A program made the position numbers and the translations under genes. Under the pieces are notes generated by a model that did no database searches, was not told the origin of the DNA, and saw nothing but the letters and a program-made list of their open reading frames with translations. A DNA stretch of 64,000 nucleotides from the NCBI RefSeq assembly GCF_004210375.1, contig NC_134837.1, forward strand, positions 160,869,310 to 160,933,309. Reading direction: 5' to 3'. This DNA comes from Tachypleus tridentatus (Eukaryota > Arthropoda > Merostomata > Xiphosura > Limulidae). This document shows, in pieces, positions 1 to 64,000 of the stretch. Each line of letters begins with the position of its first letter. Within the stretch, counting starts at the first letter, position 1.

Positions 1-2623
1 CATTGAAAAACTCAAGGTAGTGATTCAGAGAGTTTGAAAGATTTCAGGATTGAGTGTATTGATTTACCAGAAAATTGGTAAGAACATGAAAATATTTGTT
101 AAAAACAAGTTGCTCGGTTGTGTATGAATATATGTTACTTTCTTTGAGATTTCAAACATAGTTTACTAATGTCTTATAATATAGATTATTGAAAGCACCT
201 TATCATACATTCTCATGACATGGTATCATTTCATGGACCTTTATAAACCTCAACTGTTCACATACTGTGACATAGACTATGTAAATTACCTGCTACTGCT
301 ACAGCAATTATTGTATATCACCTGAGGATAATACAATTGTTATTAATCATGTCACAAACAACATCAGGTAATACCTCATCGTGTATCATTCATTCAGTAT
401 GCTCTGTAGATATATAGATATATATTGTAATATGTACTGTTGCACAGTATTTAGTCATTTATGTTAGGTATTACTTAATATATATAAACAATTTAACTCT
501 CTTTCTATGTATATGTATATATATATATATATTCTGTCATACGCACTGTTGTAAATTATTTAACCTTTTATTTTTATTAAGCATTGTCTGATCTTTCCAA
601 ATCACTTAAGATTCTTTAAAGATATAGATATTATCATATGCACTATTGTACATTATTGAACCTTGTATTTTCGTAGTACACACTGGGCATTAGCTACATG
701 TGTGCTCTTATAAGAATAAATGAAAAATAATATCCCTGTATAGGAATGTAAACTAATACAACTGTTCATTAAGAGTAAATAGTTGGCTTGGCTTAACTCG
801 ATAATAAAGTGCAAAGCTTTATGTGAACTTTTCGACCGAGATATAATAATTTACATATAAGCCAATTTTAGTTTCTGTTTGTACTGATGCTCAAATCAAA
901 AATAAAGTTCTTGTTTTTCTTAATGAAAATATATTATGGAATTTATGTATTTGCTGTTTTTATCACATGAATTTTAAAAGAAAGAAACAAAAAAGCAAAA
1001 GAAAGAAAAATGAAAACAAAAAATAATAAATGGAAAGGAAATACTAAAGTGAAAGCACATGCGTAAGAACAAAAGTAAGAACTTATCAGATACGAATGTG
1101 AAAAAACATTAACGTTAGTTAATACTTTATAGCAGCATATATATTATCGTTATTAACCCAATTTATAAAGTCTGTTATTCTATATTACCTGACTACAAAG
1201 TTCCCTAGGCGCAGGCATATGAGGTGTATTCTAGTGACTGCAGAAATAGCACCACATAACAATACAACGTCTGTCAGTCTTAACGCCTGTTCGCAAAACC
1301 TCAAAAGTAGAGAAATAATTATATTAATAGGGTAAAATAAAAAAAAACAATGTAAGAAGTCAAGAGAGTGAAGTAATGGGGCTCCAGCCCACAATGTTCT
1401 ATATTATATCGCGTTCAAAATCTGCAGACAGTTATGGGAAGGTTACTAGTCACAGAAGAATATAAAAGGCAAAAATACACAAAAAGTCCTATCATGAGGG
1501 TGAGGGTGAGTAAGAAAACCTTACTATCTGAGCTTGGGTCTCCAGTTTCGATTGGAATAGTAAAATATCAAATGAATAAGGTAATAAGGTAAAACATATA
1601 GTAGAATGAAATTCATGAAAAGTTGTCTAAATTGGTATAACACCCATCAGGAGTATTGAAACCCCATTTTTTATTCTTATAAAACTTCAGACTTACCGCG
1701 GTAGTCCTAGGTGGTCAACTTTAAACCGAGAAATGAACATTTAAAGTCAAATTCAAGAAACTATCTTAGGAAGATACAATAAACTTTAAATCAACAAACA
1801 GTTACTCTCACCCTTTATTTAAAATAGTGGTTCAGCTCTGGCAACTTTCACCTGTTGTTTTGTATTGGTTTTTCTTGCACGTGATGATGAAAAATGATTA
1901 TTCAAAACATATTTTATATATTTTTAACTATTTTCACGTTTTTAGCGATTTTAAACAACTGGATGAGTACTTATTTTAAAAGGTGTATAGAAAACATTAG
2001 ATAATGGGAAAACAATACCTCTAGAAACATACTACATCTAACTATTTTAGGTGAAACTTTGGATTTCTTACAATCGACAAAATGATTTATTCAACTTCTT
2101 GTGGCCACATTCGTAAATTTCAACCCAAACAGTTTTGGCGCCATCTATCCACGAAGAATAAAATAAGTAAAATCGTCAATCACAATATCCTTGTTTCTCG
2201 CGGTTAATTAATATAGTTTGAGTATGAAACAGTTACACAAAAGTAACGTACACTGGCTATCGAAATAGTTTTTTCTGTTTCATCTACGAACGTCCCTGTA
2301 AACTGACATAAAACGAAGTGAGTTTTTATAACTAGTGTAAACGCCGTCAAAACTTATGGGAAACTACTTGAAACCAAAACTATTCTGCATGAAAGTAGCA
2401 ATACACAAAAGGAATAAATAAAATAATACATAAAATGTTAATTTCCAAGGAGCGTGCTACATCTTGCTCTTGAATTAACTACATATATCACTAAGCAAAC
2501 GTGTCTTTGGATAAAAAATTAAAATATACGATGACGATCATATAAATAGATACACACTTTTCATTTTACTAAGTTGTTCTCTTTACTACAGATTATTGGT
2601 ATCTTCAGTCCTTTTTAATAAAG
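1..2623. other. No gene recognised
   Basis: AT-rich sequence with stops in all frames and a short AT run near 516-531. A 69-codon open frame on the minus strand at 1185-1394 has no recognisable motif or splice context. Confidence 0.6.
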
Positions 2624-2635
2624 ACTTCTTCATAA

Positions 2636-2914
2636 ATGGTGCCCGACATGGCCAGGTGGGTTAAGGCGTTCGACTCGTAATCTGAAGGTCGCGGGTTCTA
2701 ATCTCCGTCACACTAAAGATGCTTTTCCTTTCAGCCGTAGTGGCGTTATAAAGTTACGGTCAATCCCACTATTCATTGATAAAAGAGTAGCCCAAGAGTT
2801 GGCGGTGGGTGGTGATGACTAGCTTCCTAACCCTGTAGTACTACACTACAAAATTAGGGACGGCTAGCGCAGATAGCCCTTGAGTAGCTTTGCGCGAAAT
2901 TAAAAAACAAACCA
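2636..2914 (+). mobile_element. SINE family A copy, complete, with target-site duplication
   Basis: tRNA-like head (A box around TGGCCAGGTGGGTTAAGGCG, B box GGGTTCTAATC), a central body, and the tail GCGCGAAATT plus A/C-rich end. The 12-bp ACTTCTTCATAA flanks it at 2624-2635 and 2915-2926. Confidence 0.9.
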
Positions 2915-4451
2915 ACTTCTTCATAATAATTTTCAGTCATAGATTTGCGATAATTTATTACTTTTTTTTTTTTTACAGGGCTTGACAGGGTGCGAATGTA
3001 TTTCTGTGTCTCCGATACCGGGAGTTTTCCTGGCTTTCCTATTCCGATCCAACCTAGCTTGACGTCATAATGATGTGGATAATGTGGATGTCACACACAA
3101 ACGCCATGTATGATCTGGTTTTGAGAGCTTTCTCCTTTTCATTCTTTTATATAGCAAAAAAAAGTTTCAAAATTTCAAAGTTATTTACAGGTGTTTATGA
3201 TAACGGTTAAATTCAACTGAAATGGAAATTGACAATTAAAAGAAGAAGTGTTACAGAAAAGAAAAAAAGGATCTGGACTCGTGAAACTTGTCGAATTTGG
3301 AGAAATTGAGTGTAACTGACCGAAACTTGTTTTAATACATATAAATGATGGAGTTCATAACATACATGTTTGAAATGTGTGAAAAAAAACAATACAAACG
3401 GAGATTATCTGAGATTGGAAGTGATATATTATAAAAGCTGTGTATCGCCGTGTTTACAAGAAACGTTTTAGTTGTTCGAAAAGTATTAACAATAAAATCA
3501 TGTTTATAAAGTGTTAAGTTTGAAGGCTTATAACACCGAAATCTGGGTTTAGAAACCCGAGACAAGTGTGATACTAGTTTAACCAAGTGGGTAAGAATTG
3601 TATTATTAATTTCTTTTTCTGTTGTGTTACTAATATTTCTTTATTAATTTGACCTTTTAAACTCTGTATCACGGTAAAATACTCTGTTATAGGGAATGTT
3701 TATTGTCTTGCTCCAGTTTTTTATTTTTTTGTCACTTGTAAAGTAGTGTTTGATTAACTTTTTTGTGTTAGGGCACAGTTGATAAAACAGTCACATAATA
3801 GAAGTGAGGAGCTGCCCAAATAAGAAAAAAAATATTGAGAGGAAAAACGTGTCACACATACTTTAAACACTGTTCCATCGACAATACAACTACTGGTAAA
3901 TAAAACTACAAAACATAATGAGAACATATACGTTATTTTATTTTATATAATATCCATTAGTATACAATATCAATCCATGCAAAAACCCTTCAGTAATCAT
4001 TTGTGATTTAAACTTATAGGTTCCTATTATACTGTAAATGATTCTCTTAATGTGTGATAAAAATTGAATCTTACGTATAATTATGTCTGTACATAATAAT
4101 ACATACGGTATAGTATAATACCACATGTAATATGATATAAAGTAATAAATTAACTATACAAATTTAAATTATAAAAAGAAATATATCAAGCATATCAAAG
4201 CATTATATTTGAAATGACGAATTATACCTTCTTGCTATTTCAAAACAACTATAAAACTAACGTTTGGATGTGGCGCTACTTATTAAAATATATTTCAGTT
4301 ACTTAAAATGTGTCACTACCATTTTGATTTTCAAAATCGCTTGTGTCTAAATGAAGCTACGAATACGGCACCAAAAGCTGTTGTTATTTATAGTTAAACC
4401 TATGAAACCATTCTTGTCAAACTGTGTATCCTTTAAGATTATATATATATC

Positions 4452-4560
4452 ATTTAGGTTTAGTTTATTTTGAATATTTGCATAAAACTACCAAAGGACT
4501 AATTGCATTAGCCGTCCCTAATTTTGAATGTTAAGCTTGAGGGAAAGCAGCTGCCAAAAA
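4452..4560 (-). mobile_element. SINE family A fragment
   Basis: Matches the tail and body of the family (TTAGCCGTCCCTAATTTT..GAGGGAAAGCAGCT) read on the minus strand. The head is missing. Confidence 0.65.
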
Positions 4561-5995
4561 CATCTATCGTGAATTTTTGGACAACTTTAATGGAGTAGTG
4601 GAATTTGACAGCAACTCTTACAACTCTGTCTTAAGGAGCACAGCTTGAGAAGAACACTTTTGCAGCAACATAACACGAACCATGAACATAAGATTTACTG
4701 ACTGGTAGGCTAACCCCTAGGCCACTCCCGTCTCTTATGGTTCATTATCTTACATTTTTTTTAAAGGTTTATGAAAACCAGTTCACTGGTGATGCAGGGT
4801 GGGCGTTTCACAGATAGTCAAACCTTTTGTGTAGCATTGAACTTAACAACAAATAAATAGAAACATCAAATTTCTATATATATGAAGATAATAACTATAA
4901 TAATATCTCGTATTAAGACTATTATTGACAACCAATAGTCAAGAAAAGTAATATGGAAATTTCTGTTACTTATGAGAATAAACAGAAAACTTACACAGTT
5001 TCATTCTTCTTGCTGTCATAATTATACGGTAAGGGAAAAAGTGCTTGTCTTTTACTTTATTTGTTATGAATATGTTTCTCGTTCATAATATTCATGAAAA
5101 TCTGAATATCTATTCTATCAGAAATCATATGCTTGAACCCAGAGTAATACTTTTCTAAAACATAAATTATAAGCATATATCTTAATAAAAACTTCATGAA
5201 AATGTTGCAGAAGTAAACCGATTTTACAATTCATATATGTTTAGTCGTTCTGAAAAAAATTGTATTTGTTTACACAAAGTTACACACTTTGTATATAGAT
5301 ATATATACGTTATTTATGTTCTTACAATGTGACACATTGCAACTTAGTTATAAAATAGTCTAACTAGCACAGAGAATAAAATATTAATCATCTTGGAGTC
5401 TGGAAAGAAAAGTCACTGCTAACGAAAAGTTAATCAACATTTCTTGAATTTAGTAAGTATAAATACATTGTTATAAATTCAAAGAATTGTTTACTAAGGT
5501 AAAAAGAAGTTTATAGAACGTAAAAAAAACGCATACATCTGTATTGTTTTTAAGTTTTAGTTTCATCCTCATTTAGTGCGATATATACAAACCCAAAAAC
5601 ATTAAAACAATTTTGTTGCAATTTACAAAAGTGGTTTAAACTCATTGAAGATAGCTATCTCCGTCTATACGTATATAGGTCAAGTAATTCTAATTAACCT
5701 AAATGTTAGTTCTTTTCCCACTGACACAGCATGAACAGTTTAATACAGATAGTACACTTTCATATATTTCTGACACAGAACCTATGCAGCTCATGATCTG
5801 TAACAGAAATAGTTATATACATTTAGTATATGAGACAAAAACTAATAGGAAATAAACACATACATTAGGCCTAATTTTTCTCTGAACTATCCAAAGCCTT
5901 TCTGGATATACAATTACTAGCAATTTATGCTGTATCGTTACAGGAAGGGAAGAAACAGTATTGTATAGTATTTTAAAGAAATAACAGATAAATAC

Positions 5996-6001
5996 TTTAT
6001 T
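5996..6001 (-). terminator. Candidate polyadenylation signal of the sialyltransferase-like gene
   Basis: Minus-strand AATAAA, about 215 bases beyond the stop codon, the first canonical hexamer noticed there. The 3' end was not otherwise verified. Confidence 0.4.
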
Positions 6002-6215
6002 TAAAACCTGTCGGTTTCTGCCTTCCTGAAATCAACAGCATAAATATTTTAGGGTAACCAGCTGGTTTAGTCAAATAAAGTTCACAATGATCACACTGTG
6101 CAAGGATTGCAAGTAACTTTAGTTACTTCTAAAATACTCAAAAAGAACACATTACAAAGCATGCATCATATTTGATAGAGGTGAAGATTCATGTTTAGTA
6201 TGAAATTAGTCGTTT

Positions 6216-6426
6216 TTACTTAAAATTATTTTGAGGCCAGGATGGTGAGAGGAAGGTTACGTCCTGTGAGAGAGACCAGCCGTGTACTGCTCTTCTATCA
6301 TATATTCTCAGAGGTAGCGAATCTGCAGTAAACTCCCCTGTAGCTCCGATATCATTGCCAGATGAGCACACGGGTGGAGAATGTCTGTCCCAGTACTGGG
6401 ATCGAATAAAACCACGAACAGATCGC
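6216..6426 (-). CDS. Sialyltransferase-like gene, last coding exon with motif VS region
   Basis: The acceptor is TATATGTAG|GCGATC; the stop is TAA at 6218-6216. The end RAVHGWSLSQDVTFLSPSW aligns without gaps to the ST6GalNAc C-terminus. Counting back from the shared Trp (W300), the motif-VS His falls on P288 and the Glu on D293. Confidence 0.85.
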
Positions 6427-9400
6427 CTACATATACAATATACTTCAAATGAAAACACATTTAAGTCTAAAAGTCAAAATAATGATAAGAATTGTTGAGC
6501 ACTTTTTTTTGCTTAAGACCAACAATAGATTAGGAAGCTGCTTACAATAATCTCAACAATGTATTTATTGTTATATAACTAGTAACAAATATTATTCGAG
6601 AAGCTTTAAAGTTTGTTTTACATTATGCTTTTATTAACATTTTCAAAAACGTTAGGATGGTCTTCTCTAATTCCATTTTGAGCAGGTGACTTAAAGATTT
6701 TATGCCTTTGAATTCCCACGTACGACATGTTTTAAAATCTAAAGCAAAAATGTTGTATATTGGTCAGATCTATTAATTAAAAAGTGCCAAAAAATTTGCC
6801 ATGTTTAAAATAAAATAACATGCATAAATTTAGAAACAATATTTCAATACAGTTATACAAAAATCAACAGAATAATGGAAAAATAACGTACTTGCAATAT
6901 TTTGGATCTGGCACATCAATAATTTTAACACTTGAGCATCCAGCATCAGTCATGATATAAATAGCATACCAAAGTGTTGAGGGTTGAACACCTAACATCT
7001 TATAGCTACAGAAAACATGATTTATTAATAACCTGGGTTAGAATTTAAAATAAAAGAATTCTGATATTACAATAGCACGTTACTATTATGGTAGTTTCAA
7101 GAATAATAAGAAGACTAAGGTTCAGTAAATATTATTTTAAAACAGGTATCGCCATGTTCACAACACTTTGTCAACTTGATGATACTTGTTTATCTTTTAA
7201 AAGCTTGGCAATAATCGTCTAAAAATAAAGAACTTAGATAAAGATTAATATATTCTTATCAAAAGTAAACCATGATATGATAAGAGTAAGACTTGCTGTA
7301 AGACACAGCTTATATTCATAACCTAAACGTTTTTTTACCATTTCTAACAACGAAATCTGATGTTATATTTTGGTTTTTACTGCTATATTCTAAAGGACTC
7401 ACGGACATGCCACTTTATTACGACATCCAATCGCACTTGTCAAACACCTGAATTATTTGTTTATTCACGATAAACTTGTTATGATATTACTTAAGCCCTA
7501 TAAATATGGTGAAGTGATCATAACATGGTTTATCTACAATATAAATGGCAGAAGAAAGGCGTGTGTGTACGTATGTGTTTTCTTATAGTAAAGCCACAAA
7601 ATCAGGTTATCCGAGGGGAATCGAACCCTTGATTTTAGAGTTATAAATCCGTAGGCTTACCGTTGTCCCAATGGGAGATTCAAAAAAAGGATTTATCAAC
7701 ATATGTATGATAATGGGTGCTCGTCAAGTAATAGTGTCTTAAATATAGACTTTTTCTTTGGGTGGTCGTTCAAAGAAATGTGTCATGAAAGCCTCTCCAC
7801 TGTGACAATCGAAATGAATTACGTATGCATCTAGAGGGATTGACGCTGGAGACAGACTGACAAAAGCCAGATAGATTTTCAAAGTGCACCACACGTCAAA
7901 TAATGTTCCATTAATTGATTCCGTCAACATTCGACTATTTATAACTGTGTACGTTGCAAACTTTCTTACATGACAGGTGACAATCTTTTGAAAACCACTT
8001 AGCAGATATAAAAAAGGGATAATGACTTCAATTTGTGTTTACAACATAAACTATAGTCAACAAAAGATTGGAAACATGTATTGTGATATCATGGTTTAAT
8101 TTTCACGTTCTTCTTACTTACATAATAATATAAATATGGATTAATAAGAACGTAAGGAATTTGACCACCTTATGATGTTCTCATGTTCAAAATTCTAGAA
8201 ATAGTGTAATGATGTGGGAAATGTTCTCGGGGCCCGATTTGGGGTTTTAATTCTTTTAGAAGAAATAATAAGGTTCTTAATGTACCTAGTTATGTCAACT
8301 CTGCAGTGATGAATTTTCACGCTGATGGACTATAATGGTACAAATTATTGGTCTCGAAATCTCTAAAGTTTCCTCAAACAGTACGACTTGAATGATATAC
8401 TTTTAAACATACAACCGCCTGATTTCAGTATGAACAAGCATCTTTATAATGAAATTGAACCTCAAATTTACCACTATAATCCTCTGTTGACATTTATGGA
8501 TCATTTACAGATCTTGCTTATTCCTGGATGAAAAATGGAGCAAGCGACCATTTACCATTTTATAGATCTATACCACTTCGAGTTCCAAGTTATTATCACG
8601 GTTCAATCCGATGTTAGCTGGCGTTTAATACGAAAGTCTATTTTAAGATTACAAGAAAGCATCATTCCAATTCCTCCTAGAGTTTATATTTCTTACTCTT
8701 TAAAAGGGTTTAAAACACTTTTAATTATTTGACCGTCATTTAAGACACCTTTAGACATTACTTGAGAAACATAATTAGTATTTCTCTTTCTGTGTAATTA
8801 TAATATTGACAATCGATTAGTTTTAGATAAAGGAGATTGCATTCAAGTTGTATGAAAATGAAGTTGCTCTTCTAGCTTATGAAAAGTTGCTTCTTTAATA
8901 TAACAAGCATCTAAAATTATAAGAATTCTACTATTTTATCTTTTGAGTTCTAAAGGAAAACTTGGAGAAAAGCAAAACATTTTTAGTTAGAACCTCTGAG
9001 ATAGTAACTGATCATACTGCTCAGAATTTAGTTGTCAATACATCAAAATACATCCACTCTTTTGTTTTTTTATAGTTCTTATAAGATTACTTGATGGCTA
9101 TCTACGCTAACTGTACCTAGTTTATTAGTGACAGACTATAAGAAAGGCAACTAGTTAACACCACCTACCGCCAACTATTGAGCTACTCTTTTACCAACAG
9201 AAATGGGATTGATTTTCATTTGTTATCGTTCTGTAATGGATTTACTGTTATATATTTCTTTTAATATCGATGTTTGTTTCAGTTAAATATATTTTTCTAC
9301 ATGTATGTAGCTTATACTGTTAAATCTGTATTGTGAAATTCCCGCCTATTCACTAAAATTGTACAAGCTTCTCGATTGTAAGAATCAATAATGCACCATT

Positions 9401-12400
9401 AGCGTATGTAAATACTAATGATTGCCAGTATTTTTGCCTTAGCTGAAATTTCTAGAAAATGTTTTCTCAAGCTTATAAAAGGCAACCAATGCAACGCGAG
9501 AAAACTATTGGAAGATGTAACTATAATTAACATTTATGAATCGCGAAATTATATCACAAACCGTTTAACTTTATCAAATTAACTTCGGATGTCAGTATTT
9601 CTACGAAGACATTACATAAGTTCAGTTGTAAAAAACTCTATGTGAAGAGCTATCTATCACCCCATTAAGTGAATTGTACCTCATTCAACTCATAGTTAAT
9701 TCGTTCGACGTAAACCGTTGGTAAAATATTCAGTTCTAGACCAGATAGACGATTAAATATGGTTTGTAAATTTGTAAAGTTTTTGTATATAAATCATAAT
9801 TTTTAACAACTTTTATTATAAATTATGTTATTCTTTCTATATTAAAAATATATATTTGTGTTAATAAAGAAAACTGTGTGTATCAATTTGTGTGTTGACA
9901 AACATCATAAAATTGATACTTCTCTGCATTCATTTAACGTCAAAATCCAAATTATAATTCATCTCAGTTTCAGACTATTTGAACTTGTAATACGTGACAT
10001 AATAAACTGGAGGATTGTCTGAGATAAATTATAATACGTAACAGGTTTCACGGCTGAAAGCTACCTGCAGGTCAAGTCTGAATCTCGTTACCAGACAATA
10101 CCAGTCTTAACAAGTGTATTACTAAAGATAGCTATAGTAACAACTCACCCTACAACTGCTGCTGCTTCTCTCATGGCTATTAAAGCTCGGTGCTCACTAT
10201 GCCTATCTAGAAAATATAATGTGACGTTCTTGTTGTATCTAGAAAGATGTTTCAATCTCGTCCGCGTAGTATGCAAGTCACTCCCAGCACCTCTTATGTC
10301 GTGCACGAAAACATTCTGGCTCGTCAATCCACCAGTAAGTATTTTCTTGAATGTTTTCAGTAGGCGCCTTAAGCTACAAAAATAAAAATAACAACAAAAA
10401 GAATATGTTGAGAAACGTTAACGTCTATCTATCTAAAACAAGTGGCCATTCGAGAATTTTAAAACCAACAACTGTACACAAATCATATTGTTTGTTTGTT
10501 TTGAATTTCGCGCAAAGCTACTTGAGGGTTATCTGCGCTAGCCGTCCCTAATTTAACAGTGTAAGACTAGAAGGAAGGCAACTAGTCATCACCACCCACC
10601 CTCAACTCTTGGGCTACTACTCTTTTACCAACGAATAGTGGGATTGACCGTCACATTATAACGCCCCGACGGCTGAAATGGCAAGCATATTTGGTGCGAA
10701 TGGGATTCGAACCCGCAACCTTCGGATTACGAGTCGAACGCCTTAACACACTTGGCCATGTCGGGCCCCACAAATCATAATTTCAAACAAACGTCCTATT
10801 ATATAAGGTAGGTATTGTTAACAATTGTATGTAAAACGTATTTGTTAGGTGTTGTTGTATTTGATTTGATTTTTATATGTGATTATACTGTATATGGAAG
10901 TTACCTTTCATTATCTAGAAGTCTGGCAGTTGTTTTCTTCCCTACATCATCTTCTAGTTGCCTTACAGAAGATAAACCTAACCGAAACACACAGTCTGAT
11001 TGGTCTATTGTATCACCTTTTTTCGATCCTAGAAGTAGACCTGTAAACATACAAATTACCATAAAACAAGATGAAGAACGTTTTGGAGAATTGTAGAATG
11101 CCCTGTTATTTTTATTCCTGTAAAATCAAATGATTTGAATCAAAATAGAGGAAACTTTTGTGCTAACTGAGCTTAGGCTTAAGTTATCATACTTAACATC
11201 TGACCAAAGAATAAAATACAAATACTGGGGGAAGAAAAAGACAGTAAGTACTATGAACACTTCTCTAAAGACACTTTTATAGTATATCTGAAACATTGCT
11301 TTCTAATGGCTATCGTAATACATAGATTTGAATTATTGCATATATGATTTAAAATATATCTCCATCCATTGAGGCTACAAGTGACAATTTAACGTATCAT
11401 TAGGGTCAATAATCAAATATGCCAAGCTGAATGTTGTGAGATTAAATTTTGTAATAGATGAAAGTGTTTTTTGTAGATAGTTTAATAGATAGGAACAACA
11501 AAGTAATATATATATACATATATATTCGGTCTTTAATTTTGATCAAAATAACTTCATTGAAATGAATCACAATAAATGTTAATTAGAACGACCAGAACTT
11601 CTGAAAATCTGTTACTTTTACTTTTATATTATAATCTAACTTTTTATTACATTTCTAAGGTTACAACTACATATAAAACTTTAATATCACATTGATAACA
11701 TTTTTGCATCTCAAAATGTAAAAATGTATGTAAAATTAAATTACGAAAGAGACTGTTTGGCAAAAGTAATTTTTCGAAGTTTTATTACTATTGTTGAGTT
11801 GTTATTCGACTACGTTGTACATGTAAGCGATGAGTAAAAACTGTTGCTAACTTTCCAAAAATTATAACATTTCATACCTTTTTAGAAGTCGTCAGGAGTT
11901 GGAGTTACCAATATGAATACCTTAATTCTCACCTTTAAAAACTTTATGTGTCAGATATGGTAGTAGAAAATATTTTCTTTCCCTGAACTCTTTCAGTGTT
12001 TCATTTCTGTATGTTCCGATTCCGTATTTTGAAATTATGAAAAATCTCTCAAGAATATAATTATCCAACTGATTTACGATTACAGTTATTGTTGTAATTT
12101 GAGAATCAGCAGTATCCACAAAAGGTAAATGGCATGGTATCTCATACCCAGACCCTATATCTTTAAGCACAGTTTTACAGATTACTTCTATTAATTTCTT
12201 AAAGTTAATCTTTAAAAACCTATTAATTTTTCACAATTTATGTTAATACTACAGAACATGATTTTGTTTTTGAAAATTAAAATGCATACCCGATGTTCCA
12301 ACTAAGGAACACGTCCGACACTTCAACTCCATTGCTTTTACCTCTCCATTGTAGTCACGATAGCCTGTAGGCCCCCTGAAACTCTGAACTCCTGAGAAGT

Positions 12401-12740
12401 AATAATACGAATTAATATTTTCAGCGCAAATTTAGTTTTATATATAAATTTATTTAAAGCTTTCCAACTAATAACATATTGTTTTCCTTAATAACAAACC
12501 TAAAAGATCCCTCCGAGCGACCAGTCGGGGATGAATCTTCTTAGAATCTCCATATTGTTTAGACAGGTCACGTATTTTTATCTTGCTTACACTAAAATAG
12601 CTTGGAAAGTAATCAGATTTGGATGTATCTTCTGATGCTTTAGAAATGTCGCTTAAACCAAAAATCAAGTGAATCAGAAATCCACTGGTTGTGAGGACCA
12701 AAAGGCATTTAGCATATGAAAACATCTGTTCGTTTGTTAA
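6216..12740 (-). CDS. Sialyltransferase-like protein, ST6GalNAc group (GT29), six coding exons
   Basis: Exons in order: 12740-12500 (ATG at 12725), 12391-12290, 11040-10905, 10319-10149, 7005-6892, 6426-6216. All junctions are AG/GT with matching phases (1,1,2,2,2), giving 319 residues, close to the 300-340 usual for ST6GalNAc III-VI. The protein has a short cytosolic start, one signal-anchor at about residues 6-23, a stem, then a luminal domain, so it should be a Golgi type II protein. Motif L contains KCRTCSLVGTSG and TIDQSDCVFR. Motif S contains PSTLWYAIYIM and keeps its disulfide Cys (C235, pairing with C103). The C-terminus HGWSLSQDVTFLSPSW matches the family end. Family members move sialic acid from CMP-Neu5Ac to GalNAc-type acceptors. 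Here the usual motif-L Asn is G131, the motif-S YG is ID, and the VS His and Glu are P288 and D293, so activity is doubtful. An acceptor with a strong pyrimidine tract before 12740 implies an upstream 5' UTR exon that I did not find. Confidence 0.85.
6892..7005 (-). CDS. Sialyltransferase-like gene, motif S exon
   Basis: The acceptor is TTTTCTGTAG|CTATAAG and the donor is TGCAA|GTACGT. It encodes GVQPSTLWYAIYIMTDAGC and SSVKIIDVPDPKYC. The spacing from the motif-S Cys to the following Cys (13 residues) equals that in ST6GalNAc proteins, but the family Tyr-Gly is Ile-Asp. Confidence 0.85.
7555..7680 (-). mobile_element. SINE family C copy
   Basis: The minus strand reads a tRNA-like head with B box GGGTTCGATTCCCCTCGG and a tail ending in ATAAGAAAACACA. 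It lies in a sialyltransferase-like gene intron. Confidence 0.7.
9060..9220 (-). mobile_element. SINE family A, diverged and without its head
   Basis: Shows the tail and body (ATGGCTATCTACGCTAACTG, CACCACCTACCGCCAACT, CTACTCTTTTACCAAC). It sits beside the LTR-like repeat in the same intron. Confidence 0.7.
9310..10015 (+). repeat. Solo LTR-like repeat, related to 26800-27440
   Basis: About 500 bases (from about 9500) align in order with 26830-27440: ACTTCGG..TTCTACG..GACATTACATA, TTAGTTCTAGACC, TTTGTAA..TTTGTATATAAA, and a late GTATCA..TTGATAC stretch. A TATA-like TTATAAAAGG is at about 9473-9482. With no coding sequence next to it, it is best read as a solo LTR inside a sialyltransferase-like gene intron. 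The outer limits are uncertain. Confidence 0.6.
10149..10319 (-). CDS. Sialyltransferase-like gene, exon between motifs L and S
   Basis: The acceptor follows GACGAG and the donor is GTAGG|GTGAGT (phase 2 to phase 2). It encodes 56 codons, including NVFVHDIRGAGSDLHTT and NVTLYFLDRHSEHRAL. Sequence is variable in this part of the family; the support is the phase match on both sides and the lack of stops. Confidence 0.75.
10488..10768 (-). mobile_element. SINE family A copy, complete, with target-site duplication
   Basis: A full-length minus-strand copy. The 11-bp CACAAATCATA flanks it at 10477-10487 and 10769-10779. It lies between the motif-L exon and the next exon of the sialyltransferase-like gene. 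Confidence 0.92.
10905..11040 (-). CDS. Sialyltransferase-like gene, exon encoding rest of motif L
   Basis: The acceptor is TTTACAG|GTCTAC and the donor is GAAAG|GTAACT. It encodes LLLGSKKGDTIDQSDCVFRL then DDVGKKTTARLL, matching the motif-L frame (IDQ-x-x-CV-x-R ... DVG-x-(R/K)-T). The Asn that normally follows R-M is Gly here (G131). Confidence 0.88.
11933..12154 (-). other. Possible alternative exon in the sialyltransferase-like gene
   Basis: This 222-nt open segment lies in the intron between the two motif-L exons. It can start after ATATAG and ends at a consensus donor AAAG|GTGAGA, both phase 1, so inclusion would keep the frame and add 74 residues (for example FVDTADSQITTITVIVNQLD). 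The acceptor lacks a good pyrimidine tract. Inclusion would split motif L, so it could only belong to a variant transcript. It may equally be a chance open frame or a relic of another gene. Confidence 0.25.
12290..12391 (-). CDS. Sialyltransferase-like gene, exon encoding start of motif L
   Basis: The acceptor is CTTCTCAG|GAGTTC and the donor is TCGG|GTATGC, phase 1 to phase 1. It encodes the end of the stem and the motif-L start YNGEVKAMELKCRTCSLVGT; the second Cys (C103) is the conserved sialylmotif disulfide partner. Confidence 0.85.
12500..12740 (-). CDS. Sialyltransferase-like gene, exon with start codon and signal anchor
   Basis: A good acceptor (pyrimidine-rich, ending CTTTCCAG) precedes 12740. 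The first ATG is at 12725-12723 and starts MFSYAKCLLVLTTSGFLIHL, a hydrophobic signal anchor. The donor is TTTTAG|GTTTGT after 12500, leaving phase 1. An in-frame reading continues upstream of the ATG within the exon (LTNEQ), so a longer N-terminus from an upstream exon is possible but not needed. Confidence 0.8.
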
Positions 12741-13294
12741 CTGGAAAGAAGCAACATAAAAATAATTAAATATAAGCAGGTAAGAAATCATTAAGAATTC
12801 CTAATCGCATAATGTACCAAGTGATTAAAATACAGTTAAAGTAAACAGTTGTGGTCAGTCAAAATAACCTCACACGTTAAATATGATAATTAAGGTAAAC
12901 TGTACAACTCCAACATTTACGTTTAATGTTTAAAAACCAAAAAAATGATCCAAACCAGTTGCATAATTTTTATCATAAAATAGAATCCATATGAAAAGTT
13001 GGAATAAAGCATATGGATCTGCAAGAATTGATTTGAGACGTTTCACGATTTTATTATTATTATTTTATGGATAAAGTGGTCGTAACAGATTTTCTATCTC
13101 CCCTTAGTTAACAATTATTACTTTCCTGTCCATGGCTGTTCACGTTTTCATATGACTCTGTCAACATATCTGGACTGTAGATAAATGTGCTTTGCTTCGA
13201 CCGTTTGACATTTTTATTAGCACCAACAGAAGTTCCTTTCTAGCCTCTTTTACAACTTATTTTGTTTGCAATGATATCCTGCCATCTGTTGCTC

Positions 13295-13385
13295 TATAAT
13301 GTGACAGTTAATCTGAGAATAGCCCGAAAGTTGGCTGTTGATGGTGATGACTAAGTGCCTTCCCTTCAGTATATCACTGTATATA
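13295..13385 (+). mobile_element. SINE family A body fragment
   Basis: Contains TAGCCCGAAAGTTGGCTGTTG and TGGTGATGACTA..GCCTTCCCTT, the central body of the family, plus strand. Confidence 0.6.
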
Positions 13386-14204
13386 AACTTTGAATTTGAG
13401 TATTCTGATACCTGTCCTCAGAAATATGTGTAATTTTTACAGAAAGTCTGCTGGTTCTCTTTGCTTTTCTCAATTATTTCAGGCTTCAAGAAGTTCTGTA
13501 TTTACTGTATCACAATATTGCACCTCAGGATGATCTTAGGAACGTTTAGTAGAATTCGTACAGAATTAGGAAAGATATTGTATCTCCTCAGCTATTTTCC
13601 GTTTTTGAGTTGGCGAATACCTTTGGATTTTCCACAAGACAGTGCATATTCTTTAAAATTTGTAAAAGAGTTGAGAAAATATGAAATGTGTATAAGGAAG
13701 CGGAATGACATAAGTTCTCTGGTTAACTTTCAAATTCAGAGTTAAACATTGCCGAAATTACTAGATTTAATATTAAAACAGACACATACAAATTTAGTGA
13801 AAATTAAAACTATATTCTGTCATATTATAACAGACCTGTAATCACCTAGACTTGTTTATGTTCTTGTGAATAAAAACAGACGACTTTTCGCTATTACATC
13901 AGAATTACACTACAGTTACTGGCAAATGGCCAAGCGCCCTAGATCGTCACGGACTAATTAGGGCTAATCTCGTATTTATCCTGTTCCCAGCACTTGCCGA
14001 AGCACATTTTGCTTAATCTTGCGACATTAAATACTGTTTTATGTAGAGTTCAATGAGCGCTAAATAAGTTAAAGAAAAACGCACGAACACAAGAAAACAA
14101 AAATGTTCTGATTGAAAATCAGCATATACGTTAAATTACAAAGTATGTTGACAGCGTTTACGCTAAATATTACCGAAATAACATTAAGATATAGGGAATA
14201 GGAA

Positions 14205-14313
14205 CACTATAGACTCGGTATGATAGTTTGGGCGCTGTATTCGCAATCTGCGAATTCAAGTCCCCATCGTTCTTCCAGCCGCGGTGGTGTTATAAAGCTA
14301 TAGTGAATCAAGA
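14205..14313 (+). mobile_element. Older SINE head interrupted by a younger SINE
   Basis: Plus-strand tRNA-like head with CTGTATTCGCAATCTGCG, a B-box-like AATTCAAGTCCCC and CAGCCGCGGTGGTGTTATAA. It stops exactly where the next SINE is inserted. Confidence 0.6.
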
Positions 14314-14591
14314 TTGTTTTTTTGCTTTTTAATTTCGCGCAAAGCAACACCATGGCTATCTGGGTTAGCCGTCCCTAATTTAGTAGTGTAAGACTAGAGG
14401 GAAGGCAGCTAGCCGTGACCACCCACCGCCAACTTTTGGGCTACTATTTTGCCAACGAATAGTAGGATTAACCGCACATTATAACGCCCCCACGGCTGAA
14501 AGGGCGAGCATGTTTGGTGCAACGGGGATTTGAACCCATGACCCTCAGATTACGAGGTGAACCCCTTAACACACCTGACCATGTCTGGTCT
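14314..14591 (-). mobile_element. SINE family A copy, complete, with target-site duplication
   Basis: Full minus-strand copy flanked by the 11-bp GTGAATCAAGA at 14303-14313 and 14592-14602, inserted in an older SINE. Confidence 0.9.
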
Positions 14592-15937
14592 GTGAATCAA
14601 GAATTAATGGTTATTGGTGAAATTATACCCAATTCTAAATTTTCAATAATTTGTTTTAATTATTAAATAATAAAATTCAGTTTTCTATTTATAAACATTC
14701 TTATTCTATTTATTATCTTTCCTGATATCGTGCTTCAGGAAATTGAAAAAAAAATCATATATTAGAGAGTGAATACAAATGTTATTTACAAGTCTCATGT
14801 TAAAACGCTTCATATTTCTTATAATAAAGATAATTTTCTACGAAGATTAATAATTTCTTGCTTGTTTATGAGGGAAAACAAAAGCTGATTGCTCTGTTTG
14901 TTGGAATTAAACCTCAAAATTTAGCATTATAGGCCCTCAAGCTTCCCACTGACTCTTCAGATGACCAGAAGTAAAGGAAATGGTCATTACAATATTCCCT
15001 TTGGTTTTTAACTGTTAATCTATTTTTCCAACCTAGGCAGACATCGAAACTTGTCGCAGTAAATGAAAGTAAATAATGAAAAATGTAAAATCTCAGACTG
15101 ACAAAGATTAACTCCAGTTTTAACAGTTGTTTAAAATGTATGGGTTTATATTATCGTCCTGTTTCCCTGGACTCGCATCATTTGTTTCTAAATTGAGAGA
15201 GTAGGTTTGTTTAGCCCTGAAAATTAAATCTGAAGAATTATTTAAGCAGATAATAATATGATTTTTAAGTCACGTGGTGACATAAACTTTCTTCTCTGAG
15301 AGCACAAGTGTTTAAAATGTTACAAGCACATTTCTATAACAGCTTTGTTAAGGACTTGGTGAATATATGTAATTAGTAAAAATCTCACATACCTTTACTT
15401 TCTAAAAACCAATTAAGTTTAGACAGAAAAATTCCTCACCTTCCTATACATTGTTGTTTAGGGTTACTTACAGCTTGTTTTTATTAGACTTTTCACGGTT
15501 TTTTGAATGTATATTAGTCAAAAGCGCCTAAAAACAAAACAGAGAAAACATCCATCAAGTGCAGATTGGCCAATCACAGTAATATATTAAACTCGAAGTA
15601 ACCACTTACGTTACACATTCGAACTTCTATTTTTTTTATTTGTGGTGTCATCATTTTATAAGGCCTATTTCCTAACCAATGAGAATTTCATATATTGTTA
15701 TGCTACCAGTAATAAAATAATTATTTGTGTTGAAAATTCATTTATATGTAGTATATCAAAAACAGTGATCGTTGTGAAAGAAACGTAACCACAGTTTCTT
15801 TTGTAAATAATGTAATGGGTTCATGAAAAGTACGAACATGCAAAATTATGAAAATAACGATCAAAATAACTTTTGAAGAATTACAAAGAGGGTTCATGTT
15901 TATATCAAAGACATCATGAGAAATAATTTGGCCTTAT

Positions 15938-16060
15938 AGTGGCAAAACGGTAAATCTGAAAGCTTACAATGCTAAAATCCGGGTTTTGATACCTGGAATG
16001 GGCACAACACAGATAACCCATTATTTAGCTTTGTTCTTATAAATCTCACATAAACAAACA
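15938..16060 (+). mobile_element. SINE family B copy
   Basis: Contains GCTTACAATGCTAAAATCCG, GGGTTTTGATACCTGG and AACACAGATAACCCATTA, then an A-rich AACAAACA end. Confidence 0.65.
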
Positions 16061-17639
16061 GTAGTAAGTTCTTTAAAGATAATGACTTTTATTATTTTAT
16101 AAATTCTAAACACCACACAACAAAAGACTTCAGAATTATTAGGGTTTATTTTCCTAAAATATTAGAAAATAACAAATGTATATACCTGAGCTTTTACACT
16201 TGACCTCACTTATAAATAAAGAAATAACAATTAGATCAAACTGAACAGCGTGTCGATATGAAGCCATATTTAGGTTTTTAATCCTGCTACCTCATTTCTC
16301 CATTATTTATCTTTTGCAGTTTTTCTCTGATGTGCCTTAGTGATTAACGTAACAGTACAGAATTACTAAATCAAAACAGTTCAAAGTCTACATCTGCAGG
16401 AAAACATATCAAAACAACTTTTGTATACAAACATAGAAGCTTTCAACAGTGACTTGCTATAACCTTGCGCAACACTGTTTTCTTATCTCGGCTCTTTCTT
16501 GGTATGGAATTCTTGGCTTGTTTCCAAGCTTCTGTCAAACTTTTTTTTATATTTCTTTACAATAATCCCAAGAATATCTTTCACATAAACATGGGATATT
16601 GAAAGATAGCGCAAAGCATCATCATATTTTTTCTACTCGTGGTATATTGATACTATAATGAAAAAACAAAAGAAACTGGTATTGTTACATGTTTTAAATG
16701 ATGTAATTTTGGAAATCATTACGCGATCCAATCAGTTTCTGAACCAATCAGTCATATTTTAAATACCACTAATAAAGAAACACGGGACTAGTGTAAGTAC
16801 AATGTTAATATCTAACATGAGGAAAAAGATTATTATAATATTTGATTCTGTATAAATAAACATTAATAAAGGCACTAATTTTTTTCCCCAAAAGTACTTT
16901 ATCCATGACGCGAATGAAATCATTTGAATATTATCATTATTAATCATATTAGATTGGAATTGGCCTACAAAATGTTCAGCAAAAAAAAAAGATCGAAGTT
17001 GTATGTAATTCAAATATTTTGTCATGGTACTATAAGTTGCTTTAGTTCACTTGACTACACATTTCATCCTGAGGGTTGAACCACAGCTGTAAGACGTGAC
17101 AAAAATTAGAATTTCGTTTCATGTGGTTTAAATGTCAAATAAATTAGGTTTAAGGAAAGAAGAAAATGCGTATTCTATCCAATGCTAGATTTAGTTCATA
17201 TTTTAATATATTTAATTCTTTACAATATAGCATTTTGTATCTAAAGGTACATCACTAGGTATCTTTTATATTAATACAATATTTGCTTTTAAAGAAATAT
17301 AGTAAGAATTTAGTTTTTTACTGATATTAGCTCTGAGTAAATAATAGTAAATTGTACCTTGGATATCACTGTCATTTTATGATCTTGTTTATGAAAACGT
17401 AAGCTTTATTATATTATATAAAAGATACTTTCATCTGTTTTCCAAATTTTGCAGACTGATGAAGAGCGCCTTTTAAATAACGAAAGTCTTATAATTTACA
17501 ACAGATAGTTGTTTTTATTTAACGTACATGGAAATGATTGAAGCAAATGTTTGTTATTTTTTGCGTTTTTTTTATATATTTGAAGGTTAGTGCCTCCATT
17601 CGCAATATGTGACGTCATTCCATCACAAAATACACTCAC

Positions 17640-17815
17640 TTTTTCAGCAGTCAGAGTATTATACTGTCACTGTCAGTTCCATATTTCGTTGGATGAAAGT
17701 AGTCCAAGAGTTGACGGCAGGTGGTGTTGTCTTCTATCACTACTAAGTTTAAATTAGGGACGGCTATTGCAGAGCGGCCTCGAGTACACTGTCGTGAAAT
17801 TTGACAAACAAATAT
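17640..17815 (+). mobile_element. SINE family A, diverged
   Basis: The body AGTCCAAGAGTTGACGGC and tail AAATTAGGGACGGCTATTGC, then GTGAAATTTGACAAACAAA. The head is poorly preserved. Confidence 0.6.
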
Positions 17816-18719
17816 ATATACACACTTATGGATTTCTAGATTAATATGTTTCCTTTCAAAAATGCTTGAGTGAAATAAACTGTTATGTTTCTGCTTTAGC
17901 TCATGAACATAGCAGAATAAAGTAGTTTAACATTACCCCATATAGTTTAACTTTATACATATGTTTTTAAATTGAATTTACATTTCCCTTAGCGCCTAAC
18001 TGGGAAATTTGAGAGTAAAATTTCGGTGAATAAGCTTACTACAGACTTGTACCTCTAAGCCGCGGTTCTCTATTCCCGACGATAAACAGAGTGCACGTAG
18101 TCCATTATACAGCTTTAGCACTAAGAAAACAACAAGAATATCACATTAAAGAAATGCTGTAATATAAATAATGCTGTGTATTTATATTTTACTGTGTTTA
18201 TGAGATATCACCTACTGTTTGAGTTAAAGCAAAATTTTGGTCTTTTTTCCTTCAAGTGTTTTTGGATGAATTTCACACATGTTTCTTTGTTACATCAACC
18301 TAAGTCCTTAGGCATTTATCCTATAATAATTATTATTTACAAATATCTATAAAAGGAAACAAATGATACATGGAAATAAAATGTAGATTACGATATTGTT
18401 AATATTGTACACATTATGAAATATATTATGTTGGATTGATAAACGTATAATATTCAATGACTACAACTTGTGAAAGAGAGCTGCGAACAGTAGACACCAG
18501 ATGACACTACCTTTCTGAGTTGAGATATATGAAATGATCTCTGAGAATGACAGTGATCAGTTGAAGAAGAGGAGATATTTTATACTCTTATTAATTTATT
18601 ATTTGTTCTCATTCGCTTCTTAAGTGGCATGATTTGAATAATAAATATATATTTGCAACTAAAAAGAAGTAGTACCAGATAAAAAAAAAACGATGAGTTG
18701 AAAAACTTGGACTAATTGG

Positions 18720-20545
18720 TAGCCTATCCGGGACTACTTTCTCCTTCCTACTCTTATGGAAAGAAGGCGGCCATAGAATAACAGAGGGTCTGATCTGGAA
18801 AAGCTTGTTATCACGTTGCTTACTCTAAGTCGACTGACCAGCCTTGAATACAGCACTGTAGTCCATATAGGAGACATACACAGCAGTAACAGCACCAGAA
18901 CAGATGTGCTTAGGTATAGTGTCAGCGAGCTCATTCTCGAAGATACTGACGTGGCCAGGTATCCAGAAAACTGGGATAGAAATGGATGATAAAGATAAAT
19001 GGGACACTGTGTTATGAATATCAACGAAAACTGGATAAGAACTGAGGTGAAGCGATTCTAGAGCCGGTAGAGAGCTGAGCAAACTGGTATACATAATTTT
19101 TTACCACGTCGTTTTTCTCTATTAGAAGAATACCTATTGACCACCATGAATCCTGTCTTGGGCTGAGTTAGCAGGTCTCTATCAGTGGACAAAGATTTCA
19201 ACGATTCAGTGCATGAACGAATAATCGTTCTGCATCTGGGGACCGAAGAAATAGATGGGTATGAGCAGACATCAGAAAATGGAAACAAAAGAAGTGAATC
19301 CAGAAAGCCACTGGAAGGATTGATGAGGTCAGAGGTGGATTGCAGCAGCATATGTCTATGCTGTAGTGGATAGCAGTCATCTCCGAGCTTCTGGGAAGGA
19401 AATATTGTTCATCATTTTTAAACATTGGACCTGTTTCTTCTCTACTCACTTAGGGCCGGAACAAAAGTAAGAGAGGTGTGAACCATTACAGTTAATACAG
19501 TTCGAGTTCCTATTCATAAACATCGTGGCCTTTGACACTAAAATGAGCACACGTCAAAGAACCACGACAAGACGTTTTTTAATAACTGAACCACTGACAC
19601 TGGAAGCATCAGAGAGGGTTGTGAATGCATGGGTATACCTCAAAGTTCAGATAACCTGCCTTGACAGTGGCAAATGGACGTGTGGTGTAAACGTCAAATA
19701 AGAGCATTGGCAGGTAGTATTATTCCATCCTTACGAGTAGAGATAAAATAAAATGCAGAAGCACCTTGATTATAGAAACCAGCGAGGATCTTCGACTCGG
19801 AAATGTTCTTTAAATCCTTCTCAACAATAACTCCTCTTGAGGATCTCAAACTTGCACGAAGAGTAGCCTCGATAGGTATATTCCCAATGGTCTTTAATTC
19901 AGGTGGAGTTTGGTGTGTTATGGTGTTGATTTTTCCATCAAAATGTCTCTAGAATGCAACTCTTTTACTGAGTTGGGAAGCCAGCAAGTCCTTCTAATTT
20001 CATTTGAATAAAAAGGAGACATTTACTCTAAAGATTTCTCAGATAAGGAATGCAGAATAATAAATCGAGGTACAGAATTTGACTATGATAGTGACTGTGC
20101 TACAAAGTTGTCCATTCGTGGTCGTTTTCCAATTAACTGTTTTTCACTTTTATTTATTACGGATACTCCCATCCATGAAAAATGTATTGCTGCAGTGTCC
20201 TTATTTGGCATTGTAGTGCATTTCTTCGTAGAGCTACATGGTGGGTGAGGTCAGTGAGCACTATGCCCAAACACCAGCTTCAGACATAATGTCCATAACA
20301 CCCGTTGAAAAAGTCAAATAATGATACTCAGTTAACCCTAAACCAAGATAACTAGCTGATTGACTATGGAGGTCACCCCAAGGTAGCCTATCGACAGTGG
20401 CTGTCTGAGTTGGACCCCTCAACCATCAAGATCCTCTCTTCCCCTTCACGGATCGTCCTGCACGTCAAACTCGTGGACGGGTGTTTAGATCTCAGACTAG
20501 GTAAGAGGAAAGTACAGAATCTTCTCTGAGAGTTCCCTTGCGACG
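18720..20545 (-). mobile_element. LINE (Jockey/I-like) relic: gag-like ORF1 joined to RNase H, RT missing
   Basis: On the minus strand, about 20010-19440 reads an ORF1 gag with GVIVEKDLKNISESKILAGF, ISTRKDGIILPANALI and a zinc knuckle NCINCNGSHLSYFC. About 19350-19110 reads the gag C-terminus (TDRDLLTQPKTGFMVV, REKRRGKK). From about 19100 the frame passes to an RNase H domain (SSYPVFVDIHNTVSHLSL, IPVFWIPGHVSIFENELAD) and its 3' flank (LFQIRPSV, WPPSFHKSRKEKVV). The endonuclease and reverse transcriptase normally between them are absent. Several frameshifts are present, and the 3' end is cut at about 18720. The 5' limit is uncertain. Not functional. Confidence 0.75.
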
Positions 20546-23105
20546 TACTGGAAGCCACGTGTAGGGGATAGCTATGAGAACTATATTCTCTTATCTATTT
20601 TATCCAATATACAATCACATCATTAGCTCAGATATGCCAATGCAATGGCAAAATAGTACAGTGAAGAGCTATAATAACACAAAATAATGAAATTTCAATT
20701 CCATAAAGCAATTCAAGTACATTATTTGCTTAGTACATTTATAAAATATGAACGATAAGGCAAAAGAAACTAATTGAAATTACATCAAAATGAAGGGATA
20801 TATAAAATTTCTTCCATGTTCCATGTCCTAACGTTCGTCATCATCTTCAAATTTCACCTCTGGAGCTTAGGATGCCTGGCAGTTAATTATTCAGCAATAA
20901 CGTGCACACACTTTCCACGTCATGCAATGTTTACCACAGTTGATGCGGTAATGCATGATACTTTAGTGTTAGTGGCTATATTGAGTCATATTGAGTCTAT
21001 ATTGAGAATGATAAGAATACTTATCATTCTAGGCTGTCAGAGTAGGTAGCCGAACTCTTGAATGTTCACACACGGCAATTCTGTGATTCAAGTTATTAGC
21101 CTCGCTTTATCCTGTCCTTCAAGATGCAGTTTTTAGTCCATTCTTGTTTAATATCACAGTAGGTATAAAAACCTTGTGAAGTTGAGCTCGCCTTCCTCTT
21201 ATTTCAGTCCATGTAGATATATATGTGGATTTTTCTCCTTTCCTAGTAAACTCGTAGAGAATGGTGTCTTGAAACTATATGTGTCATGTCACCTTGTTAA
21301 ATAGGCTTTCACATTAAATTATTTTATAACATAGACTTCGGCAAGTTGGAAAACCACCGACCTCCATAACTGCCAATTTTACCATGGGAAGTCTAAATTA
21401 TTTAACTCACACAGTTAATTCTACTAACCTGTCAATGTTATCAGTGCCTATAAAAGACCCCCAGTTCACGCTATCTTCGTCATTGTGTCCAGTATGATCA
21501 CTTTCGATTCCTAGTTGTTTCAGACTTTACACCAGTTTCTGTTCTTTCACGTTGCCAATTTACTATCACTACACTCTGACCAACAGTCATGTGACAACAT
21601 CGACGACAACGCTATTTTTATTTTTAAACTGTTATTATTGAATACGACTTATCCTCTTATTCCTTAGTTTTTGTCACTCATTCTCGACAGTAGTTAAGCT
21701 AATTTTATTAAATTACCAAGCAGTTGCGTAATTCGATTTTTCATATGTATTTCACTAACCTCTTCAATTTCTATTAGTCCATACTATTTTCACATTAAGC
21801 TCTGAAATTATCTATATTCTAATTTAAATTTAATGACCCACAGTTGTTCAATTCAGCTAATTCAACAACCTCATAGTATGACAGATTTTTGCAGATTTTT
21901 CTGACTTCTTTTTCTTTTTTACTGCACTAAATGTAAATTATTACGTGAAACAGATACCAACATAATTAGGTATTAGTAAGAATCCAGTTATAGTTAGAGT
22001 TTTATATACTAAACATTTGTTAGACCAGAGGAGATGTAAATTGAAACCTACATACAGTTTGCATGTGGAAGCTACAACAACGATTGTGCAGCGGCCATCA
22101 TCTTTATTAACTACTTCAGAATGCTTCAATATACATAATGCAATATGAAAAAAAGCATATCACATCTAATGCATACACAGCAGAAATTACACAACTATGC
22201 TTGATCAAGAAAGAATGTGTACATGTCAAATATAAATCAAGATGCATTCCATGTGGTGTTGAGAATCAACTGTCTACGTTATTTATAGAGTGACACCAAA
22301 CCAGGAAATAAAAAGCAAAGAAAAACCTTATTTAAACTTCATTTGGGGCTGAACACAACTTCCATAAAGGGAATTTTCAAGAAAATCATAGACTTTGAAC
22401 GAAACGTTGATCTAAATGGGACGAGTAGTAATACATTAAAATATTCTGACAATTTACCGTATTCGATCCTAACCAATTATTGAGTTAGTTTTATTACCGA
22501 TAATTACGACGAGTTAATAAAATTAATCCAATAAAGTACAGGCCTACTTGGGATTTGGATGTGTATACTATTTGGAAAATCATAAGAATACTGAAGTAAT
22601 TCATGTAAAACTTCATGTTTGTTTGGGCTAAAAGTCAGTCTTCTGCAATAAGAAGTAATTGGTCGTGCTGTGAGTTTGTGAACTGAAACATTTACAGTTT
22701 CTGTTTCTTCTATGAAAAACCCAAATAATCTGCTGGTTGAAGCAGAGTGATGCTGCTTAATCCAACTATGTCTGAGCCTATAACAACATTGAAGATATGT
22801 AACATTTCACGCTAAAGCTTCGTATAAGAAAACATGACTGTCTCTTTCACACTCGTATAATGCTGTTGGAAATTGAATGTACAGTGTTTGATATTAAAGA
22901 CTTAACGAAAGCAATGTCTGGGTAGTTTTAAATCAACGTGTTAACTGGTAACTTACTAATAATATTAAGTAATTTAATGAATATTATGGAAAACTTAATT
23001 GAAGTATAGTTACTTACTCGTATTGAATAATTTAATAATGTTAACAGTGAATCAATACAAAATACCTTCCTTAATCTTAGTGTAACCGAGTATCTTAATT
23101 ACAAT
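20546..23105. other. No gene recognised
   Basis: Only short open frames without motifs. One perfect 11-bp hairpin lies at 21005-21030. Confidence 0.5.
21005..21030. repeat. Short perfect inverted repeat
   Basis: Stem AGAATGATAAG, loop AATA, stem CTTATCATTCT. Flanked on the left by short repeats of ATATTGAGTC. No T-tract or coding context gives it a role. Confidence 0.6.
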
Positions 23106-23109
23106 GTTG

Positions 23110-26100
23110 TTTGTGTCCCTATGGACAAAACAGGTGGAAATGCTAACACGCTTAGTAACTGATCTGCTAGTGAGGGAACACCGGTCTCCTTTCCTTCAAT
23201 CACAAACATCGAGAGATAATTCAACCTATAATATAGACCTGTAGAACATTCATTCGTTTACGTCGCTGCAGTCAATCCACCTCCCTTGCTTGTTAAGAAG
23301 TTTGACAGTAAGTTGAATTTTAATATCTTGGAGTTTCTTCAAAGTTGAGAGAGACATTTCTTTGTGTATCGAGTACCTCCGAATAAATGGGTGATGGAAC
23401 TTGAGGCCTAATGTTTGAAATGAAGGTAACTAGAATGGTGGAAGGATTCCGGATCTGAAATTGCTTTTAAACACTGATGATAATTTAAATAATTATTAAC
23501 TAATTTGTATTCAGTGGTGTTAGATAATATCGAACTAGCTAAAACATACTTTACTGGAAAGTACCACCTAATAAATAGAAGTTAGTGAAACGTTTATTTG
23601 GAAAACTGTGAAAACTTGTAAACTAAGAAACTTACACTAAATAAATAGAAAATATGAAGTGTGCTATATTAAAATTTCATTTCTGTTTGCGAAAATACTC
23701 GGGACATCACTTTCTTATATCTATTTCTTATGTGCTTAACCTTACGAAACAACAGAAGCTTCGCCATAAAATTTTACCAATGAACTTTTAATAGCAAAGT
23801 GATCAAAACCAAGTACCATAATAGATTACTGTGATACTTTACTTGTAATAAAATAGAGTACTTATCTATGCGTTATTTTAAGAAAATAAAAAGATATAAA
23901 CAAGAAACAATAAATGGAAGGCAATTGTCAAAAACGAAAGCATGGATCAAAGGAGGTATTTTGAGTCCCGAAAAATAAAACCCTCCATTAACTATTTAAC
24001 AACTAAAACAGATCCGATACAACTAGCAATAAAAATTAACGGTATGAAAGTAGTAGGTGCTACATATATAAACTTGCCGGGATTATACAATACTGAATAA
24101 AAAATATGTGAAAACAAATCAACAGAAATAATCCAATACTTCAACTAAAAACTTGGAGTAAAGATTAAATGTGTCTTGCTGATCGAAAGACGAACTGTCA
24201 ACTGTAAAATATATTAGTAACAAAAACATTATGGGCCAATGTTTCGTTGTTGTCAACAATTTGGCTTTTTCTTTATTAAACTAGACTTCATTCAGCAAAA
24301 CGAAGCAACCTTTAACCTCTTCACAAATGTTTTTGAATTAAATGTACCATTTGCTAGACCTGACTCTCAGACTGAAATGATTCTACCTAAAGAAATACAG
24401 TGTCCACGCTTAAATAGTAAAGACTGTGAACAATTATAGCAATAACTTTAACAATACACCTGGCCTGAGATACTTGTCTGAACATAGAAAAATCAATGTT
24501 TAGTAAACTTCAGTGTTATTCTCTCACTAAATTTGTAATTTAGTACTACATGATCAATTGGGTGAAACGCTTCATGATGTGTTAAATGAACTTTCCAATT
24601 CTTGGAATTCTCCGGTAGTTATTGTAAAGAAGCCTAATTATTTTAGGTTTTGTTTGAACTACAAGAACTTAAGTCAAGTCTAAGAATCTGACCACTATCC
24701 ATTGCCTTCATATAAGTGATATTTTGAATTTTTTCATCAAGAGCAACTTGTATCAGTGTGCTATCAAAACTGCTAACAGACTTTCTCAATCTAAAGTGAT
24801 GCCTTTTTGTCTTCAAAATACACCTATTACCTTTCAAAGATTAACGTTTAAGGCTTTAGCAAGAGCAACTGGATGTTTCAAAGCTTATATTGATGATATT
24901 ATAATGTTGTCACTCACATTTGAATAACGCTTAAAATATCTTTAATTGGATTTCTAGAAGCTACGTACAGCTAATCTTACTGTAAAAGTTTCTAAAAGTA
25001 AATTTTGTCCATCAGAAGTATCATATTTAGGATGTAAACTCTCTTCTCAGGAAATAGACAAAAATGATAACAAATTGGAAAATGCTACAGGCTTCCCACC
25101 TCCAAGAGTTAAGCACATTTTTGAGTATGTGTTTCTAGTACAAGTAGTTAATTCCAGACAATTGCTGGATCTTTGTATCAGTTATGAAGGAAGCACATCA
25201 GGTGGAAATGTAACTCCTCATGTGAGGATGCATTTCAGAAATTTTATCAGGTTTTATGTGAATCCGCTATCTTGTAACTTTTAAGAAAAAGTGAACACTA
25301 TTTGTTTTTCTACTAATGCTTCAAATGTTGTATTAGGAGCAGTTATATGTCAGAAGGGTGTCATGGTATATGTCAATATAGAAGTTAACTCTTTAGATAG
25401 AATCTATATTACTACAGAGTTATAATATCTAGCCATTGCCTGGGCTAATGAAAAATTTAAAATATACGTATACCAAGACGAACTTACGGTTATAAATGTC
25501 CATGGTGCCAGTCTAGACATCCTGTCGACCTCCAGGAGAAACTCCAGAATTGAGCGTCAGTAAGCTATCACCTAGACTTCTTGCAATTGTCAATATTAAC
25601 TTTGGAAGACAACTGGCTACTGAACGCGCTAAAGATGCTCAATGTAAGCATATATACTTTTATTTTAAAACTGGAATATTACCAAATGATATTACCTACA
25701 AAGAAATAACTGCGAAGATGATTATAAAAACTATTTAATAATGAATACTTGTGTATATATGGTCTGCCACAGACTCTTGTATCTGATAATGGCCCACAGT
25801 TTGTGTCTGATTTGATTGATGCAACTTGTAAAACTATTGCAATTAAATGCATCTTTACAACTTCATATCATCTTTAGCCTTATATTATTGAAAAAGTAAT
25901 TTGAAATATTGTTAGAATAATATCTGTTTATACTGAAAAAAAATCAAACTTGGAAAAATCATTTATATGCTATTTCTCTGGACATTAAAGTTTCTATTCA
26001 TGAATCAACAGGTTACAACCAGCCAAACTTCACTTGGAACGTGAGATCTTCCTTCGTGGAACCGACTGATAAAATACCCAACAGCGCCTCAAATCACAGA

Positions 26101-26300
26101 TCAACGAACAGAAGAAATGCAAAATATCATACAAGAGGAAATATGCAACGTTGAAAAGGCTCAGAAGTAACATCAACAAGCCAACAACCACAGGAGACGC
26201 TTAAGCACGTTGTAAGTAGATTGTAGTTAAAAGGTGATCATAGATTTAGAATCATGAAAGACACATCCTTTAACTTCTGCAGTAAATAATTTTCTTCCAA
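23110..26300 (+). mobile_element. Ty3/gypsy retrotransposon internal region, heavily decayed
   Basis: Plus-strand fragments appear in pol order. Reverse transcriptase is at about 24590-24930 (SPVVIVKKPNYFRFCLNYKN, KVMPFCLQNTPITFQRLTF, FKAYIDDIIMLSLTFE). RNase H is at about 25310-25450 (TNASNVVLGAVICQKGV). Integrase is at about 25755-25870 (GLPQTLVSDNGPQFVSDLID). A weak gag-like stretch (VPPNKWVMELEA) is near 23370 and a possible protease remnant near 24030. Stops and frameshifts interrupt every domain. The related repeat at 26800-27440 is probably its 3' LTR; no 5' LTR was seen. Confidence 0.75.
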
Positions 26301-26799
26301 AATTTTCTCCGAGAAGAAAGAGGCCTTCCAATACTAGAAAGTGTGTTACTTCAATAGTGTATGAATTAAAAGATCTTTAATCTGGTGCGAGTATAGGCTG
26401 ATTTAATATTTCTAACATAAATATATATATATTTCTTCACTAACAATTATCTCGACAGTCGTTTCAGTCTCCCACCCCCACTCCAAAAACAATTTCTTTT
26501 GGTGTGTTCACTTCTCATCCTTCAACAGATCCTTTCAATGACTTACCTCTATCTATAGCTTTCGGTCCTAGTTGATGATTCAAAAATCTGAATTGTATTT
26601 TCCTTATAAAGTATCTATACTTAAACTGTAAAGGATTCATTAAGTCAGTTGTACATGTATATAAGTGCCAACGTTTGTTTCTGTATAGTTGTATTTTTTT
26701 ATTCTCGAAATTTGTAGAACTTTCTTGAGTGTAAAAATCGACAATGCTTGTTTGACGAAAACACGATAGAACATTGTCGAAATTTCTTGAAACTCGCGT

Positions 26800-27440
26800 G
26801 ATTCCTATAAACAGCGACAAGCCGAAAGACGGAAGAGGAGATTATTATTGGACAGCTATAGTCAGTGTGCTATTGGTCTCGGAAGCTATAACTGAGATTA
26901 ACATCTATTATTCGGAAACTGCATAATTTGACTAGGAGCATTTATAGATTTCGAACATTACAAATCGCTCAACTTCAGTGAATTACTTCGGTGGTTAGTA
27001 GTTCTACGGGGACATTACATATTGTGGTAAAAGGTTATCGGTACTTTAAGCTTAGCTAGATGTCAAAAGAAGTATACAAGTGTATCTACAAAGAATTAAT
27101 TTGTTCGTCATGGACCTGAATCATCGATAAATTATTTAGTTCTAGACCGGATATAAGACTTATTATCGTTTGTAAGCTGTAAAATTCTTGTATATAAACT
27201 ATAAGTTGTAATAACTATTAGTAATAACCGCCATTATAAATTGTTTTGTTTTTATGTTTATGCGTTAAAATATATTTGTCTTAAAAAAAGGAAATTGGTT
27301 GTATCAGTCTTGTTGGTGAATACCATAAACTTGATACATGTTAACAATTAATTAGCTTCTAAATTAAAACTTCCGGTTGTTTGAGATAGCAATACGTAAC
27401 GTACATAACGTAATAAATCAAAAATTCTCCCGATTTAAAT
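26800..27440 (+). repeat. Probable 3' LTR of the decayed Ty3/gypsy element
   Basis: Aligns with the solo repeat at 9310-10015 and lies directly downstream of the integrase remnant in the correct orientation. Shared blocks include TTTAGTTCTAGACC, TTGTATATAAA and ATTATAAATT. Limits are approximate. Confidence 0.55.
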
Positions 27441-27554
27441 AATAATACATAGCAAAGTATAAAGAAGGAGTAAAATTAAGGATATGGATATGGGGATATT
27501 TTATACCAAGTGATTACTGTTATCAGTTCAAGAGGGAAGACACGTGATATACTA

Positions 27555-27962
27555 TTGGGTTGAGGAATAAATCGTGAGCGTTTTTTCAAGTTAAAAAAAT
27601 ATATTCATAAATGAAACGCTTTCGCAAAATATTTTATGTCATTTGGTAGATAAATTTTTGCTCTAATAGATGGTGTGTTTGATTTTTATATGTCTTTAAT
27701 TTTTGCTTTCATTTTCAGCTCATTAAATGGAATGTCAAGTGGACAAAATCAAGCATTTTCGACACCATCTGCTTTTCGCATTTAATTTCTTGCAATTTCG
27801 TTTACAACAATCCATACTATATACCTAGGTATTACATGAAATAAAGTATCATAATAAATGTTTTGGGTGTAATGTGTTCATGCATTGAAGTATTGTATAG
27901 TCTTGCATGTAATGCTTGAATGAAATTATTTAAAAACGCTCACGAATTATTCCTCAACCTGA
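27555..27962 (+). mobile_element. Mariner-derived MITE with terminal inverted repeats
   Basis: The ends TTGGGTTGAGGAATAAATCG and its reverse complement (TGAGGAATAATTCGTGAGCG) form inverted repeats of about 30 bases, bounded by TA at 27553-27554 and 27963-27964. Inside, an ATG at 27727 opens MECQVDKIKHFRHHLLFAFN, like the start of a mariner transposase, then stops. This is an internal-deletion derivative that cannot move by itself. Confidence 0.85.
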
Positions 27963-28096
27963 TATATTCTATTTTTCTTATTATGGTTGTGTTTATCGTT
28001 TATTTATTATTTCCTTCCATCGTTTACTTTGTCCATGAATTTTAGTTGGATTAAAACGCTAACTTACCGTTTAGCTAATCATTTGTATTTTGAGTA

Positions 28097-28215
28097 ATCT
28101 TCCACTGGGACAGCGGTAAGTCTACGGATTTACAACTCTAAAATCAGGGGTTTGGTTTCCCTTGGTAGACACATCAGATAGCCTGATATAGCTTTGCTAG
28201 AAGAAAAACAAACAC
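28097..28215 (+). mobile_element. SINE family C copy
   Basis: CACTGGGACAGCGGTAAGTC, ATTTACAACTCTAAAATCAG and tail GCTTTGCTAGAAGAAAAACA match the family C copies near 29.65 and 51.5 kb. Confidence 0.7.
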
Positions 28216-28620
28216 ATTCACACACTATTTTGAGTAAATATGTATGTATGATGACGTAAATATCCCAGTAATGTAGCAGAAAAATATGTAAATTTATGAT
28301 CACATAAAGCTGTACTTTTGTGATCAACTCAATGAATAAATACCCTGTTAGAAGCTTCACCAAAAGAGTGTCACAAAACAGATAGTGAATTATTTATGTT
28401 TATTTTCTGTATTGTTATTAATATTTAAAGGTATTTTTGGAATACTGCATTAGTTTTTTTTCTGGTTTTTCCCAGATTCTACTTCTTGAAATAATATTGA
28501 TATTTATGATATGTCTTTTGTTAATATTAGTGCCAAGTCTTGGCCGGGTACTTGTTTATTAGCTGAGTTATGGTAAGTGTTGATTTTATTTCTAAGTGTT
28601 GTTGTTTTTGAATTCTAATT

Positions 28621-28990
28621 GTAGGGGCGAGTCCATTTTGTACCGTTACAACTGGTGAGTTCGAATCCTGGTCATCAAACATGATGATCGTTTCATCCGT
28701 GGGAACATTATAATGTTGCAGTCAATCCCATTGTTCGTTGAAACAGAGTAGCTTAAGAGATGGCGGTATGAGGACGGGCCCTCAGTAGCACAATAGTATG
28801 TCTGCAGACTTACCTGTAATGGTAGAGCACAGATAGCTCATTGTTCAGCTTTGTACTTAACTACAAACAACATAAAAAAGCTGTTTATTGGTGGTGTTGA
28901 CTAATTGCCTTTTCTCTACTATATCACTGCTAATTTAGAGACGGCTTGCACAGATAACACTCGAGTAGCTTTGTGCAAAATTCAAAGTAA
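28621..28990 (+). mobile_element. SINE family A copy interrupted by a family B SINE
   Basis: The head has GTTCGAATCCTGGTC and the body GTCAATCCCATTGTTCG up to GAGATGGCGGT. Then a family B copy intervenes (about 28774-28872: GCACAATAGTATGTCTGCAG, AGAGCACAGATAGCTCATTG), and family A resumes at GGTGGTGTTGACTAATTGCC. Confidence 0.7.
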
Positions 28991-29649
28991 ACATTTTGTT
29001 CACGTCTACATTATTTATTATAAGGCACTAGAATATTGTTAAATATAACTTTCTAAGATGCAAAATGAGTGAACTCGCTTAAAAACAGCAGCATTTCATA
29101 GCACAATGATACGATGAAACCTTCAGATAGTTAGCATACATGTATTCCTGCCTTCTGGTAGCTAAGAGGTAAGTAGGTGATGATATAGTGATAAAAATAG
29201 GATTTAGATACCCGTTGTAGGCACACACGGATGACTTATTGAGTAGTTTGAGCTTGAAAGCAAAAAATAATTAGTTAAATTATATCCAAACAAATCATTG
29301 GGTGAAACACCCGAACCACCAATAACTTTATTCAATGGGATATATTTTTGTACCATGTTTCTGGTTTCACTACACGTCATAGCATTAAAAATATTAGGAA
29401 CATAGATGGGTTTATGAGTTGTCTAGAAATCAATTTAGAAACTTTAAATAGACATTTCAGATAAAATATATAGATGTGTTTTAAGGTTTTTCATAAACTA
29501 TTCACATATGAGGCAAGGTAAAAACATTTATTTTTATATATAAGCATACAGTACAACGACAAAAAGATCTCCTGTGAAATATGTCCTGAAAAGGCAATTA
29601 AAATGCCAGTAATATTTTTATTCTTTTATGTTGATTTAGATGTTAGCCA

Positions 29650-29725
29650 GTGGGACAGCAGTAAGTTTACAGATTTACAACGCTAAAATCTGGGTTTCGA
29701 TTTCCCACGGTAAATACAGCATATA
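29650..29725 (+). mobile_element. SINE family C fragment
   Basis: CAGTGGGACAGCAGTAAGTT and GCTAAAATCTGGGTTTCGAT match the head of family C; the tail is not preserved. Confidence 0.6.
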
Positions 29726-30275
29726 ACCAAAGTTTTTAGATATTTCACTAATGTGTTTGTTTTCCTTTTCTATGAAAACTACACAACTGTGAAAAACAAT
29801 CGTGGTAAATAGAAATTCAGAAAAATGTAACAGCTACTTGCTTTAAAACTAAATAAGGTCATATCTTGGTGTAACATAATAAATATTAATTTGTTATTAA
29901 ATATTATGGATCACAGATACATGCAATTAGTGACATGAACGTTCTTCATTTCTCCTTAAACTTATTTGAAAAAGAGTAGATACAAAATCTGCGTTGTTTC
30001 ATGTGATAATAAACACTGTAAGGCGTTTGTAAATAATTGGAATATTGTCACACTTCAATCTAACCTTAATTTAACAAAATAAAGTTTGTACGCCTTCAAT
30101 ATATTATCATCAGTTTCATAATTTTCTCATTGTTCTAATTTGTTACGTCAAGTCATAGTCAGCCAATCAGTGATTCGAACAATATACGATCTCCAGAGTT
30201 CGTTTTCAATTAAATTTTTAACAACGAAACGGTTAAATTATAATTTATCACCATCTAAAGTTTTCACAGTTTACT

Positions 30276-30495
30276 TTACTTTGATTTACGTAAGAATATC
30301 TCAGCAAGAAACACGATAAACGATAAACAGTGTCCAATACCCAAGATAACAAAAACTGAAACTGTTTCGTTAATGTTGATAGGAACTAAGTCTTGCTTGT
30401 TTATCCCATCTGTTAATCGACAGCTGGAGTTAGTTACGGTCCAAAACTTATCTCTCCATCTCTCTGTTATGCCCATGGCGTTCAACCAAAATATA
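30276..30495 (-). CDS. Ionotropic receptor exon 11, end of S2 and M4
   Basis: The acceptor has a strong pyrimidine tract (TTTATTTCCTCTAG|TATA). It encodes WLNAMGITERWRDKFW, a CRLTDG turn and the M4 helix VSVFVILGIGHCLSFIVFLA. The stop is TAA at 30278-30276. No canonical AATAAA was seen in the first 200 bases downstream; a GATAAA variant lies at 30243-30248. Confidence 0.9.
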
Positions 30496-33400
30496 CTAGA
30501 GGAAATAAAAAAAGTGAGGTTTGGTCATTCGTTTCTCTTTACCATTAATTGTATTGAAAATGTTTACAGTTTCTTATTTTATGGTATATTTTCCGTTTTA
30601 TATTCCCTTCTCAAATAGTAAGTACTTTGTTATATTATGTTTTAACAAATATTTCCTTACTTAGGTATAAAATCTTAAAAAAATATAAATTATTATAAAA
30701 CTTCATTTCCGAGAATTTTGTTCAGTGTTTATCTTTAGTTTTCAAGTTCAATCCTCGAGACGTTCTAGTTCTATTCTGTTGAGAAGTTTTATTTTTATAT
30801 TCTACTTTTACCAGAAATGGAATCTTGGAGATTTTTTGTATATTTTTCAAGTTAATGATCGTAATCATCATAAATATCTAAAGCGCCTGATTTGGTGACT
30901 GTACAAGAACTGATAGGATAGTCTGAAAATTTAAAATTATGTCTTTTTTTCTGGAACAATTATAGCTTCTCAGTGGCATATGATTATGACAAGTTAATCA
31001 ATGCAAAATTGTCAGCACATAGGTTTATTAATAGTAATGACGCAAGAAAAGGTTTATAATAAATTTTCTCAGCATGACATCAATAAAGATCTATATAGCA
31101 TAGCAACAAGTTTGCTGGAAAAATTATGTCAAACTCCAAGATGTATATGTTTCATAGAAAAGTGTGATCCTTTTTCTAAATGTTTCCTGTACAAAATATC
31201 AATTGATAAGGCTCAGATACAAGAATTTTAAGAACATTTAAATAAATAAAAATTCCAATTAAAGACTAAAGTGAAAAGAATATATAATATATTACAGAGC
31301 CAGATCTGCTATATCCTGTACCGACGAAGCCTTTTGTCCAATACTAAGGCTATTCAGATCAGCTATAGTACGAAAAACATAATAATGGTTCTGATGCTAA
31401 TTGTATCATTAAGCTGCTTCAATGATAACTGTTTTGGTGTGAAGTTATAAAACTTGAGTGATTGTTATTTTTATCAGTTTTATTTAAATCACTACACATC
31501 CGAATTGGGATAAGGAATGTTACAGTTTTCTGAAGGCCTTCGTATAGTTACTTTTATGACATTATTGTAGATAAATTGGTACATAATATGCTTTATTATA
31601 TCATAAACTATGATCTTATATTTTGTTTATTACACTAATCATAATTACTGTTATTCCTTTGGATTCGGCTTACTTCATATTCTGCTACTGTCCATAGACA
31701 ATCATGATTTTGGTAGTGTCACATTTCTAGATGTTGACAATCTAGACTGACACTTCCACAGTCAATACATGATAAACTTGTGGAGCAGAGACACTATCCT
31801 TTACTACCTTAAAATTACATGAATATTTTTTTATTAATAATTCTTCAAAATATTTAATATTTTTCATAATAGGTCAGTTAAGTAATAGGATTGGGAAGTT
31901 TAACCATTGAAAATACAGGACAATATTTCCTAAGTTAACGTGACAAATGATATTAATTTTTCAAACTGTGCGAATATTGATAAATTTCTTACTATTTATT
32001 AAATATTTTTCTAAACGGGCTATCGTACTGAAAGGCTATGGCCCAGTTAGAAGGAAAAAGTTCCTCTTTGGCGATGTAGAAATCACACACAGTGCTGGAT
32101 CCATCAGAAAGCTGTCGCATCTTATAATCCATCATGGCTTCCTCATTAATCCAGGCCACAGAGCCATTCCTCACAAGCTTCATAATGCTGCCATCATCGA
32201 GACTCAAAACACCGTACTGAATATTAGTTTCCCAGAGTGTTCTAAAATACTCGGACCTCTAAATAAATTGATGAAAAGAAAAGAAAACTTTTGAAACAAG
32301 GTAGTTTCAAATTTCGTGAAAATTTTTCTTTAGGTTGTTTATGGGTTTTTCTTAAAACTTGTGGCTTATGATTCCTTTTTTAAATAAGTTACCAGTGCGT
32401 AGTAAAATACTTAATTCAATTTTTTGACTTCTTACTCAAAAGTAAACTTAGTTATGGCAATCGAAATCAAAATAGAACTAAATTAATTATCTGAATATAC
32501 AATAAAACTCAGAAGACGCACAATAAAGTACATTACTTAACCCTCTTTTTTAAAGATAATTATTGGCATAGTATATGCTAGCGAACAGGAGCTGTAACTG
32601 TGTTGTCATCCGTAATTTTTATTAAAATGAAAACGATTTCAGTACTGTAAATATATTAAAATACTGAACAAACTTACAAATATTCTTCAACCGTTTTTAT
32701 AAGCTTAAAGTATTGTTCCAGTGAGTTAAATGTCCACTGCAGAAAGGAGAAATAACCAACAAAGTCTCATAGTTTATTTAACGTGAAGTTAATCAGGTTT
32801 TGCAGCAATAAGATGACTACATGTAACATACGAAGAAAATTATTTGGGAACAGCTCAAAATTGAGCTGTTGTATGTGGTATTTGAGATTTACAAACCTTA
32901 AAGTAACTATGAGCCAAAGATCCATTTGATACAACTAGTTGAAATGAAGGATACTTTGAGGTGAAGCCTTCTAAAGTATTCACTGGACTTTCAGTTTTCT
33001 TAAGACTTAAAGTAGACGTTAGATTTCCACTGTAGACAGAGCTGAAAATAACCATAGTAAACCACCAAGCGGCCATTACTATTCTTGAACTCGCTGTTTC
33101 CGGCAACCAAGCACATCCTTGAGAGAATTAAACATAATACATTTTACAAAATGAAATTAAAGTACACGCATATATATATCCTAATTCTGTCCTGTTCGTA
33201 TACTTTTCGTCTCTTTTCTGTTGAGTATCAGAGAAGGTGTTTAATAATAATAATAATTATCGTCTCTGTTCTGTTGAGTATCAGAGTAAGTGTTTAATAA
33301 TAATAATAATTATCGTCTCTGTTCTGTTGAGTTTCAGAGTAGGTGTTTAATAATAATAATAATTTTCGTCTCTGTTCTGTTGAGTTTCAGAGTAGGTGTT

Positions 33401-36400
33401 TAATAATAATAATAATTTTCGTCTCTGTTCTGTTGAGTTTCAGAGTAGGTATTTAAAAAAAATAATAATTATCGTCTCTGTTCTGTTGAGTTTTAGAGTA
33501 GATGTTTAATAATAATAATTATTATCGTCTCTGTTCTGTTGAGTATCAAATTAGGTGTTTAATAATAATAATTATTATCCTCTCTGTTCTGTTGAGTATC
33601 AGAGTAAGTGTTTAATAATAATAATATATGAGACTGATTTAATCTTCTTCCATCTGGCAACTCTGCTTAGATCTATGACGTAATATTTTTTGTCTACAAG
33701 TTAAATTTTAGAAAGAGCTTGTTGTGAAGGACACAATATTTTCTATTTTTTTTATAACTGGGGAGTTACATATTGATAACGTTATTTCATATGATAACTT
33801 ACATTTGCTACATGAACGATTAAGGAATATTGTACTTTGTTACTTAAAAATAAGTCACATACATATGCATTTACTGCTAATAACAAAATTTTGAATTTGC
33901 ATAAAATAGTACAATAATTAATAAATTGAATAGAGCTAACTTTCGACAAAAATGATCTTTTAAAGTAACATTATGCGAGAAATGTCAGATTAGGTCTATT
34001 TAATGTTGGAAAAACGGCTCGGCATAACACTCGACTCGTAATCCGAGGGTCGCGGGGTTGAATCCCCTTCACACCAAACATGCTCACCCTTTCAGTCGTG
34101 GGGACGTTATAATGTCACGGTTAATCCCACTATTCGTTGGTAAAAGAGTAGGCCGAGAGTTGGCGGTGGGTGGTGATGACTAGCTGCCGTCCCTCTAGTC
34201 TTACACTGCAAAATTAGGGACAGGTAGCGCAGATAGCCCTCATGTAGCTTTGCGTGAAATTCAAAACAAACAAACCTTGAATAACAAGTTGTCGATACGA
34301 GTTTTCCAAACATTGTTCTACAAGTTCTACTACAGATGATGTTTCATTTTCTGATATATTGCTATACACAAAGGTGAAGAGAAACATGACAATTCCCAAA
34401 ACTAACATGGCAAAAACTAACGTGATCCAGAGCTGAAAAAATAAAAATTATGGTTAACGACACATAGAAATAAAATATTTTGTGAAATCACAATAAAAGA
34501 CACAAAGTAAGAAACTTAATACTATAAAAACTGTTATTTTCATCAAATAACTAATTTCAGGAACCACAAGAACCTCTTTTTAACATTTTAATATATTGTA
34601 TACATCCATATAAATACACACTTTTCCACTGATCTCCCTTTTTTGTTTGCTATAATTTATATTTTTTCCCGAGGTAAACAAAATGTCAGTGCAAATGCTA
34701 GCCTGTTTTCTCGTATATTCAAATTAGGTACATTAACGGTGATCGTGAATTTAATTTTAACCAAGCAAAATTAAACTTTGTTTCACGATTTGGCCCGGCA
34801 TGGCCAAGCGTGTTAAGTCGTGCGACTCGTAATCTGAGGATCGCGGGTTCGCATCCTCGTCGCACCAAAAATGCTCGCACTTTCAGCCGTGGGGGCGTTA
34901 TAATGTACGGTCAATCCCACTATTCGTTGGTAAAAGAGTAGCCCCAGAGTTGGCCGTGGGTGGTGGTGGCTAGCTGCCTTCCCTCTAGTCTTAAACTGCT
35001 AAATTAGGGACGACTAGCACAAATAGCTCTCGAGTAGCTTTGTGCGAAATTCAAAAACAAACAAGTTTCACGATTTTAATAATTACCTAAGTTTGCATTA
35101 AAAAAGTAAAATGTTTAGTCTTTTTTTGATAAGAAACATATTATTACAGGTTTCTTGTGCAAGATAGGGATAATGCATAACAGAAATAGAGATTGCTGTT
35201 ATATATATCATCAACACATGATCCATTTAATCAACCTTGTACGCCCTTCCTCAAAGCAGTGCCAATTCTTATGACTAATTCTTCCTGTTTTAATACTTTT
35301 GATAATTTTACACTCTTAACTGTTTACTGTATCAGAATTTTATATTACATGCAATTATTTCTGTCTTCTTTTGGCTATTTCTTCAGCTTATCCAAAGTCA
35401 CTATGTACAATTAAATATATGTAAAACTAACCATTACTGAGTAAGGTTCAAAAAGAATCCAGGCACGACTTAGAAAACTAGGCGATTTGTAAATGAATTT
35501 TGTGGTTTCGTAGAAAACAGGGTACGTGAAATCAACCACTTGAGCTCGTTCTACATCCCAAGAAAGATCCGCTACTGCCATGTCTGCCACCTAAAATGTT
35601 ACGTATTTTATTATCTATAGTAAGTATTGGAGAGTTGAATAACGCATCAGTTTTCAGAAGAAATTATTATTAGTACTTTTAGATTAATAGTTACACTGAT
35701 AATTACTAATCTCTAACAATTTATCATAACATCCTTATTTAGAGTTATTAACTACACACACAGGCTATCATAGCTGCAAACTTCAGTAAAATAGTATTTT
35801 AGAACAAAAGAAATGGTTTTCTAACCCTTTTGATGTTAAATGTTCTTAGAATAATCATTGAATAAAGTAAGTTTGAAAGATTCTGTGCTACACTATATAA
35901 TAAATTGTGTTTTCAATGTTGATTTATATTTTATTATTACATATATAAGTTAGTAAGTAAACAGATAAAATCATTTAAAACGTTCTTAGTAGAAGGAATG
36001 AACATATTATATATACATATTATTATTTATAAATAACATATCACTGTGCATTGATGTAGAAAAGTAAAGAAACAGTGCTGTAATACTTAAGTTCACACTG
36101 CTTTCGTAGTTCTCTCAAGGAATCCGGCATGGCCAAGCGTGTTTAGGCGTTCGACTTAACTTCCTGGTCGCACCAAACATACTCGCTCTCCCATGATGGT
36201 GCGACGGGGATTCGAACTAACGACACTCAGATTAACCCACCTGGCCATGCTGGGCCCCGAAAAGAACTAGCAGTGTCCAAAACTTGATTTATCTTTTTAG
36301 ATTACAAGTGTTTTTAGACATAAAAATGCAGGTTTGTTTTATCTTTTTCTTTCAGGTATTCGTGCAAAGTTACACAAGGGTTATATGAAATGATTGACTA

Positions 36401-39400
36401 TAGAGAAAAGACAGCTAATTAACAAAGCATGTTTATATTAATTTTTATTTTTTTAAACAAATATTATTATTTTCTTTTATTATCTTCAGATTAACAAGCC
36501 CGGCATAGCCAAGCATGTTAAGGCATGCGACTCGTAATCTGAGGGTCGCGAGTTCGCATCCTCGTCGCGCCAAACATGCTCACCCTTTCAGTCGTGGGGG
36601 CATTATAAATTACGATCAATCCCACTATTCGTTGGTAAAAGAGTAGCCCAAGAGTTGACGGTGGGTGGTGATGACTAGCTGCCTTCCCTCTAGTCTTACA
36701 CTGCTAAATTAGGGACGGCTAGCACAGATAACCCTCGAGTAGCTTTGCGTGAACTTAAAAAAAAAAACAATCAGATTAACAGCCCCCAAATGATAAATCT
36801 GAGAGTTTATTGCGCTAAAATGTGTTACCAGTGTTCTTGGTTGACAGAACACAGATATCCGATTGTATAGCTTTGTGTTTAACAGCAACAACAGAATTTA
36901 ATAATGTTAGCACGTTAGAGGATTAATATTTATTCAACATTTTTCCCGTTGGTTTTGTTACATTTTATTTTTTCTTGTTTATCTTTACACTGATACCTAT
37001 CTCTTTCATTTCAACAGCGACAAATCTCTACGCCCGTCATTCCACATTCTATATTCGCGAGCCCTTCGTTATTTCTGAGGTGAGATAACAATATACGTTT
37101 TATCTGTTCAAAACATTTGGCTTAAAATGATAGGAAAAGTGTGCAAACAGATTTTTAGTACCACATGTACGTATTCATGTCTGATTAAACAAAATGCCTT
37201 TTTTATTGTTCCATATAACACAAGCTATTACAGAACAATGTGACTAGTGACTGACCCACAAGCTGTTTAACCTACTTTTCTTTCATTCCATTCTTTCATC
37301 GCCATCAACAAATTTTGTTCTCGCCGGATTATCAGAACTTTTCTCATGAAAAATATAATGTTTTGAACTTGTCCTGTTTGTTTGTTTTTATTTTCGAATT
37401 TTGATACAAAATTGCGTGATCGTTATATGCGTTTAGCCGTCTGTAGCTTGGAACTGATAGGCAGTGCAGGTACTCAATAAAACTCGCAGCCAAGCCTTGT
37501 GCTATTGTTGTCTGTCCGAATACTGGGGATAGAAATACACCTTTATTGAAATTAATTGAAACAAGACGGAAAATTACGATTTTTCAATTTTTTTGCGTTT
37601 TATTTCTGAGAATTTAAAAACTACTCACAAATTAATACATGATATGACAGCCTTTATTTTTCAGAAGATCATTAATACGCTTTGGCATCGAGTCCACGAA
37701 TTGACTGCAATCTTTACTAATTTTTAGATTGTGGTACCACACTTCAACTATGGCCTCAATTAGCTTATCTTTCGTAGTACAGTCTTTTCCACGAAGTCTT
37801 TCTTTACAAATAGTCCAAAGATTTTCAATAGGATTTAAGACCGGAAAGTTTCCAGGCCAGTCCAGCACTTTTATTCGTGTTGTAGTCATAAAATTATTCA
37901 CAAGTTTCGAAGTGTGGCATGGAGCCAGATCTTGCTGAAAAATGCCAGGTCCATCTAGAAATCTCTTTTTCAATTCTGGAACGACTCTTCTCTGCAAAAC
38001 TTCGATGTACTGTGGTCTTCGCATCATACCTTCTACGATATGTAAGCCTCCGACGCCATAGTAGCTGAAAAAGCCCCAAAACATCTTCTTTAAGGGATGT
38101 CTTACGAACTGATTGATGTGAGATTCTCGAAGTTTCTCACCTGGAGATCTGCGAACATGCAGACTTCTTTGACCCTGTACGAAGAAATGAGTCTCGTCAC
38201 TAAATAACACCTTCTTCCATTGTTCTTGCGTCCAGTTCTTGTATTTCAGATCCCATTGATACCGTTTTTTCTTCATTGACTTGGTAAAAAGTTGTTTTTT
38301 GATTGGTCGCCTTCCCCCCCTTCCAACGCAATTTTGAATGACGTAATATTTCTCAAAGTTTCGTCATATATCCCAAAAATAGATCGACCGTACTGCAAAA
38401 CATAGCTAATGACGCCGTCTGTGCGAATAAATGACTATTAAAGGAAATCAGCGGGTCCAGCGAGCCTACACTGGCCGCCATGCTGAAAATATTGTAAAAT
38501 GACCATTTGTTTCAAACAATTTGCACAAGGGTGTACGCAATTATAGCACTAACGTGGCTCTAAATTATGAGGTACTTTTCAGCGGTGATGGAAGGCGAAT
38601 CATGAATCATCAGGTTCACGGTGCAGACACGCCACTCGATTCGCCACGTTCCGCCTAAACTTGTCCGTTAGAGTACAATCAATTTTCGTTTGTACACTAA
38701 TAAAACTTATATCACGTTTAACATGCAAAATTTTTCTCGGAAAAAAATCGGAGTTTCTTGTATTACCAGAAATCCTTAATGAAAGTTAAGATTTTCAAAT
38801 CCTTTTCTTTGTAAACATGCATTTGTTTTCTGTTATTCCATTATCAATTATAGAAAGATACAGCCTGTCAAGATACATAAAAACTACGGTTACCTCAATC
38901 ATCAACTTCCACAGTCCTGTATCATTTTCTTTATTTTCACTTCTTTAACATAAGTTGTTGATGTAACTACGTGTAATAAAAGGTAGTTATGCAACAGTAA
39001 AAGCAGAAAATATGTACCGAATCAGTACTTACCCCTCTTGTTAGTTCTCCAATCAATCCATTCCAAGAACCATTTTCTGATTTTATACCGTAATGTTTCT
39101 CCTTGGGGTCCTGAACAGAATAGCTATGACATTTAAAAAATACTTATCGTTACACTTGTTATTTATTTTTTATTATAAGACGTTCTTTTTAACTGTTCTT
39201 TAAGCTTTATTATTATACTATTATTTTATAAATACCTCCAAAGTTTTTAAAATAATGGTTTACAATGACAGCTATCGTTTGGCAAGTGAAGCTAGTTTTT
39301 AACTTTTTATTTGAGAAAAAAGTGAAATAATATAACTACATGAAAATGATATATATTTATTTTAAGATAGGCATCTCGTCAAACAGTAGGTTGATCAGTA

Positions 39401-42400
39401 AATTCATAAATACCTGAAATTCAGAATTTCAGCTAAGGCGTTAACCACTGTAAACATGTACCCAGACCACTGAGTGCTGTTACCTTGAGGCTTTTGTCGT
39501 ACGGGGTACCCCTTAAATGATAAAAAAAAACAGCAACAACGTAATTTTCAGACATCTTACCTCATGCAAGTGATGATTTTCTAGTTAAACTAAATAGCGT
39601 GTATTAGTTTTCAATTCTGTTACTAGCAATATAACAAAATGTATTAGATGTTAAATTGCTGAATTTTCCATCGCACGTTTTATATAAATGCCATTCTTGA
39701 AACGATTAAACCATATTATCTGGGAAATTAGCGAACACGAACTCTCTATAGAAATATAAATAAAGGATGACTCAATCTACTCAAACGGGAAAATTATTTT
39801 TAGTAATTGATAAAGGTATTTGATATGTTGAAGAGTTCAAATTTAACCAGTTTATAAATGTGACTTACCCCTACATACATACATATACAAGTCTGTGTTC
39901 TTTGACTAAAATTATATGGACGATACAACAAAGTAAAAGGTGAGATAATGTCGCCCCTTAGATAAAGTGGCCATCCCCAGTATATCAACAGTTATGACAT
40001 ATTGACAATGGTTTACGTGACCATATGCGTAAACATAATGGTGGACTTCAGTTAATTTTGTTTTACAACAAATTTGATCTATTGCAAGCGCAGTAAATAT
40101 TTTATGCTTACAACAAAATATTTCACAGAATTTCACCTGTTTGGTTTCAAACAATGATTAACTATAGTCAGCTGAATATGCCGTGAAAGAAACACATTTC
40201 AAGTTTATTGGATTTTTAGGATGAACGGTTGTGGGTAAAGCGGTTTCCCCATCGTCCTGCTGTTTCCTGCTGAGACTGTTTAAATAATTATTTAAGTGAT
40301 TGAATTACATTTGCTAAATACAAAATATATAATGTAACCTGTACTTGTAATGAGTTAGATATGGACCATCCTATCCATTCTTGGAGGTCTGTTTTATACT
40401 TCAACTAATATAAGCATTTCTTCAATATATAAAAAAAGGTTTAGTTGAACTATTATCTGCTGACAAGTGTTTTAGACCTAAGATTTGTAGTTAAGAAATA
40501 AAAAAACACAAAAATAGATTAACCGAAACATTTAATTTGGAAATTGTTTCAATTAAATGTACAAATAATACTTTGTACAAGCTAGTAACATATTGTTTAT
40601 AGTCCCGTAAGCAATTGTTTTTACATACATTTGTACTTATGTTATTTTCAAATCATATTTAAACCTTCTAATTAGTATTACAATCTTTTCCCAGTGGTGC
40701 AGCGGGTATTTCTGTGAAGTTATAACACTAGGAACCGGCTATCGATACCTCTGGTGGGCAGAGCACAGATAGCCTATTGGGTAACTTAGGGGTTGCCTTC
40801 AAACAAGCAAGTATTAAAAGTATTAAATGCTGAGAAAATTACCTCTGATATTACTTTTTAAAAATAAATAAAATAACTCAACAACTTTTAAAACAATCCT
40901 CAAATGACTGAAGATAATTAGTTATGTCTCTTCAATTATTTCAAAATAAATTTAAAAAAAAGTTTGATCTTACACCCAGTGAAGTTACTCTTAAAGTTCT
41001 ATTTTGGAGCTTTATGAAAGGTGGAAAAAACAGATCATGTGGTCCTTTGATCCCCAGATTCTTGAACCAAGTTCCTTTTTGGTGGAAAATTATGTTTCCA
41101 TCTCCAGGTGAGTATGATGACCATATTTTAAATGTAGTGTTCTAAGAGGGATTAAGAAACAAACCCTGAGTATATAACCCGTTATAACTTGAACTTATAA
41201 GATTAACTTGAAATTAAAAGTGCAATCAATATTCTATACATTCGGATCACATCTATTTTACAAAGAGAAATTCAAAAATGAAGCACCTATTTCATGTCTA
41301 TTCTGGTATTTCTATTCATTAACTAATGTATACATTATAGGAAGCAAGCAGACTTTCGTAACAGTGCTATAGCAATAGATAAATACTATTATAGATTGTG
41401 TTGCTGTCTATATTATCATCAGTTCCGTTAAATTTTCATTTATAAATATTCAGAGTCAAAGAGTTATTGTATTTTAAGTTAAATTACCTTCGACTTTATA
41501 AAGGAAACGTAGAGTAGAGGGCGCTAGAAAAAGTGAAAACGTTTGAAATCTGAACTCTTGAAGATTTCAGAATATTTTAGTTAATTATGTTTAAAGAAGA
41601 AATTAATATTACTATTTATAGTATGTTGTGTTACTTATTACTTAGAATATAAGTTGATGTAATAAGTTTTGCAAACAACAGTATTAATATTAAAGTGTTA
41701 AATTAAAACTTTGTGATGTAAATTAAAAAAATTAGAGTCGGCTTTGTAAATGTAACGTGACCATAGATACAGTTTAGTTTATACATAAGTCATAAAACAG
41801 GCTAAATATACTTTATTACTGTATAAATATCACTTACAGATTGGTTATCTGTCACTTATTATTTTAAAGATAAATGTAACTGTCAGTGAGAAGATAAGTT
41901 ATTGATAAATTGATCTAACTTGTGTTGCCAATAGGCTACTTCAATACTTATATGTAGTGTTAATTACTTACTTCCACGCTATAATACTAAAGAGTAATGT
42001 AAGTGCTAGGCGGTGTCATGGTTTGTAATTTGATAGGTGAAAAGAGTGACATTTATTTGGAATATTGGGAATGCCGTGAACATTTCAGGAAGCTAGTAGT
42101 GAAAATGAGTAATTTGTATGTAGGCTTGGAGATCAATCTTAGGCCATACTGAATAGAATAGAAGTAATATATTAAATAGAAGGGTAAAGTGTTGAAAATG
42201 ACAGCAGAATTCCACAAAAACTTAAGCTTTTGCATCCATGTGATATAAATGCCAATAATCGATAATGGCTTTTATGGCGTTAGAAATACTAATAATAGGG
42301 CCAGATATATTGGATTTAATAGTAATAAGAAAATTCTGTTAGGTAACAGATTTCGTGTAAATGAAAAACTAGGGGAAGGAAAGAAATCAAAAGGTGCAGA

Positions 42401-45400
42401 TAGCGTGAGAAATGAAAAACATAGGGATGTTATAGGTGCATATTTAGTAGGGTACATAAATAGGGTAGTATCTGGAGTAATAATTAGATGATGCTATCCA
42501 GGTGCATGTATGGAAGATATAATATATGGATTAACGATTGCAATAAAGGATGCCAGCAGTGGTGATGTCTTTATAATGCACATATGTGTTTGTGATGTAA
42601 AGAAGAGTACATCAGGGGAACTTACTGTTAAAATAAAATCATAAGTAGATTATTAGGGCTGAATGGTAGGTTTAAGTTAACATATAAGAACGAACACATG
42701 GATGGTTGGATTTGGAAGATCAGTTCCATGGGAAAAGGGAGCTCTTTGGAATAGATAGCTTACATTTTTAAATAGAACATGAACTGTCTAGTTTGCAATG
42801 ATTTTTAACTATTAATTCAGTTTTAAGGACAACTTTAAACTGAGTCTAAATAGGAGGAATGTCGGAACAATGAAAAAGATATTAAAGAAATATATAGTGC
42901 AGAAACGAAGTACAGAAGTAGGTTTAATGATAGATTAACTTGTTACTATTGTAATGCTTGAAGCATAAAATATAAAGCAGAGGACTTTAAATCACCATTT
43001 GAATTGGAGGATTTTAATATAAGTGAAATAACTGAAATGCAAAGACATTTAATGGCTATAGGTTATAAGTTATTTAAAAAGAATAGAAAAATAAAAATAG
43101 GGGAATGAGTAGCTTTATATGTAAAATCAGATGTCCACCTTGTTCAGAATATCAAGGTTAATAACAACGAGGTTGAAACTATTTGTATTTCTCTTAGTGG
43201 TTATAAAAGTAGAAGGCTTTTAGACGAAATTATTGATAAACTCTACAACGAGACAATGAATTAAGCTGTAGAGAATTTTAATTTCAGGCATACAGATTGG
43301 GACACGATAATGTCACATTGTGAGGAAAACCGATTTTTAGAAATTGTTCAGAACGATTATCTTGACCATTCTGTTAAGGAGCTCACTAGTAACAATACTA
43401 TTTTAAATTTATTGCTTCCTTTTAATGTAGATATTAATAAGAATGAGGAACGTCTGGGTTCAAGTGATCAGTGTCCAATTAAATCCGATGTTTGGTTGCA
43501 TACTGAAATAAGAAATAACAATATCTTTGTTTCGAATTTCCAAAAAGCAAATGTTTTAGAGATGAGATAAGAATATATGCTACAAATTGGGCTACTGAAT
43601 TAGTTAGCGATACTATTAAATGTGGAAACATTTGAATAATAAAGTATTAAATATTCAATATAAGTATATTATTTATAAAAAAACGAGTGGTTGCAAATAA
43701 AAACCTAAGATGACATACGAAAGGTATAAAGGATAAAATTAAAGAATTTCATCTTAAATTTACCTTTAAGATGGACGACTAATATGAGATCAAGAAAGTT
43801 AATTAAGTAGGTAATCAAAAACTAAGTGAAAAAAGGTTGAATGCAAGTGTGTATATTATAATAGTTAGGATTTCTTCAAATGCGTTTAAGTTGAGCAAAA
43901 ATTTGGGTTGATAATATGATGTTTGAGTGATGACATAGGGATGTTTTATGTCTGATGATTATGAGATGGCTGGGTTATAAAATTCTACCTTTTCTTCAAT
44001 ATTTTCTAATAAAGATTCATGCAATATTCTTCATCCTGAACAGTTGATAGATGGAAACAAGATGATAATGTTCATTCTGAGCTTGTTGAAACAAAAAAGG
44101 GAAGTTTAAAGAATGATGAATATCCTGAGCCAGGTTATATGTAAGTTACTTACTAATTTTTTTTAAAGATCTTGAAGAGTGAGCAAGCACCAAAAGATTA
44201 AAAGTTGGCTAAAGATACTCATCTTTTTTAATGAATAGGATAAAAATTACACCAGTTATTCTTACATCAGAAGTGGGAAAAAAATTGAAATTTGGTAAAT
44301 GATGCTTATCTTTAATGATTAGCATGGGTTTACTAGGAGAAAATCTTGCTTGACTAGTTTTCAACATTCTTTAAAAGAGGTTACTTCTTATGTAAACGGG
44401 AGCACTGGTGTGAATTTAGTTCATCTGTATTTTCAAAAAAACTTTTGACAAAGTGCAGTATAAAAAGCTTATTAAAATAGTATAATCTTCGGCATGGGGA
44501 GTATGTTGGATAAGTGAATAGAAAACCGACCAGGTGAAAGAAAAGCAGAGTCTTGTTAAAAATGGGACTTAAAAAATTGGATTAACGTTACAGTTGAATT
44601 AGATAAAGGCGCTGAATAGACCTTTGTTCGTTTTCATTTACATCAATGACATAGATAAAGACAGAGTTAAACTGATTCTTACTATACCTCATTTATTTGA
44701 GAAAACAAAATATGAATCCACGTTTTGGCTTTGTTTTTAATTAATTAAAGTAACGTGTATGTAAATTTCTTGTAATTTTCCTATAAAATACTGTACTAAA
44801 AGATAACTTATAAAATAAAAAATACGTTATTATTTTCTAATTACTCTTCTATATTTAAAGACATATCATATCTTACTGTTTCACAGTTTTCTTGACTACC
44901 CTGCAAGCTCTTATGGGGTTCATTAGAGCATTCATTTTGCATTTCTGTAGAGGTTTTTACCAGAAGCATTACCTTGTCTCCCTCAGTTAGATATGTTTTG
45001 TAATTTGCTACGTCACTTATCATTGTCCCACACGAGAGAACCCAAGGATTGCGAGGACCAAAGAGATCTAAATTCTGCAATGATACAGTTTTTTTAATAC
45101 AAAATCAATTTTACTCATAAGTGATAAGAAACATACAATATTGTTTCAAACTCGTGTTTAGAATCTCATGCAAGTACATGAGTGTATCTCTAACTGTATA
45201 TGTTTCAATAGCGATACAAACATATGACAAAATATACCATTTCAAGTACATTGTTATAGCGTCTTACATATATTATTTGCACGTTATTATTTACGTTATT
45301 ATTTAGTATCGATTTAATTTTACTCAACAGTTTGTTTTTATTATTAATCTGGTGAAGTTTTAAAGGTATTTTCTCTGCTACATTTATAGGCATCATTAAA

Positions 45401-48400
45401 CATTGAAGGTTTTAAGAGACATGCCATGAATTTGGGGTATTATAAATTTATTTTTATTAGTTGCAGAAAAATGTGAAAAAAATCATCTGAACAAGCGGAG
45501 TTTTAACTTGGTGTTACATTGTATATTTTCACATAGAATATATATAAATATTGTTGTACTATCTTATGTCCATGTAATTACTTCTCAAGGTTTGAATGAA
45601 TCTTCACCAAATTTGTTATGGAGGCTCATTGGGTCTATGGGGAGATACATACAAATTTTCAGTTTTGTATTATGCGTTTCTATGGGACTTTATTGCGTAT
45701 TTCACGATGATGATAGATCTTTAAAAGTTTTGGTATGGAAATTTATTGGGTCCATGGTGAGATACATGGAAAGCTGCGTTTTCGCTTTATTTCCAGTTTT
45801 TATGAGCGTTTTTGCGTTGCTTTTTTCACAATTGCATATAACGGAAGCAAGTTTTTATGTCCTACTATAGCTTTTAATTAATTATGAAATTACATAACTG
45901 ACTTACAGTAGACGGATACTTCTGAACCATACAATAAATCTTTTTCTTTCGTTAATTTTTCTCTTGTATTTGTTGCCAGACATTCCCAAACATGTCCCAT
46001 AGTATTTCAATAAATCAAATTAAAATTGATACCACTTACTATAAATACATAATGTATGTATTAGTATAATAATATGTATTTTGCAAACAATTGTTTACAT
46101 TTATTCGGCACAAAGACAAGAATTATCGAAGAATATATTATACGACTCTGGTATATGCCATATATTACCTGAATGCGCTTCATGAAAACTTTCAGCTCTT
46201 TTTCATTTCTTGCAAGAAAAACGTAACCTTGATAGTTTTGGAGCATGCCTTGGTTTCGTGGCCATTTGAAGTTTGGTACATAACTCAGGTTAATTATGGT
46301 CGCCTTGATACGTTGATGAAACAGGTTTTCGATTAAAAGACTTGTTCCTGTGACGATGAATAAAACTGAGACACCTTAATAAATTAAGAAATACCCTGAT
46401 CTCTTATTGTTACTTAAGGATAGTTCATCAATAAGTATGATTTCTCATCGAAGCGCCGTCGTCTTATAATATGTATGATATTAATTTATATTGCAACTTC
46501 TTGAGGAAAGAATGAGTTTTTACCACACTGATATACGTATTGTAATTTTTGTTGTTGCAGCAAGCTTTCCACTTACTGTTCATTAAGCATGATGAGTAAA
46601 ACGGATCAAAAGCCAGCTTGAATAAAACTATTTATAATACACATATGAATGTGGCAAATATTATTTTAATAATTTTCTTATAAAATGTGATTATCTAGTA
46701 GTTAATATGTTCAACTTTCAGTTTATTTATGATGATGAGAAGCTCACTTGAAGTAAAAAGGTATTAAATTTAAGAACAGAACAACGTTTTGACTTCTTAG
46801 GTCATCTTCAAGTTAACAGAGAGAGTTTGCAACTAATGGTTGCTAGGCACATGTCTTAAGGACAAGAGTGTAAACAGGTACGAAATATAAAGGGGGCTTT
46901 GCAGTCAGATGCTTGGTTTGTTTCTTTAATTTCGCGCAAAGCTACATGAAGGTTATTTCCGCTAGCTGTCTATAATTTAGCAGTGTAAGACTAGAGAAAA
47001 GGTAGCTAGTCATCACCACCCACCGCCAACTCCTGGGTTACGCTTTTGCCAACGAATAATGGGATTGACCTGACAATATAATGCCCCTACGGCTGAAAGG
47101 ACAAACGTATTTGTCCTTAATCTCCTGGCCATGTCGCGCCCAGATGTTAAGTTATTAATTGATACAGGTATAAAAGTGTTCATTTATATTGGTATAATTT
47201 TGGTTTGAGTTCTTGTATAAGTAATACTTATTTGGTTTTGAATTTTTTTAATTTACTTATTTATTATTTTTGTGTTTTCTATGATTATTTGCAGTGTTCA
47301 AACATGTGCGAAAGTGTTACTGTGCTCTTTGAATCTGGATTCTATTTCTCTGCTTGTTTCTCCGATGCAGAAGTTGTAGCAGTTGTATTTTAGAAATAAT
47401 GTTGATGTTATATTTCTCAGTGTAATTTTTGCATAGTATGGATTTTAGTTGTGTACTTAGTTTTTGATTGAACTTAACATTTACTGGAATCTTATGTTTT
47501 GTTGTAAGTTTTCCAAATATTGGTTAGTTTAGCACTAACATTAGGAACATATGGTATGCAACAATGAAAGGTTTTATAGTTGGCTGTATCATTAAATTTA
47601 TTATTGTTTGTTTGCTGTTGATTGTGTTCTTGGTCTAGTAGTGTGTCTGTATAATTTTTTCAACGGTTTTTGAAGGAAATTTGCTGATGTTGATGAAGTG
47701 TTGTTTTATTTGGTTGATTTTATCATTACTTTTATGAGGTGCTCACAGTTTTGTGGCTTTGTTTATTTGGTTTCTTAATATGTTGAGTTTTGTTTTGTTA
47801 CAAGTGCTGAGTTTCAGAGAATGTGTAGTCTAGTATTTGCGACTTTTCTGTGAATTTCTGTTTTAAATTGTTTATCGGTTCTTATGATCTTGAGGTTGAG
47901 AAATGTTATTTGATTAGTTTTGTTGTGTTCATAGGTGAACTTAATATTGGGTTGTATAGAGTTAACGAAGTTGAAAAACTAATTGTGTGTTCTGTAGATG
48001 TGAATCCAGAAAGTTTATCGTCAACATGTCTGTACCAGTATAATGGTGGGTGTAAGGCTGAATTCAATTTGTGTCAGAAAAATTTTAGCTAGAATTGGTG
48101 ACACAGAATTGTCCATACTTAAGGTATTTATTTATAAGTAGTTTTGGTCAGTTAACATGAAGTTAGTTTTGATAATTTAACATGAAGTTAGTTTTGGTGG
48201 TAATGAATCGTATGAGAATTGCTAATTGGTTGCTGGAGATGAGTATTAATGGGTTTGGGTCTTGGATATAAATTTCTAAAACTATCTTACAGGCTTTGGC
48301 AGTTGAGACTTTTGTGAAGAGGGAGATTATGTCGAAATTGGCCATTAAGGCTGTAGGGTTAAATTGATCAAGAAACTTCCTATGCGATGTATTTAACAAG

Positions 48401-51400
48401 GCTGTAGTTGAAGGATTCATAGGTCAATAACCTTCGCACATTTTTGGACACTGCAAATCAAATAAACATAACATAACTAATAAAACACCTAGATACTAAG
48501 TAGGGAAACAAATACAAACAAAAGAAAAATAAAAAAGCCCTTCTTATACCACAATTAAAACCAAAATTAAACCAATATAAAGGAATACCTTTATACCTAT
48601 ATTAATTAATAACACTATATAACACAAATTTTGTTCCTGGATAGTATGTGTTATGTTGTAAAAGTACAGAAAATGGCCATTATTCCCTTCAAACTTTGCT
48701 TTTGTGACCTAGATAATGACATTTAGAAATTAACCTATTTTCTATGTAAAAATGGGCATATTTGCACATTTTCATTTACATAAGGTCTGATTTAAACAAC
48801 AAATTGATCAAAATTTACATGTATTTATACTAAAGTTATACAAAAATGAACAAAAATGATTAGAAGTGAGTAGTTTTTTTTAGATTAGTGACTGTAATGT
48901 AAATTACTTAGAGGTATCAGCCCCGAAATATAGTCTTCCATCATGTTTTCGTTATAAGTTGCTTGGTCGCGGCGTTCAAAGTCCAGTATATCTTGATGGA
49001 AGCGCTCGCCTTGCTCTTTTAGCATGCTCCTATGTTATCCTTGAATTTATCAAGATGAGCGTCAAGCACATGAACTTTCAGGGACATCCTGCAGCCCAGT
49101 TTGCCGTAGTTCTTCACCAGAGTCTCAATCAGTTCCACATAATTTTCGGCCTTGTGATTGCCCAAGAAGCCCCGAACCACTGCGACAAAGCTGCCTCACG
49201 CTTTTTTCCTTCCTACTGAGCTTTTTGGGGAATTCTGTGCACTTCAGGATCTTCTTTATTTGTGGTCCAATGAAGATACCAGCTTTGACATTTGCTTCAG
49301 ACAGCTTAGGAAATAAGTCTCAAAGGTACTTGAAGGCTGCAGACTCCTTATCAAGAGCTGTGAAAAAGTGTTTCATAAGACCCAATTTTATGTGCAATGG
49401 TGGGAACAACACCTTCTGTAGGTCCACTAGTGGCTCTCACATGACATTGTGCCTCCCCACAGAGAACTCGGTCCGTTGTGACTAGTGCTTCCTGTTGTAG
49501 TGCACTGCGGATTCCCCGCTGTTCCAAAGGCAAAGATAACAGGAAAACTTGGTAAAGCCTCCTTTGAGACCCATCAGGAATCCCACCATTTGAAATCTCC
49601 AATAATCTCCCAGCCATACTCATCATACTTCAAGGCTTCTAGCAAGGTCTTGACGCTGTTGTATTCCTCTTTGAGGTACACCGAATGAGTCAGGGGAAGA
49701 GGCGGATACTTATTCTCATTATGGAGCAGCACAGCTTTGAGGCTTCTGGAAGCTTCTGGAGAATGCTTGCAGGTTCTTGATGCCATCTCTGATAAAACCA
49801 GATAGCGCTATGTGTTCACTTAGGCAGTTAGAATTCCCCGAAGTGGTGGGTGGTGAGCCTCTGTATATATATTACTATGGAAAGGTCGAGAAAATTCTAA
49901 AAGGTTCTTGAAAATTCACGTCAGTTTTACAACATTCTAGAAAGTTCTTGAAATTCTTGTAAGTTCGAGAAAATTTTCTATCAACTACTCAGCACTGAAT
50001 CTATCTGAAATGTTCTGGGAAATGGGTAAATTTGAAAATTTCATTATCCAGGTCATAAAAGCAAAGTTTGAAGAGAAAAATTGGTATTTTCCATTTACTT
50101 TAGGCATAAGCAAGTGGGAAATAGCACTTTCTGCCCAGGAACAAGAAAAAGTAAAAATTTTGTTACATTGTGTAATCTAACAATTGACTGCAATGCCTCC
50201 TACAATTTCGTATCCCTTCACACTCTTGGTTTTTAAGACATGTGCCCAGCAACGGTCAGTTTCAAACTCTCTTTATTAATCTGAAGATGATCTAAGAAGG
50301 TCGAAACGTTATTCACTGCTTTAACTGAAGTTTTAGTACTCATATCAGCCGTCTTTAGAATACAATTAAACTTCAGTTTAGTTACCCTTATAATTTTCCA
50401 TCTATTGCTTCCACATCTCGAAGCCTAAGGTGCTTGTATTAAAGTTTTTTTATTGATATTATTCAATATTGCTCTTCTACATTAAACTTTTTAACGCTTT
50501 GGAAGACTGGTGAAACAAAACTTATTATTTATCGTTATTCACTAGTTCAGTTAGATTTTTCTACACTTCATAGACAATCTGGCCAATGCTTTAAGTTGAT
50601 TTTCATTTTTTGTTCTCTTTTGTCTTTCATGTTGCTATGTTCTCGTCAGTGTCTAATTAGTTCTCTGAATCAGAATTATTTTTAAACTAAAACTCTTTCC
50701 TTACATTCAGGAAATTTGGCAAAGTATATTTTTATTTGACGTTTTTTTTAGTAGTATTATTTCCCAAAGTAATTAATTTCTAGTGCATCTGTATGAAAAG
50801 CCAATGATACAAAACGTCCTTACTCTTAACCTAGAAAAACAAACTTATATAGATAGGGTAACAAAAATTTAATAAACGTAAAATATTTAAGGATGTATGA
50901 TATCTTGCTGAACGTCAAGATGATTTGATGTTTTCAGTTACTGCTTCATTTATAGAGTCACTTCTAAACTCCAAAGTTTGATTAAGCTGAGAAAACTTGT
51001 CATTTATGCTTCGTCGGTGGAGGTTTGTTTAGGTTTCAAGCAGTACTTTAAAAATATAACACCATATTTTTCTGTCAGTAGCATTCATACACTCTGTCAG
51101 TAGTATTCATACACACGGTAGTGCATAATGTTTTATATCTAGATGAGTTATTTCTTCGGATTTTGTGATTGTCATCATTTTATGAACTTTTATCTCTCGA
51201 TATTTGTTATGTGTATATTTGACAGATGGAGAGATTTGAATAAGTTAGACAATGTGTCACAAATGAACGCAGCATTTTTTATTAACATACACACATCAAC
51301 TGAATTGAATACTGGTATGTACTCATAATGATGGATATATATATTGATGGCTGTTTCGAGATATAGAAATTGGATCACAGTGAAATACGAGAACATGTGA

Positions 51401-54400
51401 GGCAAAAAATAGTGAAAATCTCAGTAAGAATTAGCTTTGTTTGGAAATATTACATTTCTCAGCTCTACTAGGACTTCGATGAATCAGGCTATTAAATATA
51501 TACACCCCCAACTATCACAGCGGTAAGTATACGCATTTACAACGTTAAAATTAGGGGTTCGATTTTCCTCGGTGGGCCCAGCAGATTGCTCGATGTGGCT
51601 TTGCTATAAGAAAAACACACACACAAACATTAAATATGTTTTGTTCTTTATAAAAGTAAAGTTCTATTAATAATATATTTATTCCGAAATTACGCTGAGT
51701 TAAAAATATCACTAGAGGTTATATTTTTTGTAGCATTATAATGTGTTCTGTGCTTTGTACTTTGCTGCTCGTAGTGGCTATTGCTTATATATGTTTTTTT
51801 TTATTTTAATATCGACGGTGGTTAAAGTACATATATCCAATTCTATAGCTTTGCGCTTAACAATAAGAAACCGCCCGGCATGGCCAGGTAGTTAGGGTGC
51901 TCGACTTCTAACATGAGGGTTGCTGGTTCGAACCATTTTCACAGTGTAAGGAATATTATTATGTGACGGTCAGTCGCACTATTCTCTGATAAAAGAGTAG
52001 TCCAAGAGTTGGCGGTGGGTGGATATGACTAGCTGCCTTCCCTTTAGACTTACACTGTAAAATTAGTGACGGCTCGCGCAGATAATTTTTTGTAGGATTG
52101 CAAGGAATTCAGAACAAAGAACAATAAAAAACGAATACACTCCGTGTGTTGGCATGGCAATTAAAATACTTGACTCACAATTTACGAGTAGTAGGCTCGA
52201 ATCTCGTCACCGAATGTCCTTGTTCCTTTATCTTTAGAAGCGTTTTAAAGTTACCGCTGATCTTAGTATAATGGATACATCGAGAGTTGATAGTGTATGA
52301 TATTGACTAAATGCTTTCCCCCAACTCTTGCAGGATTACAATGTTTAATTGTAAAAAAAAAAAACACATATAAACCAACTCTTTAAAATTAGTAAGGGTA
52401 GCATATATGATCCTCGAATGGTTTTGCGCAAAACTCAACAAACAAACAAAAGTTATTTTTCGTACACTTCTGAATGATTGATTCTTTGGACCTATGCACA
52501 AAGCTATACAATGGGCCATCTTTGCTCTGCCCACAATGAGTATTGAAACTCAGCTTCTAGCGGTATCTGTCCGCAGACATACTGGTATTATCTTTATACA
52601 CCTTTAAATAATAAAATTTACTGCTTTTCTGCTATCACTATAATTAGACCTGCATGACATCAAAAGAATATTCAATACTTTTGTTCAAGTTCTAATGGAT
52701 TTGCAGTTATATGTTAGATTGATTAACTGATATATTTTGCTGTTAACGTATATTGATAAGAAAATGTCACATAATCATTGGTTTAAAGAAATTCGTTTGC
52801 GTAGAATTATCGACCGTCTATTCATTCGACGATAACTTTTAATTATGGTTCCCAAGGTGTAAAATAACTCGAGGAAAAATACCTCAAGTTTCTAGCGTTA
52901 TCGACAGGTGTCAACTAGTGAAAAACTGTGTGACAAGTTCTTTTCTACAAAACAATAGTACTGAAAATATAAAGAATAAGATAAATATAAGTTTTAGTTG
53001 TTGAACTTCTTTACTCAAACATGAAAATACAACACTAAAAATTGTTTACAACGGTGAAAAAGTAGAAATAAAACCATTCTGTATGAGAACAGTCCATCAT
53101 GTGGAAAATTATGCATTCAAATGCGTTTATTACAATTTTCACGTAAGAAGTTTGTATTGTGTTTGGAAGTTGTGAAATACGACGCTATATGTAGTCTTGC
53201 GAATGAGATCTTCATGTTTATATTCCACTTCAACTCATTATTTGTATCCTGAAAGACTACATCAGTATTACGTCCCTTTTATATAAATGTGACAATATTT
53301 TTTTATTTTTTCTGATCCTTAATCCTAAGGGCTTTGTAGTAGCACATTTTGTTTCATTTTACTTTGAAAACAAATTCTCAAGTAACCCGACAGCAGTGTA
53401 TTAAAATCAGAGAATAGAGGCATTAAAAGAGAGAAAACGACAAACGTGAAATGATCTAACATAATAGAAAATATTATAGGAAGTGAAAAACAAGGAAGAT
53501 GTTGTGTACTTCTTACATTCCTTTTACAAGGCCCGGCATGGCCAAGCGTGTTAAGGTGTTCGACTCGTAATCTGAGGGTCGCGGGTTCGAATCCCGATTA
53601 CACCAACATGCTCGCCCTTTCAGCCGTGGGGGTTATAATGTGACGGTCAATCCCACTATTTGTTGGTAAAAAAGTAGCCCAAGAGTTGGCGGTGGGTGGT
53701 GATGACTAGCTGCCTTCCCTCTAGTCTTACACTGCTAAATTAGGGACGGCTAGCGCAGATAGCTCTCGAGTAGTTTGCGCGAAATTCAAATAAAAAAAAC
53801 AATCCTTTTACAATTCCATTACCATACACCTATATATAATAAACATTTTCCGTGTAATATGGGGACTTTGTGAACAGTGTGATTAGGCTTTGGTTAAATG
53901 CTTTAAGCAAGTTTTTTAACATATTTTTAACAAAACATAAACTTTGAAAGGCAATTTTCTCTTAATTTCTTAACAAAGTGGGATGAGGGAATATTGCATT
54001 TTTTTTCAGTCTTTTTGAAAATTACATATAAAGGAATTACAATGGTATTACGTTTCGTAACAGTGTCCACAAAAGAGAATCGATAATATGTGAAATATAT
54101 GAAATGAGTTCAGTTGAAGGTACATTATGTGGAAATTACAGATTATTTAATTTCAGTACATACCTCTTGCATTAACTTAATATTTTAGAAACTCACATAA
54201 ACAAGACAATAAAAAAAACGTAAAATAATTTTAATAACAACGAAACAAACTTTAATACGCTTGTAGATGTGTCTTAATCTCAGTGATGTAAATGGTTGTT
54301 TTGTTTATTCGCTTTCCAATTGATGTTCATCATTACATCTTCAATTTTTCCATAGGTAATTTTATGAATAGAAGAATAACGCTTTAACTGCGTGAAATAC

Positions 54401-57400
54401 CAAGTAAATCAAATTTGGCGAAATAAATGAGATTACACTGAATAAAACATATTACCGTTATATCTGTTGTCATAACAGGGTCTATCTATACCCAATAGCT
54501 AAATGATCAGGAATTTCATATTGAAAATGAAGAGTTGTTAAGTTCTTTTTATTAAAAGTAGATAACAGATGTATTCACTCTCTAACTTTTCTCGACTAAA
54601 TTAGTGATGGAGAAAACTTTCTGAAAGTGTATTGTATACACTGATAATTTACTGTTATTGCTCAAATACGTTAAATCCTGGTAGTTATAATAATCTTCGG
54701 CGATTTTTCTTGATATTTTTTTACGATTTAGAAAACACTTACATTTATCATCTTTAAGTACATGCGTTTTCTTAATGATGAAATTGTATTGCCCCCCCCC
54801 AAAGCGTAGGGTATGTTTGTAGACTTACATCGTTAAAAAATAGATTTCCCCGTGGATTAAGACTGAAGCATGAATTTAGACTTAGTTTCAATTCTTTGGT
54901 TCCTTCAACTAATATTCTGAAACCAACCATGATCTATCTCCATTTCAAAACGCCCCTCCTAGTGGTACAGTGGTATGTATGCGGACAAACATAGCTAAAA
55001 ACCAGGTTTCGATACCCGTGGTGGGCAGAGGACGGATAATCCTTTGTCCGTCTTTGTGCTTAACTACAAACAAACAAATTGAATTATATTAGTTTTCAAG
55101 GGTTTAAAAAGAACGCATTGCAGCCGTATAATGTTCTGAAATAGAAGTGTTTACGACCTTGTTAGCCATATTATATTAATGTTTTATGGTATTGTGTGTT
55201 TTACCACAATTTGTTGACACAGCACAAAGGTAGTACAAAACCAGACAATATAACAAAATTTACACGTGTTATGTTAATTTGTCTTGGAAATAATTCAACA
55301 TAAATGAAGTGGAATATAATTATATATTCGTTTGTTTGAAGTTAAGCACAAAGCTCTCTGTGGTCTGCCACCATAGGTGTCTAAACTAGATTTCTAGCTT
55401 TGTACGTCTGCAGACATGCCGCTGTGCTACTGGGGGTCAATTATATATTTATTTGTTAGAAAAAGGAATATAAATGTTTCAGAACAAAGACAAAGATAAA
55501 ACTAAGTTATAAACAATTGAAAAAATTATGAGTTATCTTGTTTAAATGTTGCTTTAAAGTTGTCTGTACAAAGAACTACAAGTATACTTAGAAGTAAAGG
55601 ATGCAGTTTTGTATCATTGAACTGTATCTCAAACCAAATAGAAACTACAGGAGAAAAGTACATATGTTTTAAAAGCTTTATCTACTCACTGAATATTGTT
55701 TCATCACAATGTATGACTATTTATAATCTGTTAACAATTAGTATTCTCTACTTTCAAATTTGTAACTTTTAATTTAATACATTTCTGTTGATTCTCGTTT
55801 GATTTAAGGCTCTTGTTTGGAGAATGGGATTTATGTAATGAACTGATCATCTAAACCTATCCAGACTGTCCGTTAACTGGTATCCACCTGACGTGGCGCT
55901 AACACACGTCAGTTACAGGTGGATTTCAGGCATCATATCATAGCATTTAACCCCAGTTATCTTTAGACACTTCGAATAAAGTAGCAAAGATACGGCAACC
56001 ATAAGACCATTAGACAGACTTTGTTAAAGTGTGCAACTAAGAAGATTTCCGATATTCATGTAAGTAGTGGATTCTGTGAAGATAAGTTGACTGAGAAGAT
56101 TTCCGATATTCATGTAAGTAGTGGATTCTGTGAAGATAAGTTGACTGAGAAAATTTCCGATATTCATGTAAATAGTGGATTCTGTGAAGATAAGTTGACT
56201 GAGAAGATTTCCGATATTCATGTAAGTAGTGGATTCTGTGACGATAAGTTGACTGAGAAGATTTCCGATACTTATGTAAGTAGTGGATTCTGTGACGATA
56301 TATTGCGGGAAACGTTATTCCTGAAGAACCCTTCAACTTTGGTACCTGGATTCATAAAGGTAGCAACGGATAACACGAGATTAAGATGAAAACAAAAACA
56401 AGAAATGTATAGGATTTATATATCTAAACTTCGTATACCAGTATATGAAAAGATTCAAGGGTTAATTGAGACTAGGCAGATTGGAACAGAGACTCCTATA
56501 GAAAAACGTTGTAAACTTATGTATTAAGCAGGAAAGGAATATGACAGAGTATAGGTATGTCAGTAGAATAGAAATTAAAAAATGTGAAATGCTTCTGACC
56601 TGTTTTAGACAAATTAGTGTTAGTTACCTTTTGAGACAAAACCTTCTGATTTACCCATTATTTAAATTTATGCACCATTCTATGACAGCGAAGAATAGAC
56701 AATTGAAAGTTTTCAGCAAGATATTGTGGAAGTTAATCTTAAATTAATGCATAGTAGGTAAAGGTGTACTGTGGTTGGACTATACAGTCTTGGATAAAGA
56801 AAACAGAATAAGACAATTTTGTGAGAATAAAGATGACTTAGAAACATGCAACACTTGGTTTAAGTAGCTCTTTGAAATTTTATAAACTAAAGATATAAGT
56901 GTTGACAAAATAATTTTTGGTTAGATTTTTATGTAAAAAACTACGCAGCTCTGCCTCGTTTCGCTCTGCAGTGTTGAGTAAAACATCGAGGTACAGACGT
57001 TATTCATGTATGCGTTATGCATACAACACCAATGTCAGTGGCATTAGTATCCAATATCAAGGAACACATTTTGTTTGTCTATGGACACATTTCCTCCTAA
57101 ACAAGTCGGCCGATCTAAACCAAATCTTTTTCAACCTTTTCCACATACTGAAAAATAAAAATATTTTATAAAGTAACCCGTTTACTGTTTTTGCAGAACC
57201 TATTGTAAATAGTTGAGTTTGAATAAAGCACACACTACGAGTCAAGGGTTATAAATAAAAGTTTCATCATTTTGACATTTTTACCACAACAACTTATCTA
57301 GCTAAATTGTGGAAAATAAAGATATTGCTGCAGTTTAAGCTTGCAGCTCTTTTCTGATTCAGTCCATTTAACTTTCACTTTATACTAGGGTTAGGATAAC

Positions 57401-60400
57401 TGCTTAAGTCTGAATTAAAGATGTATTTTAAAATCAAAATACCTTTTGAGATATTTTAACTTCTTGATGTACAATACAGTTTTTAGTAACATTTAAAATT
57501 ATTAAATGCAACAAATTTAGACAATGGAAATCTTGATTATGTCTCTACTGTAAAATGGATTGCTTTGAAAAGGAAGTGACGTCAAGTACACCTTCTTACG
57601 TTTTTATTCATTTCCCTCGTCAAGCAACAATTTTCTTAAATCAACACTTCATTTTTTGCTCATTTTTAGTACATTTGTGCGTTTTCAAGAGGAAACTGTT
57701 AGGGCAAGGCATTTAAAGAACATTACAAGAGTTTCAAAAAGAAAGCTTAATATGGACTAAAAGTTCACTTTACTGAATCTGTAGAGCTTTCTCTAAGAGC
57801 AAAGTTAGGTTTACAATTTGGCTCTGAAATAAGTAATCCAATTGCACATTTAATTAAGTTTAACGAAGTGTTACATTTCTATTATAAAAAAGAAAAACAT
57901 CATAAATAATGATTATAATTTTCTCCGTATTTATATAAGACATCGCAAAATATTAAGGAACCAAACACTTAATAAAATATTATAAAATACACTTCATAAC
58001 GTCATTCCAAAAATCGATTTATCAATATTTATATTTTGCGTGCTCTGTTATGATTATGCATGGCTGTTCTAGTTGAATTTTACATATGTTACACATCCTA
58101 CAAAATCAATAACCCCATTTCGTCTTTAGACTTTGTTATTTGTTGGTTTCCTGTTTTGGTAACTAGTTCAACTTCAATGTTTCTATAATTCTTTGACAAT
58201 GTTTCTCACAAGTGCGGTGGCAAAATATTTTTGACAAAAGCACAGCCAATGGGAACTAACTACTCGAATCGAAAAAAAACAAAACACTATAAGTGACAAC
58301 TCATTTTGATACGGTCAACTTAGTACATGTCTTAAAAGGGCATGCATAAGATATCAAGTAATGTTTTTAAATACTATATTGACTGTACAATATTGTAAGA
58401 GATTAGCTACGCCACGTAACGACAGCTACCTTAAAAATCTAGTTGTTAGGAGTCGTCAGTTTTTACCACTCTGGGCCCAAAATAGACTTCAATCAGAAAC
58501 TGAGATAAATATCAGTCCCACAACTGACCACACGTCTAGACTTCTATTAAAATCAACAGAATTGTTAATAATGTCAATAGATGCCTTTAATGTTTACAGA
58601 GAAGTCTATTTTTTTATACCAATGATTTAATTTATGAGCTTATGTTCAGAAACCCAGAGATGAAAATAGCAAATTAGTAGGAATTTGTATAAACATTTGT
58701 TTGTGATTTCAAGAGGCAATTTTTTAGTACAACGGTACACTGACGTGGAACTAGATCCAACTGAATGAACATTTCATGATACAGTTACCACAAAGTTTGT
58801 ATCGATATAAGTTAATTCCTGACATCATGCTACTAGAATTACGATGGATTACCTTGAATAAAAATATGAAAAAGAACATAAAGAATATGAATAAGTTAGA
58901 AGACTTCTAGAACATTTTGTACGCTCTATACATGAATGCCTTAACATATATCACAACGTCAGAGAGACTGGTATTACATTGATTAAAGAATAAAACAATT
59001 TAACTCATATCAACCAAACAATCAGTCATCACTTGTCACCTGTGGTTCTCCAACTTTCTCTATTCCTATCTTTCTTCTCCAGTCTTCTCAGTTCAGTGTT
59101 TTAATTTATAATTTACTTTGCCTCCTATTGGTTCAGTCTTAAGTCTGAAGGCTTACAACATTAAAAGCTAAGTTTCGATATACTGTGCATGTTTGTGCTT
59201 AACAAGAAACAATGAAACTAGTCTATTTTCTAACGTAATCGAGCCAAGTGATTCTATGACAGTGTGTTGTTTTTATATTTCCGAAGTAAGCGCAGCTGGT
59301 ATTTCCCACACATATCTTGCAGTTCTATTTTATCTTTGCGTATTCGAATATTTCCTCATTAGTTTTTCTTTCTATATAGCTAATCTACCTTCATTCATCA
59401 ATAGCAATACATAGTTAAAATGCTTTTCAATTGCCGTTTATGTTTCATTACTCAGAGTCTACATTTCCGTTTCCCGTGGATTAAGACTGAAGCATATATT
59501 TAGACTTAGTTTCAATTCTTTGGTTCCTTCAACTAATATTCTGAAACCAACCATGATCTTTCTCCCTTTCAAAACGCTCCCTCCCCAGTGGTACAGTGGT
59601 ATGTCTGCGGACAAACACCGCTAAAAACCGGGTTTCGATACTCTTGGTGGGCAGAGCACAGACAACCCTTTGTTTTGCTTTGTACTTTATTACAAACAAA
59701 CCCTTTCTAAACAATTTTGTCTTCTAATAATTCTTTCCAAGTCTTTTGTCTAAATCTGTTGGGAACTGTTTCAGGAATACTTATAAGGTGAGAGTGAATA
59801 CGGATAAAACAGGTATTTCAAAATCTGTTGACAATGCCCGTTTTTTATGAATTGAGTGAAATAGTTCAGTGATATATTTGACAATAATAAGGGATATGAT
59901 ATAGAAACTCATTCAAAGGAAATATTATGCGAGTATAGTAAAAAATGTTATGACACCGATATTGAGGGACCACACGTGGTATATAAAGATACTATTTAAA
60001 AAAATTAAAACATATATATTTCTGTATTTTAACGTTCTGTGATACTGTGCTAAGAATACACATTGTTATTCGTGTATTGTTAACCAAAATTGATAATAAA
60101 CGTGTTGCTAACTTCGCTTGCATTAACATAGTGTTTGAGTTACTAATGTCAAGTAATCCATAATATAAATATTCTGATTAAATATATTTATCTTCCAAAT
60201 TGAAATCTAAATATTTGATATATATATATATATATCTACATCTATACGATTTCAATCATACGCTTTAATGTATAGAAAGTGTAGAACTATTTCAGTTGTT
60301 TGGCCACACGTGTTCAGTTTAATAACGTGACTTTAAAGAGGATAGTATAAGATAGATTTGCAAAACATATACTTCCGAAATTACCAACAGGGAGAATCGC

Positions 60401-63149
60401 TTCTCTTGTAAAATGTAACTTTAGTAAATAAAACTCTTCGTTAAGTGGATACTTTTCTGATATGTATAAATATATATATCTTTTAGTTGCATTTGTAGTA
60501 AAGTCAAAATTGTCATTCAAGAAAACCGTTTCCTTGTCGATTCCGTAAACTTTCAATGTTTTTCTCTACATCGCTGGAAAATGTCAATTATTTACTCGTT
60601 TTTGAACAAAAGTTTGACACCGTAAGTTGTATTGCATTATGTCTGATTGTTCGAACTTATTACGACTTTTATAACTTAATGATTTGATTCATAGATGTGG
60701 ATAAATCAAATCAAGCATGCTTTAAGATACACACTTGTGAAAGACATTCATTCTAGATAACATCTTATAGTGGTTTAAGAATGAATATAACTCTTAATAT
60801 TAGCCTTTTATTTTATAGGGTAAGTTACTAAACACTAGAATGATTAGTTGATCACATCGATCGATAATGATTTCATACACACTGTAACTTTCTTACTAGC
60901 TTTTTTTCCGTCTCTCTTTCTTTTATTTCTCTTTCTCTCTCTTAGTACATACACAGACACACACAGATATAAATATACGTTGAGTATTGTGATTGCAACA
61001 TGTGAGATAGATATGAGGAACTAGACCTTTTATATTACACATTATAATGTCTGACATAAGTAACTTAAATACTATGTTTGAGAAAGCAAGAGTATATAGT
61101 ACATATAAGGTGGATTTAAGGTGAATATATATATATACATAATATTTAACCTCACATATATGTAAATATATATATTTATGATGACATCATTAATATATAT
61201 GTGTGTTTATGAGGATGAATATGCATATGAACAATGTTGGTTAATAAAATATGATTTATAGAACATATTATTGTGTTAATAGTAAGTAATTATTTCCGAA
61301 TGTTCACTTTTTTTTTGCTCAGCATAAACGTATTTAAGTCGTTTCCGAGCTATAAATATAAATATGAGTCAGTAAAATAAATTTTGTATGTGTTTGAAAG
61401 TGTAGGATACGTATAAAATCTAGAAGGATAATGAGCAATAATATACTGGAAATATCTTTTCCATTGGAAATTAGTTAATTAGAGTTTTCATTTAATTGTA
61501 TTTTTCGTCCGCAATTCACGTTTAGAAATAAACAACAAGCATGTAATATTGTTTTAAAACAGACTAAAATATTAAATAGAGAAATAATATTAGAATATTT
61601 GAAAACCTTTTATGCTGCTCATAAGAAGCAGCTTAAAGTTTTGGAGTTATACCCTATCTAAACTGCCCCTTTCTGATTCAATAAAACTTTATGGTGTATT
61701 GAAAACAGTATCAAGTAACGCTAACATTAAAGAAGCGACTACCTACCTTTCGTGGGAGCGTTGACAATCAACACATCTGTCCAGTTTTGATGACGTAATA
61801 CTGAATAAATGACATCACTCAGCTCTGTAATAGATTACCCACTTATGTATCACTATTTTATTGAAAAAGGTTAGTTCTTACACTAAAATATCTTAGGTAT
61901 AAAATGTACTATTTGATGCTTATGTCGTTGAAGAAACAGCGACAATTGTTAATCCAATACAGTATTAACTAAGCTGTTGAAAAAAAAACAACTCTTAAAT
62001 AGCTTATTCAGTTTCAGAGTATTATAAGGAACGAAGTAATGCACAGAAATAAAAAATAAATGTTTATGATTAATGAGAATTTTAGTATACATTGAGTTTA
62101 TTGGTTTGTTTGTTGTAAAGCATAATGTTATATAATGGAGTATCTGTGCTGTACCCATCACAAATATGAAAACCCACTTTTTACCGCTAAAAGTCCCCAA
62201 ACATACTGCTGTGTCACTGGGTAGAATTTTATATTGAGAAATTGTGACTATTCCAGACACTTTGCTATACCTCGAATACAGAATCATACCGAGGTAGTTA
62301 GTATGACTTATTTTCACACAACTGTGAAATTGTTGATGCTAACTTTTCAAATTTAAGATGTACTTTCTGATAGAAATAAATATCTGGTGGATTTAAAGTG
62401 TAGGAATGTACATATATATTTTACTTAAGCAGTATTCATATTCACAAATAACTTTCCCATATCTTTGTTTGTGTATGTTTTCTTATAGCAAAGCCGCATC
62501 GGGCTATCTTCTGAGTCCACTTGGTGTCTACGTTTGTCAACCGTAAACGAATCATGTCTACAACGATATTCTACAATTATTTTAAAACTATTTTTTAAAA
62601 AATTCAGTATAGATTGTTGTGTGTTTGTAGCTAAGCATAAGGATATACAATTGGCTATCTGTGCTCTGTCTACCACAGTGTCGAAAACCGGTTTTTACCG
62701 TTATAAGTCCATATACTTGCTGCTGTGTCACTGGAGTGCATTATACATAGGAATATTAAAACGAAATATTGCTATTACGAACTAAGGAAGGCTTATTGTT
62801 TTCATACAATGGTTTAATATTTAACATTATTTTACTCACAAGTAATAATGTTTCATTGTCTTAAATAAAACAGTACAATACTTGCGACTGCTAGTAATAT
62901 GTTTTTTCACTTTTATAATTTAAATATAATTTAGTCATGATGTAAAGAATATATGAACATTTTGATAATATTCTCTATCTATCAAATTATTTTCAGCTAT
63001 AACTATGTCAAAAATTAAAGAACATTAATATTACCTGAATTTTCATTTTGATAACGATACCCACTTATCAAAGTGAGATACACCAGTAGAGAAAATAAAC
63101 AGGAAACCACATTCTTCTTCTTTGGGTAAGTCATGTTTATGTATGACAT
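30276..63149 (-). CDS. Ionotropic receptor (divergent ionotropic glutamate receptor family), eleven coding exons
   Basis: Coding exons: 63149-63035, 46374-46169, 45074-44877, 41141-40974, 39511-39414, 39123-39033, 35590-35432, 34432-34276, 33117-32897, 32258-31993, 30495-30276. Every junction is AG/GT and every phase matches, giving 632 residues, normal for arthropod IRs. Order: signal peptide (VVSCLFSLLVYLTLIS), amino-terminal domain to about 220, S1 (from NRTLRVTSL, with NGSWNGLIGEL), M1 346-368, pore loop to about 405, M3 with SSVYSGNLTSTLSL, S2, M4 605-628, short tail. The S1 Arg (R307, in SWDVERAQVVDFTYP) and an S2 Glu (E510, in WINEEAMMDY) used by glutamate receptors to hold the ligand are both present. 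The M3 signature is IR-like rather than SYTANLAAF. The family forms tetrameric ligand-gated cation channels used in chemosensation, but the ligand cannot be predicted. The first in-frame ATG is 63149, a second is 63134. It is likely a functional gene: no stop or frameshift. Confidence 0.9.
31993..32258 (-). CDS. Ionotropic receptor exon 10, S2
   Basis: The acceptor is ATTTATTTAG|AGGTCC and the donor AAATA|GTAAGA (phase 0 to 2). It encodes SEYFRTLWETNIQYGVLSLD, WINEEAMMDY with the candidate ligand-contacting Glu (E510), and NWAIAFQYDSPFRKIFNK. Confidence 0.92.
32897..33117 (-). CDS. Ionotropic receptor exon 9, M3 gate
   Basis: The acceptor is AATTCTCTCAAG|GATG and the donor TTTAAG|GTTTGT. It encodes CAWLPETASSRIVMAAWW, the M3 helix, the gating signature SSVYSGNLTSTLSL and the S2 start ESPVNTLEGF. 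Confidence 0.93.
33209..33626. repeat. Minisatellite, 53-bp unit, about eight copies
   Basis: The unit begins CGTCTCTGTTCTGTTGAGTA and continues CAGAGTAGGTGTTTAATAAT with a run of AAT triplets. Units vary mostly in the AAT run and in a few point changes. It lies in the intron between the M3 exon and the M1/pore exon of the ionotropic receptor. Confidence 0.9.
34025..34275 (+). mobile_element. SINE family A copy abutting an ionotropic receptor splice donor
   Basis: Body and tail are well kept (AGAGTTGGCGGTGGGTGGTG, GCGTGAAATTCAAAACAAAC); the head lacks the A-box part. The tail ends at the last intronic base next to the M1/pore exon, so on the minus strand the intron begins within the SINE tail. 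Confidence 0.85.
34276..34432 (-). CDS. Ionotropic receptor exon 8, M1 and pore loop
   Basis: The acceptor is TTTTTTTCAG|CTCTGG. It encodes the M1 helix LWITLVFAMLVLGIVMFLFT and part of the pore loop (VELVEQCLENSYRQLVIQG). The donor CAAG|GTTTGTTTGT lies in the tail of a SINE on the opposite strand that abuts the exon. Confidence 0.9.
34792..35064 (+). mobile_element. SINE family A copy, complete, with target-site duplication
   Basis: Begins GCCCGGCATGGCCAAGCGTG, ends in AAAAACAAACAA, and is flanked by the 12-bp GTTTCACGATTT at 34780-34791 and 35065-35076. Confidence 0.93.
35432..35590 (-). CDS. Ionotropic receptor exon 7, S1 with ligand-binding Arg
   Basis: The acceptor is ACATTTTAG|GTGGCA and the donor GTAATG|GTTAGT, phase 0 both sides. 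It encodes VADMAVADLSWDVERAQVVD and FTYPVF, the standard S1 block with the ligand-contacting Arg (R307), ending at the pre-M1 segment ILFEPYSVM. Confidence 0.92.
36122..36256. repeat. Two SINE family A heads in inverted orientation
   Basis: A plus-strand head (CCGGCATGGCCAAGCGTG ... GGTCGCACCAAACATACTCG) is followed at once by a minus-strand head (GGTGCGACGGGGATTCGAAC ... CCTGGCCATGCTGGGCCC). Together they form a hairpin-capable palindrome. Confidence 0.75.
36498..36770 (+). mobile_element. SINE family A copy, complete, with target-site duplication
   Basis: Flanked by the 11-bp TCAGATTAACA at 36486-36496 and 36771-36781. Confidence 0.92.
36782..36895 (+). mobile_element. SINE family B copy
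   Basis: TTATTGCGCTAAAATGTG, GACAGAACACAGATATCCG and TATAGCTTTGTGTTTAACAG match the family. It begins right after the target-site duplication of the preceding SINE. Confidence 0.65.
37376..37445 (-). mobile_element. SINE family A tail fragment
   Basis: GTTTGTTTTTATTTTCGAATTT followed by TTTAGCCGTC, read on the minus strand. Diverged. Confidence 0.4.
37536..38535 (-). mobile_element. Tc1 family DNA transposon, 1,000 bp, both ends present
   Basis: The ends TACACCTTTATTGAAATTAA and (reverse complement at the other end) TACACCCTTGTGCAAATTGT, then TTGAAACAA in both, form imperfect inverted repeats of roughly 50 bases that start at TA, as in Tc1 elements. The transposase ORF inside is shortened at the N-terminus. 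It lies in the receptor intron between 35590 and 39033. Confidence 0.85.
37632..38276 (-). pseudogene. Tc1 transposase, catalytic domain, N-terminus broken
   Basis: This 214-codon frame holds the DD34E triad: D27 in VLFSDETHF, the second Asp in FQQDLAPCH and, 34 residues later, the Glu in LNPIENLW. A full Tc1 transposase has about 340 residues with an N-terminal paired-type DNA-binding region. In-frame family-like residues continue upstream (NCVGRGGRRPIKKQLFTKS), but earlier sequence is in another frame (RSIFGIYDETLRNI), so a frameshift probably broke it. The catalytic half is intact, suggesting recent insertion. Confidence 0.85.
39033..39123 (-). CDS. Ionotropic receptor exon 6, S1
   Basis: The acceptor is ATGTCATAG|CTATTC and the donor AGAGGG|GTAAGT. 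It encodes SYSVQDPKEKHYG and NGSWNGLIGELTRG, one of the most conserved S1 segments of the superfamily. Confidence 0.9.
39414..39511 (-). CDS. Ionotropic receptor exon 5, S1
   Basis: The acceptor is ATCATTTAAG|GGGTAC and the donor TTTCAG|GTATTT (phase 0 to 2). It encodes the turn GYPVRQKPQGN and the helix TVVNALAEILNF, in the place of the ligand-binding-domain helix of IRs. Confidence 0.85.
40690..40808 (+). mobile_element. SINE family B copy
   Basis: CCCAGTGGTGCAGCGGGTAT, CTATCGATACCTCTGGTGGG and CAGAGCACAGATAGCCTATT are family B hallmarks. Confidence 0.75.
40974..41141 (-). CDS. Ionotropic receptor exon 4, end of amino-terminal domain and start of S1
   Basis: The acceptor is ATCCCTCTTAG|AACAC and the donor CTGGGT|GTAAGA, phase 0 both sides. 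It encodes FKIWSSYSPGDGNIIF, a GTWFKNLG turn, then NRTLRVTSLG, the strand that opens the ligand-binding domain in this superfamily. Confidence 0.85.
42870..44740 (+). mobile_element. CR1/L2-like LINE relic: endonuclease and partial reverse transcriptase
   Basis: The endonuclease is at about 43000-43570: YKLFKKNRKIK, VALYVKSDVHLVQNIKVNN, EVETICISL, then FLEIVQNDYLDHSVKELTS and LLLPFNVDINKNEERLGSSD. The reverse transcriptase is at about 44310-44480: HGFTRRKSCLTSFQHSLKEV and VNLVHLYFQKTFDKVQYKKL. Domain order is normal; many stops and frameshifts. It lies in the receptor intron between 44877 and 41141. The start is uncertain; an 80-codon frame at 42249-42491 may belong to it. Confidence 0.75.
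44877..45074 (-). CDS. Ionotropic receptor exon 3, amino-terminal domain
   Basis: The acceptor is ATCATTGCAG|AATTTA; the donor is GAAACA|GTAAGA (phase 0 both sides). It encodes LFGPRNPWVLSCGTMIS and GDKVMLLVKTSTEMQN, with a Trp-x-Leu and a strand of the type seen in IR amino-terminal domains. The open frame continues past the donor to a stop at 44841. Confidence 0.82.
45575..45850 (+). repeat. Imperfect tandem duplication, about 110-bp unit
   Basis: Two successive copies share TTATGGAGGCTCATTGGGTC / GTATGGAAATTTATTGGGTC, then ATGG(G/T)GAGATACAT and a similar tail. A 120-codon plus-strand open frame covers both but has no known motif. It is in a receptor intron. Confidence 0.55.
46169..46374 (-). 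CDS. Ionotropic receptor exon 2, amino-terminal domain
   Basis: The acceptor is TTTATTAAG|GTGTC and the donor ATTCAG|GTAATA. It encodes a Rossmann-like start (VSVLFIVTG), a central IINLSYVPNF and NYQGYVFLARNEKEL, as in IR amino-terminal domains. Enters phase 1, leaves phase 0. Confidence 0.82.
46745..46906 (-). repeat. Penelope-like terminal repeat, low-coordinate copy
   Basis: The minus strand reads CTGACTGCAAAGCCCCC, CTTAAGACATGTGCCTAGCA, TTGCAAACTCTCT and TTGAAGATGACCTAAGAAGT, aligning along its length with 50184-50345. Confidence 0.8.
46915..47141 (-). mobile_element. SINE family A copy inside the Penelope-like element
   Basis: Tail TTTAATTTCGCGCAAAGCTA, body CACCACCCACCGCCAACTCC and head CTGGCCATGTCGCGCCC. 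A short CAGATG match on both sides may be the duplication. Confidence 0.8.
48600..50183 (-). mobile_element. DNA transposon-like element with long terminal inverted repeats and an unclassified ORF
   Basis: About 120-150 bases at 48600-48730 recur inverted at 50025-50183; shared blocks (as read at the right end) include TCATTATCCAGGTCA, AAAAGCAAAGTTTGAAG, CCAGGAACAA and AAATTTTGTTA. Between them lies a decayed minus-strand gene. The element sits inside the Penelope-like element, between its RT remnant and its high-coordinate terminal repeat. No superfamily was assigned. Confidence 0.7.
48860..49790 (-). pseudogene. Decayed ORF of a repeated arthropod protein family of unknown function
   Basis: Minus-strand blocks in order: SLKAVLLHNENKYPPLPLTH, SVKTLLEALKYDEYGWEIIG then DFK; VLFPPLHIKLGLMKHFFTAL; FPKLSEANVKAGIFIGPQIK then KILKCTEFPKKLS; KVHVLDAHLDKFKDNIG; EQGERFHQDILDFERRDQAT and NENMMEDYISGL. 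From memory, the same block series occurs in many predicted arthropod proteins of unknown function and about 300-600 residues. Here it is broken by frameshifts and stops and lies within inverted repeats, which suggests the family is transposon-borne. No DDE or other catalytic motif could be assigned. Confidence 0.65.
50184..50345 (+). repeat. Penelope-like terminal repeat, high-coordinate copy
   Basis: The plus strand reads TTGACTGCAATGCCTCC, TTTAAGACATGTGCCCAGCA and CTGAAGATGATCTAAGAAGG, then TCGAAACGTT. The last part resembles the CUGA...GAAAC core of the hammerhead ribozymes reported in Penelope-like elements. Confidence 0.8.
51505..51635 (+). mobile_element. SINE family C copy
   Basis: CAGCGGTAAGTATACGCATT, GGGGTTCGATTTTCCTCGG and tail GGCTTTGCTATAAGAAAAAC followed by CA repeats. 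Confidence 0.75.
51820..51872 (+). mobile_element. SINE family B tail fragment
   Basis: CAATTCTATAGCTTTGCGCT followed by TAACAATAAGAAA, the family B 3' end, directly before a family A copy. Confidence 0.5.
51873..52120 (+). mobile_element. SINE family A copy
   Basis: Starts GCCCGGCATGGCCAGGTAGT; B box TGGTTCGAACC; body AAGAGTTGGCGGTGGGTGG; the tail is diverged. Confidence 0.8.
52140..52440 (+). mobile_element. SINE family A, old and diverged
   Basis: GTTGGCATGGCAATTAAAAT, GGCTCGAATCTCGTCACCG and GAGAGTTGATAGTGTATGAT follow the family order; the tail is GTTTTGCGCAAAACTCAACA. Confidence 0.55.
52480..52590 (-). mobile_element. SINE family B copy
   Basis: The plus strand reads CACAAAGCTATACAATGGGC, TGCTCTGCCCACAATGAG and CTGTCCGCAGACATACTG, the complement of the family. 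Confidence 0.75.
53530..53802 (+). mobile_element. SINE family A copy, complete, with target-site duplication
   Basis: The best-preserved copy in the window (GCCCGGCATGGCCAAGCGTG, GGGTTCGAATCCCGATTACA). The 11-bp TCCTTTTACAA flanks it at 53519-53529 and 53803-53813. The clean duplication suggests recent insertion. Confidence 0.95.
54845..55078 (+). repeat. Duplicated segment with family B SINE, copy 1
   Basis: Nearly identical, base for base, to 59470-59703: a non-SINE part (TGGATTAAGACTGAAGCAT, TTTCAATTCTTTGGTTCCTT) followed by a family B SINE (about 54953-55078: GTGGTACAGTGGTATGTATG, TCGATACCCGTGGTGGGC). A further family B head and a C10 run lie just before it. Confidence 0.85.
55325..55440 (-). 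mobile_element. SINE family B copy
   Basis: The plus strand reads GTTTGAAGTTAAGCACAAAG, GTGGTCTGCCACCATAGG and TACGTCTGCAGACATGCCGC. Confidence 0.8.
56036..56305 (+). repeat. Minisatellite, 54-bp unit, five copies, open in frame
   Basis: Each unit reads KISDIHVSSGFCEDKLTE in the plus-strand open frame 56021-56389 (122 codons). The fourth and fifth units differ by a few bases (E to D; IH to TY). Because the period is a multiple of three, two minus-strand frames across it are also open. No homology or splice context supports a gene. Confidence 0.85.
59140..59215 (+). mobile_element. SINE family B fragment
   Basis: AAGGCTTACAACATTAAAAG, AAGTTTCGATATACTG and TTTGTGCTTAACAAGAAAC follow the family order, with the middle deleted. 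Confidence 0.5.
59470..59703 (+). repeat. Duplicated segment with family B SINE, copy 2
   Basis: Second copy of 54845-55078, 4.6 kb away, same orientation. The SINE part (about 59578-59703) reads CCAGTGGTACAGTGGTATGT and GGTTTCGATACTCTTGGTGG. Confidence 0.85.
62085..62225 (-). mobile_element. SINE family B copy
   Basis: The plus strand reads GGTTTGTTTGTTGTAAAGCA, GAGTATCTGTGCTGTACCCA and ACATACTGCTGTGTCACTGG. Confidence 0.75.
62465..62530 (-). mobile_element. SINE family C tail fragment
   Basis: The plus strand reads TGTTTTCTTATAGCAAAGCC, then GCATCGGGCTATCTTCTG, the complement of the family C tail. Confidence 0.55.
62615..62745 (-). mobile_element. SINE family B copy
   Basis: The plus strand reads GTGTTTGTAGCTAAGCATAA, GGCTATCTGTGCTCTGTCTA and TTGCTGCTGTGTCACTGG. 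Confidence 0.78.
63035..63149 (-). CDS. Ionotropic receptor exon 1, signal peptide
   Basis: Two in-frame ATGs (63149, 63134) follow an in-frame TAA. The peptide has basic residues (YPKKK) then a hydrophobic stretch ending LTLISG, a typical signal peptide. The donor is TTCAG|GTAATA in phase 1, matching the phase-1 acceptor at 46374. Support is phase and signal-peptide character, not homology, so this link is weaker than the others. Confidence 0.65.
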
Positions 63150-64000
63150 GAAGGCTTAACACAGGAAGATTATACAACCATTAACGCCGTAGAGAGGTTA
63201 CTTGCAGAATAAACCCCCAGTAATAATACAGTATGCGCAAAGTACTACTTCTTGAACTAAATGGTTACTCTCTCTGATTGGAGGATTTTATGATGGCCAC
63301 GCCCAACATATGAATGATTTAAAATCTTGAAGATTATCTTATTTTCCACAAGTGCAGGTAAGCTAATTAATTACTTGTAAACTTTTTCGTAATTAGTGTT
63401 TATTATTAAAGAAGTCTATGAATACAAGTTGACATTTTCTCTGAGCACTAGGAAAAAATTCCAAGAAATATTTTGGAAAAAATTAACTTAATCTCTTTTT
63501 TATTCTTCAATTTTGTAATACACACAAATAACTTTGTTATTTAATTAAAATAATTCACTTTTTATGAACTTATACTTATGAATTTTTAAGGTTAACATCC
63601 GAAGTTTGAATCCTTGCGATGGGCAGAATGCAGATAGCTCATTGTGTAGCTGTGCAATGAGGAAAATAAGAACAACCACAAATTACTACTAATAACACGT
63701 ATTTTAAAACTATAGTTTTGTCATTCCTATTTACCTCTGGTGCCTACTGTTAAAAATTATGAAACAGTGTTGTCTTTGTCAGACAGTAGTGGAACAACAA
63801 TACATATCTTATGACACTGAAATAATTAACTAGATAATATAAAAGATGACAGATAGTACATGTTACAATCAAGGAAAATTTTTGTTTGTTAAGTACAAAG
63901 CAACCAAAAAAAGATATTGTTTCTTAAGTATAAAGAACATAGTAAGAATGGTTTGTTCAGTTTGCTCGTGAAGAAGAAAGATTCACCTTTCAAAAGCGCT
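63150..64000. other. Upstream flank of the ionotropic receptor; SINE fragment only
   Basis: Should hold the receptor promoter and any 5' UTR; no TATA box at a convincing distance was seen. A family B tail is at about 63595-63660 (GTTTGAATCCTTGCGATGGG, GCAGATAGCTCATTGTGTAG). Confidence 0.45.

Follow-up and report, generated by a model that had tools for sequence, protein, structure and literature searches.

Two horseshoe crab GT29-family genes that appear to have lost ordinary sialyltransferase chemistry

Introduction

Does a sialyltransferase-like gene of Tachypleus tridentatus, whose sialylmotifs lack key residues, still encode a working transferase, or is its product kept for something other than catalysis? 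In GT29 enzymes the motif-L Asn contacts CMP, and the His residues of motifs III and VS serve as acid/base in proton shuttling. The gene lies in the window, by which we mean the whole 64-kb stretch of DNA that was analysed. According to the introduction of a 2018 paper, GT29 members among protostomes occur in arthropods only and are restricted to the ST6Gal family (PMC5811610). No such gene was named among the papers listed for horseshoe crabs (Limulus included), chelicerates, protostome GT29, arthropod ST6GalNAc or sialyltransferase pseudoenzymes, in a library that lacks most subscription journals.

Results

The window gene is an intact six-exon GT29-family gene on the minus strand, with GT..AG introns of 108 to 3143 nt and exons that join in phase, and its spliced translation is 337 aa long. 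On C9 lies a second gene that matches it exon for exon and in phase; this gene encodes 357 aa that are 41% identical to the window protein. The features are as follows.

12500..12725, minus strand: exon 1, with start codon, signal anchor (aa 7-25, about 12651-12707) and stem, from hydropathy and paralog exon 1
12290..12391, minus strand: exon 2, stem end and beginning of sialylmotif L (C100, C103, T108-S109)
10905..11040, minus strand: exon 3, remainder of sialylmotif L, where G131 (about 10976-10978) replaces the Asn that contacts CMP
10149..10373, minus strand: exon 4, linking motifs L and S and carrying the D-R-H-x-E block, in which H213 lies at about 10199-10201
6892..7005, minus strand: exon 5, sialylmotif S, with STG changed to S239-T240-L241, disulfide C253, and Tyr-Gly changed to I259-D260
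6216..6426, minus strand: exon 6, motif III as Q278-Y-W-D281 (6387-6398) instead of H-Y-x-E, and stop codon
about 6297-6314, minus strand: motif VS in exon 6, P306-x4-D311 instead of H-x4-E
5996..6001, minus strand: AATAAA, a possible polyadenylation signal by pattern match, about 215 nt beyond the stop
C9:16927435-16927711: exon 1 of the C9 paralog

The initial annotation had described six in-phase exons encoding 319 residues; the exon count stands, whereas the length is 337 aa in the present model. An internal AG lies 54 nt (18 aa) into exon 4, and starting there gives 319 aa, which is probably how the earlier model arose. The longer exon 4 is preferred because the C9 paralog aligns across it. 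The signal anchor proposed earlier corresponds to a hydrophobic stretch at residues 7-25 of the window protein, with a mean Kyte-Doolittle value of 1.95.

Membership of GT29 is carried by motif L and by the disulfide. The Pfam sialyltransferase profile PF00777 matched the window protein at E 3.6e-17 and 63.1 bits, above its cut-off of 23 but over residues 94-158 only, which are motif L; the C9 paralog scored 57 bits. Sequence and profile matches to solved GT29 chains likewise centre on motif L; profile matching found no close relative among solved structures, and an NCBIfam search of the protein returned 0 families. The invariant Cys of motifs L and S are kept as C103 and C253 (formerly numbered C235), and both are also present in the C9 paralog. 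Six lumenal Cys are kept in both proteins (C100, C103, C126, C253, C267 and C288); three lumenal Cys pairs are described for ST6GalNAc5/6 (PMC12521282, excerpt).

The residues of ordinary catalysis are replaced. The second motif-L Asn, N170 of ST3Gal1, is G131 in the window protein, as first reported, and G152 in C9. The motif-III His is Q278 in the window protein and R298 in C9, and the STG of motif S reads STL (L241) in both paralogs; these two losses, of the motif-III His and the S-T-G Gly, were additional to those already noted. The motif-III residue differs between the paralogs (Q, R), a point against the account favoured below. In motif VS the His-x4-Glu is absent, and the residues previously numbered P288 and D293 are P306 and D311; the ungapped count from shared Trp residues that had placed them is correct by alignment. 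Glu is replaced by Asp in motifs III and VS of both paralogs, and the VS His site of C9 is P with a gap, or L if counted ungapped. The reported change of the motif-S Tyr-Gly to Ile-Asp (I259-D260) holds in the window protein but is weak as evidence, since C9 retains Tyr-Gly. T108 is a mild change, since ST6GALNAC5, ST6GAL1 and the C11 gene described below all have Ser at this site.

No His that could substitute as base in the C-terminal part is common to both paralogs (the only shared His columns are 19, 65 and 213), and C9 has none between residues 233 and 356 of its 357. Of the human ST3Gal1 mutants, N170A is strongly impaired, while H299A and H316A are described, by citation of an earlier paper, as inactive (PMC6884586, excerpt). 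That ordinary GT29 chemistry would be lost in both paralogs is, judged from these positions, well supported. The kept S109, S239-T240, Y279 and disulfide Cys also serve catalysis, and the donor site therefore does not seem to have been wiped out, which counts against the account favoured below.

Common to both paralogs are T108, G131, L241, W280, D281 and D311, together with P306 in a three-way alignment that requires a one-residue gap. Identical in both are also D293, H213 and the D-R-H-x-E and M-R-E-A-A-A blocks. At active-site and disulfide columns the paralogs agree in 13 of 16, against 92 of 208 elsewhere (Fisher p 0.004); restricted to columns where the window protein departs from human ST6GALNAC5, sharing is 7/10 versus 61/159 (p 0.051). 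The substitutions of the window gene are unlikely to be due to chance, since most of them recur in the paralog together with the exon structure. With either protein as query, no third intact family member was seen among the best-scoring genome candidates. A recent partial copy of the C9 paralog, 98.9% identical, has a frame-shifted last exon at C9:17373279-17373495.

Synonymous change between the paralogs is close to saturation: the paralogs differ at 42 of 64 four-fold sites, dN is 0.55-0.59, and dS has reached saturation, with no value from two of the four Biopython methods. Both frames are open nonetheless, and among 1000 simulated neutral copies none kept an open frame once changes per site reached 0.2 or higher. 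The best reading of this paralog comparison is that the pair is old and has apparently been maintained by selection as open frames lacking the catalytic residues. The initial annotation had looked to orthologs for shared substitutions under constraint; they are seen here in a paralog instead, and its suggestion of an intact, possibly non-catalytic or repurposed protein is strengthened by a 41% identical gene that shares most of the substitutions and lacks both His. A genome-duplication test compared the neighbourhoods by tblastn (64-kb window against 59.6 kb of C9, 1389 rows); among open frames with at most three matches, a limit that leaves out repeats, the clear matches were the gene's own exons. 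The other rows include a match of 60 aa at 43% (window 45430-45867, C9:16953329-16953508).

Human ST6GALNAC5, its sequence entered by hand, was the single representative of ST6GalNAc III-VI. It gave the best BLAST score of three kinds compared, from which ST3Gal and ST6GalNAc I-II were left out, with 76.3 bits for the window protein and 80.5 for C9; trimmed to the stretch that the ST8SIA3 piece covers, the scores were 66.2 and 72.0 bits. C9 scored 52.8 bits against ST6GAL1 (220 columns, 24%), below its ST6GALNAC5 score. Tree grouping with ST6GALNAC5 was weak (support 62/45). Both genes thus appear nearest to ST6GalNAc III-VI among the three kinds tested, with weak tree support.

A third GT29 gene, on C11, is of ST6Gal type: it matches rat ST6GAL1 (4mps) at E 1.1e-66 and keeps R-F-N, S-S-G, H-Y-Y-D and H-P-L-A-S-E, with the Asn, both His and the Glu present. 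Searching the genome with ST6GALNAC5 for an intact ST6GalNAc elsewhere gave five matches, namely C11 (E 1.7e-4), C13 (0.215), C9 (0.217), and C4 (0.032) and C8 (9.99), both with internal stops; such searches have little power on single exons, and this one recovered the window's own gene only at E 0.215. One pattern scan of viral contigs for relatives matched 30 stretches, none of which was confirmed.

Discussion

The account that we favour, as the more probable one, is that these are two old, selected GT29 paralogs, nearest to ST6GalNAc III-VI, which would not carry out ordinary CMP-sialic acid transfer and would form a pseudo-sialyltransferase pair. Both proteins would sit in the Golgi membrane in type II orientation, and the GT29 cleft would still hold a ligand, for which a glycan is the likeliest candidate. 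Instead of catalysing a reaction, the proteins would bind this ligand or escort another protein of the glycosylation machinery. Glycan binding or a chaperone-like role in the Golgi is the probable function. A narrower version, a natural lectin in which a duplicated ST6GalNAc-like enzyme gave rise to glycan-binding proteins through loss of the acid/base His and the phosphate-contacting Asn, is suggested by analogy, as a natural counterpart to an engineered ST3Gal1 lectin, and is put forward tentatively, as rather doubtful in itself. Replacing the motif-III His of porcine ST3Gal1 by Ala abolishes its activity and yields a lectin that binds sialoglycans (PMC12274613, excerpt), a precedent that raises the question of whether nature has done likewise.

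The strongest competitor, although we think it unlikely, is a transferase that still works but with altered chemistry or another donor, moving a different sugar, or sialic acid by means of another base such as the invariant D281, D293 or D311. The invariance of these residues, of H213 and of the D-R-H-x-E and M-R-E-A-A-A blocks in both paralogs is in its favour, as is the retention of S239-T240. The plant GT29 protein RCKT1 is proposed to transfer Kdo instead of sialic acid (PMC11288761, excerpt), and among other glycosyltransferases FUT8 uses Glu as base and POFUT1 works without an assisting base (PMC8433944, excerpt). Against it stands the joint loss of the N170 equivalent and of the two catalytic His.

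It is considerably less probable that the gene encodes an ordinary sialyltransferase and that tolerance of these changes has been underestimated. ST3Gal1 E321Q and E302Q keep 25-80% of activity, and N147S and N170A keep some, but H299A and H316A are inactive (PMC6884586, excerpt), and both of those positions are lost here. Since NANS-like and CMAS-like matches occur in the genome, the sialic acid donor can probably be made; against this reading, the changes co-occur in both paralogs.

A decaying gene, or pseudogene in the making, is very improbable: key residues are lost and a broken last-exon copy exists at C9:17373279-17373495, but that copy is a separate, recent 98.9% duplicate, and both full genes have kept open frames and GT..AG introns although their synonymous sites are close to saturation. 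Hardly more credible is a splice-model artefact in which other exons would restore the His and Asn; the introns (108 to 3143 nt) were indeed placed from sequence alone, with genome searches weak for single exons (own gene at E 0.215), but matching exons and phases were recovered independently in C9, the ST6GALNAC5 alignment reaches the C-terminal Trp, and G131 and the VS site lie mid-exon, in the motif-L exon and the last exon respectively, away from junctions.

If the favoured account of a non-catalytic, selected pair is true, a chelicerate would have a second GT29 branch, with two genes lacking catalytic residues, which would change the arthropod inventory. The pair would also show that a glycosyltransferase can, in nature, give up catalysis and yet be kept.

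Among known systems, ST6GALNAC5 is alike in aligning from motif L to the C-terminal Trp, in sharing the six lumenal Cys columns, and in having a V-P-P-D-F-C-like block before motif III and R-H before motif S. It differs in that window identity is about 25% (55/224 columns) and in that its Asn, STG Gly, motif-III His, and VS His and Glu are replaced in the pair. The arthropod ST6Gal (DSiaT; here the C11 gene) shares the GT29 motif L and, for C11, the genome, but the window protein reaches 46.2 bits over 76 aa to ST6GAL1 and 44.3 bits over 58 aa around motif L to C11. The window gene was also considered as an ST6Gal (DSiaT), a candidate rejected for want of a domain-long match. The plant GT29 proteins (RCKT1/MGP2, SIA2) are similar in having no discernible sialyltransferase activity and in being thought repurposed, whereas activity on CMP-Kdo is proposed for RCKT1 (PMC11288761, excerpt). 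The engineered ST3Gal1 H302A lectin (sCore2) has the GT29 fold with the motif-III His removed and is inactive while binding sialoglycan (PMC12274613, excerpt). It is, however, man-made and an ST3Gal, whereas the window and C9 changes are natural and more numerous, and glycan binding by these proteins is a prediction.

Gene models and paralogs

The GT29 (sialyltransferase-like) gene under study lies in C13:160869310-160933309 of a genome of 2.17 Gb and 205 contigs. Its six exons join in phase and stay open, as the initial annotation had proposed, and the encoded protein runs to 337 aa rather than the 319 aa given there; the shorter length would fit an exon 4 begun at an AG that lies 54 nt further in. 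Residues 7-25 form a hydrophobic stretch, and PF00777 matches over motif L (E 3.6e-17).

Searching the genome with this protein gave 11 matches at E <=10, six being the gene's own exons and five lying on C9, where a paralog encodes 357 aa at 41% identity; its least clear junction is the exon-2 acceptor. One of the five falls in a recent inverted duplicate of the paralog's 3' end, which holds the last exon only, frame-shifted, and reflects either recent duplication or an assembly effect. PF00777 loci number three in the genome (C11, C13 and C9).

Features of the window and of C9
Window 12725-12500, 12391-12290, 11040-10905, 10373-10149, 7005-6892, 6426-6216, minus: exons of the window gene, GT..AG introns, matching phases
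C9:16927435-16939603, plus: paralog, complete, six exons, phases as in the window gene
C9:17373279-17373495, inverted: duplicate of the paralog's 3' end, ~430 kb off, 98.9% alike over 7 kb
Window 37632-38363, minus: transposase-like open frame by resemblance, 243 aa
Window 33200-33626: 53-bp tandem repeat, 8.1 copies
Window 56036-56300: 54-bp tandem repeat, 4.9 copies, within a plus-strand 134-aa open frame

The transposase-like frame, presumably Tc1/mariner, is 30% alike to C9:16929805-16930158 in intron 1 of the C9 gene. At window ~10480-10780, between exons 3 and 4, a repeat resembles a tRNA-derived SINE by eye; ARAGORN found no tRNA. The plus-strand open frame at window 45430-45867 resembles C9:16953329-16953508, which lies ~14 kb beyond the paralog, over a single stretch of 60 aa (43% identity); this may be either a repeat or a shared neighbour. 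A coagulogen query gave 19 genome matches, spread over C11 and C7, which suggests that coagulogen-like genes exist beyond the one near C11:9.02 Mb. Four of the matches lie near that position at 74-94% identity, from which the genome is taken to be that of a horseshoe crab.

Place in the GT29 family

In a BLAST comparison limited to full-length ST6GALNAC5 and pieces of three other GT29 proteins, the window protein scored 76.3 bits with ST6GALNAC5, 50.8 with ST8SIA3, 46.2 with ST6GAL1 and 44.3 with C11, the genome's third GT29 (C9 protein: 80.5, 45.4, 52.8 and 50.1). Cutting ST6GALNAC5 to residues 89-283 gave 66.2 bits (window) and 72.0 (C9). Among solved chains, phmmer scored the window protein best to ST3GAL1 (33.3 bits). 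A six-row tree groups the paralogs at 100/99; the pair joins ST6GALNAC5 weakly (62/45), on a long stem (2.03 changes per column). Both proteins appear ST6GalNAc III-VI-like, as candidate members of that branch. The C11 gene, an ST6Gal that matches rat ST6GAL1 at E 1.1e-66, retains R-F-N, H-Y-Y-D and H-P-L-A-S-E; it is an internal control that places a GT29 with normal residues in the same genome.

Active-site residues

The reference was human ST6GALNAC5; both sequons of the sequence used agree with PMC12521282. The first motif-L position is T in both paralogs and S in the human enzyme; the second motif-L Asn is G in both, and STG has become STL. Tyr-Gly is Ile-Asp in the window protein and kept in C9. 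Motif III reads Q-Y-W-D (window), R-Y-W-D (C9) and H-Y-Y-E (human), and the human VS motif H-x4-E is P-x4-D in the window protein; C9 has the same P and D given a one-residue gap (ungapped, L). Retained in both are S109, S239, T240, Y279 and six lumenal Cys columns. The paralogs share His only at columns 19, 65 and 213 (window-protein numbering), the last also His in ST6GALNAC5.

According to PMC6884586, human ST3Gal1 uses H316 as base and H299 as acid and touches the CMP phosphate through N147 and N170; the mutants H299A and H316A are inactive (citing earlier work), N170A and N147S are much weaker, and E302Q and E321Q keep 25-80% activity. With positions mapped by motif rather than via a solved structure, the losses that weigh most are therefore those of both His and of the N170 equivalent; the Glu-to-Asp replacements and Thr in place of N147 count for little.

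Selection on the pair

Over 335 aligned codons, the two genes differ at 47%, 35% and 63% of codon positions 1, 2 and 3 and at 42/64 four-fold sites. Estimates were dN 0.59 and dS 2.84 (NG86, own script), 0.56 and 1.94 (LWL85) and 0.55 and 4.21 (ML); Biopython NG86 and YN00 returned no dS value. As dS is saturated, dN/dS is only roughly 0.1-0.3. In a substitution-only simulation of 1000 copies, 106 were still open at 0.05 changes per site and 11 at 0.1; at 0.2, 0.4 and 0.78, a value set to half of the four-fold distance, none was. Selection therefore very probably retained both genes. The paralogs agree at 13/16 active-site or disulfide columns (a set chosen by motif, structural columns included) versus 92/208 others (p 0.004); where the window protein departs from human, they agree at 7/10 versus 61/159 (p 0.051).

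Possible function

As both paralogs carry a hydrophobic anchor and have retained their cysteines, their lumenal domain is expected to fold. Part of the donor-making pathway is present in the genome, as C4 has four NANS-like matches and C12 an exon that is CMAS-like. The functional readings that follow concern the sequences of paralogs in this one genome.

In PMC12274613, ST3Gal1 without the motif-III His loses activity and becomes a lectin for a sialylated core-2 glycan; a glycan-binding role is thus chemically plausible for the paralogs by analogy, and we infer that they may act as lectin or escort. A chaperone or partner role may also apply, as may the use of a new donor, which PMC11288761 proposes for plant GT29. 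Ordinary sialyl transfer by either paralog is unlikely, because the acid, the base and one phosphate contact are gone. According to PMC5811610, arthropod GT29 members are restricted to ST6Gal.
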